NCBI RefSeq assembly: GCF_013912005.1
Contig: NZ_JACESB010000017.1
Location: forward strand, 1-50,991
DNA length: 50,991 nt
DNA from: Brevundimonas sp.
GTDB taxonomy: Bacteria > Pseudomonadota > Alphaproteobacteria > Caulobacterales > Caulobacteraceae
Reading direction: 5' to 3'
Position numbers and translations under genes: made by a program. The notes below the pieces were generated by a model that was given only the letters and a program-made list of their open reading frames with translations, made no database searches and was not told the origin of the DNA. Below are positions 1 to 50,991 of the stretch, one piece after another (the stretch's first letter is position 1; every line of letters begins with the position of its first letter).

Positions 1-1
1 G

Positions 2-1597
2 GCCGCCAATCCGCTTGCGGTGGAGGCGGGGCTGCGGGTGCTGCGCGACGGGGGCTCCGCCGTCGATGCGGCGGTGGCGGTGCAGGCGGTGCTCGGCCTC
101 GTGGAGCCGCAGTCCTCCGGCCTGGGTGGCGGGGCCTTCATGATGCATTACGACGCGGCCACCGGCGAGGTGACCAGCTATGACGGGCGCGAGACGGCGC
201 CGGCCGCCGCCACCCCGGACCTGTTCCGCGAGGACGGCCGGCCGCTGGCCTTCCCCGACGCCGTGCTCAGCGGCCGTTCGACCGGAGCCCCGGGGGCGGT
301 GGCGATGCTGGCCATGGCCCAGGCCGCGCACGGCCGGCTGCCGTGGCGTGCGCTGTTCGACGACGCCGAACGGCTGGCGCGGGAGGGCTTCGTGGTGAGT
401 CCGCGCCTCGCCGGCTTCATCGCCGCCGGTCGTGGCCAGGCGCGCACGCGCTGGGCGGACCGGTATTTCACCCGGGAAGACGGCGGCCGCTACGTTGCGG
501 GAGACGTGCTCCGCAACCCCGCCTACGCCGACACCGTGGCCGCGCTCGCGGCGGGCGGACCGGACGCCTTCTACCGCGGCCGCATCGCGCGGGAGATCGT
601 GGCCGCCGTCTCGGCCGAACCTCGCCCCGGCGCGCTGACGGAAGCCGATCTCGCGGCCTATCAGCCGATCGAGCGCGGCGCCCTGTGCCGGCCGTACCGG
701 ATCTGGGTGATCTGCGTGCCGCCGCCGCCGTCCAGCGGAGTCGCGCTCCTGCAGTTGCTGGCGATGGCGGAACACACGCCCGCCGTCGCGGAAGGCCCGG
801 ACAGCGCCGCCGCCTGGACGGCTTTCGCCCAGCTGCAGCGACTGATGTACGCCGACCGGGACCGGTACGTGGGCGACCCCGCCTTCGTGCGCGTGCCGGT
901 GCAGGGGCTGCTCGACCCCGACTATGTCGCCGGCCGCGCGGGCCTTGCCGCCGGCCTGACCGGCGCCGCCGAACCCGGGACGCCGCCGGGCGGGGTGTTC
1001 GCCGGTCCGGACGCCACCCTGGAGCCCACCGGCACGTCCCACTTCGTCATCGTGGACGGCGAGGGCGATGCGGTCAGCATGACCACGACGGTGGAGAGCG
1101 TGTTCGGCTCGGGTCGCATGGCGGCCGGCTTCTTCCTCAACAATCAGCTGACCGACTTCTCCTTCGACCCGCAGCGGCCGGACGGCGGTCCCGCGGCCAA
1201 CGCCGTGGCCCCCGGCAAGCGGCCGCGCTCGTCGATGGCGCCTGTGCTGATCCTCGACCGGCAGGGCCGGCTGGTCGGGGCGCTCGGCTCGCCGGGCGGG
1301 CCTTCCATTCTCGCCTACAACGCCCGCGCGCTGATCGCCGTGCTGGACTGGGGGCTGCCGGTGCAGGAGGCCTTCGACCTGCCCAACCTGGTGGCGCGAG
1401 GGGACGGGTTCGGGGCTGATACCGGGCGGTTTTCGGCGGAGCTTCGCGCCGCGCTCGCCGCCCGCGGGGTCGAGCTCGAGCCGAACGACAGCGAGACCTC
1501 GGGTCTGCACGGGGGCGTCTGGCGGCGGCGCGCCGACGGCGGCTGGGGCTGGGACGGCGGAGCCGACGACCGGCGGGAAGGGGTGGCGCGGCCCTGA
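2..1597 (+). CDS. ggt: Gamma-glutamyltransferase (5' end outside window)
   Basis: Gamma-glutamyltranspeptidase of the N-terminal nucleophile family. It breaks the gamma-glutamyl bond of glutathione and similar compounds, normally in the periplasm after self-cleavage into two chains. The reading frame is already open at base 2 and reads through ANPLAVEAG, typical of the early part of the large chain, so the start codon and any signal peptide lie before the window. Visible motifs are VEPQSSGLGGGAF, the nucleophile threonine in GTSHF (codon at base 1034) that begins the small chain, the oxyanion-hole serine pair in RPRSSMAP, and the glycine-rich GSPGGPS. The GTG at base 20 is an internal valine, not a start. 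The gene converges with the LpxR-like gene 15 bases away. The family is certain; the physiological substrate is not shown. Confidence 0.9.
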   Translation, partial: AANPLAVEAGLRVLRDGGSAVDAAVAVQAVLGLVEPQSSGLGGGAFMMHYDAATGEVTSYDGRETAPAAATPDLFREDGRPLAFPDAVLSGRSTGAPGAVAMLAMAQAAHGRLPWRALFDDAERLAREGFVVSPRLAGFIAAGRGQARTRWADRYFTREDGGRYVAGDVLRNPAYADTVAALAAGGPDAFYRGRIAREIVAAVSAEPRPGALTEADLAAYQPIERGALCRPYRIWVICVPPPPSSGVALLQLLAMAEHTPAVAEGPDSAAAWTAFAQLQRLMYADRDRYVGDPAFVRVPVQGLLDPDYVAGRAGLAAGLTGAAEPGTPPGGVFAGPDATLEPTGTSHFVIVDGEGDAVSMTTTVESVFGSGRMAAGFFLNNQLTDFSFDPQRPDGGPAANAVAPGKRPRSSMAPVLILDRQGRLVGALGSPGGPSILAYNARALIAVLDWGLPVQEAFDLPNLVARGDGFGADTGRFSAELRAALAARGVELEPNDSETSGLHGGVWRRRADGGWGWDGGADDRREGVARP

Positions 1598-1612
1598 CCT
1601 GCGCCTGCCAAG

Positions 1613-2488
1613 CTACTGGGGCTTGATCGAGAGCTGGAAGGCCACCAGCCCCTCGGACACGTCCGTGTCCACCCCGTGTCCCGCGCGCAGGCCCTCGGTC
1701 TCGATCTCGCGATAGACGAGGCCGAAGGAGCTCTGGACCGCTCCGCGGCGCATGGCCACGCCGAGGGAGGCGTCGCCCATGAAGGCGCCGGAGTCGTGGC
1801 TGACGCCGGAACGGGCGAAGTCGCCGTCGCGGGTACGGGCGAAGTTGTAGCCCACGGCCCGGCCCGAGCCGGCGGCGTACAGGTACCAGCGCGGGCGGTC
1901 GCCGAAGGCGTCGGCGCCGTCGGGCACCAGGTCGTCGAGATCGGGGCCAATGCGCAGGGTGGCGCCGGCTTCGGTCGTGCCGCCGCGGCTGCCGACGCCC
2001 ACGCCGACATGCGGCGTCAGGGTGACGTCGAGACCCGACCTGGTGCGCCCCAGGGTTTCGGTCCAGCCGCGGGTGTAGGTCAGATCGTAGTGCTCGGTCT
2101 CGATCGCGGCGGGATCGAGCGGTCCCGGCGGCAGCGGCGATCCGTCGGCGCGCCGCAGGCGGCCTTCCGTCCGCAGGCTCAGCCGGTCGCTGAAGCGGCC
2201 GTCATCGAACCGCACCGCCTGTCGCGACACCGCCCACGCGGCGCCGTCCTCGCGGATCGGCTGCAGCTCGTCCCGGTAGGCGGGAGCCGCCGGCCGTCCG
2301 TCGATGTCAGCGAAGGCGTCGTCGCGGCTCAGCCGGAAGAGCAGGTCGGAAACCGTGACGGGGCGGTCATCGGCCGTGGCCCAGGGGTCCGGCATGGCGA
2401 CCTGCGGGAGGGCGGATTCGCCCGCATCGGCGCCGGAGGCGGCCGCGGCGGCGCCCAGGGCTCCTGCGATGATCGCCAATGAACGCAT
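1613..2488 (-). CDS. LpxR-like (DUF2219) outer-membrane protein
   Basis: A 291-residue exported protein. Residues 1-23 form a signal peptide ending near the ASGADAGE stretch. The rest alternates aromatic and polar residues as in an outer-membrane beta-barrel. The segment containing TRGWTETLG, the glycine-rich VGVGSRGGTTEAGATLRIGP, YLYAAGSGRAVGYNF and the closing QLSIKPQ resembles lipid A 3'-O-deacylase LpxR and related DUF2219 proteins, which remove an acyl chain from lipid A. I could not map the catalytic His and Ser securely, so enzymatic activity is inference. The ATG at 2488 is preferred over the TTG three bases earlier because GAGGGG sits 7 bases upstream. It stands alone, convergent with ggt. 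An uncharacterised porin-like barrel is the main alternative. Confidence 0.6.
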   Translation of the reverse strand: MRSLAIIAGALGAAAAASGADAGESALPQVAMPDPWATADDRPVTVSDLLFRLSRDDAFADIDGRPAAPAYRDELQPIREDGAAWAVSRQAVRFDDGRFSDRLSLRTEGRLRRADGSPLPPGPLDPAAIETEHYDLTYTRGWTETLGRTRSGLDVTLTPHVGVGVGSRGGTTEAGATLRIGPDLDDLVPDGADAFGDRPRWYLYAAGSGRAVGYNFARTRDGDFARSGVSHDSGAFMGDASLGVAMRRGAVQSSFGLVYREIETEGLRAGHGVDTDVSEGLVAFQLSIKPQ

Positions 2489-2629
2489 CAACGGTCCCCT
2501 CAGTCCGTTAACGGGTCCAACCCTGCACCATCACGGCGGCCCCGCCAACTGACGTTTTCACGCCACAGTCTGCCCCCGACGAACGGCGGCCCCGCGGCGG
2601 GGTTCCATATGGCCGCGCTCAGCCGGCCG

Positions 2630-4513
2630 TCACTGGCAGGCGAGGCACTCGTCGTAGTCGGTGCGCGCGACGGCGAACAGGTCCGGCTGGTTGGGATCCG
2701 CCTCCGGCTCGCCCTTGGCCTCGGCGCCGGCGAAGGCCGCGCGCTGCACCGACTTGGAGCGCAGGTAGTAGAGCGACTTCACGCCCCGCTCCCACGCCAT
2801 CCAGTGCAGCATGTGCAGGTCCCACTTGTCGACGTCGCCCGGGATGAAGAGGTTCAGCGACTGGGCCTGGCAGATGTCGGCGGCGCGGTCCGAGGCGAGC
2901 TCGACGAGCCAGCGCTGGTCGAGCTCGAACGCGGTCTTGAACACCGCCTTCTCGTCGTCCGACAGCTCCGCGAGGTGCTGGATCGAACCCTCGTGCTCGA
3001 GGATCGAGGCCCAGACCGCGTCGGTGTTGAGGCCCTTCGTCTCGAGCACCTCCTCCAGGTACGGGTTCTTCACCGCGAAGGAGCCGGACAGGGTCTTGTG
3101 GGTGTAGATGTTGGCCGGGATCGGCTCGATGCCGGCCGAGGTGCCGCCGCAGATGATCGAGATCGAGGCGGTCGGGGCGATGGCCAGCTTGTGCGAGAAG
3201 CGCTCCATGACGCCGCGCTCGGCGGCGTCGGGGCAGGGGCCCTTCTCCTCGGCCAGCAGGCGGCTGGCCTTGTCGGCCTCGCGACGCAGATGCTTGAACA
3301 GCCGCATGTTCCACGACTTGGCCATGGCGCTTTCGAAGGCCACGCCCTGCTGCTGCAGGAAGGAGTGGAAGCCCATCAGGCCCAGACCCACCGAACGCTC
3401 GCGCTTGGCGGAATAGACGGCCGCGGCCATCGCCGGCGGGGCCCGGCGGATGAAGTCCTCCAGCACGTTGTCGAGGAAGCGCATCAGGTCCTCGACGAAG
3501 CGCGGCTCCTCGCGCCACTCGAGGAATTTCTCGGCGTTGACCGAGGACAGGCAGCAGACCGCGGTGCGGTCGACGCCGAGGTGGTCGCGGCCCGTGTGCA
3601 GCATGATCTCGGCGCACAGGTTCGACTGCTTGACCGACAGGCCCAGCTCGCGCTGGTGCGGCGCCATCTGGCGGTTCACCGTGTCCGAGAAAATCAGGTA
3701 GGGCTCGCCGGTCTGCAGGCGGATCTCGAGGATCTTCTGCCACAGGGTGCGGGCGTCGACCGTCTTCATCACCTCGCCGGTCTTCGGCGACTTCAGCTCG
3801 AACGACCGGCCGTCGCGCACCGCCTCCATGAAGGCGTCGGTGATGTTGATGCCGTGGTGCAGGTTCAGGGACTTGCGGTTGAAGTCGCCCGACGGTTTGC
3901 GGATTTCGAGGAACTCCTCGATCTCCGGATGGTGGACGTCGAGGTAGACCGCCGCCGAGCCGCGCCGCAGCGAGCCCTGCGAAATGGCCAGGGTCAGGGA
4001 GTCCATCACCCGGATGAAGGGGATGATGCCCGAGGTCTGGCCCGCGCCCTTGACCTTCTCGCCAATCGAGCGGACCCCGCCCCAGTAGGTGCCGATGCCG
4101 CCGCCGTTGGAGGCCAGGGCGACGTTCTCGTTCCAGACGTTCTGGATGCCGTCGAGGCTGTCGCCGACGGCGTTGAGGAAGCAGCTGATCGGCAGGCCGC
4201 GGTCGGCCCCGCCGTTCGACAGCACCGGGGTCGCCGGCATGAACCAGAGCTTCGACATGTAGTCGTAGACGCGCTGGGCGTGCTCGGCGTCGTCCGAGAA
4301 GGCGGTCGCCACGCGGGCGAACATGTCCTGGTAGGACTCGCCCTTCAGCAGGTAGCGGTCCTCCAGCGTCTTCTTGCCGAAGTCCGTCAGGAGCGCGTCC
4401 CGGGTGCGGTCGAGCTTCAGCGAAGGCACCACCGACAGGTGGGGACGCAGCGTGGCGTCAGCCCCCGCAGCACCTTCGAATTCTACCGTCTTCAACGCTT
4501 CGCCGCCGGCCAT
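2630..4513 (-). CDS. nrdA: Class I ribonucleotide reductase, alpha (large) subunit
   Basis: Reduces ribonucleoside diphosphates to deoxyribonucleotides together with the NrdB radical subunit encoded at 11.5 kb. Active-site residues are visible: C111 in PISCF, N298-C300-E302 in SNLCAE, the second redox cysteine near C320/C321, the radical-transfer tyrosine pair Y582-Y583 in SLYYLRS, and the C-terminal shuttle cysteines in ECLACQ (C623 and C626). At 627 residues it is shorter than the E. coli enzyme because the N-terminal ATP-cone, the dATP-sensing activity site, is absent: the protein goes almost directly into the catalytic domain. The ATG at 4513 is the only convincing start. It is transcribed away from the PAP2 gene; two NrdR-like boxes lie in the divergent region. 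nrdB is 7 kb away on the opposite strand, so the subunits are not in one operon. Confidence 0.95.
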   Translation of the reverse strand: MAGGEALKTVEFEGAAGADATLRPHLSVVPSLKLDRTRDALLTDFGKKTLEDRYLLKGESYQDMFARVATAFSDDAEHAQRVYDYMSKLWFMPATPVLSNGGADRGLPISCFLNAVGDSLDGIQNVWNENVALASNGGGIGTYWGGVRSIGEKVKGAGQTSGIIPFIRVMDSLTLAISQGSLRRGSAAVYLDVHHPEIEEFLEIRKPSGDFNRKSLNLHHGINITDAFMEAVRDGRSFELKSPKTGEVMKTVDARTLWQKILEIRLQTGEPYLIFSDTVNRQMAPHQRELGLSVKQSNLCAEIMLHTGRDHLGVDRTAVCCLSSVNAEKFLEWREEPRFVEDLMRFLDNVLEDFIRRAPPAMAAAVYSAKRERSVGLGLMGFHSFLQQQGVAFESAMAKSWNMRLFKHLRREADKASRLLAEEKGPCPDAAERGVMERFSHKLAIAPTASISIICGGTSAGIEPIPANIYTHKTLSGSFAVKNPYLEEVLETKGLNTDAVWASILEHEGSIQHLAELSDDEKAVFKTAFELDQRWLVELASDRAADICQAQSLNLFIPGDVDKWDLHMLHWMAWERGVKSLYYLRSKSVQRAAFAGAEAKGEPEADPNQPDLFAVARTDYDECLACQ

Positions 4514-4563
4514 CGGATCATTCGCCCTGAACTAGATCGATTAGGTGATGCCTGCGCCGCCGA

Positions 4564-4610
4564 CCACAGCATCTAGTGGCCGTAGCGCTCCCCAAGCCCA
4601 CATATGGGGC
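4564..4610 (-). promoter_or_regulatory. Probable NrdR box pair upstream of nrdA
   Basis: Box 1 (4564-4579, CCACAGCATCTAGTGG) matches 12 of 16 positions of the NrdR consensus acaCwAtATaTwGtgt, including the CAC/GTG arms and central AT. Box 2 (4595-4610, AGCCCACATATGGGGC) matches 9 of 16. Their centres are exactly 31 bases apart, the roughly three-turn spacing usual for paired NrdR sites. They lie 51-97 bases upstream of the nrdA start, where repression by ATP/dATP-loaded NrdR is expected. The second box is weak taken alone; spacing and position carry the call. No nrdR gene is in the window. Confidence 0.55.
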
Positions 4611-4784
4611 GCAGATGGCTAACCAACCGTCAACGGGGTTGACGATCACTTTCTGGGCGAATCGTCGCCAAGGCGGGGGATGAGCCTGTGGACGGCCCGC
4701 GACGAGGGCATGACGCCGGACGCCCCCGCCGCTTCACGAACGCGTGAGGGGGAACGTCACACAAGCGGGACCGTTTGGCTCGCC

Positions 4785-5549
4785 ATGGAGACATCGGCGA
4801 TGCTCGATCTGGCCCGTCGGGCCGTCCGGCTGGCCCGCGCCGAAATCGCGGCGCTGGCCGCCCTGCTGGTGGCCGCGCTGGGCGTCCTGGCCTTCATCGA
4901 GGTCGCCGACGACATGACCGAGGCCGACGGTCGCGCCGTCGACCAGGCGATCCTGCACTGGCTGCAGCCGGTCCCGGGCCAGCCCCGCGGACCGTGGTGG
5001 CTGCAGGAGGCCGCGGCCGACCTGACCTCCCTCGGCGGCATCTCCGTCCTCACCCTGTTCGCGGCGATCGCCCTCGGATTCCTGCTCATCCAGCGCAAGC
5101 GGCTGTCCGCCGCGCTCCTCGTCGTCGGCCTCGTCGGCGGCGTGGCCCTGAGCGAAGGCCTGAAGGCCCTGTTCGAACGCCAGCGCCCGCCTGCGGCCTT
5201 CCAGGCGGTCGAGACCCTGAACGCCAGCTTCCCGTCCGGCCACGCCCTGCTCTCGACGGTCTTCTATCTGACGCTGGGCGTCATGCTGACCCGCGCCATG
5301 CCCCGCCGGCGCCTGAAGGCCTTCGTGCTCGGCGCCGCCATGACTGTGGCCGGCCTGGTCGGGGCGACGCGGGTCTACCTGGGCGCCCACTGGGCGACCG
5401 ACGTGATCGCGGGATGGTGCGCCGGAGCGGCCTGGGCGATGAGCCTCTGGCTGATGGCCTGGGCGGTCCAGCGCCGTCAGTCGCGCCGGTCGGGCGGGTT
5501 GCATGACGCCCCCGCCCCCGATACAGAGCCCGCCGTCATCGGGGAGTAG
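4785..5549 (+). CDS. PAP2 family membrane phosphatase
   Basis: Integral membrane phosphatase of the type 2 phosphatidic acid phosphatase family; members dephosphorylate lipid phosphates such as undecaprenyl pyrophosphate or phosphatidate on the outer face of the inner membrane. The three-part signature is complete: K-x6-RP (KALFERQRPP), PSGH (ASFPSGHALLS) and a final R-x5-H-x3-D (TRVYLGAHWATD). About five or six hydrophobic helices flank these motifs. The frame is open from an ATG at 4680; ATGs at 4785 and 4800 are more plausible, and the one at 4800 has GGAG at a good distance. I list 4785 as a compromise. The substrate cannot be told from sequence. Its last codons overlap the start of the downstream manganese riboswitch. 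Confidence 0.85.
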   Translation: METSAMLDLARRAVRLARAEIAALAALLVAALGVLAFIEVADDMTEADGRAVDQAILHWLQPVPGQPRGPWWLQEAAADLTSLGGISVLTLFAAIALGFLLIQRKRLSAALLVVGLVGGVALSEGLKALFERQRPPAAFQAVETLNASFPSGHALLSTVFYLTLGVMLTRAMPRRRLKAFVLGAAMTVAGLVGATRVYLGAHWATDVIAGWCAGAAWAMSLWLMAWAVQRRQSRRSGGLHDAPAPDTEPAVIGE

Positions 5550-5723
5550 CCGCCCGCGCCGTCAGCGGGGCTCGCGTCAACACACTTTCCCTCGCCCGGA
5601 GGGAATGGCGCGATCAGACCTTCGGGTCCTGGCAAGACCGCTGGCTTCGCAGGGCGCTTCCACGCGGGGGTCCGGCTGCGAACGCCACTGGTCCGTCCGC
5701 CGAGGCCCCCGCGCACGATGACG
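5534..5723 (+). promoter_or_regulatory. yybP-ykoY manganese riboswitch
   Basis: The hallmark loops of this Mn2+-sensing RNA are present in order: GGGGAGTAGC (5541-5550), GTCAACA (5575-5581) and GGCAAGACC (5631-5639). Helices can be drawn: P1 is a perfect 7-bp pairing of CGTCATC (5534-5540) with GATGACG (5717-5723). Next come AGCC..CCGC (5548-5557) with GCGGGGCT (5565-5572), TTCCCTC with GAGGGAA around 5587-5604, and GACC-TTCG-GGTC (5616-5627). It overlaps the last five codons of the PAP2 gene, so its promoter must lie inside that gene. P1 ends two bases before the TTG start of the TMEM165/GDT1 gene, suggesting control of translation start. The riboswitch class is known to govern Mn2+ exporters of exactly this family. 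Confidence 0.85.
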
Positions 5724-5725
5724 TT

Positions 5726-6289
5726 TTGGACGCCTTCCTGATTTCGACCGGCCTGGTCTCCGTGGCGGAGATCGGCGACAAGACCATGCTGCTGGCGATC
5801 GTTCTGGCCGCGGCCTGGCGCAGGCCGCTGCCGATCCTGCTGGGCATCCTCGCGGCGACCCTGGCCAATCACCTGTTCGCCGCGGTCGCCGGGGCGGTTC
5901 TCGCCCAGTTCATGCATGGCCCCTGGGTGCGATGGGTGGTGGGGATCGCCTTCCTCGGGTTCGCGGTCTGGGCCCTGGTCCCGGATCGTTTCGACGAGCG
6001 GCCGGACACGACCGAAAGGACCTTTTCCGGCGTGTTCTGGACCACCGCCGCCGCCTTCTTCGTGATCGAGATCGGCGACAAGACCCAGGTGGCCACGGCC
6101 ATGCTGGCCGCCCAGTTCCAGTCTGTGGCGGTGGTCGTCGCCGGCTCCACCCTGGGCATGATGCTGGTCAACGGGCCGGCGGTGCTGATCGGCGAGGCGG
6201 CGGCGCGGCGGCTGCCGCTGCGCTGGATCCGGATCGCCGCCGCCCTGGGATTCGCCGGCACGGGGCTCTGGGTTCTGCTGGCGGGCTGA
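5726..6289 (+). CDS. TMEM165/GDT1 family (UPF0016) manganese/cation exporter
   Basis: A 187-residue inner-membrane transporter with two homologous halves, each carrying the family signature E-x-G-D-K-T: VAEIGDKTMLL near residue 15 and VIEIGDKTQVA near residue 114. About six hydrophobic helices fit the family. Bacterial members export Mn2+; others move Ca2+ or H+. The start is a TTG at 5726: no ATG or GTG occurs in frame upstream, and family proteins normally begin just before this DAFLIST stretch. The leader contains a yybP-ykoY riboswitch, which independently supports a role in Mn2+ detoxification. A gap of 36 bases separates it from the VanZ-like gene, so co-transcription is possible. Confidence 0.9.
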   Translation: MDAFLISTGLVSVAEIGDKTMLLAIVLAAAWRRPLPILLGILAATLANHLFAAVAGAVLAQFMHGPWVRWVVGIAFLGFAVWALVPDRFDERPDTTERTFSGVFWTTAAAFFVIEIGDKTQVATAMLAAQFQSVAVVVAGSTLGMMLVNGPAVLIGEAAARRLPLRWIRIAAALGFAGTGLWVLLAG

Positions 6290-6325
6290 TGTAGAGCAGG
6301 GGCCTCCCCCGCGCCCGAGCACCGT

Positions 6326-6691
6326 ATGTCCCGATTGATCCGCCTCCTCGCGGTCGCCGTCCTCCTCGTCTCCCTCACGCTGATGATCGGCCCGTTCGGC
6401 AACGTCGAGGCGGGGAGCGGAGTGTCGGACAAGCTGGCGCACTTCCTGGTCTTCGGCCTGATCCTGTGGAGCTTCGGGGTGCTGTTCCCGTCCATGCCGC
6501 GGCTGTGGGCGGCGGTTCTGGCGGTGGCCCTCGGCGGCGCCGTGGAAGTGGTGCAGGGACTGGTCGGGCGCGACGCTGACCTGCTCGACCTGGCCGCCGA
6601 TGCTGCGGGGATCGGCGTCGCCCTGCTGGTGTGGGCGGCCTGGCGCGGCTTCCGCCCGCGGCGGGCGCTTCAGACCTCGAACACCCGGTAG
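6326..6691 (+). CDS. VanZ-like family membrane protein
   Basis: A 121-residue protein with about four hydrophobic helices. The pattern DKLAHFLVFGLILWS, then GGAVEVVQGLVGRDADLLDLAADAAG and a final helix, is typical of VanZ-like proteins. The family is named for a teicoplanin-resistance protein, but most chromosomal members have no known role. The ATG at 6326 is the natural start, opening straight into the first helix. The last 22 bases overlap, tail to tail, the end of the metallophosphoesterase gene on the other strand. Confidence 0.8.
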   Translation: MSRLIRLLAVAVLLVSLTLMIGPFGNVEAGSGVSDKLAHFLVFGLILWSFGVLFPSMPRLWAAVLAVALGGAVEVVQGLVGRDADLLDLAADAAGIGVALLVWAAWRGFRPRRALQTSNTR

Positions 6692-7464
6692 GGTCTGTCG
6701 CCGAGCGTCCTGAGCACGGGCAGGGCGACATTGTAGACCGGCGTGCCCTTGTTGGTCCGGCCTTCGGGCTGGCCGCGGTGGGCGTGGCCGTGCACCACCA
6801 GGCTGATGTTGTCGTAGCGGTCCACCGTCTCGCCCAGGCGCGACGATCCGAGGAAGGCGTGGATCTCGGGCGGCTCGCCCATCACCGTGTCGACCACCGG
6901 CGAGTAGTGGAGCAGGACGACCGAGCGCTCGGTGCGCAGCATGCGGATCGAGTTCTCGATGACGTTGGCGTCCTCCACCGCCTCCTGCACGAAGCGCTTG
7001 ATCGAGTCCTCGCCGAACGAGCTGAGCATGTAGCGGCCGAAGCCGCCGACGAAGCCCTTTCCCCCGGCGAAACCGACACCCTCGATCTCATAGGCCTGGC
7101 CGTCGAGAATTTTCACGCCCGCGTCGCAGAGCAGATCCTTGACCCGCTCCGGCTGGCCGCACTCATGCTCGTGGTTGCCCAGGACCCCGACCATGGGAAT
7201 CCGGCAGTGGCGCAGGTCCTCGAGCAGGATCTCGACCTCGCGCGTCTTGCCGAAGTTGGTCAGATCGCCGCACAGGCACAGGACGTCCGCCTCCTCGTGC
7301 ACCCGGTCGAACAGGTCGCGGTGCGGGCGCTCCTGCCCTTCGCCGACGTGCAGGTCGCCCACGGCGGCGACGCGCAGGCGCTTCGCCGGGCCCGGCTCGA
7401 GCCCCGGTTGACGCGTCTGGGGATCGGGGTGGCCGCCGCCCGGCGTGTCAGTCGACGGGTTCAT
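6670..7464 (-). CDS. Calcineurin-like metallophosphoesterase
   Basis: Dimetal phosphoesterase with the full set of family motifs: D-x-H in AVGDLHVG, GD in LCGDLTNFG, GNHE in GVLGNHEHE, a metal-binding His in VLLHYSP and the final GHAH in VVHGHAHRG. About 264 residues. It may hydrolyse nucleotides, nucleic-acid ends or phosphoproteins; sequence alone does not decide. The ATG at 7464 is chosen over an in-frame TTG at 7476 because AGGA sits 7 bases upstream of it. The start lies inside the end of the nucleotidyltransferase gene (17-base overlap), so the two are translationally coupled and probably act together. No signal peptide is seen, so it is probably cytoplasmic. Confidence 0.85.
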   Translation of the reverse strand: MNPSTDTPGGGHPDPQTRQPGLEPGPAKRLRVAAVGDLHVGEGQERPHRDLFDRVHEEADVLCLCGDLTNFGKTREVEILLEDLRHCRIPMVGVLGNHEHECGQPERVKDLLCDAGVKILDGQAYEIEGVGFAGGKGFVGGFGRYMLSSFGEDSIKRFVQEAVEDANVIENSIRMLRTERSVVLLHYSPVVDTVMGEPPEIHAFLGSSRLGETVDRYDNISLVVHGHAHRGQPEGRTNKGTPVYNVALPVLRTLGDRPYRVFEV

Positions 7465-8227
7465 GTCGTTCCTCAAGTCCCTTGCCGACGACGTCGCTGA
7501 AGCCCCACTCGGTGATGTCGGCGATGTAGTCGCGGGGGCTGAACAGGCGGCCGCGGCAGACGCGGATCCGCGGGGCGGGCAGGTTCACCTGCGCCTGCAG
7601 CCGTTCGGTCAGTTCCGCCATCAGCCAGCGCGGCGGCTTGTCCCGCTCGGTGGGGTAGGCGAAGCGGAAATTCAGCAGGTGGGCCAGCAGCACCTCCCAG
7701 TAGAGGTCCATCTGGTCCAGCAGGCCCTTCCAGTCGATCGCGTCGGCCTGCTTGAGGATGACGTGGTTCACGTCGGCGCCGTCGTAGCGGTAGCGGTCCT
7801 GGATGAAGACCTTCGACAGGATCAGGGCCGTCGGCGGTGTGATGCCGACCTTGTGCCCGTACACTTCGATGGTGTCGTCGCCAAACCAGCTGTCGTTGAC
7901 GGCGATGGTGCCGTTGGACATGGCGAAGATCACGTCGAAGAAGTAGCGGTCGTCCTTCCACACCTTGGCGATCCAGCGCTCGTCCTCGACGTCCGTGCGG
8001 AAGCCGCGGGCCTGGAAGAAGGCGAGGATGCGGGGATAGTCGCCGGGCTTGCAGAAGACGTCGAGGTCCTTGGTGGGCCGCCGGATGCCGGTGTAGGCGG
8101 TGACGGCGTAGGTGCCCGAAAGCAGGAACGGGATGCCGCTCTCCTTCAGCAGCCCCAGGGATTCCGCGTAGAAGGCGACCGCCTCGGCGGGCGGGCTGTA
8201 GCCGGGATCGGGCACGGTGTCTGACAT
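7448..8227 (-). CDS. Nucleotidyltransferase-fold protein
   Basis: A 259-residue protein with the minimal nucleotidyltransferase pattern: a small-residue turn (LLSGTYAVTAYTG), then D-x-D in TKDLDVF, and a third acidic residue in FFDVIF. These would bind two metal ions and an NTP. Such proteins transfer a nucleotide to RNA, protein or small molecules; relatives occur in AbiEii-type toxins and in aminoglycoside or tRNA-modifying enzymes. No AbiEi-type antitoxin lies next door; instead a metallophosphoesterase overlaps its 3' end by 17 bases. The ATG at 8227 is taken as the start although its ribosome binding site is weak. The same frame continues open upstream for 2 kb, but that is only the GC-rich shadow of the opposing kinase gene. 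Confidence 0.7.
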   Translation of the reverse strand: MSDTVPDPGYSPPAEAVAFYAESLGLLKESGIPFLLSGTYAVTAYTGIRRPTKDLDVFCKPGDYPRILAFFQARGFRTDVEDERWIAKVWKDDRYFFDVIFAMSNGTIAVNDSWFGDDTIEVYGHKVGITPPTALILSKVFIQDRYRYDGADVNHVILKQADAIDWKGLLDQMDLYWEVLLAHLLNFRFAYPTERDKPPRWLMAELTERLQAQVNLPAPRIRVCRGRLFSPRDYIADITEWGFSDVVGKGLEERHEPVD

Positions 8228-8383
8228 GGGGTCCGCTGTCTCCGCGACGCGGAAGGCGGCGCGGGCGGGGAAACGGCTCCGGTGCGGAGCCGGTTCCTCG
8301 ATCCCCGCGCCGCGCCAGTCTCCATTTTGTTTACGCCTTCCGCGATAGGCCTGAACGGTCGGCAGGACCGGGAGGCGCGCCGC

Positions 8384-10543
8384 GTGAAGGGGCGTTGGCG
8401 ATTGTTCAGGCACGAGGCGGGGCGCGCGGCCGGCCCGCCGCCCTGGGTCTATGTGGCGCTGTTCGCCGCGTCCCAGCTGCTCGGCCACTGGAGCGTCGCA
8501 ACCTACGGCGCGGTCGCCATCTGGCTGTCGAACGGCGTCATGGCCGCCGCCCTGCTCCAGCTGCACCGGCGTCCGGCCGTCGCGGTCGTCGCCGCCTGCT
8601 TCGCGATCAACCTGTTCAGCAACCTGTTCCGCGGCGATCCGGGCGTCTTCCTCTGGGTGAACCCGCTGCTCAATCTCGGGGAGGCCGCGCTGGCGGCCTT
8701 TCTGGCCCGTCGGTGGTGCGGCGCCGCCCTCGACATGCGCCGGCCGCAACGCCTGCTGCGGTTCGCCGGCGCCGCGGCGGCGGCGGCGGCGGCGGCCAGC
8801 GTCGCGGGCTTCGCCCTGCTGTGGGCGGTGCGTGAGCCGCCGCTTGAGGTGTGGCTGTTCCAGCTCCGCAACTTCTTCCTGATGGAGGTGGCCGGCCTGC
8901 TGCTGGTGACGCCGGTCCTGCTGCTGCTGGCGCGGCGCCACCGGTTCACCGCCCCGGCGGCGGCCGGGCGGCGCGAGACCGTCGTGATCATGGGCCTGAT
9001 GGCGGCGGTGACCGCCGGGGTGTTCTGGCAGACGACCTCGCCCCTGTTGTTCCTGACGGTCATGCCGATGCTGCTCATCGGCCTGCGTCTGTCGCCGACC
9101 ATGGCGGCCACGGCCCTGATCCTCCTCGCCACGATCAGCGGGGCGGCGACCCTGACCGGGCACGGACCGATCCACCTGGTCCGCCTCGACTCCGATCCCG
9201 GACTCGTCGGCGTCCCGCCCCTGTTCCGCCAGCTGGGGGTCTATCACCTCTACATCCTGACGGTGGTGGCCTCGGTGCTGCCGCTGAGCACGGTGATGGC
9301 CGAGCGCCGCCGGCTCGAGGCGCGGCTGCGGGCGCGCACGGAGACGGCGCTGGAGGCGAGGCGGCGGGCCGAGGACGCCGCCGCCGCCCGCTCGCGCTTT
9401 CTCGCCATGATGAGCCACGAGATGCGGACGCCGCTGAACGGGGTGGCCGGTTTCGCTGACCTGCTGGCGGCCCGCCCGGGGCTCGACCCGGAGGCGGTCC
9501 GGCACGCGCGCCAGATCCGCGAGTCGAGCGACGGCCTGCTGATGCTGGTCGAGGACATCCTCGACTTCGCCCGGGGCGAGAGCGACGTCTCGCCCGAGCC
9601 GCTGGATCTCGCCGCCACCGTGCGCGAGGCGTCGGCGCCGGCCCGGTCCGCCGCCGATGCGCGCGGCCTGTCGCTGGTGGTCGAGGACCGGCTGCCGCCC
9701 CGCGCCCGCTATGTGGCCGATCCCCGCGCCCTGCGGCAGGCCCTGCACCCGCTGCTGTTGAACGCGGTCAAGTTCACCGAGCAGGGCGAGGTGCGGGTGC
9801 GTCTCGACCGGGCCGCGGACGGGGTTACGATCCGCGTGTCCGACACCGGTTGCGGCATTTGCGCGGAGGTGCTGCCGGAGTTGTTCGAGGCCTTCGCCCA
9901 GGGGGACGCCTCGATCAGCCGGAGCCACGCCGGCGTCGGCCTCGGCCTGGCGCTGGCGGCGCGCAACGTGCGCCGGCTGGGCGGGCGGATTTCGGTGGAC
10001 AGCCGGCCGGGCGAGGGCTCCGTCTTCACCCTGGACCTGCCCCTGCCGCGCGCGACCGACAGCCCGGCGCCGGCGGCTGTCGCGACGGAGCCGCCGCCCG
10101 CCGCCCCGTCCGCCCGGCGGGAGGTCGAGGCGCCCGCCCGCGCGCCCTGCGTCCTCGTCGTCGACGACCACCCGGTGAACCGGGAGGTGGCGCGGATCAT
10201 GCTGGAGGCGCTGGGCTGCGAGGTGATCGAGGCCTGCGACGGGGTGGAGGCCGTGGAGACGGCCGCCGCCGCGGCGTTCGATCTGGTGCTGATGGACGTG
10301 CGCATGCCGCGCATGGACGGCCTTGAGGCGACGCGCCGCATCCGCGCCTCGGGGACGGCCGGCGCGGCCCTGGCGATCGTCGCCATGACCGCCGACGCCA
10401 TGCCCGAGGACGTCGAGCGCTGCCTCGCCGCGGGCATGAACGCCCACCTCGCCAAGCCGGTCAGCCAGGCGGCCCTGTTCGCCGTGGTGACGCGGGCGCT
10501 CGCCGACGACCTGCCGCCGGCGCGGGCGGCCCTCGCCGCCTGA
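8384..10543 (+). CDS. MASE1-type hybrid histidine kinase with receiver domain
   Basis: Membrane sensor kinase of 719 residues. The first ~280 residues hold about eight hydrophobic helices resembling a MASE1 sensor (WVYVALFAASQLLGH, GAVAIWLSNGVMAA). A coiled linker leads to the HisKA domain with phospho-accepting H345 in MMSHEMRTPLNG. The HATPase domain follows with N-box LLLNAVKFT, DTGCGI and GVGLGLALA. The C-terminal receiver domain has DDH near residue 602, phospho-acceptor D638 in LMDVRMPRMDG and the conserved Lys in HLAKPVS. The GTG at 8384 is preferred because GGAGG lies 8 bases upstream; the frame is open earlier. No cognate output regulator is nearby, so it probably feeds a phosphorelay encoded elsewhere. 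The signal is unknown. Confidence 0.88.
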   Translation: MKGRWRLFRHEAGRAAGPPPWVYVALFAASQLLGHWSVATYGAVAIWLSNGVMAAALLQLHRRPAVAVVAACFAINLFSNLFRGDPGVFLWVNPLLNLGEAALAAFLARRWCGAALDMRRPQRLLRFAGAAAAAAAAASVAGFALLWAVREPPLEVWLFQLRNFFLMEVAGLLLVTPVLLLLARRHRFTAPAAAGRRETVVIMGLMAAVTAGVFWQTTSPLLFLTVMPMLLIGLRLSPTMAATALILLATISGAATLTGHGPIHLVRLDSDPGLVGVPPLFRQLGVYHLYILTVVASVLPLSTVMAERRRLEARLRARTETALEARRRAEDAAAARSRFLAMMSHEMRTPLNGVAGFADLLAARPGLDPEAVRHARQIRESSDGLLMLVEDILDFARGESDVSPEPLDLAATVREASAPARSAADARGLSLVVEDRLPPRARYVADPRALRQALHPLLLNAVKFTEQGEVRVRLDRAADGVTIRVSDTGCGICAEVLPELFEAFAQGDASISRSHAGVGLGLALAARNVRRLGGRISVDSRPGEGSVFTLDLPLPRATDSPAPAAVATEPPPAAPSARREVEAPARAPCVLVVDDHPVNREVARIMLEALGCEVIEACDGVEAVETAAAAAFDLVLMDVRMPRMDGLEATRRIRASGTAGAALAIVAMTADAMPEDVERCLAAGMNAHLAKPVSQAALFAVVTRALADDLPPARAALAA

Positions 10544-10545
10544 GC

Positions 10546-11187
10546 CTAGGCCGGCCCGGACGGGAAGCGGCGGAGCCAGAATTCGTGGAGCTCAGGCAGG
10601 GCGTCGACCCGCTCCATCACGGCGTGCATGCGCGGCGCGACCTCGGCGAAGCGCCGGCGCCGCGGGGTCCACCGGCTGGCGACGGCGACGTAGAGGTCCA
10701 GCACGGTCAACTCGTCGCCGAGGAGGAAGCGCCCGGGCGCAAGCTGGCTCTCCATCACGCCCCAGCAGTGCGCGATGCGTTCCGCCGTCCGCGCGCGGAT
10801 GAAGGCCTGGGCGGCCGGGTCGTCGCCGGCCAGGCGCGACGGTTCGTCCCGGACCCAGAACATCGAATAGATCGAGGCCGGGATGAAGGTCATCCAGCGC
10901 AGGAACTGCGCCCGTCCCGGATCGCCGGGCCCGGGGCCGAGGGCGGCCTCCGGATGCTGTTCCGCGAGCCAGATCAGAATGGCGGCGCTCTCGGTGATCG
11001 TCTCCCCCTCCGGGGTGACGAGGGCGGGCACCTGCCGCATCGGATTGACCGCCGCGACCTTGTCGCGCTCGTGGTCGCCTTCCCAGGTGACGGTCTCGAT
11101 CACCTCGAAGGGCGCGCCGATCAGGGTCAGCGCCGCCTCCACGGGAACCGAGCCGGAGCCGGCCGCGCCGTAGACGGTGTAGGTCAT
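10546..11187 (-). CDS. Glutathione S-transferase family protein
   Basis: A 213-residue soluble protein with a thioredoxin-like N-terminal domain (TYTVYGAAGSGSVPVEAALTL, then NPMRQVPALVTPEGETITESAAIL, which contains the cis-proline and the glutathione-contacting ES pair) and an all-helical C-terminal domain (GDELTVLDLYVAV). The N-terminal SGSVPVE region lacks a clear catalytic Cys and offers Ser10-Ser13 type residues, so conjugating activity is uncertain. It ends 2 bases from the kinase gene stop, convergently, and is divergent from nrdB. Substrate unknown. Confidence 0.85.
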   Translation of the reverse strand: MTYTVYGAAGSGSVPVEAALTLIGAPFEVIETVTWEGDHERDKVAAVNPMRQVPALVTPEGETITESAAILIWLAEQHPEAALGPGPGDPGRAQFLRWMTFIPASIYSMFWVRDEPSRLAGDDPAAQAFIRARTAERIAHCWGVMESQLAPGRFLLGDELTVLDLYVAVASRWTPRRRRFAEVAPRMHAVMERVDALPELHEFWLRRFPSGPA

Positions 11188-11345
11188 GTCCGTTCTCCGT
11201 GGCCCTCCGCGCAGTCTGCGACGGATGCGCGGCGGCGGCTCCCCCGAATCGCTCGCCGCTCCACAAGGCGCGCTTGTGGCTGCTCCGGAGGGAGGAGGGG
11301 CCCGGGGATTGTCCCCCGCTTCGTCCCCAACGACCTATGGCTCAG

Positions 11346-11392
11346 CTACCAGATATAGCGGTCTGAGAAAATGTGATCGCAAGATAGCCGTA
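11346..11392 (+). promoter_or_regulatory. Possible NrdR-like sites upstream of nrdB (weak)
   Basis: CTACCAGATATAGCGG at 11346-11361 matches 10 of 16 positions of the NrdR consensus. A poorer copy, TCGCAAGATAGCCGTA at 11377-11392, matches 8 of 16 and is centred 31 bases away, the same spacing as the box pair in front of nrdA. The first site is 107 bases upstream of the nrdB start. Matches of this quality occur by chance; the shared spacing is the reason to list them. Two GANTC sites (11246 and 11447), the recognition sequence of the cell-cycle methylase CcrM in this group, also lie in this 280-base gap between the divergent GST gene and nrdB. Confidence 0.3.
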
Positions 11393-11467
11393 TTCCGGCT
11401 TGGCGCCGGGCGCGCCGACCCGCATGGTGAAGGCCTCTTCCTTCCGGATTCGCCGACAGGGTTCGTC

Positions 11468-12514
11468 ATGAACGCGCACGCCCCGATCACGCCCTCGACC
11501 CCCGGCCTGCTGACCCCGTCGGCCGCCTACAAGCCGTTCCGGTACCCCTGGGCCTTCGACATGTGGAAGAAGCAGCAGCAGGTCCACTGGATGCCCGAGG
11601 AGGTGCCGCTCGGCGAGGACTGCAAGGACTGGGCGGCCAACCTGAACGACGGCGAGCGCAACCTGCTCACCCAGATCTTCCGCTTCTTCACCCAGGCGGA
11701 CATCGAGGTGCAGGACAACTACATGGAGCGGTACGGCCGGGTCTTCAAACCGACCGAGGTCAAGATGATGCTGGCGAGCTTCGCCAACATGGAGACCATC
11801 CACATCGCCGCCTACGCCCTGCTGCTCGAGACCATCGGCATGCCCGAGGCCGAGTTCGGGGCCTTCATGGAATACGACGCGCTGCGGGCGAAGCACGACT
11901 ACATGGGCACTTTCGGCGTGGATACGGACGCCGACATCTGCCGCACCCTGGCCATGTTCGGCGGCTTCGCCGAGGGGCTGCAGCTGTTCGCCTCATTCGC
12001 CATGCTGATGAACTTTCCGCGCTTCAACAAAATGAAGGGCATGGGCCAGATCGTCAGCTGGTCGGTGCGGGACGAGAGCCTGCACTGCGAGGGAATCATC
12101 AAGCTTTACCACGCCTTCAACAAGGAGACGGGGGCTGTGACCAAGACGGTGGCCGACGACATCGTCGAGTGCTGCCGGACCGTGGTCGACATGGAGGACC
12201 GCTTCATCGACCTGGCCTTCGAGATGGGGCCGGTGCAGGGCATGACCGCCGACGACATCAAGGCCTACATCCGCTTCATCGCCGACTGGCGCCTCCGCCA
12301 GCTCCACCTGCCGGAGCTGTACCACGTCAAGGAGAACCCGCTGCCGTGGCTGCAGGCCCTGCTGTCGGGGGTCGAGCACGCCAACTTCTTCGAGGCGCGG
12401 GCCACCGAGTACTCGAAGGCGGCCACCAAGGGCTCGTGGCACGGCCCCGAGGGCGTCTGGGGCAGCTTCGACGCGATGATGAAGCGGCGCAAGGAAGAAG
12501 CGGCGGACGCCTGA
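11468..12514 (+). CDS. nrdB: Class Ia ribonucleotide reductase, beta (radical) subunit
   Basis: Diiron-tyrosyl radical subunit of 348 residues that supplies the radical to NrdA. Metal ligands and the radical tyrosine can be assigned: D78 in QADIEVQD, E109 and H112 in NMETIHIAAY with Y116 as the radical site, E169 in GFAEGLQLF, and E203 and H206 in RDESLHCEG. The ATG at 11468 is chosen because CAGGG lies just upstream and family homology begins soon after; the frame is open further back. It has no N-terminal ATP-cone, so, with NrdA, neither subunit carries the usual dATP activity switch. The gene is monocistronic, 7 kb from nrdA and on the other strand. Confidence 0.95.
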   Translation: MNAHAPITPSTPGLLTPSAAYKPFRYPWAFDMWKKQQQVHWMPEEVPLGEDCKDWAANLNDGERNLLTQIFRFFTQADIEVQDNYMERYGRVFKPTEVKMMLASFANMETIHIAAYALLLETIGMPEAEFGAFMEYDALRAKHDYMGTFGVDTDADICRTLAMFGGFAEGLQLFASFAMLMNFPRFNKMKGMGQIVSWSVRDESLHCEGIIKLYHAFNKETGAVTKTVADDIVECCRTVVDMEDRFIDLAFEMGPVQGMTADDIKAYIRFIADWRLRQLHLPELYHVKENPLPWLQALLSGVEHANFFEARATEYSKAATKGSWHGPEGVWGSFDAMMKRRKEEAADA

Positions 12515-12530
12515 GGCCTGCGGGCCTCAG
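12511..12530. terminator. Hairpin between convergent nrdB and oxidoreductase genes
   Basis: CTGAGGCC (12511-12518), loop TGCG, GGCCTCAG (12523-12530): a perfect 8-bp stem lying across the two facing stop codons. It has no T-run on either side, so it is not a classical intrinsic terminator. It could block read-through or protect 3' ends in both directions. Confidence 0.35.
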
Positions 12531-13291
12531 ATGCCCGCGTACCAGTCGTAGCCCCGGTCCTCCCAGTAGCCGCCCTTGCCGCGGCCGATGTGGGCGAAGC
12601 TCTCCACCGCCTCGATGCGGCGGATGTACTTGGCGTGCTTGTAGCCGAGCTGGCGCTCCACCCGCAGGCGGACGGGCGCCCCGTGGCGGATCGGCAGCGG
12701 GCGGTCGTTCATCTCCCACGCCAGGATGGTCTGCTCGTGGAAGGCGTCGTCGAGGCCGATGCTCTCATAGTAGCGCTCGCCGTCCGGCTGCTGGTCGAGG
12801 GCGTCGAAGCAGTGGAAGACGATGAAGCGCGCCTCGCGGCGCAGGCCGGCGCGCCGCAGGACCGCGGACAGGCGCGTGCCCTTCCACTTGCCGATCGAGG
12901 TCCAGCCCTCGACGCAGTCGTGCTTGGTGATCTGGGTGCGCGACGGCATGCGCCGCAGCTCGGCCAGGGACAGCTGCAGCGGCCGCTCCACCAGGCCTCC
13001 CACCTGCAGGCGGTAGTCGCGGAAGCCGTCCGCCTTCAGGCGCCGGTACTCGGCGTCGGCGGGGTCGACCGAGCCGTTGGCGCGGAAGTCGGCGGAGATG
13101 TCCTTCTCGCCGTACTCCGGGGCGAGGGCGTCGCGGGCCAGCGCCCGCTGGGCGCGGCGGGTGACCTGCTCGGCCTTGCGCAGGGTGCACTGGACCTGGC
13201 TGGAGCGGGACAGGCTGTCGCAGCCGCCGAGCAGGGGAAGGCCCGCGAGCAGGCCGCCCGCGAGCAGGCGACGGCGGTCCGGAGTCCTCAT
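12527..13291 (-). CDS. Periplasmic molybdopterin-dependent oxidoreductase (sulfite oxidase/MsrP-like)
   Basis: A 254-residue exported molybdenum-cofactor protein of the sulfite-oxidase fold. The N-terminus has a twin-arginine-like RRRLLAGG stretch and a lipobox LLGGC, so it may be a Tat-exported lipoprotein. The cofactor-ligating cysteine is in KHDCVEGW; the stretch CFDALDQQPDGERYYESIG and RLRVERQLGYKHAKYI are typical of the domain. No separate heme or dimerisation domain is present, as in MsrP/YedY. It is translated just after the cytochrome b gene (ATGA overlap at 13288-13291), so electrons probably flow between the membrane cytochrome and this protein. Substrate (sulfite, protein methionine sulfoxide or another) unknown. 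Confidence 0.85.
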   Translation of the reverse strand: MRTPDRRRLLAGGLLAGLPLLGGCDSLSRSSQVQCTLRKAEQVTRRAQRALARDALAPEYGEKDISADFRANGSVDPADAEYRRLKADGFRDYRLQVGGLVERPLQLSLAELRRMPSRTQITKHDCVEGWTSIGKWKGTRLSAVLRRAGLRREARFIVFHCFDALDQQPDGERYYESIGLDDAFHEQTILAWEMNDRPLPIRHGAPVRLRVERQLGYKHAKYIRRIEAVESFAHIGRGKGGYWEDRGYDWYAGI

Positions 13292-14016
13292 GGTCGCGTC
13301 TCCCGATCATGGATCACGTACCAGCCGGTGATCATGGCCCGCAGGTTGTTGACCGGCCCGGACAGGATGACCAGCGCCACGTGGACGAGGGTGAACAGCA
13401 CCAGGCCGGACGCGGCCAGGAAGTGCAGGGTCCGCGCCGACTGGCGGCCGCCCAGCAGTTCCAGCAGGCCCGGCAGAGCGGCGTTCATGGCAGGCGACAT
13501 GGCCAGTCCGGTGATGAGCATCAGCGGAAGCAGACCGAACAGCACCGCCAGATAGGCCAGCTTCTGGATGACGTTGTAATGGCGCGCCGCCTCGCCTTCG
13601 GGGAAGCGCAGGCGGGCGTGTTCGACGACGCTGCGGCCGAAGCTGGCCAGCTCCTCGCGCGACGGCTCCAGCATTCGCCGAAGCCGGCCGCCGACCACGA
13701 TCCAGACGAGGTAGATCAGCCCGTTCAGCACGAACAGCCAGGCGAAGAAGAAGTGCCAGCGGCGGCCGAGCGCGAGGTCCCGCCAGCTCGGCAGAGTGGC
13801 CCAGCCGGGGATGTCGGGGAAGCTGAGCCACGGATCGTCGAAGGTGGAGGCCAGACCCCAGTAGAGGTGTGGGTGGGCGCGCAGGATCTGCAGCCCGCTC
13901 ATCAGCAGCACGACGAGGCAGACGAGGTTGACCCAGTGGGTGACGCGGACCACCCACGGATGGCGGTAGACCGCCGTCCTTCCGGCTCCGAGCGTGCGGT
14001 CGGCGGGGGACGTCAT
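13288..14016 (-). CDS. Cytochrome b561-type membrane subunit
   Basis: A 242-residue membrane protein with four main hydrophobic helices and candidate heme-ligating histidines in VTHWVNLV, RRWHFFFAW, LHFLAASG and LVHVALVI, as in the b-type cytochromes of hydrogenases and formate dehydrogenases. This differs from the MsrQ/YedZ type that usually partners MsrP. It starts at the ATG at 14016 and its stop overlaps the start of the molybdopterin oxidoreductase by four bases. It probably links the quinone pool to that enzyme. Confidence 0.82.
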   Translation of the reverse strand: MTSPADRTLGAGRTAVYRHPWVVRVTHWVNLVCLVVLLMSGLQILRAHPHLYWGLASTFDDPWLSFPDIPGWATLPSWRDLALGRRWHFFFAWLFVLNGLIYLVWIVVGGRLRRMLEPSREELASFGRSVVEHARLRFPEGEAARHYNVIQKLAYLAVLFGLLPLMLITGLAMSPAMNAALPGLLELLGGRQSARTLHFLAASGLVLFTLVHVALVILSGPVNNLRAMITGWYVIHDRETRP

Positions 14017-14072
14017 GCGCCGACTATGACCCAGCTCGCCGCGCGCCGCCACCTTGGCGCCGACCGGGAATC

Positions 14073-14495
14073 CTACTGCGGCGTGATGCAGGTGCGGCCG
14101 CTGGCCCGGCAGGCGGCGACCTCCGCCTCCCAGGCCGCCCGGTCGCGCTCCCAGCGGGCGCGGGCGGCCTCGGCCGCGCGGGCGTCGGCCTCCCACTGGG
14201 CGCGCGCGGTCTCGGCCGCCGCCGCCCCGGCGCGCCACTTGGCGTTGGCGGATTCATAGCCGGCCTGGGCCTCCGCCTCGGCCTGGGCCGCCGCTTCGTT
14301 GCGGGCGGCGATCTGCGCGTTCAGCCGCGTGGTCGCCTCCACCTCGGCCGGGTCCTGCTCGGCGTCCGGCGCGCGCTGGTACGTCTCGCCCCGCTGGCGC
14401 AGCCATTCCGCCGAGCCGGGGGCGGCCGGAGGCGTCTGGGCGAAGGCCGGAACGGCGAGGCTCGCGGCCAGCAGGGCCAGGGTGAGGGAACGCAT
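14073..14495 (-). CDS. Exported Ala/Glu-rich coiled-coil protein, unknown function
   Basis: A 140-residue protein with a clear signal peptide (MRSLTLALLAASLAVPAFAQ, cleavage after AFA-Q). The mature part has a short proline-rich segment and then a long Ala/Glu/Arg-rich helix (residues about 45-125) with repeated ARAxWExD units that should form a coiled coil. Two cysteines near the C-terminus (ACRASGRTC) could form a disulfide. I do not recognise the family. It stands alone between the cytochrome b and histidine kinase genes and is transcribed in the same direction as both. Confidence 0.7.
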   Translation of the reverse strand: MRSLTLALLAASLAVPAFAQTPPAAPGSAEWLRQRGETYQRAPDAEQDPAEVEATTRLNAQIAARNEAAAQAEAEAQAGYESANAKWRAGAAAAETARAQWEADARAAEAARARWERDRAAWEAEVAACRASGRTCITPQ

Positions 14496-14569
14496 CGGCT
14501 TCTCCTTCCGTCTCGGGGCCGCAGGGGGGCGCCCCGAGGCGGCGCTGTCAAGAAGCCGGCCCCCGGAGT

Positions 14570-16027
14570 TCAGGTCGGCAGGCGGAGTTCGAAGACGGTG
14601 CCGGCGGGGCCGGTGTCGACCAGGCTGAGCGAGCCGCCGTTCAGCTCGGCCAGCTCCCGCGAAATGGTCAGGCCGAGGCCGACCCCGCCGGAGGCGCGAC
14701 CGCTGACGAAGGCCTCGAAGAGCCGGTCTGACAGGCGGGACGGGATGCCGGGACCGTCATCGGCGATCCGGACGACGCAGGCGGCGTCTTCGGTGCTTGC
14801 GCCGACACGCACCACGCCGCGGCCCTCGCGCGTCGGGTCGCTTTCGATCGCCTGGCGGGCGTTGCGCATCAGGTTGACGAGAATGCGGTGCAACTGGTCC
14901 GGATCGGCGTGCACGGCGCAGCGCGCCGGGAGGTTGCGGACCAGACGCACGCCCTCCGCGGACAGGCCCGCGTCCTCGCCCGCGGCGGCGACGGCGGCGG
15001 CCAGGGGAATGCGCGTCTTCTGCGGGGCGGGCTCCTCGCTGCGTCCGTACTCCAGCACGTTGCGCGACAGGGCCGTGGCCCGGCCGAGCGCCCGCTCCAG
15101 CCGGGGCAGGGCCTTGGCCACCTGCGGGTCGGGCGAGGCGGCCAGCCGCTCCGAGGCCATCTGGGCCGAGGTCAGCATGTTGCGCAGGTCGTGGTTGATC
15201 TTGGCCACGGCCTCGCCGAGCGCCACGAGCCGGGCGCGCGAGCGCAGCGACTGCCGCACCTCCTCCTGCATGCGCGCCAGCTCGCGCTCGACCCGGCCGA
15301 TCTCGTCGTGACGGTCGCTGGGGGGATCGCCCTCGGCCTCGGGGTCGGCGGCGAAATGTTCGATGGAGCGGGTCACCCGCCGCAGCGGCTGCAGCACCAG
15401 ATAGGCGAGACCGGCGTAGAGCAGGGCCCCGGCCACGAGGGAGATGAGCAGGGAGGTCAGCAGGCTGTTGAGCAGGAAGGCGCGCAGTTCGCGTTTGAGC
15501 GGTTCGGCGGGGGCGAGGATCTCGATGAAGTCGCCCGAGCGGTAGCGCGGCCGCGCCTGCACGCGGATCGACCGCTCAGGGTGTCCGAACAGGGTGCGCC
15601 ACGGGTCGAGCAGCCGCGCCATCGGCCGGTTGCGCCGCAGGTCGATCAGCTCGGGCGTCCGCGGCAGGTTGGGGGCCTGCAGCAGCAGGCGGCGCACGCC
15701 CTGGTCGCCGACCACCACCGCCTGCACCCCGCCGATGGCCAGCAGCTGGTTGGCGGTGTCGTCCTCGACCGCCGAATAGGGCAGGGCCTCCACCCCGACC
15801 GAGGCCAGTTCGGCCGACTGCAGCCGGTCGAGCAGCCAGCGCTCGTGGAAGCTGGCGGCGCTGGGAGCGACGATCAGCACCTCGACCACCGCCGTGAAAG
15901 CGAAGGTCAGCAGCAGCAGCCGCCACGCCAGGGCGTCGGGCGCGTGGAAGCCGAGCCGCTCGCGCCAGCCGCCCGGCGCGGCGAACCGTCGCCGCAGGGC
16001 GTCGAGGGGGGCGGGAGCGGCGGTCAT
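14570..16027 (-). CDS. Membrane sensor histidine kinase
   Basis: A 485-residue kinase. Transmembrane helices near residues 35-55 and 187-210 bracket a ~130-residue periplasmic sensor. A HAMP-like linker (PLRRVTRSIEHF) leads to the phospho-accepting H279 in AKINHDLRNMLTS. The HATPase domain has NLMRNARQAIE, DDGPGIP and GVGLGLTIS. The H-box with HDLRN is of the sort found in kinases that signal to Fis- or NtrC-like regulators. No response regulator gene lies next to it. ATG at 16027 is used; GTG two codons earlier is possible. The TVP38 gene upstream is 40 bases away on the same strand, so they may share a transcript. Confidence 0.87.
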   Translation of the reverse strand: MTAAPAPLDALRRRFAAPGGWRERLGFHAPDALAWRLLLLTFAFTAVVEVLIVAPSAASFHERWLLDRLQSAELASVGVEALPYSAVEDDTANQLLAIGGVQAVVVGDQGVRRLLLQAPNLPRTPELIDLRRNRPMARLLDPWRTLFGHPERSIRVQARPRYRSGDFIEILAPAEPLKRELRAFLLNSLLTSLLISLVAGALLYAGLAYLVLQPLRRVTRSIEHFAADPEAEGDPPSDRHDEIGRVERELARMQEEVRQSLRSRARLVALGEAVAKINHDLRNMLTSAQMASERLAASPDPQVAKALPRLERALGRATALSRNVLEYGRSEEPAPQKTRIPLAAAVAAAGEDAGLSAEGVRLVRNLPARCAVHADPDQLHRILVNLMRNARQAIESDPTREGRGVVRVGASTEDAACVVRIADDGPGIPSRLSDRLFEAFVSGRASGGVGLGLTISRELAELNGGSLSLVDTGPAGTVFELRLPT

Positions 16028-16067
16028 GCCCACGCCAACGCAAAGCTCGGGCCGGAAGCTGCGACGA

Positions 16068-16790
16068 TCATGCCGTGCGCCTGCCGGACAGCCCCTTCTG
16101 CAGGGCCTTGAGCGCGAAGGGCAGCACCACCGCGAGGACGAAGACTCCCGTCATCGGCGCCCAGAAGCGGGCGAACAGCGCCTGGAAGTCGGGGTTGGGG
16201 TTCTCGACCAGCAGGGCGTTCAGCCGGGCGCCGATCCAGCAGTAGATGGTGTGGGCCGGCAGCAGGCCCACCACCGTGGCGAGGGTGTAGGGGCGCAGCT
16301 TCACCGCCATCAGGCCCGCCGCCACATTGATCATGTGGAAGGGCACCACCACCGCCAGCCGCGAGCCGAGCACGTACCAGAAGGTGTCGCGGTCGATGGC
16401 GTTGCACACCGCCTGCATCAGGCCCGCATCGCGTTCCGCCCGCTCGCGCAGGCTCTGCCCGAGCGCCGTGCGGGCCACGCCGTAGATGACCAGGGCCCCG
16501 GCGGTGGCGGCGAGGGAGGTCGCCACGCCCCCGACCCAGGGACCGAACAGATAGCCCGCGGTGATGGTGACGAAGAAGACCCCGGGCACGACGCTGGCCG
16601 TGAGGGCGGCGAACACCGCCATCAGGATCAGCAGGCTGAGCAGATAGTTGTCCGCCGTGAATTGACGCAGGGCCTGGCCGTGATCGCGCAGGGTGTCGAG
16701 CGTCAGGTAGCGGTTCCAGCCCATGCCGAAGATCAGGGCGATGACGCCCGCCAGCACGATCAGGGGCAGGAAACGCTTCAGCCGGTCCAT
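16068..16790 (-). CDS. TVP38/TMEM64 (DedA-superfamily) membrane protein
   Basis: A 240-residue inner-membrane protein with about five or six hydrophobic segments. The central VTITAGYLFGPWVGG and the later R-x4-P-x3-N-x2-AG pattern (GSRLAVVVPFHMINVAAG) mark the VTT/SNARE-associated domain family. Relatives act in membrane lipid scrambling or transport; a role here is inferred. The ATG at 16790 follows GGAGAG closely. It is divergent from the rpmH operon. Confidence 0.85.
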   Translation of the reverse strand: MDRLKRFLPLIVLAGVIALIFGMGWNRYLTLDTLRDHGQALRQFTADNYLLSLLILMAVFAALTASVVPGVFFVTITAGYLFGPWVGGVATSLAATAGALVIYGVARTALGQSLRERAERDAGLMQAVCNAIDRDTFWYVLGSRLAVVVPFHMINVAAGLMAVKLRPYTLATVVGLLPAHTIYCWIGARLNALLVENPNPDFQALFARFWAPMTGVFVLAVVLPFALKALQKGLSGRRTA

Positions 16791-16826
16791 TCTCTCTCCG
16801 CGGCAAGGGCCCCGACCCGTCCGGCG

Positions 16827-16855
16827 TTGACTCCGCGGGTCGCGCCCCTTATACG
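16827..16855 (+). promoter_or_regulatory. Sigma-70 promoter of the rpmH operon
   Basis: TTGACT (16827-16832) and TATACG (16850-16855) are separated by 17 bases. This is one of the best housekeeping-type promoters in the window, 65 bases upstream of the rpmH GTG, where strong expression is expected. Confidence 0.75.
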
Positions 16856-16919
16856 CCCGCCCTTCCTGCGGCGGACGTCTTTCCGTCGCCCGTAAGACCA
16901 AAAGAGTGAGGAGCCGACC

Positions 16920-17054
16920 GTGAAGCGGACCTATCAGCCGTCGCGACTCGTGCGCAAGCGCCGTCACGGCTTCCGTTCGCGGATGGCCACGAAGAACGGT
17001 CAGAAGATCGTGGCCCGCCGCCGCGCCAAGGGCCGCAAGCGCCTGACGGCCTGA
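16920..17054 (+). CDS. rpmH: 50S ribosomal protein L34
   Basis: A 44-residue, very basic ribosomal protein. It begins with [18 protein letters not shown] and continues with [10 protein letters not shown] and a basic tail ending in LTA, all diagnostic of L34. The start is GTG at 16920, with GAGGAG 6 bases upstream. It is first in the conserved rpmH-rnpA-yidC-engB order, with a strong promoter 65 bases upstream. Confidence 0.98.
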
Positions 17055-17080
17055 TCCGTCGGGCGTCCGCCCGCGGGCGC

Positions 17081-17491
17081 ATGACAGATCTTCCAAAAAT
17101 CGAACGCCTGAAGTCGCGGCCCCAGTTTCTGGCGGCCGCGAAAGGCGTGTCGCAGGCGCGCGGCGCGGTGGTCGTCCAGCGCCTCGACCGGCAGGACGGC
17201 GATCCGGCCATCCGCCTCGGTTTCACGGCCACCCGCAAGGTCGGCGGGGCGGTGGTGCGCAACCGGGCGAAGCGCCGCCTGCGCGAGGCCGCCCGGGCGC
17301 TGGTCCCCGCCCACGGGGCGCCGGGCAGCGACTATGTGTTCATCGCGCGCATGGGCACGGCCGAGCGGCCGTGGGAGCGCTTGCTTGACGATGTGAAATC
17401 GGCGCTTACAAGGCTCGCGACCCCGCGAACGGCGCCCGAAGACGCGCCAGAACCGTCTCGCCCGCCCGCCGCCGCCGGCCAGGATTCCTGA
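17081..17491 (+). CDS. rnpA: Ribonuclease P protein component
   Basis: Protein cofactor of RNase P, which trims the 5' end of precursor tRNA. At 136 residues it has the typical N-terminal RLKSRPQF, the central [16 protein letters not shown] and the RNP signature [11 protein letters not shown]. The last ~25 residues are a Pro/Ala-rich tail not found in short homologues. It starts at ATG 17081, 26 bases after rpmH, and ends 5 bases before yidC. No yidD gene lies between them. Confidence 0.96.
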
Positions 17492-17496
17492 TCTCC

Positions 17497-19293
17497 ATGC
17501 CCCCTCACGACAACAGCCGCAACACGATCCTCTTCGTCGTGATCGCGGGCCTCATGCTGATCGTCTACAGCATCTTCGTCATGCAGCCGCAGGCGGCCAA
17601 GCGGCGGGCGGCGCAGCAGTCGGCGGCGGAGCAGACGGTCCAGTCGCCGATCACCACACCGGCGCCCAGCGCGGCCGTGTTCACGACCGACCGCACGGCG
17701 GCCCTCGCGGCGGCGGCGCGCGTGCCGATCGAAACGCCGAAGCTGCGCGGCTCGCTGTCGCTGACCGGCGCGCGCATCGACGACCTGTTCCTGACCGACT
17801 ACCGCGAGACGCTGGACGCCGACTCGCAGGCGGTGGAGCTGTTCCGGCCGGAGGGCATGCGCCACGCCTACCAGGCCCTGTTCGGCTGGAGCGGGCCGAA
17901 CATTCCGGGCGGCGTGCCGGGCAAGGCGACGCCGTGGCGGCTGACCGGCGGCTCGACCCTGACCCCGGCCACTCCGGTGACCCTGACCTGGGACAACGGC
18001 GCCGGCCTGCGCTTCACCCGCCGCATCTCGGTGGACGACAGCTATATGTTCACCGTCACCGACACGGTGGCCAACTTCAGCGCCCAGCCGGTGACGCTGG
18101 CGCCGTGGGGCCGGGTGGAGCGCCAGGGCGTGTCCGGCGAGCTGGGCCGCAACCAGATCCTGCACGAGGGCGCCATCGGCGCCTTCGGCGACGGCGACGG
18201 CTACACCACCGAGCAGATCAAGTACGGCGCCTGGTTCAAGGACAAGGTGCAGGAGCACGAGTCCACCGGCGGCTGGCTCGGCATCACCGACAAGTACTGG
18301 CTGGCCGCCATCGTGCCGGCCCAGGACGAGCGCATCGAGGCGGCCTTCCGGGTGACCGGCGAGGACGTCGGCACCGCCACCCATTCGGCCAGCATGCTGG
18401 GCGAGGCCCACCTGATCCCGCCGGGCCGGCAGGTCACCGAAACCACCCGCCTGTTCGCCGGCGCCAAGCGCAACGAGGTGCTGTCGGCCTACGAGAAGTC
18501 GCTGGACATCCCGCGCTTCATCTACGCCATCGACTGGGGCTTCCTGTTCTTCCTGACCCGGCCGATCTTCCTGCTGGTCGAGTTCTTCTACGGCATCCTC
18601 GGCAACTTCGGCCTCGCCATCCTGGCGCTGACCCTGACGGTGCGCCTGATCATGTTCCCGCTGGCCAACAAGGCCTACGAGAGCATGTCCAAGATGCGGA
18701 ACCTCCAGCCGAAGATGGAGGAGATCAAGAAGAAGTACCCGGACGACGCGCCCAAGCAGCAGCAGGAGCTGATGGCGCTGTACCAGAAGGAGAAGATCAA
18801 CCCCCTGGCCGGCTGCCTGCCGCTGCTGCTCCAGATCCCGGTCTTCTACGCCGTCTACAAGATGCTGTTCGTGACCATCGAGATGCGTCACGCGCCCTTC
18901 TTCGGCTGGCTGCAGGACCTGTCGGCCAAGGATCCGACCACGATCTGGAACCTGTGGGGGCTGATCCCCTGGGATCCGGCGACCGTGCCGCTGCTGGGGC
19001 CGCACCTGACCGGCACCTTCGCCCTGAGCATCCTGGCGATCGTCTACGGCCTGACCATGTGGCTGCAGATGGCCATGAGCCCGCCGGCGCCCGATCCCAT
19101 GCAGCGCCGCCTGTTCCAGCTGATGCCGATCGTCTTCACCTTCATCATGGCCACCTTCCCCGCCGGCCTGCTGCTGTACTGGGGCTGGTCGAACGTGCTG
19201 ACCATCGTCCAGCAGTACGTGATCATGCACCGGCTGAAGGCGGAGAATCCGATCGACACCTTCTTCGCCCGGCTGAAGAAGGCGAAGGCGTAG
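17497..19293 (+). CDS. yidC: Membrane protein insertase YidC
   Basis: Inserts proteins into the inner membrane, alone or with SecYEG. The 598 residues start with the N-terminal anchor helix ([18 protein letters not shown]), followed by a large periplasmic beta-domain (residues about 70-340). The conserved C-terminal core begins near [19 protein letters not shown] and contains the substrate-groove arginine in [20 protein letters not shown]. The loop [14 protein letters not shown] and the motif [21 protein letters not shown] are characteristic. It lies 5 bases after rnpA and 1 base before engB, so translation is coupled. Confidence 0.97.
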
Positions 19294-19294
19294 G

Positions 19295-19936
19295 GTGGAG
19301 GACTTCACCCCCGAGGACCTGGAGCAGGCGCGCATCCTGTTCGCGCGCCCGGCGACCTTCGTCATGGGGTGCGCGAAGATCGAGCAGCTGCCGGAGCCGG
19401 ACCTCCCCGAGGTCGCCTTCGCCGGCCGGTCGAACGTCGGCAAGTCCAGCCTGATCAACGGCCTCGTCGGCATGTCGAAGCTGGCGCGCGCCTCCAACGA
19501 GCCGGGGCGCACCCGGGAGGTCAACTTCTTCGACCTCGACGGCAAGCTGCGGCTGGTCGACCTGCCGGGCTACGGCTTCGCCAAGGCGTCGAAGACGACG
19601 GTGAGGAAGTTCCAGGACCTCGGGCGCGACTACCTGCGCGGCCGCGTCACCCTGAAGCGGGTCTATCTGCTGATCGACGCGCGGCACGGGCTGAAGAAGG
19701 TCGACGACGAGGCGCTGGACGCGCTCGACCTCGCCGCGGTCAGCTACCAGATCGTCCTGACCAAGGCCGACAAGCTCAAGAAGGGCGAGGGCGAGAAGAT
19801 GGCCGCCGCCACCCTCAAGGCCATCGCCAAGCGGCCGGCCGCCTATCCCGCGGTGGCCCTGACCTCGGCCGAGAAGGGCGAGGGCCTGCCCGAGCTGCGG
19901 GCCGAGATCATGCGCACCACGGGCGTGACCCTCTAG
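19295..19936 (+). CDS. engB: Ribosome-biogenesis GTPase EngB (YihA/YsxC)
   Basis: Small GTPase needed for assembly of the large ribosomal subunit. The 213 residues show Walker [10 protein letters not shown], switch region [18 protein letters not shown] (DxxG), and TKADKLKK (the TKxD specificity motif). The start is GTG at 19295, immediately after the yidC stop, so it relies on coupling. In related genomes argB often follows; here an alpha/beta hydrolase follows instead. Confidence 0.95.
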
Positions 19937-19973
19937 GCTTGCCAGCCGGCGGCGGCGGTGGTCCGCTGCCGCG

Positions 19974-20939
19974 ATGCGCCAGCGCCATATCCAGACCGAT
20001 CGCCTGAACCAGCACATCCTCGAGGCGGGCTCCGGCCCTCTCGTGCTGCTGGTCCACGGCTTCCCCGAGCTGGCGGTGAGCTGGCGGGGGCAGGTCGAGG
20101 CGCTGGCCGGGGCCGGCTTCCGCGCGGTGGCGCCCGACATGCGGGGTTACGGCGGAACCGACAGGCCGCCCGGGACCGGGGCCTACGGCGTCCTCGACCT
20201 GGTCGGCGACATGGTCGACCTGGTGCGGGCGCTGGGTGAGGCGCGCTGCGTCGTCGTCGGCCATGACTGGGGCGCGGCGGTGGCCTGGCACTGCGCCCTG
20301 ACGCGGCCGGACCTGTTCACCGCCGTCGCCGCCCTCTCCGTGCCGTTCCAGCCGCGCCGGCCGAAGGGGCCGCCGACCGCGGCCATGGCGGCGCTGTCGA
20401 AGCGGGCGGGCCTGGGCGATCTCTACATCAGCCGCTTCCAGGCCGCGGACGCCCACGAGGCGTTCGACGCGGATCCGCGGACGGCGCTGCGCAAGATGTT
20501 CCACGCCTATGACGGCGCCACGCCCGACGACCGGCAGTCGACCGGCTTCATACCCGAAGGCCGGAACTTCCTCTCGACCGTCCCCGACGACGCCGCCCTG
20601 CCGCCGTGGATGGGCGAGGCGCACTTCGAAGACTACGTCGCCGCCTTCGCCGCCGGCGGCTTCAGGGGGCCGCTGGACTGGTACCGCTGCCTCGACCTGA
20701 ACTGGACGCAGACCGCCTTCCTGCAGGACGCGCGCATCCGGGTTCCGGCCGCCTTCATGGTCGGGAAGCGCGACCCCGTCCGCCGTTACGCCGGCGCCCA
20801 CGAGGCGGCGATGAAGGACTGGATTCCCGACCTCCGCGTTCAGCGCGTCCTGCCCGGCGCCGGCCACTGGATCCAGCAGGAGCGGCCGGAGGAGGTGAAC
20901 GGCTTCCTGCTGGAGTTCCTCGGCGGCCTGGCCGACTAG
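19974..20939 (+). CDS. Alpha/beta hydrolase, epoxide-hydrolase-like
   Basis: A 321-residue soluble hydrolase. The oxyanion motif HGFPE (residues 29-33), nucleophile D98 in GHDWG, likely acid D267 in GKRDPV and catalytic H298 in GAGHW fit the aspartate-nucleophile group that includes soluble epoxide hydrolases and haloalkane dehalogenases. HGFPE and GHDWGA with a downstream cap domain favour epoxide hydrolase. It starts 37 bases after engB and could share its transcript. The stop overlaps the convergent S41 gene by 4 bases. Substrate unknown. Confidence 0.85.
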   Translation: MRQRHIQTDRLNQHILEAGSGPLVLLVHGFPELAVSWRGQVEALAGAGFRAVAPDMRGYGGTDRPPGTGAYGVLDLVGDMVDLVRALGEARCVVVGHDWGAAVAWHCALTRPDLFTAVAALSVPFQPRRPKGPPTAAMAALSKRAGLGDLYISRFQAADAHEAFDADPRTALRKMFHAYDGATPDDRQSTGFIPEGRNFLSTVPDDAALPPWMGEAHFEDYVAAFAAGGFRGPLDWYRCLDLNWTQTAFLQDARIRVPAAFMVGKRDPVRRYAGAHEAAMKDWIPDLRVQRVLPGAGHWIQQERPEEVNGFLLEFLGGLAD

Positions 20940-22417
20940 CGCTCCGCCGCCTGCCGCTGCGCCCGGTCGATCGCCGCCGGCAGGGCCGCGGCCAGCCGCC
21001 TGCCCCGCCGGGCCGGGCCGTCGTTCTGGCGGAAACCGATCAGCACGTCCGGATCGACGCCCGACACCTCATTGCGCCCGTCGGCGCGGAAGCGGGCGCA
21101 GTCGGGCAGGCGCAGCACGGCGCCGCTGTGCCGCAGGGTCACGTCGATGCCGCCGCGCGTGTGGCCGCAGCCGGCCCCGGCCGTCGGCGACCCGAGGATC
21201 ACCGCCGCTCCATTGTCCTGCAGCAGGGCCGCGAACTCCTCGCTCGCCGAGGCTGTCCCGTCGTCCACCAGAACGACCAGGGGCCCGGTCCACACCCCCG
21301 GCTCGAAGGCGAAGGCGAGCGGGGTGAACACCTCGGCCGCCCACGGCTTGCCGACGATCGCCGGGTCGAGCGCGGCCACCGGCCCGGTGCTGTAGAGGTC
21401 GCCGCGTCCCAGCCAGTCGCAGCCCGGGGCGCGTCCCTCGAACAGGGGTGCGGGGTCGCAGGGCTGTTCCGCCTGAACCCGGGCCGCGGCGTAGGCGGCG
21501 GCGTAACCCTCCAGCCGGGCGCGGTCCTCCGCCGGCTGGCCCACAGCCGCCTCGCGCATGCGCCGCTCGCCCTCGGCGAAGGCCTCCACCCAATGGGGAT
21601 GGCGCACGAAGCCGACTGGCGCCGACCGCAGCGGAACGGGCGTGACCGTGCGCGCCACCGCCTCGACCCATTCGGAGCCGCCGCCATTGCCGGCGATGTC
21701 GACCAGCAGGGTGGTCGCCCCCGCCGCCTCCAGGGCGCGCAGCCGGTCCGAGAAGTCCGCCGTCACCCGGTCGGCCGCCAGGGTCCACAGCCGGTCCATG
21801 CAGGCGTCGTCGCACGGCTCGCCCGCCGGCCTCAGCTCGGCCAGGGCGGCCGCGCAGGCCGCCGGATGGGCCTGGGGCGAGAACAGGGCGATGCGGATCA
21901 CGCCGACGGTGCGGCCGTCGACCTCGACCACCCCGGCCGGGAAGCCGCTGTCGCCCTCAAGCGGGCGATAGCCGGGCAGGCGGGTGGCGACGGCGCCGCC
22001 GTCGCGGGAATCGGCGCGAAAGCCGAGCTGGTCGCAGGGCGGACGGTCATCCGCCGGTTGCGGACCGGCCGGGGCGCCGGCCACGCCTGTTGCGCCGGCG
22101 CGCGGCCAGACGAAATCCACATGGCCGTCGCCGAGATAGCGCTCCAGCCGCTCGAAGACCTCGCGCGCCTCGGCCTCGCTGCCGGCGGCCGCCAACCTCT
22201 GGCGCCCCATGGCGAACAGGGCGCCCAGCGGCGCCTCCCGCTCGGTCGCGGCCCATTCCAGATTGGCGTAGTGCGAGGCCATCGCCTCGCGCACCTGGTC
22301 GAGGTCGGCGACCCATCCGGCGGAGTCGAAGGCCGGCGGCGCAGCGGGCCCGGTCTGGGCCAAGGCGGCGGGGGCGGCGGCGAGCGCACACCCCAGGACG
22401 AGAGCGGCGAGACGCAT
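20936..22417 (-). CDS. Exported S41-family (C-terminal processing) peptidase-like protein
   Basis: A 493-residue exported protein (signal peptide MRLAALVLGCALAAAPAALAQ). The tail-specific protease core is recognisable: LLVDIAGNGGGS near residue 245, then LVVLVDDGTASASEEFAALLQDNG near residue 390, where the catalytic serine should lie. The following GSPTAGAG aligns with the GEPTFGKG of CtpA/Tsp, but the catalytic lysine is replaced, so it may use a different dyad or be inactive. No clear PDZ domain is seen. Several cysteine pairs suggest disulfides in the periplasm. It is transcribed alone, after the luciferase-like gene. Confidence 0.78.
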   Translation of the reverse strand: MRLAALVLGCALAAAPAALAQTGPAAPPAFDSAGWVADLDQVREAMASHYANLEWAATEREAPLGALFAMGRQRLAAAGSEAEAREVFERLERYLGDGHVDFVWPRAGATGVAGAPAGPQPADDRPPCDQLGFRADSRDGGAVATRLPGYRPLEGDSGFPAGVVEVDGRTVGVIRIALFSPQAHPAACAAALAELRPAGEPCDDACMDRLWTLAADRVTADFSDRLRALEAAGATTLLVDIAGNGGGSEWVEAVARTVTPVPLRSAPVGFVRHPHWVEAFAEGERRMREAAVGQPAEDRARLEGYAAAYAAARVQAEQPCDPAPLFEGRAPGCDWLGRGDLYSTGPVAALDPAIVGKPWAAEVFTPLAFAFEPGVWTGPLVVLVDDGTASASEEFAALLQDNGAAVILGSPTAGAGCGHTRGGIDVTLRHSGAVLRLPDCARFRADGRNEVSGVDPDVLIGFRQNDGPARRGRRLAAALPAAIDRAQRQAAER

Positions 22418-22462
22418 GACGGGGCTCCTGATCTCGCCGCCCTATGCCGTGCAGCGGCAAGC

Positions 22463-22491
22463 GTCGCCATTTAATACTTGGTAATGGCGAC
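22463..22491 (-). terminator. Hairpin downstream of the LLM oxidoreductase gene
   Basis: GTCGCCATT (22463-22471) pairs perfectly with AATGGCGAC (22483-22491) around an 11-base A/T-rich loop, 7 bases past the stop of the gene ending at 22498. It has no good T-run, so it may be a weak or factor-assisted terminator. Confidence 0.4.
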
Positions 22492-22497
22492 CCGCAG

Positions 22498-23499
22498 TCA
22501 GGCGGCCTTCGCCTGAAGCCCTTCCACCGCCCGGGCGGTGATCTCCAGACTGCGCAGGCGCGCCTCGAGGTCGAAGATCATGCCGGTGACCATGACCTCG
22601 TCGACGCCGGTCAGGGCGACGAACTCCGCCAGCTTCCCGCGCACGGTCGCCTCGTCGCCGATGGCGGCGTATGTCAGCCGGCTCTCGACCGCCGCGATCT
22701 GGCGGGCGTCCAGCACGGCGGTGATGTCGTCCACGGGCGGCTTCAGCCGGCCCGGCTTGCCGGTGACCACCGCGGCGAACGACTGCTGCATCGAGGTTGA
22801 CAGCCGTCGGGCCACGGCGTCGCTGTCGGCCGCGAAGACGTTGATGGCGGCCATGGCGTATGGCCGCTCCAGCTGCGCCGACGGGCGGAAGCCGTCGCGA
22901 TAGACGCGCAGCGCCTGCAGCAGCATCTCCGGCGCGAAATGGCTGGCGAAGGCGAAGGGCAGGCCGAGCTGCGCGGCGAGCTCAGCGCTGAACAGGCTGG
23001 AGCCCAGCAGCCAGATCGGCACCTTCGAGCCCGCGCCCGGCCAGGCGGTGACCCGCTGCCCCTCGACCGGGTCGGCGAGGAAGGCCTGCAGCTCCAGCAC
23101 GTCGCGCGGGAACTGGTCGGCAGCCTCGAAATAGCGGCGCAGCGCCCGGGCCGTGGCTCCATCCGTGCCGGGGGCGCGCCCCAGACCGAGGTCGATACGC
23201 CCCGGGTGAAGCGCCTCCAGGGTGCCGAACTGTTCGGCGATCACCATGGGCGCGTGGTTGGGCAGCATCACCCCGCCGGAGCCGACGCGGATGCTCTCCG
23301 TGTTCGCCGCCACATGGGCCAGCGCCACGGCGGTGGCGGCGCTGGCGATGCCCGGCATGTTGTGATGCTCGGCCAGCCAGAAGCGGGTGAAGCCCCGCCG
23401 CTCGGCCTCGCGCGCGAGCTCGGTGGTTTCCAGCAGGGCGCGGCGGGCGTCGCCGCCCTCCACGATGGGGGACAGGTCGAGGACGGAGAAGGCGGTCAT
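22498..23499 (-). CDS. LLM-class flavin-dependent oxidoreductase
   Basis: Bacterial-luciferase-like monooxygenase fold, 333 residues. It starts [12 protein letters not shown] and contains [18 protein letters not shown], the glycine-rich [24 protein letters not shown] and [12 protein letters not shown], typical of the MsnO8/YhbW group. Members use FMNH2 or F420; an FMN/reductase supply is assumed here. Starts at ATG 23499. It is divergent from the hydrolase gene at 23597. The substrate is unknown and no neighbour suggests one. Confidence 0.85.
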
Positions 23500-23596
23500 T
23501 CGCTACAGATCGTGTTGCGGACCGGGGGATCAAGGGTCTTGCCCCGATCGCGCCTTTTCGACGAGGCTGGCCGCGACCATCGCCGGAGGGGCCGCC

Positions 23597-25249
23597 GTGA
23601 TCACGACCAACGCCATCGCCATCGCCGTCGTCGGCGCCGTGTCCGCGGCTCCCCAGGCCGCGCCGGAGCTGGCGGGAGTCTGGGAGGGGCGCGTGGTCGT
23701 GGGCGGCCAGTCGATCCGCGTCGTCTTCCACATCGGGGCGGACGGGACCACGACCATGGACAGCCCCGACCAGGGCGGATTCGACATTCCGGCCCAGGCG
23801 CCGGTGGTCGAGGCCGGGATGGTCCGCATCGCCGTGCCCGCCATCGGTGGGCGCTTCGAGGGCCGGCTGTCGGAGGACGGCGCGAGCCTGAACGGGGCGC
23901 TGCATCAGGGCGGGGCGAGCCTGCCCGTGGTGCTGGCCCGGCGGGCCGCGACGCCGCTCGCCGGGGTGTGGGAGGGGCCTCTCGCCGTGGGCGGGCGGTC
24001 CCTCCGGCTGGTCTTCCGGGTGGCGTCGGACGGGCGCGCGGTGATGGACAGCCCCGACCAGGGCGCCCGCGACATCCCGCTGGAGCCTCCGGCCGTGGAG
24101 GATGCACAGGTGCGTTTCGCCGCCCCCGGCCTCGGCGTCTCGGTGGAGGGGCGGCTCTCCGAAGACGGGCGGACCATCACCGGAACCTTCCGCCAGGGCG
24201 GCGCCGAACTCCCCCTCGTCTTGAGCCGGACGGCCGAAACGGCCGATCTCACGCGGCCGCGGCCCCAGACGCCGCAGCCGCCCTTTCCCTACCGGTCGGA
24301 AGAGGTGGCGTTCGACAATCCCGCGGCGCCGGGCGTCCGGCTCGCGGGAACCCTCACCCTGCCGCAGGGGGCGGGACCCTTCCCCGCCGCCGTGTTGATC
24401 ACCGGCACGGGTCCTCAGGATCGCGACGAGACCATCGAGGGCCACAAGCCGTTCGCCATCTGGGCCGACGCTCTCACGCGGCGCGGCGTGGCGGTGCTGC
24501 GTTTCGATGATCGGGGGATCGGAGGCTCCACCGGCGACTTCGCCGCGGCGACGGGCGTGGACTTCGCTTCGGACGTGGCGGCGGTCTTCGCCGGCCTCGC
24601 GGCCCGCCCCGACATCGACAGCGGGAACGTCGGCCTGATCGGGCACAGCGAGGGGGCGGTGTTCGCCTATCTCGCCATGGAGGCCGGGCTGCGGCCCGCC
24701 TGGCTGGTCACCCTCGCGGGGCCGGCGGTCGCCGGGAGCGAGATCATCACCGAACAGACGCGCCGGATCGCCGTCGCCGGCGGGCTGCCGCCGGAGGAGG
24801 TGGAGACGATCGCCGCCCGTCAGGCCCGGCTGATGACCGCCGTGGCCGACAACGCCGCCGACGGGGAGGCGGTGCGCCGGGAAGTCGAGGCGGCCGCCGT
24901 CGCGGCGGGGCTCCCGGCCGAGGTCGCCGCCCGGACCGCGCAGGCGATGTCCAGCCCGTGGTACCGGGCGTTCGTGGCCTACGACCCTGCCGGGGCGATC
25001 CGCGCCATCGAGGTCCCGATGCTGGCGGTGTTCGGCGGCAGCGACCTGCAGGTGCCGGCGGACCAGAACGCGCCGGCGATGGCGCGCCTGAAGCCGGACG
25101 CCGAGGTGGTGGTGCTGCCCGGCCTCAACCATCTCTTCCAGCCTTCCGGGACCGGATTGCTGCAGGAGTACGGCGAGATCGAAACCAGCCTCGACCCGTC
25201 GGTCCTCGAGACCGTCGTCGACTGGGTCGCCGCCCGGGCCGGGCGCTAG
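23597..25249 (+). CDS. Exported alpha/beta hydrolase with two repeated N-terminal domains
   Basis: A 550-residue protein with a probable signal peptide (IAIAVVGAVSAAPQA). Two tandem ~100-residue domains follow (about residues 25-120 and 121-215). Each carries the same landmarks: GVWEG, a VGG-S-R-VF strand, MDSPDQG, EGRLSEDG and QGGA-LP-VL-R. The C-terminal alpha/beta hydrolase (from about residue 235) has ITGTGPQDRDE, nucleophile serine in GHSEGA, acid in FGGSDLQVP and His in LPGLNHLFQ, as in serine esterase/peptidase-like dienelactone hydrolase relatives. The GTG at 23597 has GGAGGG 6 bases upstream and opens directly into the signal peptide; the frame is open further back. Convergent with the pirin gene (4-base overlap). 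Confidence 0.8.
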   Translation: MITTNAIAIAVVGAVSAAPQAAPELAGVWEGRVVVGGQSIRVVFHIGADGTTTMDSPDQGGFDIPAQAPVVEAGMVRIAVPAIGGRFEGRLSEDGASLNGALHQGGASLPVVLARRAATPLAGVWEGPLAVGGRSLRLVFRVASDGRAVMDSPDQGARDIPLEPPAVEDAQVRFAAPGLGVSVEGRLSEDGRTITGTFRQGGAELPLVLSRTAETADLTRPRPQTPQPPFPYRSEEVAFDNPAAPGVRLAGTLTLPQGAGPFPAAVLITGTGPQDRDETIEGHKPFAIWADALTRRGVAVLRFDDRGIGGSTGDFAAATGVDFASDVAAVFAGLAARPDIDSGNVGLIGHSEGAVFAYLAMEAGLRPAWLVTLAGPAVAGSEIITEQTRRIAVAGGLPPEEVETIAARQARLMTAVADNAADGEAVRREVEAAAVAAGLPAEVAARTAQAMSSPWYRAFVAYDPAGAIRAIEVPMLAVFGGSDLQVPADQNAPAMARLKPDAEVVVLPGLNHLFQPSGTGLLQEYGEIETSLDPSVLETVVDWVAARAGR

Positions 25250-26184
25250 ACCGGGTCGGTCGGGGCCGGCTTCACCGGGGCCGGAGCGGGTTCCGGCGTC
25301 GCCGGCACGTCGGGCAGGGGGATGAACTCGTGGTCGTCGTCCTGCGGCAGGGCCATGCGGCCGGCCTTCCAGTCGGCCTTGGCGGCGTCGATCTTCGCCT
25401 GGGACGAGGAGACGAAATTCCACCAGATCACCCGGGGCCCGACCGGCTCGCCGCCCAGCACCATGACCGTGGACGGACGCAGCGCCTTGATCGTCGGTTC
25501 GGCGGTCGGCTCCAGCACCACCATCTGGCCGCCGTGGAAGGTCCGGTCGGCGATCTCCACCTCGCCCCGGACGACGTAGAGCGCCCGCTCGGAATAGCCG
25601 CCCGCGCCCCGGCCGGGAGGCGCCGCCGTGCGCACGCCCTCCGACAGCTCCCAGTGGACGTAGAACAGGGGCGAGGAGACCGGGGCGGCGGCCTTCGCGC
25701 CATAGGCCTCGCCGGCCACGAGACGGGCGAACAGGCCGCCGTTGTCGTAGGACGGCTGGCCCTCCTCGCCATGGTGGTGGAAGGAGGGCTCGACGTCCTC
25801 GCTCTCGGTCGGCAGGGCGACCCAGGCCTGCATGCCGTGCATGGGACCGCCGGTGCTCTTCTTCAGCGGGTCGGTGCGCTCGGAGTGGACGATGCCCTTG
25901 CCGGCCGTCATCCAGTTGACCTCGCCGGGACGGATCGGCTGGGTCACGCCGGTCGAGTCGCGGTGCAGGATCTCCCCCTCGAACAGATAGCTCAGGGTCG
26001 ACAGGCCGATGTGCGGATGCGGCCGGACGTTGATGGCCTCGGCCCCCGGCGCGAACTCAGCCGGTCCCATTTCGTCGAGGAAGATGAAGGGGCCGACCAT
26101 GCGTCGGGCGTGGAACGGGAGCACCCGTCCGACCTCGAAGCCGCCCAGGTCCTTGCGTCGGGCCTCGATCACCATCTCGATCAT
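25246..26184 (-). CDS. Pirin family protein
   Basis: A 312-residue bicupin. The pirin N-terminal signature is clear: FEVGRVLPFHARRMVGPFIFLDEMGP, and the metal-binding HPHIGLSTLSYLFEG with a later H-S-E (GIVHSE). The C-terminal cupin contains ERALYVVRGEVEI and PVGPRVIWWNFVSSS. A Pro/Ala-rich tail follows. Pirins bind iron; bacterial ones act as quercetinases or modulate other enzymes, and the role here is unknown. ATG 26184 is chosen because GGAG lies upstream; the frame is open from a GTG at 26202. Confidence 0.9.
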   Translation of the reverse strand: MIEMVIEARRKDLGGFEVGRVLPFHARRMVGPFIFLDEMGPAEFAPGAEAINVRPHPHIGLSTLSYLFEGEILHRDSTGVTQPIRPGEVNWMTAGKGIVHSERTDPLKKSTGGPMHGMQAWVALPTESEDVEPSFHHHGEEGQPSYDNGGLFARLVAGEAYGAKAAAPVSSPLFYVHWELSEGVRTAAPPGRGAGGYSERALYVVRGEVEIADRTFHGGQMVVLEPTAEPTIKALRPSTVMVLGGEPVGPRVIWWNFVSSSQAKIDAAKADWKAGRMALPQDDDHEFIPLPDVPATPEPAPAPVKPAPTDPV

Positions 26185-26246
26185 GTCGCCACTCCCCTCC
26201 ACGCCTTATCCGATCTCCCGCGGGCGCTGCCAAGCCTCTTGTATGT

Positions 26247-26264
26247 TACCACGGTACCGTGGTA
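26247..26264. promoter_or_regulatory. Perfect 18-bp palindrome, probable operator
   Basis: TACCACGGTACCGTGGTA is a perfect inverted repeat ending 10 bases before the ATG of the small RHH-like gene. Position and symmetry suggest a repressor site overlapping the transcription or translation start. The obvious candidate binder is the downstream protein itself. Confidence 0.6.
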
Positions 26265-26274
26265 GGGAGCGGGC

Positions 26275-26526
26275 ATGAAGGTCGAACGCGTGCAAACCGG
26301 CGTCCGGATGGAGAAGCGCCTGTTGAAGGTGCTGAAGGCGCTCGCCGAGCATCAGGATCGCAGCCTGGGGGACCTCCTCGAGGGCATCACCCTGCACGCC
26401 TTCGAGGGCAGGCCGGCGTTCGGGCCGGAGACCCTTGAGGTGATACGGCAGCTCCGGGCGGTGTACGGACTGCAGTTGACCGCGAACGACGCCCACACCC
26501 TGACGGAGACCGGAGATGCTCCCTGA
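26275..26526 (+). CDS. Small RHH-like protein, possible autoregulator
   Basis: An 83-residue basic protein. The first ~55 residues (VQTGVRMEKRLLKVLKALAEHQDRSLGDLLEGI) have the beta-strand, helix, turn, helix rhythm of ribbon-helix-helix proteins, with RMEKRLLKVL and a -SLGDLLE- turn-helix. A perfect palindrome precedes it, and the next gene overlaps it by 11 bases. I infer a DNA-binding regulator of its own two-gene operon. It is not a recognisable antitoxin with a known toxin partner. Confidence 0.65.
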   Translation: MKVERVQTGVRMEKRLLKVLKALAEHQDRSLGDLLEGITLHAFEGRPAFGPETLEVIRQLRAVYGLQLTANDAHTLTETGDAP

Positions 26527-26893
26527 GCAGGTTCTTCTGGAGGCATTCGAGACGGGCGGCGTCGATCCGTCGGCCTTCAGCCATCGTGATCACGTCCGCG
26601 TCGGGTGGGCCATGCTGGGCCCCGGAGGGCTGCCGTTCCACCAGGCCTACGCCCGGTACCGGCAAGGGCTCCTCCGGCTGACCGCGGCTGCGGGCGTTCC
26701 GGACAAGTACAGCGAGACGCAGACCCTCGGCTGGCTGGCCCTGATCCATCAGGGGCTGGAGGCGACCGGCGAAAGGACGGACTTCGCGGCGTACGAGGCT
26801 CGCGCCGGGCTGCACGGCCGCTCCCTCGTCGAGCGTTATCCGCCGGGGCGACTCGCCTCCGCCGCGGCCCGCCGCGGGCTTGTCCTGCCCTAG
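26516..26893 (+). CDS. Conserved hypothetical protein with HRDHV motif
   Basis: A 125-residue, probably all-helical cytoplasmic protein. It has a conserved-looking FSHRDHVRVGWAML block near residue 20 and a PDKYSETQTLGWLALIHQG block near residue 62. The H-x2-H and KY-x-ET groups look like an active or metal site, but I know no function for this family. The start (ATG 26516) lies within the upstream RHH-like gene and its stop overlaps the Lrp-type gene by four bases on the other strand. Confidence 0.65.
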   Translation: MLPEQVLLEAFETGGVDPSAFSHRDHVRVGWAMLGPGGLPFHQAYARYRQGLLRLTAAAGVPDKYSETQTLGWLALIHQGLEATGERTDFAAYEARAGLHGRSLVERYPPGRLASAAARRGLVLP

Positions 26894-27378
26894 CCGACGT
26901 GCGGCGTGACGATGCCGAGGGGCAGGGCGGTCACGTTCTTCACGCCCCGGGTGACGATGTGGCTCTCGCAGTCGGAGACGATGCCGAGGCTGAGCAGCTT
27001 CTCGCGCAGGAACTTGTCGAAGGCGTGCATGTCCGAGGTGACGATGCGCAGCACATAGTCCTCGCGCCCGGTGATCGTGGCGCACTGGACCACCTCGGGC
27101 CAGCCGGCGACGGCCTTCTCGAAGACGTCGAGATTGTCGCTGGACGGCAGGTTCAGCTTGACGATGGCGTAGACCTCGAAGTCCAGGCCCAGCTTCGCCG
27201 CGTCCAGCAGGGTCACGCGCTTGCGGATCAGGCCGGTGTCCTCCAGCCGTTTGATCCGTCGCCAGCAGGGGGAGGCCGACAGGCCGACCCGTTCGGCGAC
27301 CTCGGCCACCGACAGGCCCGCGTCCTGCTGCAGGATATCGAGGATGCGGGCGTCGACGGGATCCAGCTCGTCAGCCAA
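26890..27378 (-). CDS. Lrp/AsnC family transcriptional regulator (probable bkd regulator)
   Basis: A 162-residue regulator. The N-terminal helix-turn-helix spans DARILDILQQDAGLSVAEVAERVGLSASPCWRRIKRLEDTGLI. The C-terminal RAM/ligand-sensing domain includes PEVVQCATITGREDYVLRIV and GVKNVTALPL. Lrp-type proteins bind amino acids and often control branched-chain amino acid catabolism. It is divergent from the bkd cluster, so a BkdR-like role is likely. The start is TTG at 27378 with GGAGA 7 bases upstream; an earlier TTG at 27408 is less likely. Confidence 0.85.
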   Translation of the reverse strand: MADELDPVDARILDILQQDAGLSVAEVAERVGLSASPCWRRIKRLEDTGLIRKRVTLLDAAKLGLDFEVYAIVKLNLPSSDNLDVFEKAVAGWPEVVQCATITGREDYVLRIVTSDMHAFDKFLREKLLSLGIVSDCESHIVTRGVKNVTALPLGIVTPHVG

Positions 27379-27399
27379 GGCGTTTCTCCAGCTAGGGCA

Positions 27400-27423
27400 T
27401 TTGCGCAATAAAATACCGGCAAA
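27400..27423. promoter_or_regulatory. Possible Lrp-type operator in the bkd divergent region
   Basis: TTTGC (27400-27404) and GCAAA (27419-27423) form inverted ends of a 24-base, A/T-rich segment in an otherwise GC-rich region, between the Lrp-type regulator and bkdA1. Lrp/AsnC sites are weakly conserved and A/T-rich in the centre, so this is a plausible but unproven site. Confidence 0.3.
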
Positions 27424-27525
27424 CCGCCGGACGCAAGGTCGAAATCAAGCGAGCCTTCCCGCGCGGCCCGTGCTAGATGCGCGATCTGAGGAAACGCGGT
27501 CGGATCAACCGGACGGCAGGACGGA

Positions 27526-28761
27526 ATGAAGAAGCCAAATACGCAACCGCTCAGCCTGCGGGTGCCGGAACCTTCGGGACGGCCCGGCGACGCGCCGGAC
27601 TTCAGCCACCTGAAGCTGGACGCCCCCGGCGCCGTGGAGCGGCCGGCGGTCTCGACCGCGCCCTTCGACATGCGCGACCACGCCTTCCGGCTGGTGCGGG
27701 TCCTCGACGACGAGGGCCAGGCGGTCGGGCCGTGGAACCCGAAGCTGGACGCCGAGACCCTGCGTCGCGGCCTGAAGGCGATGATCCTGACCCGCGCCTT
27801 CGACGACCGGATGCACCGGGCCCACCGGCAGGGGAAGACCAGCTTCTACATGAAGTGCACCGGGGAGGAGGCCATCGCCGTCGCCCAGGGCATGATCCTC
27901 AGCCGCGAGGACATGGGCTTCCCGACCTATCGTCAGCAGGGCCTGCTGATCGCCCGGGGATATCCCCTGGTCGACATGATGAACCAGATCTATTCGAACG
28001 CCGCCGACCCGATCAAAGGCCGGCAGCTGCCGATCATGTACTCCTCGAAGGAGTACGGCTTCTTCACCATCTCGGGGAACCTCGGCACCCAGTATCCGCA
28101 GGCCGTGGGCTGGGCCATGGCCTCGGCGGTGCGGGGCGACGACCGGATCGCCATCACCTGGATCGGGGACGGCTCGACGGCCGAGAGCGACTTCCACTCG
28201 GCCCTGACCTTCGCCGCCGTCTACCGGGCCCCGGTGATCCTCAACATCGTCAACAATCAGTGGGCCATCAGCTCCTTCATGGGCATCGCCGGCGGGCTGG
28301 AGACGACCTTCGCCTCCAAGGCCATCGGCTACGGCCTGCCGGCCCTGCGCGTCGACGGCAACGACTTCCTCGCCGTCTGGGCCGCGACCCAGTGGGCCGA
28401 GGAGCGCGCCCGCACCAACCAGGGCGCGACGGTCATCGAGCTGTTCACCTACCGCGGCGCGCCGCACTCGACCTCCGACGATCCCAGCCGCTACCGGCCG
28501 GGCGACGAGCACGAGAAGTGGCCGCTGGGCGACCCGATCGCCCGGCTGAAGCAGCATCTGATCGCCCTCGGCGAATGGTCCGACGAGCAGCAGAAGGCCG
28601 CCGAGGACGAGGCGGTCGAGCAGGTCCGCGCGGCGGGCCGGGAGTCCGAGGCCATCGGCACCCTGGGCCAGTCGCGGCCGTCGGTGAAGACCATGTTCGA
28701 GGACGTCTACGCCACCGAGGACTGGCGCCTCGTCGAACAGCGCCGCGAAGTGGGGGTCTGA
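27526..28761 (+). CDS. bkdA1: Branched-chain 2-oxoacid dehydrogenase E1 alpha subunit
   Basis: Thiamine-diphosphate-dependent E1 alpha of the complex that oxidatively decarboxylates the 2-oxoacids of valine, leucine and isoleucine. The 411 residues include the TPP/Mg motif GDGSTAESDFHSALTFAAVYRAP and NNQWAIS, and the loop YRGAPHSTSDDPSRYRP resembling the phosphorylation loop region of mammalian E1. An N-terminal extension of ~50 residues before the core is typical for bacterial BkdA1. It begins the cluster E1a-E1b-E2-(GIY-YIG)-E3; bkdA2 starts 2 bases after its stop. Confidence 0.93.
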   Translation: MKKPNTQPLSLRVPEPSGRPGDAPDFSHLKLDAPGAVERPAVSTAPFDMRDHAFRLVRVLDDEGQAVGPWNPKLDAETLRRGLKAMILTRAFDDRMHRAHRQGKTSFYMKCTGEEAIAVAQGMILSREDMGFPTYRQQGLLIARGYPLVDMMNQIYSNAADPIKGRQLPIMYSSKEYGFFTISGNLGTQYPQAVGWAMASAVRGDDRIAITWIGDGSTAESDFHSALTFAAVYRAPVILNIVNNQWAISSFMGIAGGLETTFASKAIGYGLPALRVDGNDFLAVWAATQWAEERARTNQGATVIELFTYRGAPHSTSDDPSRYRPGDEHEKWPLGDPIARLKQHLIALGEWSDEQQKAAEDEAVEQVRAAGRESEAIGTLGQSRPSVKTMFEDVYATEDWRLVEQRREVGV

Positions 28762-28763
28762 GC

Positions 28764-29894
28764 ATGAGCGAGCAGCACACCTTCACCGAGTCCGACCGCC
28801 GGGACGGCGTCGAGCCCGACATGGCCGACGTCGCCCGCCACGAGCCGGCCTCGACCGCCGACGCCCGTCCGGCGGTGCAGCCGATGAACATGATCCAGGC
28901 GCTGAACTCGGCGCTGGACGCGAAGATGGCCGAGGATCCCACGGTCCTGTCGTTCGGCGAGGACGCCGGCTATTTCGGCGGCGTCTTCCGCGTCACCGAC
29001 CAGCTGCAGCAGAAGCACGGCCTGACCCGCAGCTTCGACGCCCCGATCTCGGAGACGGGCATCGTCGGGGCCGCTATCGGCATGGCGACCTACGGACTGC
29101 GTCCCTGCGTGGAGATCCAGTTCGCCGACTACATCTACCCGGCCTACGACCAGATCGTCTCGGAGGCCGCCAAGATCCGCTATCGCTCGGCCGGCGGCTT
29201 CACCGTACCCCTGACCATCCGCAGTCCCTACGGCGGCGGCATCTTCGGCGGCCAGACGCACAGCCAGAGCCCCGAGAGCCTGTTCACCCACATCGCCGGG
29301 CTGAAGGTGGTCATCCCGTCCAACCCGTACGACGCCAAGGGCCTGCTGACCGCGTCCATCGAGGACGACGACCCCGTCGTCTTCTTCGAGCCCAAGCGCC
29401 TCTACAACGGCCCGTTCGACGGCTGGCACGAAAAGCCCGTCAGCCCGTGGAAGGCCCAGGCGCTGGCCCAGGTCCCGACCGGCAAGTACGTCGAACCCCT
29501 CGGCAAGGCGCGCGTGATGAAGGAAGGCGCCGACGTCACCGTCCTCGCCTGGGGCACCATGGTGTGGGTCTCGCTGGCCGGGGCCGAGCACGCCGGCGTC
29601 GACGCCGAGGTGATCGACCTGCGCAGCCTCGTGCCGCTGGACATCGAGGCCATCGAGGCCTCGGTGAAGAAGACGGGCCGCTGCGTCATCGTGCACGAGG
29701 CGCCGAAGACCTCGGGCTATGGCGCGGAGCTGTCGGCCCTGGTGCAGGAACGCTGCTTCTACCACCTCGAGGCGCCGATCGCCCGCGTCACCGGCTGGGA
29801 CACGCCGTATCCGCACGCCTTCGAATGGGAGTACTTCCCCGGCCCCGAGCGGGTCGCCGAGGCGCTGAAGGCCACGATGAAGGGAGGCCGCTGA
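28764..29894 (+). CDS. bkdA2: Branched-chain 2-oxoacid dehydrogenase E1 beta subunit
   Basis: E1 beta partner of BkdA1, 376 residues. Core motifs are MNMIQALNSALDAKMAEDP, FGEDAGYFGGVFRVTDQLQ, FDAPISETGIVGAAIGMA, FADYIYPAYDQIVSEAAK and the C-terminal transketolase-like TGRCVIVHEAPKTSGYGAE. About 40 N-terminal residues are an extra acidic segment ahead of the usual start of the family core; ATG 28803 or later could be an alternative start, but 28764 lies right after the bkdA1 stop. E2 follows with one base between stop and ATG. Confidence 0.93.
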   Translation: MSEQHTFTESDRRDGVEPDMADVARHEPASTADARPAVQPMNMIQALNSALDAKMAEDPTVLSFGEDAGYFGGVFRVTDQLQQKHGLTRSFDAPISETGIVGAAIGMATYGLRPCVEIQFADYIYPAYDQIVSEAAKIRYRSAGGFTVPLTIRSPYGGGIFGGQTHSQSPESLFTHIAGLKVVIPSNPYDAKGLLTASIEDDDPVVFFEPKRLYNGPFDGWHEKPVSPWKAQALAQVPTGKYVEPLGKARVMKEGADVTVLAWGTMVWVSLAGAEHAGVDAEVIDLRSLVPLDIEAIEASVKKTGRCVIVHEAPKTSGYGAELSALVQERCFYHLEAPIARVTGWDTPYPHAFEWEYFPGPERVAEALKATMKGGR

Positions 29895-29895
29895 G

Positions 29896-31536
29896 ATGGG
29901 TCGTTACGTCTTCAAGCTGCCCGACGTGGGCGAGGGCACGGCCGAGGCCGAACTGGTCGGCTGGCACGTCAAGGTCGGCGACGCGGTGGCCGAGGACCAG
30001 ATCGTCGCCGACGTGATGACCGACAAGGCGACGGTGGAGATCACCTCGCCGGTGGCGGGCGTGGTCTCGAAGCTGCACGGCGAACCGGGCCAGATGCTGG
30101 CCGTCCGCGGCCCGCTGGTCGAGTTCGAGGTCGAGGGGGCGGGGAATGCGGAGGCTGAGGAGCCTGCGACCGCCGCGCAGCCGGTTACGGCCGACCCCGC
30201 TCCGGCTCCCGGGGCCGAAGCGCCCAAGGTCGAAGCCGCGAACCCGACGACGGCCGCGCCCGGCGCCAACTACGTCTTCAAGCTCCCCGACGTGGGCGAA
30301 GGCACCGCCGAGGCCGAACTGGTCGGCTGGCGCGTCGCCGTCGGCGACGCCGTGGCCGAGGACCAGATCCTCGCCGAGGTGATGACCGACAAGGCCACGG
30401 TGGAGATCACCTCGCCGGTGGCCGGCACGGTGCTGGCCCTGCACGGCGAGGCCGGCAAGCAGATGGCTGTCGGCGGGCCGCTGGTGTCGTTCCAGGTCGA
30501 GGGCAAGGGGAATGTCGCGGCTGCGGCCGCCAGCCCCTCCGCCGCTTCGCGGTCCCCCTCCCCATCGCTCCGTGACGGGGAGGAGGACCGTCCGAAGCCG
30601 CAGGCGAAGGATGGGGGAGGGGCGGTCGCGCCGCGCGCGCTGTCGGAACGAGGCCAGCGCCCCCTCGCCTCGCCCGCCGTGCGCCAGCGCGCCCGCGATC
30701 TCGGCGTCGAGCTGCAGTTCGTGCCCGGCTCCGGCCCCGCCGGGCGCATCGAGCACGGCGATCTGGATGCGTTCGTCGCCTCCGGCGGCCGTGGATCGTC
30801 CGCCTCCGGAGGATCGGCCGGGTCGACCTATGCGAAGGCGGAAGGCGTCACCGAGACCCGCGTCATCGGCCTGCGCCGCAAGATCGCGGAGAAGATGGCC
30901 GAGAGCGTCCGCCGCATCCCCCACATCACCTATGTGGAGGAGATCGACGTCACCGCGCTGGAGGAGCTCCGCGCCCACCTCAACGCCAACCGCAAGCCGG
31001 ACCAGCCCAAGCTGAACGTCCTGCCCTTCCTCGCCCGCGCCATGGTGGTGGCCCTGCGCGACCAGCCGACCATCAACTCGCACTACGACGACGAGGGCGG
31101 GGTCCTGACCACCCACGCCGCCGTCCACCTCGGCATCGCCGCCCAGACGCCGAACGGCCTGATGGTCCCGGTGGTCCGCCACGCCGAGGCGCGCGACCCG
31201 TACGACACCGCCGCCGAGATCGCCCGCGTCTCCTCCGCCGCCAAGTCCGGCAAGGCCAGCCGCGAGGAGCTCTCGGGCTCGACCATCACCATCACTTCGC
31301 TGGGCACGCTCGGCGGGGTCGTCCACACCCCGATCATCAACCACCCCGAGGTCGCCATCGTCGGCCCCAACAAGATCCAGGAGCGGGTCGTGGTGAAGGA
31401 CGGCCAGATGGTCGTGCGCAAGATGATGAACCTGTCCTCCAGCTTCGACCACCGCATCGTCGACGGCCACGACGCGGCGGTCTTCGTGCAGCGGATCAAG
31501 GGCCTGCTGGAGCATCCCGCGACGCTGTGGATGTGA
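29896..31536 (+). CDS. bkdB: Branched-chain 2-oxoacid dehydrogenase E2 (dihydrolipoyl acyltransferase), two lipoyl domains
   Basis: Core acyltransferase of the complex. Two near-identical lipoyl domains carry lipoyl-lysines K44 and K166 in MTDKATVEI. A linker follows, then the E3/E1-binding domain (LASPAVRQRARDLG to about residue 292). The catalytic domain has active-site H519 and D523 in SSFDHRIVDGHD. Residues about 213-242 of the linker (SPSAASRSPSPSLRDGEE onward) are coded by an imperfect hairpin repeat and look like an in-frame insertion. Two lipoyl domains are more than the single one of many BkdB proteins, and their similarity suggests duplication. The gene is one base behind bkdA2. Confidence 0.92.
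   Translation: MGRYVFKLPDVGEGTAEAELVGWHVKVGDAVAEDQIVADVMTDKATVEITSPVAGVVSKLHGEPGQMLAVRGPLVEFEVEGAGNAEAEEPATAAQPVTADPAPAPGAEAPKVEAANPTTAAPGANYVFKLPDVGEGTAEAELVGWRVAVGDAVAEDQILAEVMTDKATVEITSPVAGTVLALHGEAGKQMAVGGPLVSFQVEGKGNVAAAAASPSAASRSPSPSLRDGEEDRPKPQAKDGGGAVAPRALSERGQRPLASPAVRQRARDLGVELQFVPGSGPAGRIEHGDLDAFVASGGRGSSASGGSAGSTYAKAEGVTETRVIGLRRKIAEKMAESVRRIPHITYVEEIDVTALEELRAHLNANRKPDQPKLNVLPFLARAMVVALRDQPTINSHYDDEGGVLTTHAAVHLGIAAQTPNGLMVPVVRHAEARDPYDTAAEIARVSSAAKSGKASREELSGSTITITSLGTLGGVVHTPIINHPEVAIVGPNKIQERVVVKDGQMVVRKMMNLSSSFDHRIVDGHDAAVFVQRIKGLLEHPATLWM
30534..30622. repeat. REP-like hairpin element inside the E2 linker
   Basis: The central hairpin has arms GGTCCCCCTCCCC (30551-30563) and CGGGGAGGAGGACC (30576-30589), with one mismatch. 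Around it, CCCCTCC (30534-30540) can pair with GGAGGGG (30616-30622), giving an 89-base imperfect palindrome. Such palindromic units are normally intergenic in this bacterial group; this one is read in frame as a Ser/Pro/Asp-rich linker segment. Confidence 0.6.
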
Positions 31537-31551
31537 TCATGCCTTTCTCTT

Positions 31552-31684
31552 CCGCTCATCCCCGCGAAAGCGGGGACCCAGTTCTTTGGGTGATGGGGCG
31601 GCGGGCTTCGTTTGCGGTCGATGTCCTGAGACGACAGTGTCAGGCTGGACAGCACTGGGTCCCCGCTTTCGCGGGGATGAGCGG
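31552..31684. repeat. Head-to-head hairpin repeat doublet (REPIN-like)
   Basis: Two perfect 31-base arms in inverted orientation (31552-31582 and 31654-31684) are separated by 71 bases. Each arm contains its own 16-base hairpin CCCCGCGAAAGCGGGG. Together they could form a long stem or two small ones. They lie between bkdB and the GIY-YIG gene, which begins 9 bases after the right arm. This layout resembles paired REP elements (REPINs), but no REP-type tyrosine transposase is present. Confidence 0.85.
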
Positions 31685-31693
31685 AGTCAGGGG

Positions 31694-32044
31694 ATGGCCT
31701 TCTTCACCTACATCGTGGCCAGCGGGCGAAATGGAACGATCTATACGGGCTCCACGGAAGATCTCGTCACGCGCGTGTTCCAGCACAAGAACAAGACGTT
31801 TGCGGGTTTCACGGCCAAGCACGGCGTCGACCAACTGGTCTGGTTCGAGGTCCATGAATCCCGGGAATCTGCATTCCGGCGCGAGCGGCAGATCAAGAAG
31901 TGGAACAGGGTCTGGAAACTCGAACTGATCGAGAAAACCAACCCCGGTTGGCGCGATCTCCACGACGAGCTTCGCCTGGGCGACCTCAAGGATGCAAAGG
32001 ACTGGTCTCCGCCGCCGGAGACCGACGGACAATACAATGACTGA
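31694..32044 (+). CDS. GIY-YIG nuclease domain protein inside the bkd operon
   Basis: A 116-residue single-domain protein. GIY-YIG motifs are visible as TYIV (Y6) and TIYTGST (Y17), with R27 in TRVFQHK and a candidate metal-binding E64 in FRRERQIKKW. Relatives include small YhbQ-type nucleases and the catalytic domain of homing and repair endonucleases. Base use is visibly more A/T-rich than in its neighbours, a sign of transfer. ATG 31694 with GGGG just before it is the start; the frame is open further back only through the repeat. Its stop overlaps the lpd start by 8 bases, so it is fully embedded in the operon. Confidence 0.85.
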   Translation: MAFFTYIVASGRNGTIYTGSTEDLVTRVFQHKNKTFAGFTAKHGVDQLVWFEVHESRESAFRRERQIKKWNRVWKLELIEKTNPGWRDLHDELRLGDLKDAKDWSPPPETDGQYND

Positions 32045-33434
32045 AGCCATCAAAACCAAAGTCCTCATCATCGGCGCCGGCACCGGCGGCTATGTCGCGG
32101 GCATCCGCTGCGGCCAGCTGGGGCTCGACACCGTGCTGGTGGACGGCGGCGACGGGCTGGGCGGGACCTGCCTGAACGTCGGCTGCATCCCGTCCAAGGC
32201 GATCATCCACGCCGCCGGCAAGTTCGAGACCGTGGCCAAGGCTGCGGACGGCGGGACACTGGGCATCACGGCCTCGAAGCCGGCCATCGACCTGAAGCAG
32301 ACGGTCGAATGGAAGGACGGCGTCGTCCGCAAGCTGAACAGCGGCGTCGCCGGTCTGCTGAAGAAGGCGAAGGTCAAGGTCGTCAACGGCTGGGCCACCT
32401 TCTCGGACGCCAAGACCTGCACGGTGAAGACCGCCGACGGCGACATCGTCATCAGCGCCGAACACGTCATCCTCGCCACCGGCTCGGAGCCGGTCGAACT
32501 GCCGTTCCTGCCCTTCGGCGGCGACGTCATCTCCTCGACCGAGGCCCTGTCGCTCGACAAGGTGCCGAACAAGCTGGTCGTGGTCGGCGGCGGCTACATC
32601 GGCCTCGAACTCGGCATCGCCTACCGCAAGCTGGGGGCCGAGGTCGCCATCGTCGAAATGGCCGACCGCCTGCTGCCGCTCTACGACAAGGCCCTGACCG
32701 ACCCCGTCCGCAAATGGCTGGAGGCGCACGGCGTCGAACTGCACCTCGGGGCCAAGGCCGGCTCCTTCGAAAAGGGCCAGCTCAACGTCACCGCCGCCGA
32801 CGGAGCGGCTCTCAAGCTCAAGGCCGACAAGGTCCTCGTCACCGTCGGCCGCAAGCCCCGCACGCGGGGTTGGGGTCTGGAGAACATGGGCGTGGCCATG
32901 GCCGGCCCGTTCGTGAAGATCGACGACCGCTGCGCCACCTCGATGAAGAACGTCTGGGCCGTCGGCGACCTCACGGGCGAACCGATGCTGGCCCACAAGG
33001 GCAGCGCCCAGGGCGAGATCGTCGCCGAGATCATCGCCGGCCATGACAAGCGCTTCGACCCGGTCACCATCGCCGCGGTCTGCTTCACCGAGCCCGAGAT
33101 CGTCTCCGCCGGGCTCGGCCCGCTGGACGTCGAAGGCCGCGACGACGTCATCACCGCGACCTTCCCCCTGATGGCCATCGGCCGCGCCCTGGCGCTGGAG
33201 GCGGGCGACGACGGCGGCTTCGTGCGGGTCCTGGCCTCGAAGACCGACCACCGCCTGCTCGGCGTCCAGGCCGTCGGCCAGCACGTGTCGGAGCTGTCGA
33301 ACAGCTTCGCCCAGATGCTGGAGATGGGCGCGGTGCTGGAGGACGTGGCCGGCGTCATCCACGTCCACCCGACCATGGGCGAAGCCTTCCACGAGGCGTC
33401 GCTGCGGGCGCTGGGGCACGCGATCCACATCTAG
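32037..33434 (+). CDS. lpd: Dihydrolipoamide dehydrogenase (E3)
   Basis: FAD-dependent E3 that reoxidises the lipoyl groups of E2 with NAD+. The 465 residues show the FAD-binding IIGAGTGGYVAG, redox disulfide C45/C50 in GGTCLNVGC, the NAD-binding VVGGGYIGLELG, FAD contact WAVGDLTGEPMLAHK and the C-terminal catalytic His in HVHPTMGEAFHE. Start ATG at 32037 overlaps the GIY-YIG stop. It ends the bkd cluster; a heptamer repeat follows within 11 bases. Confidence 0.95.
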   Translation: MTEAIKTKVLIIGAGTGGYVAGIRCGQLGLDTVLVDGGDGLGGTCLNVGCIPSKAIIHAAGKFETVAKAADGGTLGITASKPAIDLKQTVEWKDGVVRKLNSGVAGLLKKAKVKVVNGWATFSDAKTCTVKTADGDIVISAEHVILATGSEPVELPFLPFGGDVISSTEALSLDKVPNKLVVVGGGYIGLELGIAYRKLGAEVAIVEMADRLLPLYDKALTDPVRKWLEAHGVELHLGAKAGSFEKGQLNVTAADGAALKLKADKVLVTVGRKPRTRGWGLENMGVAMAGPFVKIDDRCATSMKNVWAVGDLTGEPMLAHKGSAQGEIVAEIIAGHDKRFDPVTIAAVCFTEPEIVSAGLGPLDVEGRDDVITATFPLMAIGRALALEAGDDGGFVRVLASKTDHRLLGVQAVGQHVSELSNSFAQMLEMGAVLEDVAGVIHVHPTMGEAFHEASLRALGHAIHI

Positions 33435-33444
33435 GGCTCAGGGA

Positions 33445-33477
33445 GCAGGCAGCAGGCAGCAGGCAGCAGGCAGCAGG
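33445..33477. repeat. Tandem heptamer array GCAGGCA, left arm
   Basis: About 4.7 copies of GCAGGCA directly after the lpd stop. It is the inverse complement of the longer array at 33556-33625, 78 bases further on, so the two can pair into a stem of up to ~33 bp. No spacers, so it is not a CRISPR array. Confidence 0.9.
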
Positions 33478-33555
33478 AGCGCCTCGCCCGGTCTCGATCC
33501 GTCGTTTCGAGGATTGCGGAGTCGCCGTTGACTCCGCCCCCGTCCCGCCCGACCC

Positions 33556-33625
33556 CTGCTGCCTGCTGCCTGCTGCCTGCTGCCTGCTGCCTGCTGCCTG
33601 CTGCCTGCTGCCTGCTGCCTGCTGC
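33556..33625. repeat. Tandem heptamer array CTGCTGC, right arm
   Basis: Ten uninterrupted copies of CTGCTGC. Copy number differs from the left arm (about 4.7), as expected for a slippage-prone microsatellite. It lies 92 bases before the PstS-like gene, so length changes could affect the spacing of upstream control sites or lpd mRNA end formation. Confidence 0.9.
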
Positions 33626-33635
33626 CCCCCGTCGT

Positions 33636-33670
33636 CGAACCGTCACATCCCCGCCGGGCGAACCGTCACA
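33636..33670 (+). promoter_or_regulatory. Direct repeats CGAACCGTCACA, possible Pho box
   Basis: CGAACCGTCACA occurs twice (33636-33647 and 33659-33670), 23 bases apart. The CCGTCAC core differs by one base from the CTGTCAC half-site of Pho boxes, and the spacing is close to two helical turns. The downstream gene is a PstS-like phosphate-binding protein, so PhoB control is plausible. The match is not strict. Confidence 0.4.
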
Positions 33671-33717
33671 GTCCTCTGGTCTAAGCGGCCGCGAACCAGG
33701 CCTGTCCGGAGACCGAC

Positions 33718-34782
33718 ATGACCCGCATCCTTCTCGCCGCCGCCTCGGCGGCGGCCCTTCTCGCCCTCGGCGCCTGCGGCGACGGCGGCGCCGGCTCGCA
33801 GGCCGCCCGCTCGGGCATCTGGGCCGCCGGCTCCTCGACCGTCTTCCCGTTCGCGACGCGCGTGGCGGAGAACTTCTCGCGCACCGCCGGCGGTTCGGCG
33901 CCGCGGGTCGAGTCGCTCGGCACCGGCGGCGGCATCAAGGCCTTCTGCCAGGGCGTCGGCCCGAGCACGCCGGACATCGCCAACGCCTCGCGTCCGATGA
34001 AGGCCTCGGAGTTCGCCGAGTGCCAGAAGAACGGCGTCACCGACATCGTCGAGATCAAGATCGGCTACGACGGCATCGTCGTGGCGACCGCCCGCGACGG
34101 CGGCGGCTTCAACCTGCGCCTGCAGGACCTCTACCTCGGCCTCGCCAAGGAAGTGCCCGGCGAGGGCGACGCCTTCGTCGCCAACCCGGCCACGACGTGG
34201 AACCAGGTCAACCCGGCCCTGCCGGCCCAGCGCATCCAGGTCTACGGCCCGCCGCCGACCTCGGGCACCCGCGACGCCTTCCTCGAGCTGGGCATGGCGC
34301 CCGGCGCCGAGCGCCTGCCGGCCATGGCCGCGCTGAAGCAGGCGGACGAGGACCGCTTCGAGACGATCGCCCACACCCTGCGCGAGGACAACGCCTGGAT
34401 CGACTCCGGCGAGAACGACAACGCCATCGTCCAGACCCTGACCCGCACCCCCGGCTCGCTGGGCGTGTTCGGCTTCAGCTTCCTGGAGCAGAACATGGAT
34501 ACGGTGAAGGCCGAGACCATCGACGGCGTCGCCCCCTCGGTCGAGACCATCGCCGACGGCTCCTACCCGCTGGCCCGCAGCCTCTACATCTACGTGAAGA
34601 AGCAGCACGTGGGCGTGATCCCGGGGCTGGAGCAGTTCGTGATGGAGTTCATGTCCGAAGCCTCGGCCGGTCGCGGCGGCTATCTGCAGGACCGCGGCCT
34701 GGTGCCGCTGCCGGCGGACGAACTGGCGACGCAGCGCGCCATCGCCAACGCCCTGACGCCGATGCAGGCGCCGGCGAACTGA
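33718..34782 (+). CDS. PstS-family phosphate-binding lipoprotein
   Basis: A 354-residue substrate-binding protein with a lipoprotein signal (lipobox LALGAC). The opening AAGSSTVFPFATRVAENF and the later SLGTGGGIKAFCQG, TPDIANASRPM and PTSGTRDAF are the phosphate-contacting loops of PstS. It resembles the larger PstS/SphX-like group found in alphaproteobacteria. No pstC/A/B genes follow: an intrinsic terminator closes the gene, so it acts with a transporter encoded elsewhere or as a phosphate-sensing scavenger. Possible Pho-box repeats lie upstream. Confidence 0.88.
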   Translation: MTRILLAAASAAALLALGACGDGGAGSQAARSGIWAAGSSTVFPFATRVAENFSRTAGGSAPRVESLGTGGGIKAFCQGVGPSTPDIANASRPMKASEFAECQKNGVTDIVEIKIGYDGIVVATARDGGGFNLRLQDLYLGLAKEVPGEGDAFVANPATTWNQVNPALPAQRIQVYGPPPTSGTRDAFLELGMAPGAERLPAMAALKQADEDRFETIAHTLREDNAWIDSGENDNAIVQTLTRTPGSLGVFGFSFLEQNMDTVKAETIDGVAPSVETIADGSYPLARSLYIYVKKQHVGVIPGLEQFVMEFMSEASAGRGGYLQDRGLVPLPADELATQRAIANALTPMQAPAN

Positions 34783-34803
34783 TCCGACCGCGGGTCGGAA
34801 CGG

Positions 34804-34834
34804 AAAGGGCCCCGGAGCGATCCGGGGCCCTTTT
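34804..34834 (+). terminator. Intrinsic terminator after the PstS-like gene
   Basis: GGGCCCCGGA, loop GCGA, TCCGGGGCCC: a perfect 10-bp stem (34807-34830) preceded by AAA and followed by TTTT. This is the strongest rho-independent terminator in the window. The flanking A and T runs let it work in both directions, serving the facing glycosyltransferase gene too. Confidence 0.9.
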
Positions 34835-34839
34835 CGCCT

Positions 34840-35925
34840 TCAGGCGGCGGCGCGCTTGCGCAGCCGGGCCAGACGCCGCAGGCGGCGCCAGAAGCGGCCG
34901 CGTTCGGGTTCGGGGTAGGGCTGGAGGTTCTGCACGAACTCCTCGGCCGAGGCGCGCCAGCTGAACTTCTCGGCATAGGCGCGGACCGTCTTGCGGTCGC
35001 ACTTGAGGGCTTCGAGGCAGGCGGTGCGCAGGTCCTTGTCGATCGCCCCGGCGTTGGACCCGGGGATGATGTCGATCGGGCCGTGGGCCGGGTAGGCGGC
35101 GACCGGCGTGCCCGTGGCCATGGCTTCGAGGATCACAAGGCCGAAGGTGTCGGTCCAGCTGGGGAAGACGAAGACGTCGGCGTCGCGGAAGCAGCGCGCC
35201 AGCTCCTCGCCGAAGCGGGCGCCGAGGAATTTGGCCTCGGGGTACCGGGCCTGCAGGTCCTCCCGCGCCGGCCCGTCGCCGACGACGATCTTGGTGCCGG
35301 GCAGGTCCGTCTCGAGGAAGGCCTCGATGTTCTTCTCGACCGCGACCCGGCCGACGTTCAGCCAGAACGGGCGCGGCCAGTCCTTGCCGCCCAGCTCGTC
35401 GTAAATCGGCTTCAGGTCGGGGTTGAACTGCTCGGTGTCGACGCCGCGGGTCCACGGGGACACGTTGCGGAAGCCGTGGGCGGTCAGCTCGTCGCGGAGG
35501 GTGGGCGTGGCGACCATCAGCCGGCCCGACGGCTTGTGGAACCACTTCATGTAGGCGTAGCCGACCTGGACCGGGATCGGGAACCGGGCCGAGACATACT
35601 CCGGGAATTTGGTGTGGTAGCTGGTCGTGAACGGCAGCTTCCATTCGACGCAGATGCGGCGGGTGGCGATGCCGATCGGGCCCTCGGTGGCGATGTGCAC
35701 CGCCTCCGGCTCGAACGCCCGCAGCCGCTCGCGAATCTCCTCCTCGGCGCCCAGCGCCAGGCGGATTTCGGGATAGGTCGGGCAGGGGATGGTCTTGAAC
35801 TGGCTGGGTTCGATGACCTCGACCTCGTGTCCCATGGCGCGGCATTCCGCGGTGATCCGGGACAGGGTGCGGACGACGCCGTTGACCTGGGGCTCCCAGG
35901 CGTCGGTGGCCAGGACGATGCGCAT
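34840..35925 (-). CDS. GT4-family glycosyltransferase (group 1)
   Basis: A 361-residue retaining glycosyltransferase. The N-terminal domain opens IVLATDAWEPQVNGVVRTL, typical of the GDP-mannose-dependent alpha-mannosyltransferase (MgtA-like) group. The C-terminal nucleotide-sugar domain shows LNVGRVAVEKNIEAFL, VGDGPAREDL and the E-x7-E motif in PSWTDTFGLVILEAMATGTPV. It may glycosylate a lipid (for example diglucuronosyl- or mannosyl-glycerolipids) or envelope polymer; donor and acceptor are not shown. Basic C-terminal tail (RRLRRLARLRKR) suggests membrane association. It is convergent with the PstS-like gene and divergent from putA. Confidence 0.88.
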   Translation of the reverse strand: MRIVLATDAWEPQVNGVVRTLSRITAECRAMGHEVEVIEPSQFKTIPCPTYPEIRLALGAEEEIRERLRAFEPEAVHIATEGPIGIATRRICVEWKLPFTTSYHTKFPEYVSARFPIPVQVGYAYMKWFHKPSGRLMVATPTLRDELTAHGFRNVSPWTRGVDTEQFNPDLKPIYDELGGKDWPRPFWLNVGRVAVEKNIEAFLETDLPGTKIVVGDGPAREDLQARYPEAKFLGARFGEELARCFRDADVFVFPSWTDTFGLVILEAMATGTPVAAYPAHGPIDIIPGSNAGAIDKDLRTACLEALKCDRKTVRAYAEKFSWRASAEEFVQNLQPYPEPERGRFWRRLRRLARLRKRAAA

Positions 35926-36038
35926 GTGGGCCGTAAGGCTCCGCCGTTGATCGGGGGAACGGTCTAGCGCCTTGCGGCGACATTGGCGAGACGTCGCGCC
36001 CTCTCCCGCTCCCCCGAAAAAGGAGCTAGAGGCGGCGC

Positions 36039-39000
36039 ATGAACGCGCACGTCCCGCCTCCCGCCGCCCTGTCCCAGGACTGGGATGCCCTCGACCACGG
36101 CAAGTTCGCCGACGAGGGCGAGATCGTGCGGGGGCTTCTGGCGCGGGTCCCGCTGGACGCCGCGGAGCGCGAGGCCGTGGTCGCGCAGGCCGTCGACCTG
36201 GTGGAACTGGCGCGCAAGACCCAGAAGACCGAGGGCGTGGTCGAGAGCTTCCTGCAGGAGTTCAGCCTCGGCACCCGCGAGGGGCTGGCGCTGATGTGCC
36301 TGGCCGAGGCCCTGCTGCGCATCCCGGACGAGGACACCCGCGACAAGCTGATCGCCGAGAAGATCGGCTCCTCCGACTGGGCCTCGCACATCGGCCGCTC
36401 GGACAACCTGTTCGTCAACGCCTCGACCTGGGGGCTGATGCTGACCGGCAAGCTGGTCGACGTCGACGAGGACGCCCGCCGGGACCTGCCCGGCTTCCTC
36501 CGCCGGGTGGCCGGGCGGCTCGGCGAGCCGGTGATCCGCCAGGCGGTGGCCGCCGCCGTGCGGATGATGGGCGAGCAGTTCGTGGTCGGCCGCACCATCG
36601 GCGGGGCGCTCAAGCGCGCCAACCGGGAGCGCTGGCTCTGCAGCTTCGACATGCTGGGCGAAGGGGCGCGCACCGCCGCCGACGCCGAGCGCTACGAGAC
36701 GGTCTACGCCCAGGCCATCCACGGGGTGGGCAAGGCCATTCCCGAGCGCAAGGAGATGCAGGGGCCGATGACCGGCCACGGCGTCTCGGTGAAGCTGTCC
36801 GCCCTGTCGCCCCGCTACGAGGCGACGCAGGAGGCGCGGGTCTGGGCCGAGCTGTACCCGCGTGTGAAGCGGCTGGCCCTGATCGCGGCGTCGTACGACA
36901 TCAACTTCTGCATGGACGCCGAGGAGTCGGACCGTCTGGCGCTGTCGCTCAAGCTGCTGGACGCGCTGGCGCACGATCCCGAACTCGGCGACTGGAAGGG
37001 CCTCGGCCTGGCGGTGCAGGCCTACCAGAAGCGCGCGCCGGAAGTGATCGCCCGGGTGGCCGAGCTGGCCCGCGTCTCCGGACGCCGGATCATGGTCCGT
37101 CTGGTCAAGGGCGCCTACTGGGACACCGAGATCAAGCGCGGTCAGGTCATGGGGCGGCCGGACTATCCGGTCTTCACCACCAAGGCGGCCACGGATCTCA
37201 ACTACCTGGTGTGCGCGCGCGACATCATCGCCGCCGCGCCGCACCTGTACGGCCAGTTCGCCACCCACAACGCGGTGTCGCTGGCGGCGGTCCAGCACAT
37301 GGCCCGGCGCGCCGGCGAGAAGGTGGAGTTCCAGCGCCTGCACGGCATGGGCGAGGCGCTGTACGAGGCGGCGGAGCAGATCTGGCGCGCCGACCGCTTC
37401 GTGGTGCGCAGCTACGCCCCGGTCGGCGGTCACGAGGAGCTGCTGCCCTATCTGGTGCGCCGCCTGCTCGAGAACGGCGCCAACTCCTCCTTCGTCCACG
37501 CCCTGCTCGACGAGCGCGTGCCGGCGACGACCGTCGCCGCCGATCCGATCTCCCAGGTCGAGGCCCACCCCGACCGTCACTCCAGAATTCCGGCCCCCAG
37601 GAACATGTACACCGACAGGCAGAACTCCCTCGGCCGCGACTACAGCCGGCGCGAGGATCGCGAACGCCACGCCCAGGCGCTGGAGCTGGTCGACCGCGAG
37701 AAGCTGACCTCGGGGCCGATCATCGGCGGCATGCTGCGCGCCGGCGTGAATCCCCAGGACGTGACCAACCCCTACGACTCCAACCAGGTGCTGGGCCACG
37801 TCTCGGAGGCGGACGAGGCCGATATCGACGCCGCCGCGGCCGCCGCGGCCAGGGCGCAGATCGCCTGGGACCGGCAGGGCGGCGCGCGCCGCGCGCTGGT
37901 GCTGCGCGCCATGGCCGACGTGCTGGAGAACGACCTCGACCGGCTGGTGGCCCTGCTGGCGCGCGAGGCCGGCAAGACGCTGAACGACGGCGTGGCCGAG
38001 GTGCGCGAGGCGGCCGACTTCTGCCGCTACTACGCCATGCTGGCCGAGCGCGACTTCGGCGGGCCCGAGACGCTCCAGGGGCCGGTCGGCGAGACCAACC
38101 AGCTGGTCCTGCACGGCCGCGGCGTCTTCGCCTGCATCAGCCCGTGGAACTTCCCGCTGGCCATCTTCACCGGCCAGATCGCCGCCGCGCTTGCGGCCGG
38201 CAACGCCGTGCTCGCCAAGCCCGCCGAGCAGACCCCGCTGATCGCCGCCGAGGCCGTGCGCCTGTTCCACCACGCGGGTCTGGATCCGGACCTGCTGGCC
38301 CTCGTGCCGGGCCGTGGCGAGACCGTGGGCGCGGCCCTGGTCAGCCATCCGGGGATCGACGGCGTGGCCTTCACCGGCGGCACCGACACGGCGACGATGA
38401 TCAACCGCGCCCTCGCTGCGCGGCCCGGCCCGATCATCCCCTTCATCGCCGAGACCGGCGGGCTGAACGGCATGTTCGTGGACACCACCGCCCTGCGCGA
38501 GCAGGTCATCGACGACGTGATCCTGTCGGCCTTCGGCTCGGCCGGGCAGCGCTGCTCGGCCCTGCGCATGCTCTATGTGCCGAAGGACTCGGCCGACCAG
38601 CTGATCGAGGGGCTGAAGGGCGCCCTGGCCGCCCAGGTGGTCGGCGACCCGGCCGATCCGGGCACCGACATCGGGCCGGTCATCGACATGGCCTCGCGGC
38701 AGATGCTGGAGAGCCACGTGAAGCGGCTGGCCCGCGAGGGCAGGATCATCGCCCGCGCCTCGCTGCCGGCCGGCTCCGAACGCGGCGAGCTGTTCGCCCC
38801 GACGATCGCCGAGGTCAACACGCCCGACTTCCTCGAGAAGGAGGTGTTCGGCCCCATCCTGCACATCTACCGCTACGATCCGGCGAAGCTGAAGGAGGTG
38901 GCCGGCAAGCTGGCCGCCCGCGGCTACGGCCTGACGCTGGGCGTGCACAGCCGGATCGAGGCCTTCGCCAGCGAGGTGATCCGCCTGGTGCCCGCGGGCA

Positions 39001-39185
39001 ATGTCTACATCAACCGCTCGATCACCGGCGCGGTCGTCGGCGTCCAGCCGTTCGGCGGCGAGGGCCTCAGCGGCACCGGCCCGAAGGCCGGCGGCCCCTA
39101 CAGCCTGATCCGCTATGCGGCCGAGAAGGCCATCAGCAACAACATCTCCGCCCAGGGCGGCGATCCGGCGCTGCTGAACCTGTAG
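36039..39185 (+). CDS. putA: Bifunctional proline dehydrogenase / P5C dehydrogenase
   Basis: Oxidises proline to glutamate in two steps. Of its 1048 residues, about 1-500 hold the FAD-dependent proline dehydrogenase barrel (MTGHGVSVKLSALSPRYE, RIMVRLVKGAYWDTEIK, FATHNAVSLA, EFQRLHGMGEALYE). Residues about 520-1040 hold the aldehyde dehydrogenase (GRGVFACISPWNFPLAIFTG, AETGGLNGMFVD, catalytic C839 in GQRCSALRML). The N-terminal ribbon-helix-helix repressor domain of E. coli PutA is absent, so it cannot autoregulate; the usual control in alphaproteobacteria is an Lrp-type protein (established for PutR). It starts at ATG 36039 with GGAG upstream and stands alone, divergent from the GT4 gene. Confidence 0.96.
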   Translation: MNAHVPPPAALSQDWDALDHGKFADEGEIVRGLLARVPLDAAEREAVVAQAVDLVELARKTQKTEGVVESFLQEFSLGTREGLALMCLAEALLRIPDEDTRDKLIAEKIGSSDWASHIGRSDNLFVNASTWGLMLTGKLVDVDEDARRDLPGFLRRVAGRLGEPVIRQAVAAAVRMMGEQFVVGRTIGGALKRANRERWLCSFDMLGEGARTAADAERYETVYAQAIHGVGKAIPERKEMQGPMTGHGVSVKLSALSPRYEATQEARVWAELYPRVKRLALIAASYDINFCMDAEESDRLALSLKLLDALAHDPELGDWKGLGLAVQAYQKRAPEVIARVAELARVSGRRIMVRLVKGAYWDTEIKRGQVMGRPDYPVFTTKAATDLNYLVCARDIIAAAPHLYGQFATHNAVSLAAVQHMARRAGEKVEFQRLHGMGEALYEAAEQIWRADRFVVRSYAPVGGHEELLPYLVRRLLENGANSSFVHALLDERVPATTVAADPISQVEAHPDRHSRIPAPRNMYTDRQNSLGRDYSRREDRERHAQALELVDREKLTSGPIIGGMLRAGVNPQDVTNPYDSNQVLGHVSEADEADIDAAAAAAARAQIAWDRQGGARRALVLRAMADVLENDLDRLVALLAREAGKTLNDGVAEVREAADFCRYYAMLAERDFGGPETLQGPVGETNQLVLHGRGVFACISPWNFPLAIFTGQIAAALAAGNAVLAKPAEQTPLIAAEAVRLFHHAGLDPDLLALVPGRGETVGAALVSHPGIDGVAFTGGTDTATMINRALAARPGPIIPFIAETGGLNGMFVDTTALREQVIDDVILSAFGSAGQRCSALRMLYVPKDSADQLIEGLKGALAAQVVGDPADPGTDIGPVIDMASRQMLESHVKRLAREGRIIARASLPAGSERGELFAPTIAEVNTPDFLEKEVFGPILHIYRYDPAKLKEVAGKLAARGYGLTLGVHSRIEAFASEVIRLVPAGNVYINRSITGAVVGVQPFGGEGLSGTGPKAGGPYSLIRYAAEKAISNNISAQGGDPALLNL

Positions 39186-39194
39186 GGGCGGTCG

Positions 39195-39752
39195 TCAGGG
39201 GGCCGGCCGGGCCTCCGCCGCCGCCTTGCGGAACAGCCAGGCGGACAGGGCCCAGCCGGCCGTGAAGACGCCGACGATGACGAAGGTGAAGTGGCCGCCG
39301 ATCAGGGCCACCACCGCCGTCCCCGCCTGGGCGACGGCGGTCGCCGCCATGGCGATCGCCAGCCCCTTCGCCCGGAAGCGGGCGAGGAAGGCGCCGGCGA
39401 TGGCCACCAGGAGAACGCCGAAGAACATCAGGTTGATGGGGTCGTCCTCGCTGCCGATGATCCCGACGGCGAGGTTCGACCAGACGATCAGGAAGGCGGT
39501 TCCCAGCGCCACCACCACGCCCGCCCGCCAGGCGAGACCGCCGCTGGCCCGCAGCGCCAGCTCGAACACGGTCAGCGGCACAGCCAGCATGATCCCGGCG
39601 ACGATGAAGTCGAAGGCGGTCCAGTCCACATCCGCGCCCAGACGCATGGCCACGGCCGGGACGGAGAGCAGGACGGCCGCCCCGATCCACGGCAGCAGCC
39701 GCCACCCGCTCGCGCCGCGCCGTCCGCGCCCGTTCTCCGCCTGCATCGTCAT
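39195..39752 (-). CDS. Multi-pass membrane protein, unknown function
   Basis: A 185-residue protein with five or six hydrophobic helices starting near residue 20 (GWRLLPWIGAAVLLSVPAVAM). I recognise no functional domain. DPINLMFFGVLL and FDFIVAGIMLAVPLTVFELALR give it a regular small-membrane-protein look seen in many alphaproteobacteria. ATG 39752 has GGAGA 7 bases upstream; the frame is open further back through the leader region. It converges on putA with a 9-base gap. Confidence 0.75.
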   Translation of the reverse strand: MTMQAENGRGRRGASGWRLLPWIGAAVLLSVPAVAMRLGADVDWTAFDFIVAGIMLAVPLTVFELALRASGGLAWRAGVVVALGTAFLIVWSNLAVGIIGSEDDPINLMFFGVLLVAIAGAFLARFRAKGLAIAMAATAVAQAGTAVVALIGGHFTFVIVGVFTAGWALSAWLFRKAAAEARPAP

Positions 39753-39907
39753 CGCCTGTCTCCCTGGTTGGCGCGGCCATCCATGCGGCGGGGGGCGGTG
39801 AGCGTCATGAGCAAGTTCTGAGCCCGGCCTGAAACCTTCCTGCGAGGGCGTCCGAAGATCGGCTGCGGCGGCCCTTGAACGCTGCGGACGGCCGCCCCAG
39901 ATGACCG

Positions 39908-40016
39908 CCACTCATCGAGATCGGCTGAGGGGCAGGCCCTTTGACGCCGGGGCAACCGCCGCAGCTGCGGAATGGTGCCAACTCCTGCGGGGACCCTGTC
40001 CTCGACAGATGAGTGG
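39908..40016 (+). promoter_or_regulatory. S-box (SAM-I) riboswitch
   Basis: The order of conserved elements is that of an S-box. P1 pairs CCACTCATC (39908-39916) perfectly with GATGAGTGG (40008-40016). P2 joins CGGC with GCCG around GAGGGGCAGGCCC and TTTGA, giving the kink-turn and pseudoknot loop. Then comes GGGCAACC, P3 CCGC..GCGG, the core GGTGCCAACTCC, and P4 CTGCGGGGAC with GTCCTCG-A-CAG. The last bases read AGATGAG. A competing hairpin (GAGT..CGCC with GGCG..ACTC) overlaps the 3' side of P1. It would switch off the ATP-grasp/monooxygenase operon when S-adenosylmethionine is abundant. Confidence 0.9.
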
Positions 40017-40070
40017 GGCGCCTCCGGGCGGACTCACCCGCTGTCGCCCGTGGAGTTCTCGATCCGTGCG

Positions 40071-41000
40071 ATGGAGGCTCCCCTGGCTGATCTGGCCGTA
40101 TTCTACGAACACCCGACCTGGTTCGAACCCCTGTTCGCGGCGCTGGATCGCCGCGGCGTGGACTGGCGCGCGATCGCGGCCGGCGACCACACCTTCGATC
40201 CGGGACCCGGCGCGCCGCCGGCCCCGGTGATCCTGAACCGCATTGGCATGTCGGCCTTCCTGCGGCAGAGCGACCATCCGATCTTCTACGCCCGCACCCT
40301 GTTCGACCACTGGCAGGGGCAGGGCGCGCGGGTGGTGAACGGCGCCGCCATGGACGTCGACACCTCCAAGGCCCGGCAGATCTCGCTGATCCGGCGCCTC
40401 GGCCACGGCGCCCCCGAGACCCGGGTGGCGCACCGGATCGTCGACCTTCCGGCCGCCGCCGCGGAGCTGCGCTTCCCGGTGCTGGTCAAGCCGGACATCG
40501 GCGGGTCGGGCGCCGGCATCCGCCGGTTCGAGACGGCCGAAGACCTCGCCGCCGCAGTGGCGGGCGGGGAGCTGTCGATGGGGATCAACAGCACCGTCCT
40601 GGTGCAGGAGGCGGCGCCGATCCGCGGCGGCCGCATCGTGCGGATCGAGACCCTGGGCGGGCGCTTCCTGTACGCCTGCAGCGTCGAGAGCGGCGGCTTC
40701 GACCTGTGCCTCGCCGACGTCTGCCTTGTGGCGCCGGGCAAGCCCTCGCTGCAGATCCAGCGTGTCGAACCGCCGGCCGCAGTGGTCGCGGCGGCGGAGT
40801 CCATCGTTCAGGCGGCGGGCATAGACGTCGGCGGGGTCGAGTACCTCGTCGACGACCGCGACGGCTCGGTGCTGTTCTACGACGTCAACGCCCTGTCCAA
40901 CTTCGTCGCCGACCCGCAGGCGGTGCTCGGCTTCGACCCCCACGACAACCTGATCGACTACCTCGTCGACGAGATCGCCGCCAGGAAGGGCGCACAATGA
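40071..41000 (+). CDS. ATP-grasp ligase (RimK-like), SAM-riboswitch controlled
   Basis: About 309 residues, soluble. The N-terminal ~110 residues form a pre-ATP-grasp domain (LADLAVFYEHPTWFEPLFAAL). The ATP-grasp core has FPVLVKPDIGGSGAGI (the ATP-binding Lys and glycine loop), VLVQEAAP and GVEYLVDD...VLFYDVNALSNF with the metal-binding acidic and Asn residues. Such enzymes ligate a carboxylate to an amine or thiol using ATP; relatives include RimK and peptide ligases. The substrate is unknown. ATG 40071 is used; GTG 40050 is possible. Its stop overlaps the monooxygenase start by 4 bases and an S-box lies in the leader, so the product probably belongs to sulfur or methionine metabolism. Confidence 0.82.
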   Translation: MEAPLADLAVFYEHPTWFEPLFAALDRRGVDWRAIAAGDHTFDPGPGAPPAPVILNRIGMSAFLRQSDHPIFYARTLFDHWQGQGARVVNGAAMDVDTSKARQISLIRRLGHGAPETRVAHRIVDLPAAAAELRFPVLVKPDIGGSGAGIRRFETAEDLAAAVAGGELSMGINSTVLVQEAAPIRGGRIVRIETLGGRFLYACSVESGGFDLCLADVCLVAPGKPSLQIQRVEPPAAVVAAAESIVQAAGIDVGGVEYLVDDRDGSVLFYDVNALSNFVADPQAVLGFDPHDNLIDYLVDEIAARKGAQ

Positions 41001-42037
41001 GATACGGCTATTGGGCTCCGGTGTTCGGCGGCTGGCTGCGCAACATCCCGGAAGAAGGCGGACCGGCCGACTGGGAGTCGATCTCGCGGCTGGTGCGGCG
41101 GTCGGAGGATCTCGGTTACGACCTGACCCTGATCGCCGAGCTGAACCTGAACGACATCCGCGGCGTCGAGGCGCCGGCGCTGGACGCCTGGTCCACCGCC
41201 GCGGCGCTCGCCGCCGTCACCCGCTCGATCGAGCTGATGGTGGCGGTGCGGCCAAATTTCCACCAGCCGGCGCTGTTCGCCAAGGCCGCCGCCAACATCG
41301 ACAATATCGCCCGCGGACGGCTGGCGCTGAACGTGGTGTCCTCGTGGTGGGCGAAGGAGGCGCAGAGCTACGGCCTGCACTTCGACGAGCATGACGATCG
41401 CTACGCGCGCACGTCCGAGTGGCTGAAGGTGGTCGACGGCCTGTGGTCGGAGAAGCGCTTCAGCTTCTCCGGCGACTACTACCGGCTCGAGGACGCGATC
41501 GTCGAACCGAAGCCGTTCCGCCGGCCGCGCCCGGTGGTCTACGCCGGCGGCGAGTCCGACGCCGCCAAGACGATGATCGCGCGGCAGTGCGACGCCTATG
41601 TCATGCACGGCGACACGCCCGAAATCATCCGCGGCAAGATCGCCGACATGCGCGAGCGGCGCGACCGGGAGGGCCTGCCGCCGCTGCAGTTCGGCATGGC
41701 CGCCTACGCCATCGTCCGGGACAGCCAGGCGGAGGCGGAGCGCGAGCTGGAGCGGATCACGATCATTCCGGGCCTCGCGGAAGGCGCGCCGCCGCCGGGC
41801 TTCGCCAACTTCGACCAGTGGCTCTCGGGCACGCAGCTGGAGCGGGAGATGAAGGTCCGCGAGTATTCCGTCTCCAACCGCGGCCTGCGGCCCGGCCTGG
41901 TCGGGACCCCGGAGACCGTGGCGGAGCGGCTGGAGGCCTTTGCGGATGCGGGCGTCGATCTGGTGCTCCTGCAGATGAGCCCGCAGTTGGAGGAGATGGA
42001 GCGCTTCTCGCAGCAGGTGATCCGGCCCGCCGGCTGA
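40997..42037 (+). CDS. LLM flavin monooxygenase, sulfone/sulfonate (SfnG/SsuD)-like
   Basis: FMN-dependent monooxygenase of 346 residues. The opening MRYGYWAPVFGGWLRNIPEEGG, with RPNFHQPALFAKAAANIDNIARGRLALNVVSSW and RPVVYAGGESDAAK, is very like the dimethylsulfone/methanesulfonate/alkanesulfonate monooxygenase group, which releases sulfite from organosulfur compounds. It starts at ATG 40997, overlapping the ATP-grasp stop in ATGA, so the two are coupled. With the SAM-sensing leader, use of an organic sulfur source when methionine is scarce is the simplest reading (inference). No flavin reductase is adjacent. The hairpin at 42064 may end the transcript. Confidence 0.85.
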   Translation: MRYGYWAPVFGGWLRNIPEEGGPADWESISRLVRRSEDLGYDLTLIAELNLNDIRGVEAPALDAWSTAAALAAVTRSIELMVAVRPNFHQPALFAKAAANIDNIARGRLALNVVSSWWAKEAQSYGLHFDEHDDRYARTSEWLKVVDGLWSEKRFSFSGDYYRLEDAIVEPKPFRRPRPVVYAGGESDAAKTMIARQCDAYVMHGDTPEIIRGKIADMRERRDREGLPPLQFGMAAYAIVRDSQAEAERELERITIIPGLAEGAPPPGFANFDQWLSGTQLEREMKVREYSVSNRGLRPGLVGTPETVAERLEAFADAGVDLVLLQMSPQLEEMERFSQQVIRPAG

Positions 42038-42063
42038 CGGCCTGCCGGCGGCCGCTCGTCGCA

Positions 42064-42082
42064 GGCGGCTTGCGGAGCCGCC
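42064..42082. terminator. Hairpin after the LLM monooxygenase gene
   Basis: GGCGGCT (42064-42070) pairs with AGCCGCC (42076-42082) around TGCGG. It has no T-run, so termination here would be incomplete or factor-dependent, and the MpaB-type gene 70 bases downstream may still be co-transcribed. Confidence 0.3.
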
Positions 42083-42106
42083 GGCGGCGCCGGACGTTGC
42101 TCGGGC

Positions 42107-42997
42107 ATGTCCTCTCCGATCCGCCCGCCCCTGGTCCGCGACCCCCTGCCCGATCGCCTGGCGCGCCCGGTCCGCCGGGTGATCGCCGGCCGGGTGGTGC
42201 GGCTGTTCAACGACCCCGACAAGGGGGAGCGCCCGGTGGCGCGGCGGCCCGACGGGCTGTTCGGCCCGGATTCCGTAGCCTGGCGGGTGCACGGCGACGT
42301 GACCGGGATGCTGGTCGGCGGCGTGTCGGGCCTGCTGCTGCAGATGCTGCACCCGGCCGTGCTGGCGGGCGTCTGGGACCATTCCAACTTCCGCGCCGAC
42401 ATGCACGGCCGGCTGCGGCGGACCGCCCGCTTCATCGCCGTAACCACCTATGGCGGTCGTGACGAGGCGGAGGCGGCCATCGAGCGGGTGCGGCGCATCC
42501 ATGGACGGGTCAGCGGCGTGCTGCCCGACGGCGCGCCCTACGTCGCCGACGATCCGCGGCTGCTGGCCTGGGTGCACGTGACCGAGGCGACCAGCTTCCT
42601 GAACGGCTGGCTGCGCTACGGGGAGCCCGGCATGTCGATGGCCGACCGCGACCGGTATTTCGCCGAGATGGCCGAGGTCGGGCGACGTCTGGGGGCCGAT
42701 CCGGTCCCCGGGTCGCGGCAGGAGGCGCGGGCGCTGATCCGGGCGATGCGGCCGGAGCTGAGGGTCGACGAGCGGACCCGGGAGGTGGCGCGGCTGCTGC
42801 TGTCGCGCGAGGGCGGCGATCCGGCGGCCCGCCCGCTGCGGGCCCTGATGCTGCAGGCGGGCGTCGATCTGCTGCCGGGCTGGGCGCGGCGCATGCACGG
42901 CCTGTCGTCGCCCCTCCCGGCCCGGCCGCTGGTGCGCACCGGAACCTCGGGCGTGGCGCGGACGATCCGCTGGGCCTTCGAGACGCCGTACCGGTGA
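42107..42997 (+). CDS. MpaB-type oxygenase (DUF2236) family protein
   Basis: A 296-residue protein with the DUF2236 hallmarks GPDSVAWRVHGD, LLLQMLHPAVLAGVWDHSNFRADMHGRLRRT and LLAWVHVTEATSFL, holding conserved histidines and arginines likely to bind heme or metal. Family members include the fungal MpaB oxygenase and Lcp-like (latex clearing) rubber oxygenases. No signal peptide is visible. It begins 69 bases after the monooxygenase, so it might be the third gene of the SAM-controlled operon, but a hairpin lies between. Substrate unknown. Confidence 0.82.
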   Translation: MSSPIRPPLVRDPLPDRLARPVRRVIAGRVVRLFNDPDKGERPVARRPDGLFGPDSVAWRVHGDVTGMLVGGVSGLLLQMLHPAVLAGVWDHSNFRADMHGRLRRTARFIAVTTYGGRDEAEAAIERVRRIHGRVSGVLPDGAPYVADDPRLLAWVHVTEATSFLNGWLRYGEPGMSMADRDRYFAEMAEVGRRLGADPVPGSRQEARALIRAMRPELRVDERTREVARLLLSREGGDPAARPLRALMLQAGVDLLPGWARRMHGLSSPLPARPLVRTGTSGVARTIRWAFETPYR

Positions 42998-43010
42998 GGC
43001 GCGTCGGGCG

Positions 43011-43928
43011 TCAGCCGCGCGGCCAGCCGCCGGCGCGGCTGAGGGCGCTGGGCGCGGAGCGGCCGATCCGCTCGCCGATCCAGCGGGCGGTCTCGATCAG
43101 GGCGTCGAGGTCGTAGCCGGTTTCGAAGCCCGCCCGCTCCAGCATGTAGACCAGATCCTCGGTGGCGATGTTGCCGGTCGCGCCGGGGGCGAAGGGGCAG
43201 CCCCCGATGCCGCCGACCGAGGCGTCCAGCACGTCCACCCCGGCCTCGACGCCGGCGAAGGCGTTGGCGAGCCCCGTGTTGCGCGTGTCGTGGAAGTGCA
43301 GGCGCAGCACCGCCTCCGGCGCCGCGCGGCGCGCCGCCTCGACCTTGCGGGTCACGCTCCACGGGTCGCCGACCCCGATCGTGTCGGCGAGGGCGATCTC
43401 GGCCACGCCCAGTTCGCCGATGCGGCCGACCAGATCCTCGACCTGCTGCGTCGAGACCTCGCCGTCGAACGGGCAGCCCCAGACGCAGGACAGGGTGGCG
43501 GACAGCGCGGGCGTCGCCCCGGGCTGCCCTTCGGCGTTGCGCCGGCCGGCGACGATGTCGGCCAGCATCGTCACCTGCTGGTCGACGGACAGCCCCTGGT
43601 TCTTCAGCCCGAAGCCGTCGGTCGCCGACATGGCGACGTTGACCTCGTCGACCGCCGTGCCGAGGGCGCGGTCATAGCCCTTGCCGTTCAGCACCAGGCC
43701 GATGCGGCTGCGGCCGGGGGCGGGCGGCAGGGCGGCCATGACCTCCTCCGCCCCGGCCATCTGGGGCACGTACTTCGGATGCACGAAGCTGACCGCCTCG
43801 ATGCGGCGCGCGCCAGCGGCCTCGAGGCGGCGCACCAGTTCGGCGCGGACGGCAGGCTCCAGCACGACCTTCTCGTTCTGCAGCCCGTCGCGGGGGCCGA
43901 CCTCCACGATGGTGATCGGCCGGCTCAT
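43011..43928 (-). CDS. Hydroxymethylglutaryl-CoA lyase
   Basis: Cleaves HMG-CoA to acetyl-CoA and acetoacetate, the last step of leucine breakdown; it thus complements the bkd cluster further left. The 305 residues contain the metal/acid motif EVGPRDGLQNE, HFHDTRNTGLANA with the metal-binding HxH-like pair, and the catalytic-cysteine signature GGIGGCPFAPGATGN, all typical of HMG-CoA lyases. It starts at ATG 43928, overlapping the end of the GT39 gene by 4 bases, so the two are co-translated although functionally unrelated as far as I can see. Confidence 0.92.
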   Translation of the reverse strand: MSRPITIVEVGPRDGLQNEKVVLEPAVRAELVRRLEAAGARRIEAVSFVHPKYVPQMAGAEEVMAALPPAPGRSRIGLVLNGKGYDRALGTAVDEVNVAMSATDGFGLKNQGLSVDQQVTMLADIVAGRRNAEGQPGATPALSATLSCVWGCPFDGEVSTQQVEDLVGRIGELGVAEIALADTIGVGDPWSVTRKVEAARRAAPEAVLRLHFHDTRNTGLANAFAGVEAGVDVLDASVGGIGGCPFAPGATGNIATEDLVYMLERAGFETGYDLDALIETARWIGERIGRSAPSALSRAGGWPRG

Positions 43929-45601
43929 CGGGCGCGCTCCGGGACCGGGCCGGAGTCCGGCGGGGCGTAGACAGTCAGGCGCACGTCGTCGCCCTGGGAG
44001 TAGTTGTGGCCGTTGACCACGCCGACGGTGCGGCCGGTCACCCCGAGGCGGGCGACCGCCTCGCGGAAGGGCCGCGCCTCGCGTTCCTCGACGATCGCCG
44101 GGCGACCCTGGGCCAGCGCCCGCGCCGCGCCCTCGCCGTCGGTGAGCTCGGTGTCGCGTCCGGTCAGGAAGACGAAGCTGGGCTCGTGGAATCCGGCGAT
44201 GGCCACCGGGCCGGGGCGGCCCTGGCGCGGGTGCAGGTCCGCCTGCTCCAGCACCTGCTGGAGCTGGGGCGACACGGCCAGCGGCTTCAGCTGGCGCAGG
44301 GTTCCGGCGAGGGCGCCGTGGGCGAGGACGCCGAGGGCGAGCGAGGCGATCACCGCCGGGACCGGGGCGCGGTGCAGCAGCAGGAAGGCGCCGATCAGGC
44401 CGCTGAGCACCGTAAAGACGATGGTCAGGGTGGCCCAGGTCTGGGCGGTGGAGCGTCCGAACTCGGTCAGGCCGGCGACCACCGCCGCCGCCAGCAGCAG
44501 GGCCACGAGCACGCTGAGCCCGGCCCCCGCATAGCGGGACACGCGGCCGACCGGCCGCGTCAGCGCCGCCGCCGCCAGCAGGGCCAGGGCGCCGAACACC
44601 GGCAGGTTGTAGTGGACGAGCTTGGTCGGGGTCAGCTCGAAGATCAGCCAGGCGGGCAGCAGCCAGCAGACGAGGAAGCGGACGGCGGGCTCGGCGCGGC
44701 GCGTCCAGGCGGTGGCGAGCGCCGCCGGCAGGAGCAGGGTGGCGGGGAAGAAGGTGATCGCGGCGAGGGCGAGGTAGGTCCCGGGGGGCGCGCCGTGGCT
44801 CTCGTGGCCGCCGGCCAGCTTGGGCGCCAGGTCGCCGCCGATGGCCTCGCGCCAGAAACCGCCGTCGGTGGCGATGGTGATGGCGATGCCCCACGGGCCG
44901 ACGATCAGGGCGACCAGCGCTAGGCCCCAGCCCCAGCCCAGCCGCCGAAGCCACTTCACGTCGCGATCCCACAGCGACAGCAGCAGCATCGCCGGCGCGA
45001 TCACGACGAGGCCGATCGGACCCTTGACCAGGATCGACAGGCCCAGCCCGGACCAGAACAGCAGCTTGTGGACCCGCGCGGGCGCCGCCCCGGCCCGGGT
45101 GGCGAGATAGATGCGCGCCAGGGCCGCCATGGCGAGGGTGACGGCCCCGCACAGCATGGCGTCGGTCTTGGCGATGCCGGCCTCGGTGGAGAGCAGGAAG
45201 GTCGCCCCCAGCATGGCTCCGGCCAGGAAGCCGGCCCTCCGGCCGAACATGGCCCCGCCGACCCAGGCGCAGGCCGCCGCCGCCAGCATGGCCCCGAGGA
45301 TGGAGGGGATCCGGTACGGCTGGATGGCGCGGCTCTCGACGCCGGTGGTCGCCGCGACCGCCGCGGCCTGCATCCAGTAGATGCCCACCGGCTTCTTCCA
45401 GCGCGGTTCGTCCTGGAAGCGGATGTCGACGTAGTCGCCGGTCTCCAGCATCTGCGAGGTGGCCTGGGCGTAGCGGCTCTCGTCCCGGTCGAGCGGCGGC
45501 AGCAGGGCCAGCACCGGCAGGCCGGCGAGCAGGGCGACCAGGGCCGCCATGAGCGGCCCCCGCCAGCCGGCGATGTAGCGGTCGAGATCGGGTCGCGTCA
45601 T
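43925..45601 (-). CDS. GT39-type (ArnT-like) membrane glycosyltransferase
   Basis: A 558-residue inner-membrane enzyme with 10-12 hydrophobic helices. The luminal first loop DRDESRYAQATSQMLETGDYV with FQDEPRWKKPVGIYWMQ is the classical ArnT/PMT signature (acidic catalytic pair and substrate-binding loop). Such enzymes transfer a sugar from undecaprenyl phosphate to lipid A, protein or polysaccharide. A divergent GT2 gene starts 79 bases upstream and resembles enzymes that make the undecaprenyl-phosphate donor, suggesting one pathway. Overlaps the HMG-CoA lyase start by 4 bases. Confidence 0.88.
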   Translation of the reverse strand: MTRPDLDRYIAGWRGPLMAALVALLAGLPVLALLPPLDRDESRYAQATSQMLETGDYVDIRFQDEPRWKKPVGIYWMQAAAVAATTGVESRAIQPYRIPSILGAMLAAAACAWVGGAMFGRRAGFLAGAMLGATFLLSTEAGIAKTDAMLCGAVTLAMAALARIYLATRAGAAPARVHKLLFWSGLGLSILVKGPIGLVVIAPAMLLLSLWDRDVKWLRRLGWGWGLALVALIVGPWGIAITIATDGGFWREAIGGDLAPKLAGGHESHGAPPGTYLALAAITFFPATLLLPAALATAWTRRAEPAVRFLVCWLLPAWLIFELTPTKLVHYNLPVFGALALLAAAALTRPVGRVSRYAGAGLSVLVALLLAAAVVAGLTEFGRSTAQTWATLTIVFTVLSGLIGAFLLLHRAPVPAVIASLALGVLAHGALAGTLRQLKPLAVSPQLQQVLEQADLHPRQGRPGPVAIAGFHEPSFVFLTGRDTELTDGEGAARALAQGRPAIVEEREARPFREAVARLGVTGRTVGVVNGHNYSQGDDVRLTVYAPPDSGPVPERAR

Positions 45602-45680
45602 GACCGACTTCCTACCACGGCGATTCCGGGCGCGTCAGCCATGCCTCCCGCCCGACGATGAAACCGGCTAGACAGCGGCC

Positions 45681-46409
45681 ATGACCGAGACCGTTCCCGA
45701 CATTTCCGTCGTCGTTCCCGTCCACGACGAGGAGGGGGCGGCCGGTCCCCTGGCCCGCGAGATCGCGACCGCCTTCGCCGGCCGGTCGTTCGAGATGGTG
45801 TTCGTCGACGACGCCTCCCGCGACGCCACCCTGGCGGAGCTGCGGGCGCTGATGCCGGAGCTGCCGACGCTGCGGGTGTTGAGCCATGCGCAGAACGCGG
45901 GGCAGAGCCGGGCCGTGCGAACCGGGGTGCTGGCGGCGCGGGCGCCGATCGTGGTCACGCTCGACGGCGACGGCCAGAACCCGCCCGCCGACGCGCCGCG
46001 GCTGGTCGACCTGTTGCTGGCCTCGCCCGCCACCGTGGCGCTGGTCGGCGGGCGCCGGGCGCAGCGGCAGGACTCCGAGGCCAAGCGCTGGGCCTCGCGC
46101 TGGGCCAACCGCATCCGAAAGCGGCTGCTGGCGGACGACGCTGACGACACCGGCTGCGGCCTGAAGGCCTTCCGCCGCGACGTCTTCCTGCGCCTGCCCT
46201 ACTTCGATCACATCCACCGCTACCTGCCGGCGCTGGTGATCCGCGAGGGGTTCGAGAACCGCTATCTGGACGTCGGCCACCGCCACCGCGAGACCGGGCG
46301 GTCGAAGTACACCAACTGGGGGCGGCTGGTGGCCTCGCTGTCCGATCTGGCCGGGGTGATGTGGCTGAAGCGCCGGTCGCGCCGGCCCGGAGCGATCAGC
46401 GAATTCTGA
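45681..46409 (+). CDS. GT2-family glycosyltransferase, polyprenyl-phosphate-sugar synthase-like
   Basis: A 242-residue GT-A enzyme. ISVVVPVHDEEG, VFVDDASRDATLAEL (DDAS donor loop), VVTLDGDGQNPPAD (DGD metal/donor site) and the RHRETGRSKYTNWGRL region are typical of dolichol-phosphate mannosyltransferase/ArnC-like enzymes. No C-terminal membrane helices are present, unlike full ArnC. It would make a polyprenyl-phosphate-linked sugar for the divergent GT39 enzyme (inference from pairing). Confidence 0.88.
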   Translation: MTETVPDISVVVPVHDEEGAAGPLAREIATAFAGRSFEMVFVDDASRDATLAELRALMPELPTLRVLSHAQNAGQSRAVRTGVLAARAPIVVTLDGDGQNPPADAPRLVDLLLASPATVALVGGRRAQRQDSEAKRWASRWANRIRKRLLADDADDTGCGLKAFRRDVFLRLPYFDHIHRYLPALVIREGFENRYLDVGHRHRETGRSKYTNWGRLVASLSDLAGVMWLKRRSRRPGAISEF

Positions 46410-46512
46410 GGTTCGCCTGACAGGCGAGGGGGCGTAGCGGCGCGCGCCGAAGCGGGCTATTCATCGTTAACAAGCGCGGCCGTGGGCGGCCGCCCGCCGC
46501 TGGAGCCTGGTC

Positions 46513-46956
46513 ATGCTGATCGCCCTGCCGCTGCTGCTGATCCCGGTGGTCCTGTACAACATCGTGGTCCTGTCCAGCCTCATCGGGGGCGGCAGCGACG
46601 CCGCCCTCGCCGCGGGCGGGGCGGACGCCATCCTGCGGGATCCGATGTTCTCGATCCCGATGGCCTCGGGGACCAGCTGGAACGTCGGGGCCGGCGACCT
46701 GATCCTGCTGCTGGCGCTGATCCTGCTGTTCTTCGAGCTGCTCAAGTCGACGTCCAGCCAGAAGGTGGCGATCGTCAATCACGCCCTGTCGATGATCCTG
46801 TTCGTCGCCGTGCTGGTGGAGTTCCTGCTGATCCGCGGCTTCGCCACCTCGACCTTCTTCCTGATCGTGGTGATGGTCATGCTGGACGTGCTGGCGGGAT
46901 TCATCGTCACCATCATCTCGGCCCGCAAGGACCTCGACTTCGGCGGAGTCGCCTGA
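46513..46956 (+). CDS. Four-helix membrane protein, unknown function
   Basis: A 147-residue protein with a hydrophobic N-terminus (IALPLLLIPVVLYNIVVLSS), a polar loop (residues 26-58), then three closely spaced helices (DLILLLALILLFFELLK, AIVNHALSMILFVAVLVEFLL, STFFLIVVMVMLDVLAGFIV). The KSTSSQK loop between helices 2 and 3 is conserved-looking. I recognise no domain. GGAG upstream of ATG 46513 supports expression. It stands alone after the GT2 gene. Confidence 0.75.
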   Translation: MLIALPLLLIPVVLYNIVVLSSLIGGGSDAALAAGGADAILRDPMFSIPMASGTSWNVGAGDLILLLALILLFFELLKSTSSQKVAIVNHALSMILFVAVLVEFLLIRGFATSTFFLIVVMVMLDVLAGFIVTIISARKDLDFGGVA

Positions 46957-46957
46957 G

Positions 46958-47026
46958 TCAGCTGAAGCCGACGAAGATCAGGGCCACGACGAGGACGTCG
47001 ATGGTGCGGGTCAGGAAGGTCAGCAT
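46958..47026 (-). CDS. Possible 22-residue small membrane peptide
   Basis: A complete mini-frame (MLTFLTRTIDVLVVALIFVGFS) that is one hydrophobic helix with a short polar start. It ends 1 base after the opposing membrane-protein gene. Its ribosome binding site is poor (only GGA), so it is listed as tentative; a chance frame in GC-rich DNA would less often be this uniformly hydrophobic. Confidence 0.25.
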   Translation of the reverse strand: MLTFLTRTIDVLVVALIFVGFS

Positions 47027-47085
47027 GGCGGCGGTCCGGAAACGGGCGTGATGCCGTCCGGTTCAGCAAGGACCGTGCCGCCGGC

Positions 47086-47433
47086 TCAGATGTCGGTGTC
47101 CTCGGTGCGTCCCGGCTTCGGGCGCCGGTCGGCGGGCCCCGACCAGCGGGTCTCCAGATAGGCGGCGCGGGCCGCGTCCAGCACCGGCGGTCCGCCCTTC
47201 AGCCCGCGGCGCTGCCCGGACTGGCCCATCAGCTGGGCGGCGAAGACGGCGCCGCCGGCGTCCGCGGCGGGGGCCGGGGCAGGTCTTGCCGGGGGGGCGG
47301 CAGCTTCCGCCGCGGGCGCGGCGGGGACCAGGGCGCGGGAGGCGGAGCCGGCCCGGCGTTCGGCCGTGCGGCGCTCGGCGGCGCGGCGGTCGCGGCGGCC
47401 GACCGGGGCGACGGGCGTGACCTCGTCGCTCAC
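47086..47433 (-). CDS. Hypothetical protein coupled to phaR
   Basis: A 115-residue Ala/Arg/Pro-rich protein. A basic, disordered N-terminal half (GRRDRRAAERRTAERRAG) is followed by a more regular C-terminus with FAAQLMGQSGQRRGLKGGPPVLDAARAAYLETRWSG, which looks like the conserved part. The function is unknown. Its GTG start at 47433 overlaps the phaR stop in GTGA, so it is translated with PhaR and may serve polyhydroxyalkanoate metabolism. Longer forms open into the phaR frame and are unlikely. Confidence 0.65.
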   Translation of the reverse strand: MSDEVTPVAPVGRRDRRAAERRTAERRAGSASRALVPAAPAAEAAAPPARPAPAPAADAGGAVFAAQLMGQSGQRRGLKGGPPVLDAARAAYLETRWSGPADRRPKPGRTEDTDI

Positions 47434-48023
47434 GACTTCGACAGCCGGTCGAGCTGGGCCCGCATCTCGTCCATCTGGCGGCGCATCTCGGCCAAGGGGT
47501 CGGCGTCCGCCTCGGCGGCCGGCTTCGCGGCCGCGGCGGGCGGCGGCGCGGCGGCGGCTCCGCCGAAGCCCGGCCACATCTTCATGGCCTCGGTGAACAG
47601 GGCCATGTTCCGGCGGGCCATCTCGTCGAGCAGGCCGGCGCCGGGCGCGGCCCCGAACGCCTTGGTGAACTGGCTGCGGATCTGCTCCTGCTGGCGGGCG
47701 AAGTTGTCGAGCGACATCTCCAGGTAGCCGGGCAGCACGCCCTGCATCTGGCCGCCGTAGAAGCCGATCAGCTGGCGCAGGAACTGGACGGGGAGCAGGG
47801 CCTCGCCGCGGCTCTCCTCCTCGAAGATGATCTGGGTGAGGATCTGGCGGGTCAGGTCCTCGTTGGTGCGGGCGTCGTAAACCACGAAGTCGACACCTTC
47901 GCGCACCATGCGGGCAAGGTCCTCGAGCGTGACGTAGGCGCTGCTGGCGGTGTTGTAGAGACGCCGGTTGGCGTATTTCTTGATGACGACCGTCTCGTCG
48001 CTCGCGGACTTCCTGTCAGCCAC
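47430..48023 (-). CDS. phaR: Polyhydroxyalkanoate synthesis repressor PhaR
   Basis: A 197-residue regulator. Its N-terminal PHB-accumulation regulatory domain (VVIKKYANRRLYNTASSAYVTLEDLARMVREG) and the repeat region with QFLRQLIGFYGGQMQGVLPGYLEMSL are diagnostic. PhaR binds both DNA and PHB granules and releases phasin gene repression when polymer is made. The start is GTG at 48023. A Pro/Ala-rich linker precedes a short C-terminal coiled coil (LAEMRRQMDEMRAQLDRL). No phaC or phasin gene is in the window. Confidence 0.94.
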   Translation of the reverse strand: MADRKSASDETVVIKKYANRRLYNTASSAYVTLEDLARMVREGVDFVVYDARTNEDLTRQILTQIIFEEESRGEALLPVQFLRQLIGFYGGQMQGVLPGYLEMSLDNFARQQEQIRSQFTKAFGAAPGAGLLDEMARRNMALFTEAMKMWPGFGGAAAAPPPAAAAKPAAEADADPLAEMRRQMDEMRAQLDRLSKS

Positions 48024-48079
48024 CCGTCGTCCCCCAAGCTGTTGCGCCGCGTCACTTTCCGCGCTGCGGGCGCGAAAGT

Positions 48080-48790
48080 CTAGCCGACGCCGGGGGCCAG
48101 CACGACGCCGACGAGGACGGCGGCCCAGTGGACCGTGGCGCCGGTAACGACGAAGCCGTGCCAGATGGCGCGGCGGAACTTCACCTGCGGGCTGATGAAG
48201 ACGAACACCCCGGCGGTGTAGATCAGGCCGCCGGCCACCAGCAGGCCGAGCGCCAGCGGGTGCACGGTGTCCATCATCGGCCGCAGGGCGATCACCGCCA
48301 GCCAGCCGAAGGCCACGTAGACGGCGCTCCAGATGGCGTCGGACAGGCGCGGCAGCACCACCTTGGCCAAGGCGCCGCCGAGGCCGATGGCCCACACCAG
48401 CAGGGTGAAGCCGATGGCCCAGCCGCCCTCGAACCGCTGGGTGGTGAAGGGGGTGTAGCTGCCCGCGATCATCAGGAAGATGGCGGCCTCGTCGAGGCGG
48501 CGCAGCACCGGCCGGGCGGGGCAGGGGCGGGTCAGGTTGTAGACCGTCGAGGCCGTCAGCATGGCGATCAGGCACAGGGCGTAGACGGCCGTGGCCGCGA
48601 CCGCGCCGATGCCCGAGTACAGCGCGGCCAGCACCGCCAGCACCACCCCGCCGACCGCGGCCAGGGTCAGGCCGACGACGTGGACCACCAGGTCGGCGGT
48701 CTTCTCCGCATCCGTCCGGTAGTGCTCGATCATGTCGAGCTCATCGGGGGTGCAGACGTGCCGTTTCAGCGCTTTCAGGTGCATGAGCAT
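48080..48790 (-). CDS. TrhA/hemolysin III family (PAQR-like) membrane protein
   Basis: A 236-residue protein with seven hydrophobic helices. HVVGLTLAAVGG, STVYNLTRP, LDEAAIFLMIAGSYTPF and HGFVVTGATVHW carry the conserved Ser/Asp/His set that binds zinc in PAQR-type hydrolases. Bacterial members influence membrane lipid homeostasis; hemolysis in the name comes from a Bacillus homologue. It starts at ATG 48790 and lies 57 bases upstream of phaR on the same strand. Confidence 0.9.
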   Translation of the reverse strand: MLMHLKALKRHVCTPDELDMIEHYRTDAEKTADLVVHVVGLTLAAVGGVVLAVLAALYSGIGAVAATAVYALCLIAMLTASTVYNLTRPCPARPVLRRLDEAAIFLMIAGSYTPFTTQRFEGGWAIGFTLLVWAIGLGGALAKVVLPRLSDAIWSAVYVAFGWLAVIALRPMMDTVHPLALGLLVAGGLIYTAGVFVFISPQVKFRRAIWHGFVVTGATVHWAAVLVGVVLAPGVG

Positions 48791-48872
48791 GGCCTGTCAA
48801 AAGCGGGACCCGCCCGCTTCGTTCCGACAGGATAATCAGAAGCCGGTGACCAGGGGGTGAATCGCATGCGGA

Positions 48873-49157
48873 TCACTGCGCCGCGGGCCCGCCCTCGGCG
48901 GGGCTGAGGCCGCGTTCGTCCTGCGGCTTGTAGGCGTCGCCCGTGCCGGTGGCGCCGGGCTGCGCCGGGACGGCGCCGGCGTCGGGCGGGGGGATTTCGG
49001 CCGGCTGGACGGCGGCGGCGCGGGCGTCGTCGGCGGCGGTTTCGGCGTCAGCGCTCCAGCGGAACCAGATGTAGGCGCCGACGGCGACGAACAGGACGAT
49101 CAGGCCGACGACGGCGAGGCCGTTGAGGCGGGGCGAGCGGCGGGGGGTCTCGGTCAT
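48873..49157 (-). CDS. Single-helix membrane protein, unknown function
   Basis: A 94-residue protein: short basic N-terminus (TETPRRSPRLNG), one membrane helix (LAVVGLIVLFVAVGAYIWFRW), then an acidic Pro/Ala-rich tail likely outside the membrane. No known domain. It follows the lipoprotein gene on the same strand after 64 bases. Confidence 0.65.
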   Translation of the reverse strand: MTETPRRSPRLNGLAVVGLIVLFVAVGAYIWFRWSADAETAADDARAAAVQPAEIPPPDAGAVPAQPGATGTGDAYKPQDERGLSPAEGGPAAQ

Positions 49158-49221
49158 GGACGGCTCCGGTCGGGGTTCCCACCGGAAACAACGGCGCGGC
49201 CGGCCCCGTTCCCCCGGGCGG

Positions 49222-49824
49222 TCAGCGGAAGATGCAGCTGGCCCCGGCCCAGAGGCCGGTGACGCGGGCGTCGTCGCCGGTCCCCGACAGGGTCCCGTAG
49301 ATCTCGCCGGCGGCGAACTCCGGCCCGATGCTGTCCTCGCGGATCTGCGCCTCGGGGTAGGCCGCCTTCAGCTCGGCCACGGTCGAGCCGACGCCGATCC
49401 CGGCCAGGGTGGTGAAGCCGCGGGGCGCGCCGTCGCCGGCGGTCCAGCCGGCGAGGCGGCCGTCGGCGAAGACGAACTGCAGGTCGTCGCCCCAGTCGGC
49501 GAAGGTCAGCGGACCGACCGGGCATTCGGCGTTGGCGCCGCGGGTCGGCGCCTGGCCGCCGCGCATCTGGCTCATGGCCGAGACGACGTCGGCCTCGGGC
49601 ATGCCGAAGGCGAACTTCAGCGCCGTGCCGCGGCCGCCGGGGTTGGCCGGGGTGACGCCGTCGGCCTCGAGCAGGGCCTCGCCCGGCGCGTCGGGGGCCG
49701 GGCGTCCGTCCGCGGCCGCGGCGGAGGCCTCGGCCGGGGCGTCGGCGGGCGGCGGGGCGGACGGCTGGCAGGCCGCCAGCGCCAGGGCGACGAAGGGGAG
49801 GGGGAGCAGGCGGGCGTGTCTCAT
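49222..49824 (-). CDS. Putative lipoprotein, unknown function
   Basis: A 200-residue exported protein with a lipobox (LALAAC near residue 19) and a Pro/Ala-rich spacer up to about residue 65. The folded part starts GTALKFAFGMPEADVVSAMS and ends ARVTGLWAGASCIF. The stretch GIGVGSTVAELKAAYPEAQI looks like repeated short sensor-type folds, and there is a later cysteine pair. I do not recognise the family. Bases 49570-49639 of this gene recur inverted at the window's right edge. Confidence 0.7.
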   Translation of the reverse strand: MRHARLLPLPFVALALAACQPSAPPPADAPAEASAAAADGRPAPDAPGEALLEADGVTPANPGGRGTALKFAFGMPEADVVSAMSQMRGGQAPTRGANAECPVGPLTFADWGDDLQFVFADGRLAGWTAGDGAPRGFTTLAGIGVGSTVAELKAAYPEAQIREDSIGPEFAAGEIYGTLSGTGDDARVTGLWAGASCIFR

Positions 49825-49868
49825 GCGGTCACGCTAACGCCGTTTTGCGACAGGCGCGAGTCGCCCGG

Positions 49869-50060
49869 TCAGTCGCCCGGATCGCGGTCGAAGCCCTCGA
49901 TCTGGCGGTCGCCGCGGCGCAGGTCGATGTGGCTGAAGTCGTGGGTGAGCAGCAGCCGCATGCGGGCCAGCTCGCGCGCCTCCTCGACATCGGCGGCGTC
50001 CAGCGGCTCGTCCTCCGGCGGGCGGCCGGCGCGGTGCAGGCGCAGGGTGAAACGCGACAT
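49869..50060 (-). CDS. Small protein, paralogue 1
   Basis: A 63-residue acidic protein with SRFTLRLHRAG, DEPLDAADVEEARELARMRLLL and HIDLRRGDRQIEGFDRDPG. It is clearly related, end to end, to the product at 50547-50741. The fold appears to be beta strand, helix, beta strand. Function unknown. ATG 50060 is used. It lies downstream of the TM protein gene on the opposite strand. Confidence 0.6.
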   Translation of the reverse strand: MSRFTLRLHRAGRPPEDEPLDAADVEEARELARMRLLLTHDFSHIDLRRGDRQIEGFDRDPGD

Positions 50061-50281
50061 GGCGGCCTCCCTGTTGGAAGCGGACGGACGGACGGCGCAG
50101 GGCCGGACAGGTCGCAGGGGGCGCGGCCCCGAACCGCGAACGGGCAAAGCCTAACACCCGTGTCGGGCGAACGTCGAATCACGAGCCGGGTGATCGCAAC
50201 GTCGGGCAAGCGACAGACGGCTGCGGACGGACGGAACGACGGGCGGCCAGCGCCATTCTTACCAGAACGAAGGAGACCCCT

Positions 50282-50521
50282 ATGCGCACCCGTTTCGCCA
50301 TCGCCGCCCTGATCTGGCCGATGATCCAGGCCGTGCTGTTCGGGGTCGGCGTGGTCGCCCTGCTGGCGGCGCCGCTGAGCCCGTCGGAGCTGCTCACCGC
50401 CGTCTGGTGGATGATCGCCGCCACCTGCGCGATCTCGACGCCGCTGGCCTGGGGCATGGCCCCGTGGCTGCGCCTGCGCGACCGGCCGCATCCGCAGCGC
50501 TGGAGCCGCCCGGGCGCCTGA
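50282..50521 (+). CDS. Small two-helix membrane protein, unknown function
   Basis: A 79-residue protein with two membrane helices (ALIWPMIQAVLFGVGVVALLAA and AVWWMIAATCAISTPLAWGMAP) and a basic C-terminal tail. AAGGAG lies 7 bases before ATG 50282, a good ribosome binding site. No known domain. It sits between two paralogous small genes on the other strand. Confidence 0.65.
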   Translation: MRTRFAIAALIWPMIQAVLFGVGVVALLAAPLSPSELLTAVWWMIAATCAISTPLAWGMAPWLRLRDRPHPQRWSRPGA

Positions 50522-50546
50522 GGCCCCGCGCCGGCCCCTCGCCGGC

Positions 50547-50741
50547 TCAGGCCAGGCTGTCGCGCTCCAGCACCTCCAGCGCCTCGCCGCCGCGGTGCAG
50601 TTCGACGCGGCTGTAGTCGCGGGTGAGCAGCAGGCGGACGCGGGCGAGCTCGCGCGCCTCGGCCAGTTCGAGCACGTCGAGGGGCTCGTCGACAGGGTCG
50701 AGGCCGGCGAGATGGTGCAGACGCAGGCTGAATTTGGACAC
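50547..50741 (-). CDS. Small protein, paralogue 2
   Basis: A 64-residue protein (SKFSLRLHHLAG, DEPLDVLELAEARELARVRLLL, RVELHRGGEALEVLERD) that matches the product of 49869-50060 over its whole length with many conservative changes. The start is GTG at 50741. The pair, separated by a membrane-protein gene, looks like an old local duplication. Function unknown. Confidence 0.6.
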   Translation of the reverse strand: MSKFSLRLHHLAGLDPVDEPLDVLELAEARELARVRLLLTRDYSRVELHRGGEALEVLERDSLA

Positions 50742-50921
50742 GGTCGAACCTTCCGACGGGTGGAGCGGGAGTGTTCGATCGACCCCGTTCGAGGCGGGGT
50801 GGCCCAATGTCTCTCAGCCGCGACGCGCTCGGGGAAAAAGCCAGGCTCGCGGTAGGTCTCTTGTACCCTTCCGGGACGGGAAAGTCCAACCTTTGCCGTT
50901 GTGTACGCAAGCGGACGGGGG

Positions 50922-50991
50922 CGGCGGCCGGGGCACGGCGCTGAAGTTCGCCTTCGGCATGCCCGAGGCCGACGTCGTCTCGGCCATGAGC
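50922..50991. repeat. Inverted 70-base copy of 49570-49639 at the right edge
   Basis: Read on the plus strand, 50922-50991 equals the reverse complement of 49570-49639 with a single mismatch (69 of 70) and runs off the window. It encodes the same GTALKFAFGMPEADVV stretch as the lipoprotein gene, here on the plus strand. Either an inverted duplication or an assembly fold-back. The stretch before it, 50742-50921, shows no gene I can support. Confidence 0.9.

Follow-up and report, generated by a model that had tools for sequence, protein, structure and literature searches.

Why a SAM riboswitch should stand ahead of a ligase and a flavin monooxygenase is the question raised by this locus of Brevundimonas sp. 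(contig NZ_JACESB010000017.1; the window, as used below, is the whole stretch of 50,991 nucleotides that was analysed). As with other SAM-I riboswitches (RF00162), a complete aptamer above the cut-off precedes the genes, and the other S-boxes of the genus precede methionine genes, whereas the two genes controlled here belong to no known methionine pathway. A cmscan search placed RF00162 (SAM, S box leader) at 39909..40015 on the + strand with 89.1 bits (E 5.7e-20; gathering cut-off 44.4), covering the complete model (1-108) with all helices of the family present. The preliminary description had claimed a complete S-box directly upstream of two overlapping genes, and both parts were borne out: the aptamer ends 55 nt ahead of the ATG at 40071, on the same strand as the ATP-grasp gene, and the ATP-grasp and LLM open reading frames overlap as ATGA. 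Judged by its sequence, the element appears to be a genuine SAM-I riboswitch in an unusual place.

Upstream of the aptamer, a putative promoter-like element, TTGAAC-17-CAGATG, was read by eye (39875..39903, +). The linker between aptamer and start codon (40016..40070, +), presumably the expression platform, is similar to the linker of a corresponding leader in a MAG labelled Phenylobacterium (L162, NZ_JAPSKZ010000110.1; shuffle p 0.0005), and no strong Shine-Dalgarno sequence was found at the usual spacing from the ATG at 40071. When the window and L162 leaders were folded with P1 present or absent, no clear switch emerged; among six metX leaders treated in the same way as controls, one showed a clear change (L115, 0.31 to 0.07 unpaired), one a small change (L116) and four none. 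In the unconstrained minimum fold, the start region pairs with the 5' part of the aptamer, a result left unused because co-transcriptional folding is ignored there. By analogy with the riboswitch family, the operon would be expressed when SAM is scarce (SAM = OFF).

S-boxes had been called uncommon in alphaproteobacteria, which holds for the class as a whole but not for this genus. In a class sample, only 5 of 289 genomes carried an S-box at E <= 0.001, four of them above the cut-off and two of the five being Brevundimonas, and the alpha-proteobacteria are nearly devoid of SAM-I according to an excerpt of the work of Barrick and Breaker (PMC2258182). Within Brevundimonas, in contrast, the element is a normal, genus-wide trait, present in 110 of 121 genomes (109 above cut-off). 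This may have been little noted so far; a further study, as far as its excerpt tells, covered four Caulobacterales genomes (PMC3766115). The genus yielded 122 S-box matches, and the genes behind 20 of these were read, with gene families checked on examples: metX-metB type genes followed in ten cases, a TonB-dependent receptor in eight, metY in one, and one match was cut at a contig end (L112). The window genome (2.9 Mb) itself has a second S-box preceding metX-metB, the products of which, MetX (homoserine O-succinyltransferase; 390.3 vs 296 bits) and cystathionine gamma-synthase (586.2 vs 504.55 bits), exceed their cut-offs.

Some of these second S-boxes deserve mention in their own right. In one genome (L114, G391) the second S-box precedes metY (O-acetylhomoserine sulfhydrylase), and in eight (L105-L111, L113) it stands before a TonB-dependent receptor, whose barrel and plug were confirmed in L105, L107 and L110. 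Between S-box and receptor, all five genomes examined have a short ORF (30 to 41 codons), with a TG.MRCRR-like stretch in four of the five; it is possibly a Cys/Met leader peptide.

The first gene of the pair (40071..41000, +) encodes a predicted ATP-grasp ligase of 309 aa, which two alignments, of 14 and 46 sequences, show to be conserved; its start at ATG 40071 was placed by homologues and its stop lies at 41000. The domain was recognised by Pfam CPSase_L_D2 (24.1 bits vs a cut-off of 19.8), and K140, D271 and N273, which we take to be the catalytic residues of ATP-grasp, are invariant in 46 sequences. An ATP-grasp likeness is shared, at low score, with RimK-type ligases, yet the cut-offs of both the NCBIfam family TIGR00768 (36.6 of 143.4 bits) and Pfam RimK (18.8 vs 21) were missed. 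Distant ATP-grasp relatives (23 to 35% identity) had no LLM match within flanks of 1.5 kb. Two such relatives (L027, L030) come shortly after genes for an O-succinylhomoserine sulfhydrylase-like protein and an OsmC protein, the families having been checked in L027 alone.

The second gene (40997..42037, +) encodes an LLM-class flavin monooxygenase of 346 aa (Bac_luciferase, 200.8 bits). Among NCBIfam models, SfnG (TIGR04021) fits best and aligns over the full length, yet its 230.7 bits fall short of the cut-off of 382.95, so that the label "sulfone-type" given to the enzyme in the preliminary description was too specific. The SsuD model TIGR03565 was likewise missed (172.6 vs 518.2 bits), as were all SfnG, SsuD and RutA cut-offs. 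Within the shared LLM superfamily, the enzyme is set apart from SfnG also by its ever-close ligase gene and by its best solved relatives, 3rao and 8vw6, compared to which SfnG (8t0u) and MsuD (7jv3) are much more distant. To MsuD and SsuD it is related, by sequence, as a member of the same LLM fold family. In MsuD, W195 and R225 are among the residues which bind sulfonate and are required for activity, as stated in an excerpt of the respective study (PMC8234197); in our alignment, however, these positions are H and A in the window LLM. The H is kept in 71 and the A in 74 of the 76 family members read, the motifs not having been caught in the other 5 and 2 sequences. Given this replacement of W195 and R225, the substrate of the LLM is probably not a plain sulfonate. 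Reduced flavin could be supplied by FMN_red proteins, of which the window genome has four matches, in a family that is common (13 of 14 control genomes).

Ligase and monooxygenase form a tight but scattered unit. Within the genus, the LLM was detected at E <= 1e-60 in 33 of 121 genomes, and the ATP-grasp gene stands directly before it in all 33, one of them cut by a contig end. Among the best 80 of 314 ATP-grasp relatives, all loci from named genomes, the LLM follows directly downstream in 76, and the pair is thus by no means co-located in the window alone; the four loci without an LLM match are L158, L196, L215 and L232, of which L215 lies at a contig end. Hosts among these best 80 of 314 include Caulobacterales, Sphingomonadales, Rhodanobacter, Nevskia and others. 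Culturable carriers are Brevundimonas alba DSM 4736 and Sphingomonas sp. Leaf343, the latter with metNIQ-like genes after the pair. We term the unit scattered rather than common because only 4 of 398 genomes of a phylum sample, the window genome included, carry the LLM at E <= 1e-70. In the open-licence PMC literature, judged by titles and the beginnings of abstracts, the gene pair was not found. Of the 34 genus loci read, one is cut inside the ATP-grasp gene (L147) and one has an LLM remnant only (L144). In L009, L144 and L158 (G301), only a C-terminal remnant of the LLM gene is left behind an intact ATP-grasp gene. In the window, a gene for an MPAB/Lcp-type oxygenase (42107-42997, +) follows 69 nt after the LLM on the same strand; it lies probably outside the unit, since it is absent among the neighbours recurring at other loci.

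The surroundings of the pair offer a view on its function which does not depend on the S-box. In 12 of the best 80 of 314 loci, the pair is flanked by MetN-, MetI- and MetQ-like genes, a count from which MetN matches below 45% identity were dropped. These lie downstream in several Sphingomonas genomes (in L181, the order is ATP-grasp, LLM, metN and metI with overlapping ends, then metQ) and upstream in Novosphingobium, Nevskia and others. For ten MetN/I/Q-like proteins tested, methionine ABC models were the best NCBIfam match, all below the curated cut-offs. CuyA, a D-cysteate sulfo-lyase, and CuyB, a cysteate racemase, adjoin the pair in one of the 80 named loci (best 80 of 314), namely in B. 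intermedia (L184), with scores above the equivalog cut-offs (503.7 vs 450 and 238.1 vs 190). At this locus, a DUF3182 protein (PF11379, 407 bits; L184:2897-4072, -) is encoded after cuyA-cuyB beside the pair.

Beyond the pair itself, Deinococcus deserti has the consecutive genes CuyA-CuyB-ligase-LLM, with an LLM of 56% identity, CuyA and CuyB over the equivalog cut-offs, and a ligase with no useful similarity to the window ATP-grasp protein. A ligase similar to that of D. deserti also precedes an LLM in D. peraridilitoris, in a stretch having neither CuyA nor CuyB. In Spirosoma, an ATP-grasp relative with 46% identity precedes two amino acid permease genes and an LLM that belongs to a different subfamily (26% identity) and has W and R at the sulfonate-binding positions of MsuD. 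The Deinococcus ligase and the Spirosoma LLM were consequently rejected as the same genes as those of the window. Since Deinococcus swaps the ligase and Spirosoma the LLM, ligase and LLM stay together despite the exchange of one partner.

Moreover, CuyA above its cut-off was present in 31 of 33 LLM-bearing genomes of the genus vs 52 of 88 others (Fisher p 1.3e-4, uncorrected for ancestry), the CuyA of the window genome being located on another contig. Taken by their sequences, the neighbours in several lineages thus appear to support a sulfur role of the pair independently of the S-box, and the link to sulfur and methionine supply proposed at the outset gained by the MetNIQ-like genes and by CuyA-CuyB in B. 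intermedia and D. deserti. The MetNIQ-like genes, CuyA/CuyB and the permeases therefore indicate an amino-acid-like organosulfur substrate, which narrows the search for it; the predicted non-sulfonate site of the LLM fits poorly with neighbours of the cysteate type. No hydrolase that could reverse a ligation was conserved beside the pair in the best 80 of 314 loci, and the neighbours recurring in at least 3 of these 80, read by eye, included no acyltransferase or deacylase.

How could these components work together? We give about an even chance to the proposal that a SAM-I riboswitch, probably copied from the metX-metB leader, controls a two-gene operon for sulfur scavenging by ligation and subsequent C-S cleavage. 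When SAM becomes scarce, the operon would be switched on; an imported amino-acid-like organosulfur compound would serve as starting substrate, the ATP-grasp enzyme would couple it to a partner in amide or peptide linkage, and cutting of a C-S bond in this conjugate by the flavin monooxygenase would set free a sulfur fragment for cysteine and methionine synthesis. Both the order of these steps and the amino-acid nature of the substrate are what we infer here. The scheme would represent a ligase-based counterpart of the "acetylate, cleave, deacetylate" strategy of Bacillus subtilis, in which S-(2-succino)cysteine must be N-acetylated before an FMN monooxygenase can break its C-S bond, as described in an excerpt of the respective report (PMC12757645). 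The proposed analogy to this scm/yxe cluster lies in a conjugation combined with an FMN-dependent monooxygenase acting on an S-modified amino acid. However, the cluster relies on an acetyltransferase and a deacetylase, whereas the pair uses an ATP-grasp ligase and an LLM from a different subfamily and lacks a conserved deacylase. ATP-dependent conjugation by the ligase could play for the LLM the part of N-acetylation. The more general idea of the preliminary description, a release of sulfur under SAM control, is plausible. In this context, the riboswitch assigns a metabolic need, for SAM or methionine, to a pair that sequence models alone cannot place, and, if true, ligase-assisted C-S cleavage would add a new step to the ways in which bacteria scavenge sulfur.

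The alternative that survives best, although we regard it as unlikely, is an ordinary two-component sulfone or sulfonate assimilation of the SfnG or SsuD/MsuD type under SAM control, with the ATP-grasp protein in a side role. SfnG is indeed the best model for the LLM, MetNIQ- and CuyAB-like neighbours are compatible with general organosulfur use, and W and R are found where MsuD binds sulfonate in the LLM of the Spirosoma cluster, a protein only 26% identical. The window LLM, however, misses every cut-off of these families and shares the H and A of nearly all its relatives at those very positions, and a side role would leave unexplained why the ligase adjoins the LLM in 76 of the best 80 of 314 loci, and why a ligase of a different family does so in Deinococcus.

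To a still lesser degree, we expect that damaged sulfur amino acids, e.g., S-alkylated or oxidised cysteine or methionine, are the target, and that the pair repairs or detoxifies these instead of feeding on external compounds. According to the excerpt available of PMC12757645, some B. subtilis clusters of acyltransferase, FMN monooxygenase and deacylase serve the recovery of alkylation-damaged cysteine, but the vicinity of the pair, with its MetNIQ-like uptake genes and its amino acid permeases, rather points to a substrate from outside.

The distribution of the riboswitch itself sets limits to its role. An S-box before the pair was found only in the window genome and in L162 (80% identity, 87.0 bits), where the genes upstream of the pair differ from those in the window. 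Searching 131 genus genomes for close ATP-grasp homologues (E <= 1e-125) returned seven, i.e., the window and six relatives with 76 to 78% identity, and no S-box lies ahead of the pair in these six. An Rfam scan of 22 loci from other genera, 11 with MetNIQ-linked operons and 11 further ones, gave no SAM riboswitch either. S-box control is consequently no general property of the pair, and the S-box is a lineage-specific regulator. In 25 of 34 genus loci, an inverted repeat, TTGCGTTyCA-N6-TGTAACGCA, is located just before the start codon, in three of them with changes. Across 14 genomes chosen to include carriers and non-carriers, this palindrome had one site each in ten, always at the promoter of the pair, and none in the other four, and a wider regulon was not found in these 14. 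Its occurrence once per genome at the pair promoter suggests that it is a dedicated operator of the pair. Its placement at these promoters (e.g., L129-L143) resembles the operator of a dedicated regulator together with a near-leaderless promoter.

Since a single small clade comprises two leaders with the aptamer intact and six without it, gain and loss of a riboswitch before a single operon become readable. A tree built from 32 ATP-grasp proteins pairs the window with L162 (96/93) and unites both with the six relatives (100/100 for the eight). In the six sister leaders, TTGACG lies 38 nt ahead of a TCGAGA-like string, and in the window, L162 and metX leaders a hexamer of the TTGAC-/TTGAAC-type lies 40 nt ahead of the matching part of the aptamer; relative to the promoter-like hexamer of the window, the TTGACG/TTGACC hexamers of L162, the six sister leaders and the metX leader of the window genome are shifted little or not at all. 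Compared with the L162 linker, the sister leader L161 matches at 24 of 29 positions, in a stretch about 12 to 18 nt ahead of the start codons (shuffle p 0.001), while the other five gave p values of 0.08 to 0.45, which are not significant. Against the window, only L161 (0.018) and L159 (0.048) fell below 0.05, all p values being uncorrected for the number of tests. Because the sister leaders keep the TCGAGA-like string at nearly the same promoter distance, we favour the reading that the six relatives lost the aptamer from their leader; alternatively, the S-box was inserted into an older hairpin leader in the window and L162. Regarding its source, the aptamers of window and L162 group together (0.99) beside the metX aptamer of the window genome, the last link being without support, and the metX linker weakly resembles that of L162 (p 0.018) but not significantly that of the window (p 0.12). 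From these comparisons, copying of S-box and promoter from the metX-metB leader of the window genome appears likely, albeit not proven.

Given this patchy distribution, the S-box could also be a transposed or decaying leader of little effect, with a role of the pair unrelated to SAM, a view we hold to be more doubtful than that of repair. The folding of the window and L162 leaders without a clear switch, the six relatives which lack the aptamer in a similarly laid-out leader, and the once-per-genome palindrome of other relatives would all be in line with it. On the other hand, the aptamers of window, L162 and metX have diverged, yet those of window and L162 still match the model over its whole length with 87 to 89 bits, and the sulfur-related neighbours elsewhere agree with SAM control. 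Least probable of all is a role outside sulfur metabolism, with a peptide-like product made or modified by the pair and an S-box acquired by chance co-option. ATP-grasp and LLM enzymes do both occur in natural product pathways, but no biosynthetic neighbours are conserved and the recurring ones are transporters and cysteate enzymes.

Our preferred reading, at its full extent, falls somewhat short of an even chance: a novel ATP-dependent sulfur salvage, in which conjugation by the ligase would allow a new LLM subfamily to cleave C-S bonds, and which would have been captured by a copy of the metX riboswitch, with the aptamer later lost in close relatives. Such a salvage route would extend over Caulobacterales, Sphingomonadales and some gamma-proteobacteria, with variants in Deinococcus and Spirosoma in which one partner was swapped, and would be linked to MetNIQ-like uptake and to D-cysteate breakdown. 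That the Spirosoma LLM belongs to a different subfamily slightly reduces the odds of this reading.

Apart from the S-box, the window carries a manganese riboswitch (yybP-ykoY, RF00080; 5529-5630, +) with 61.8 bits, which precedes the gene of its expected partner, a GDT1-type cation antiporter (5726-6289).
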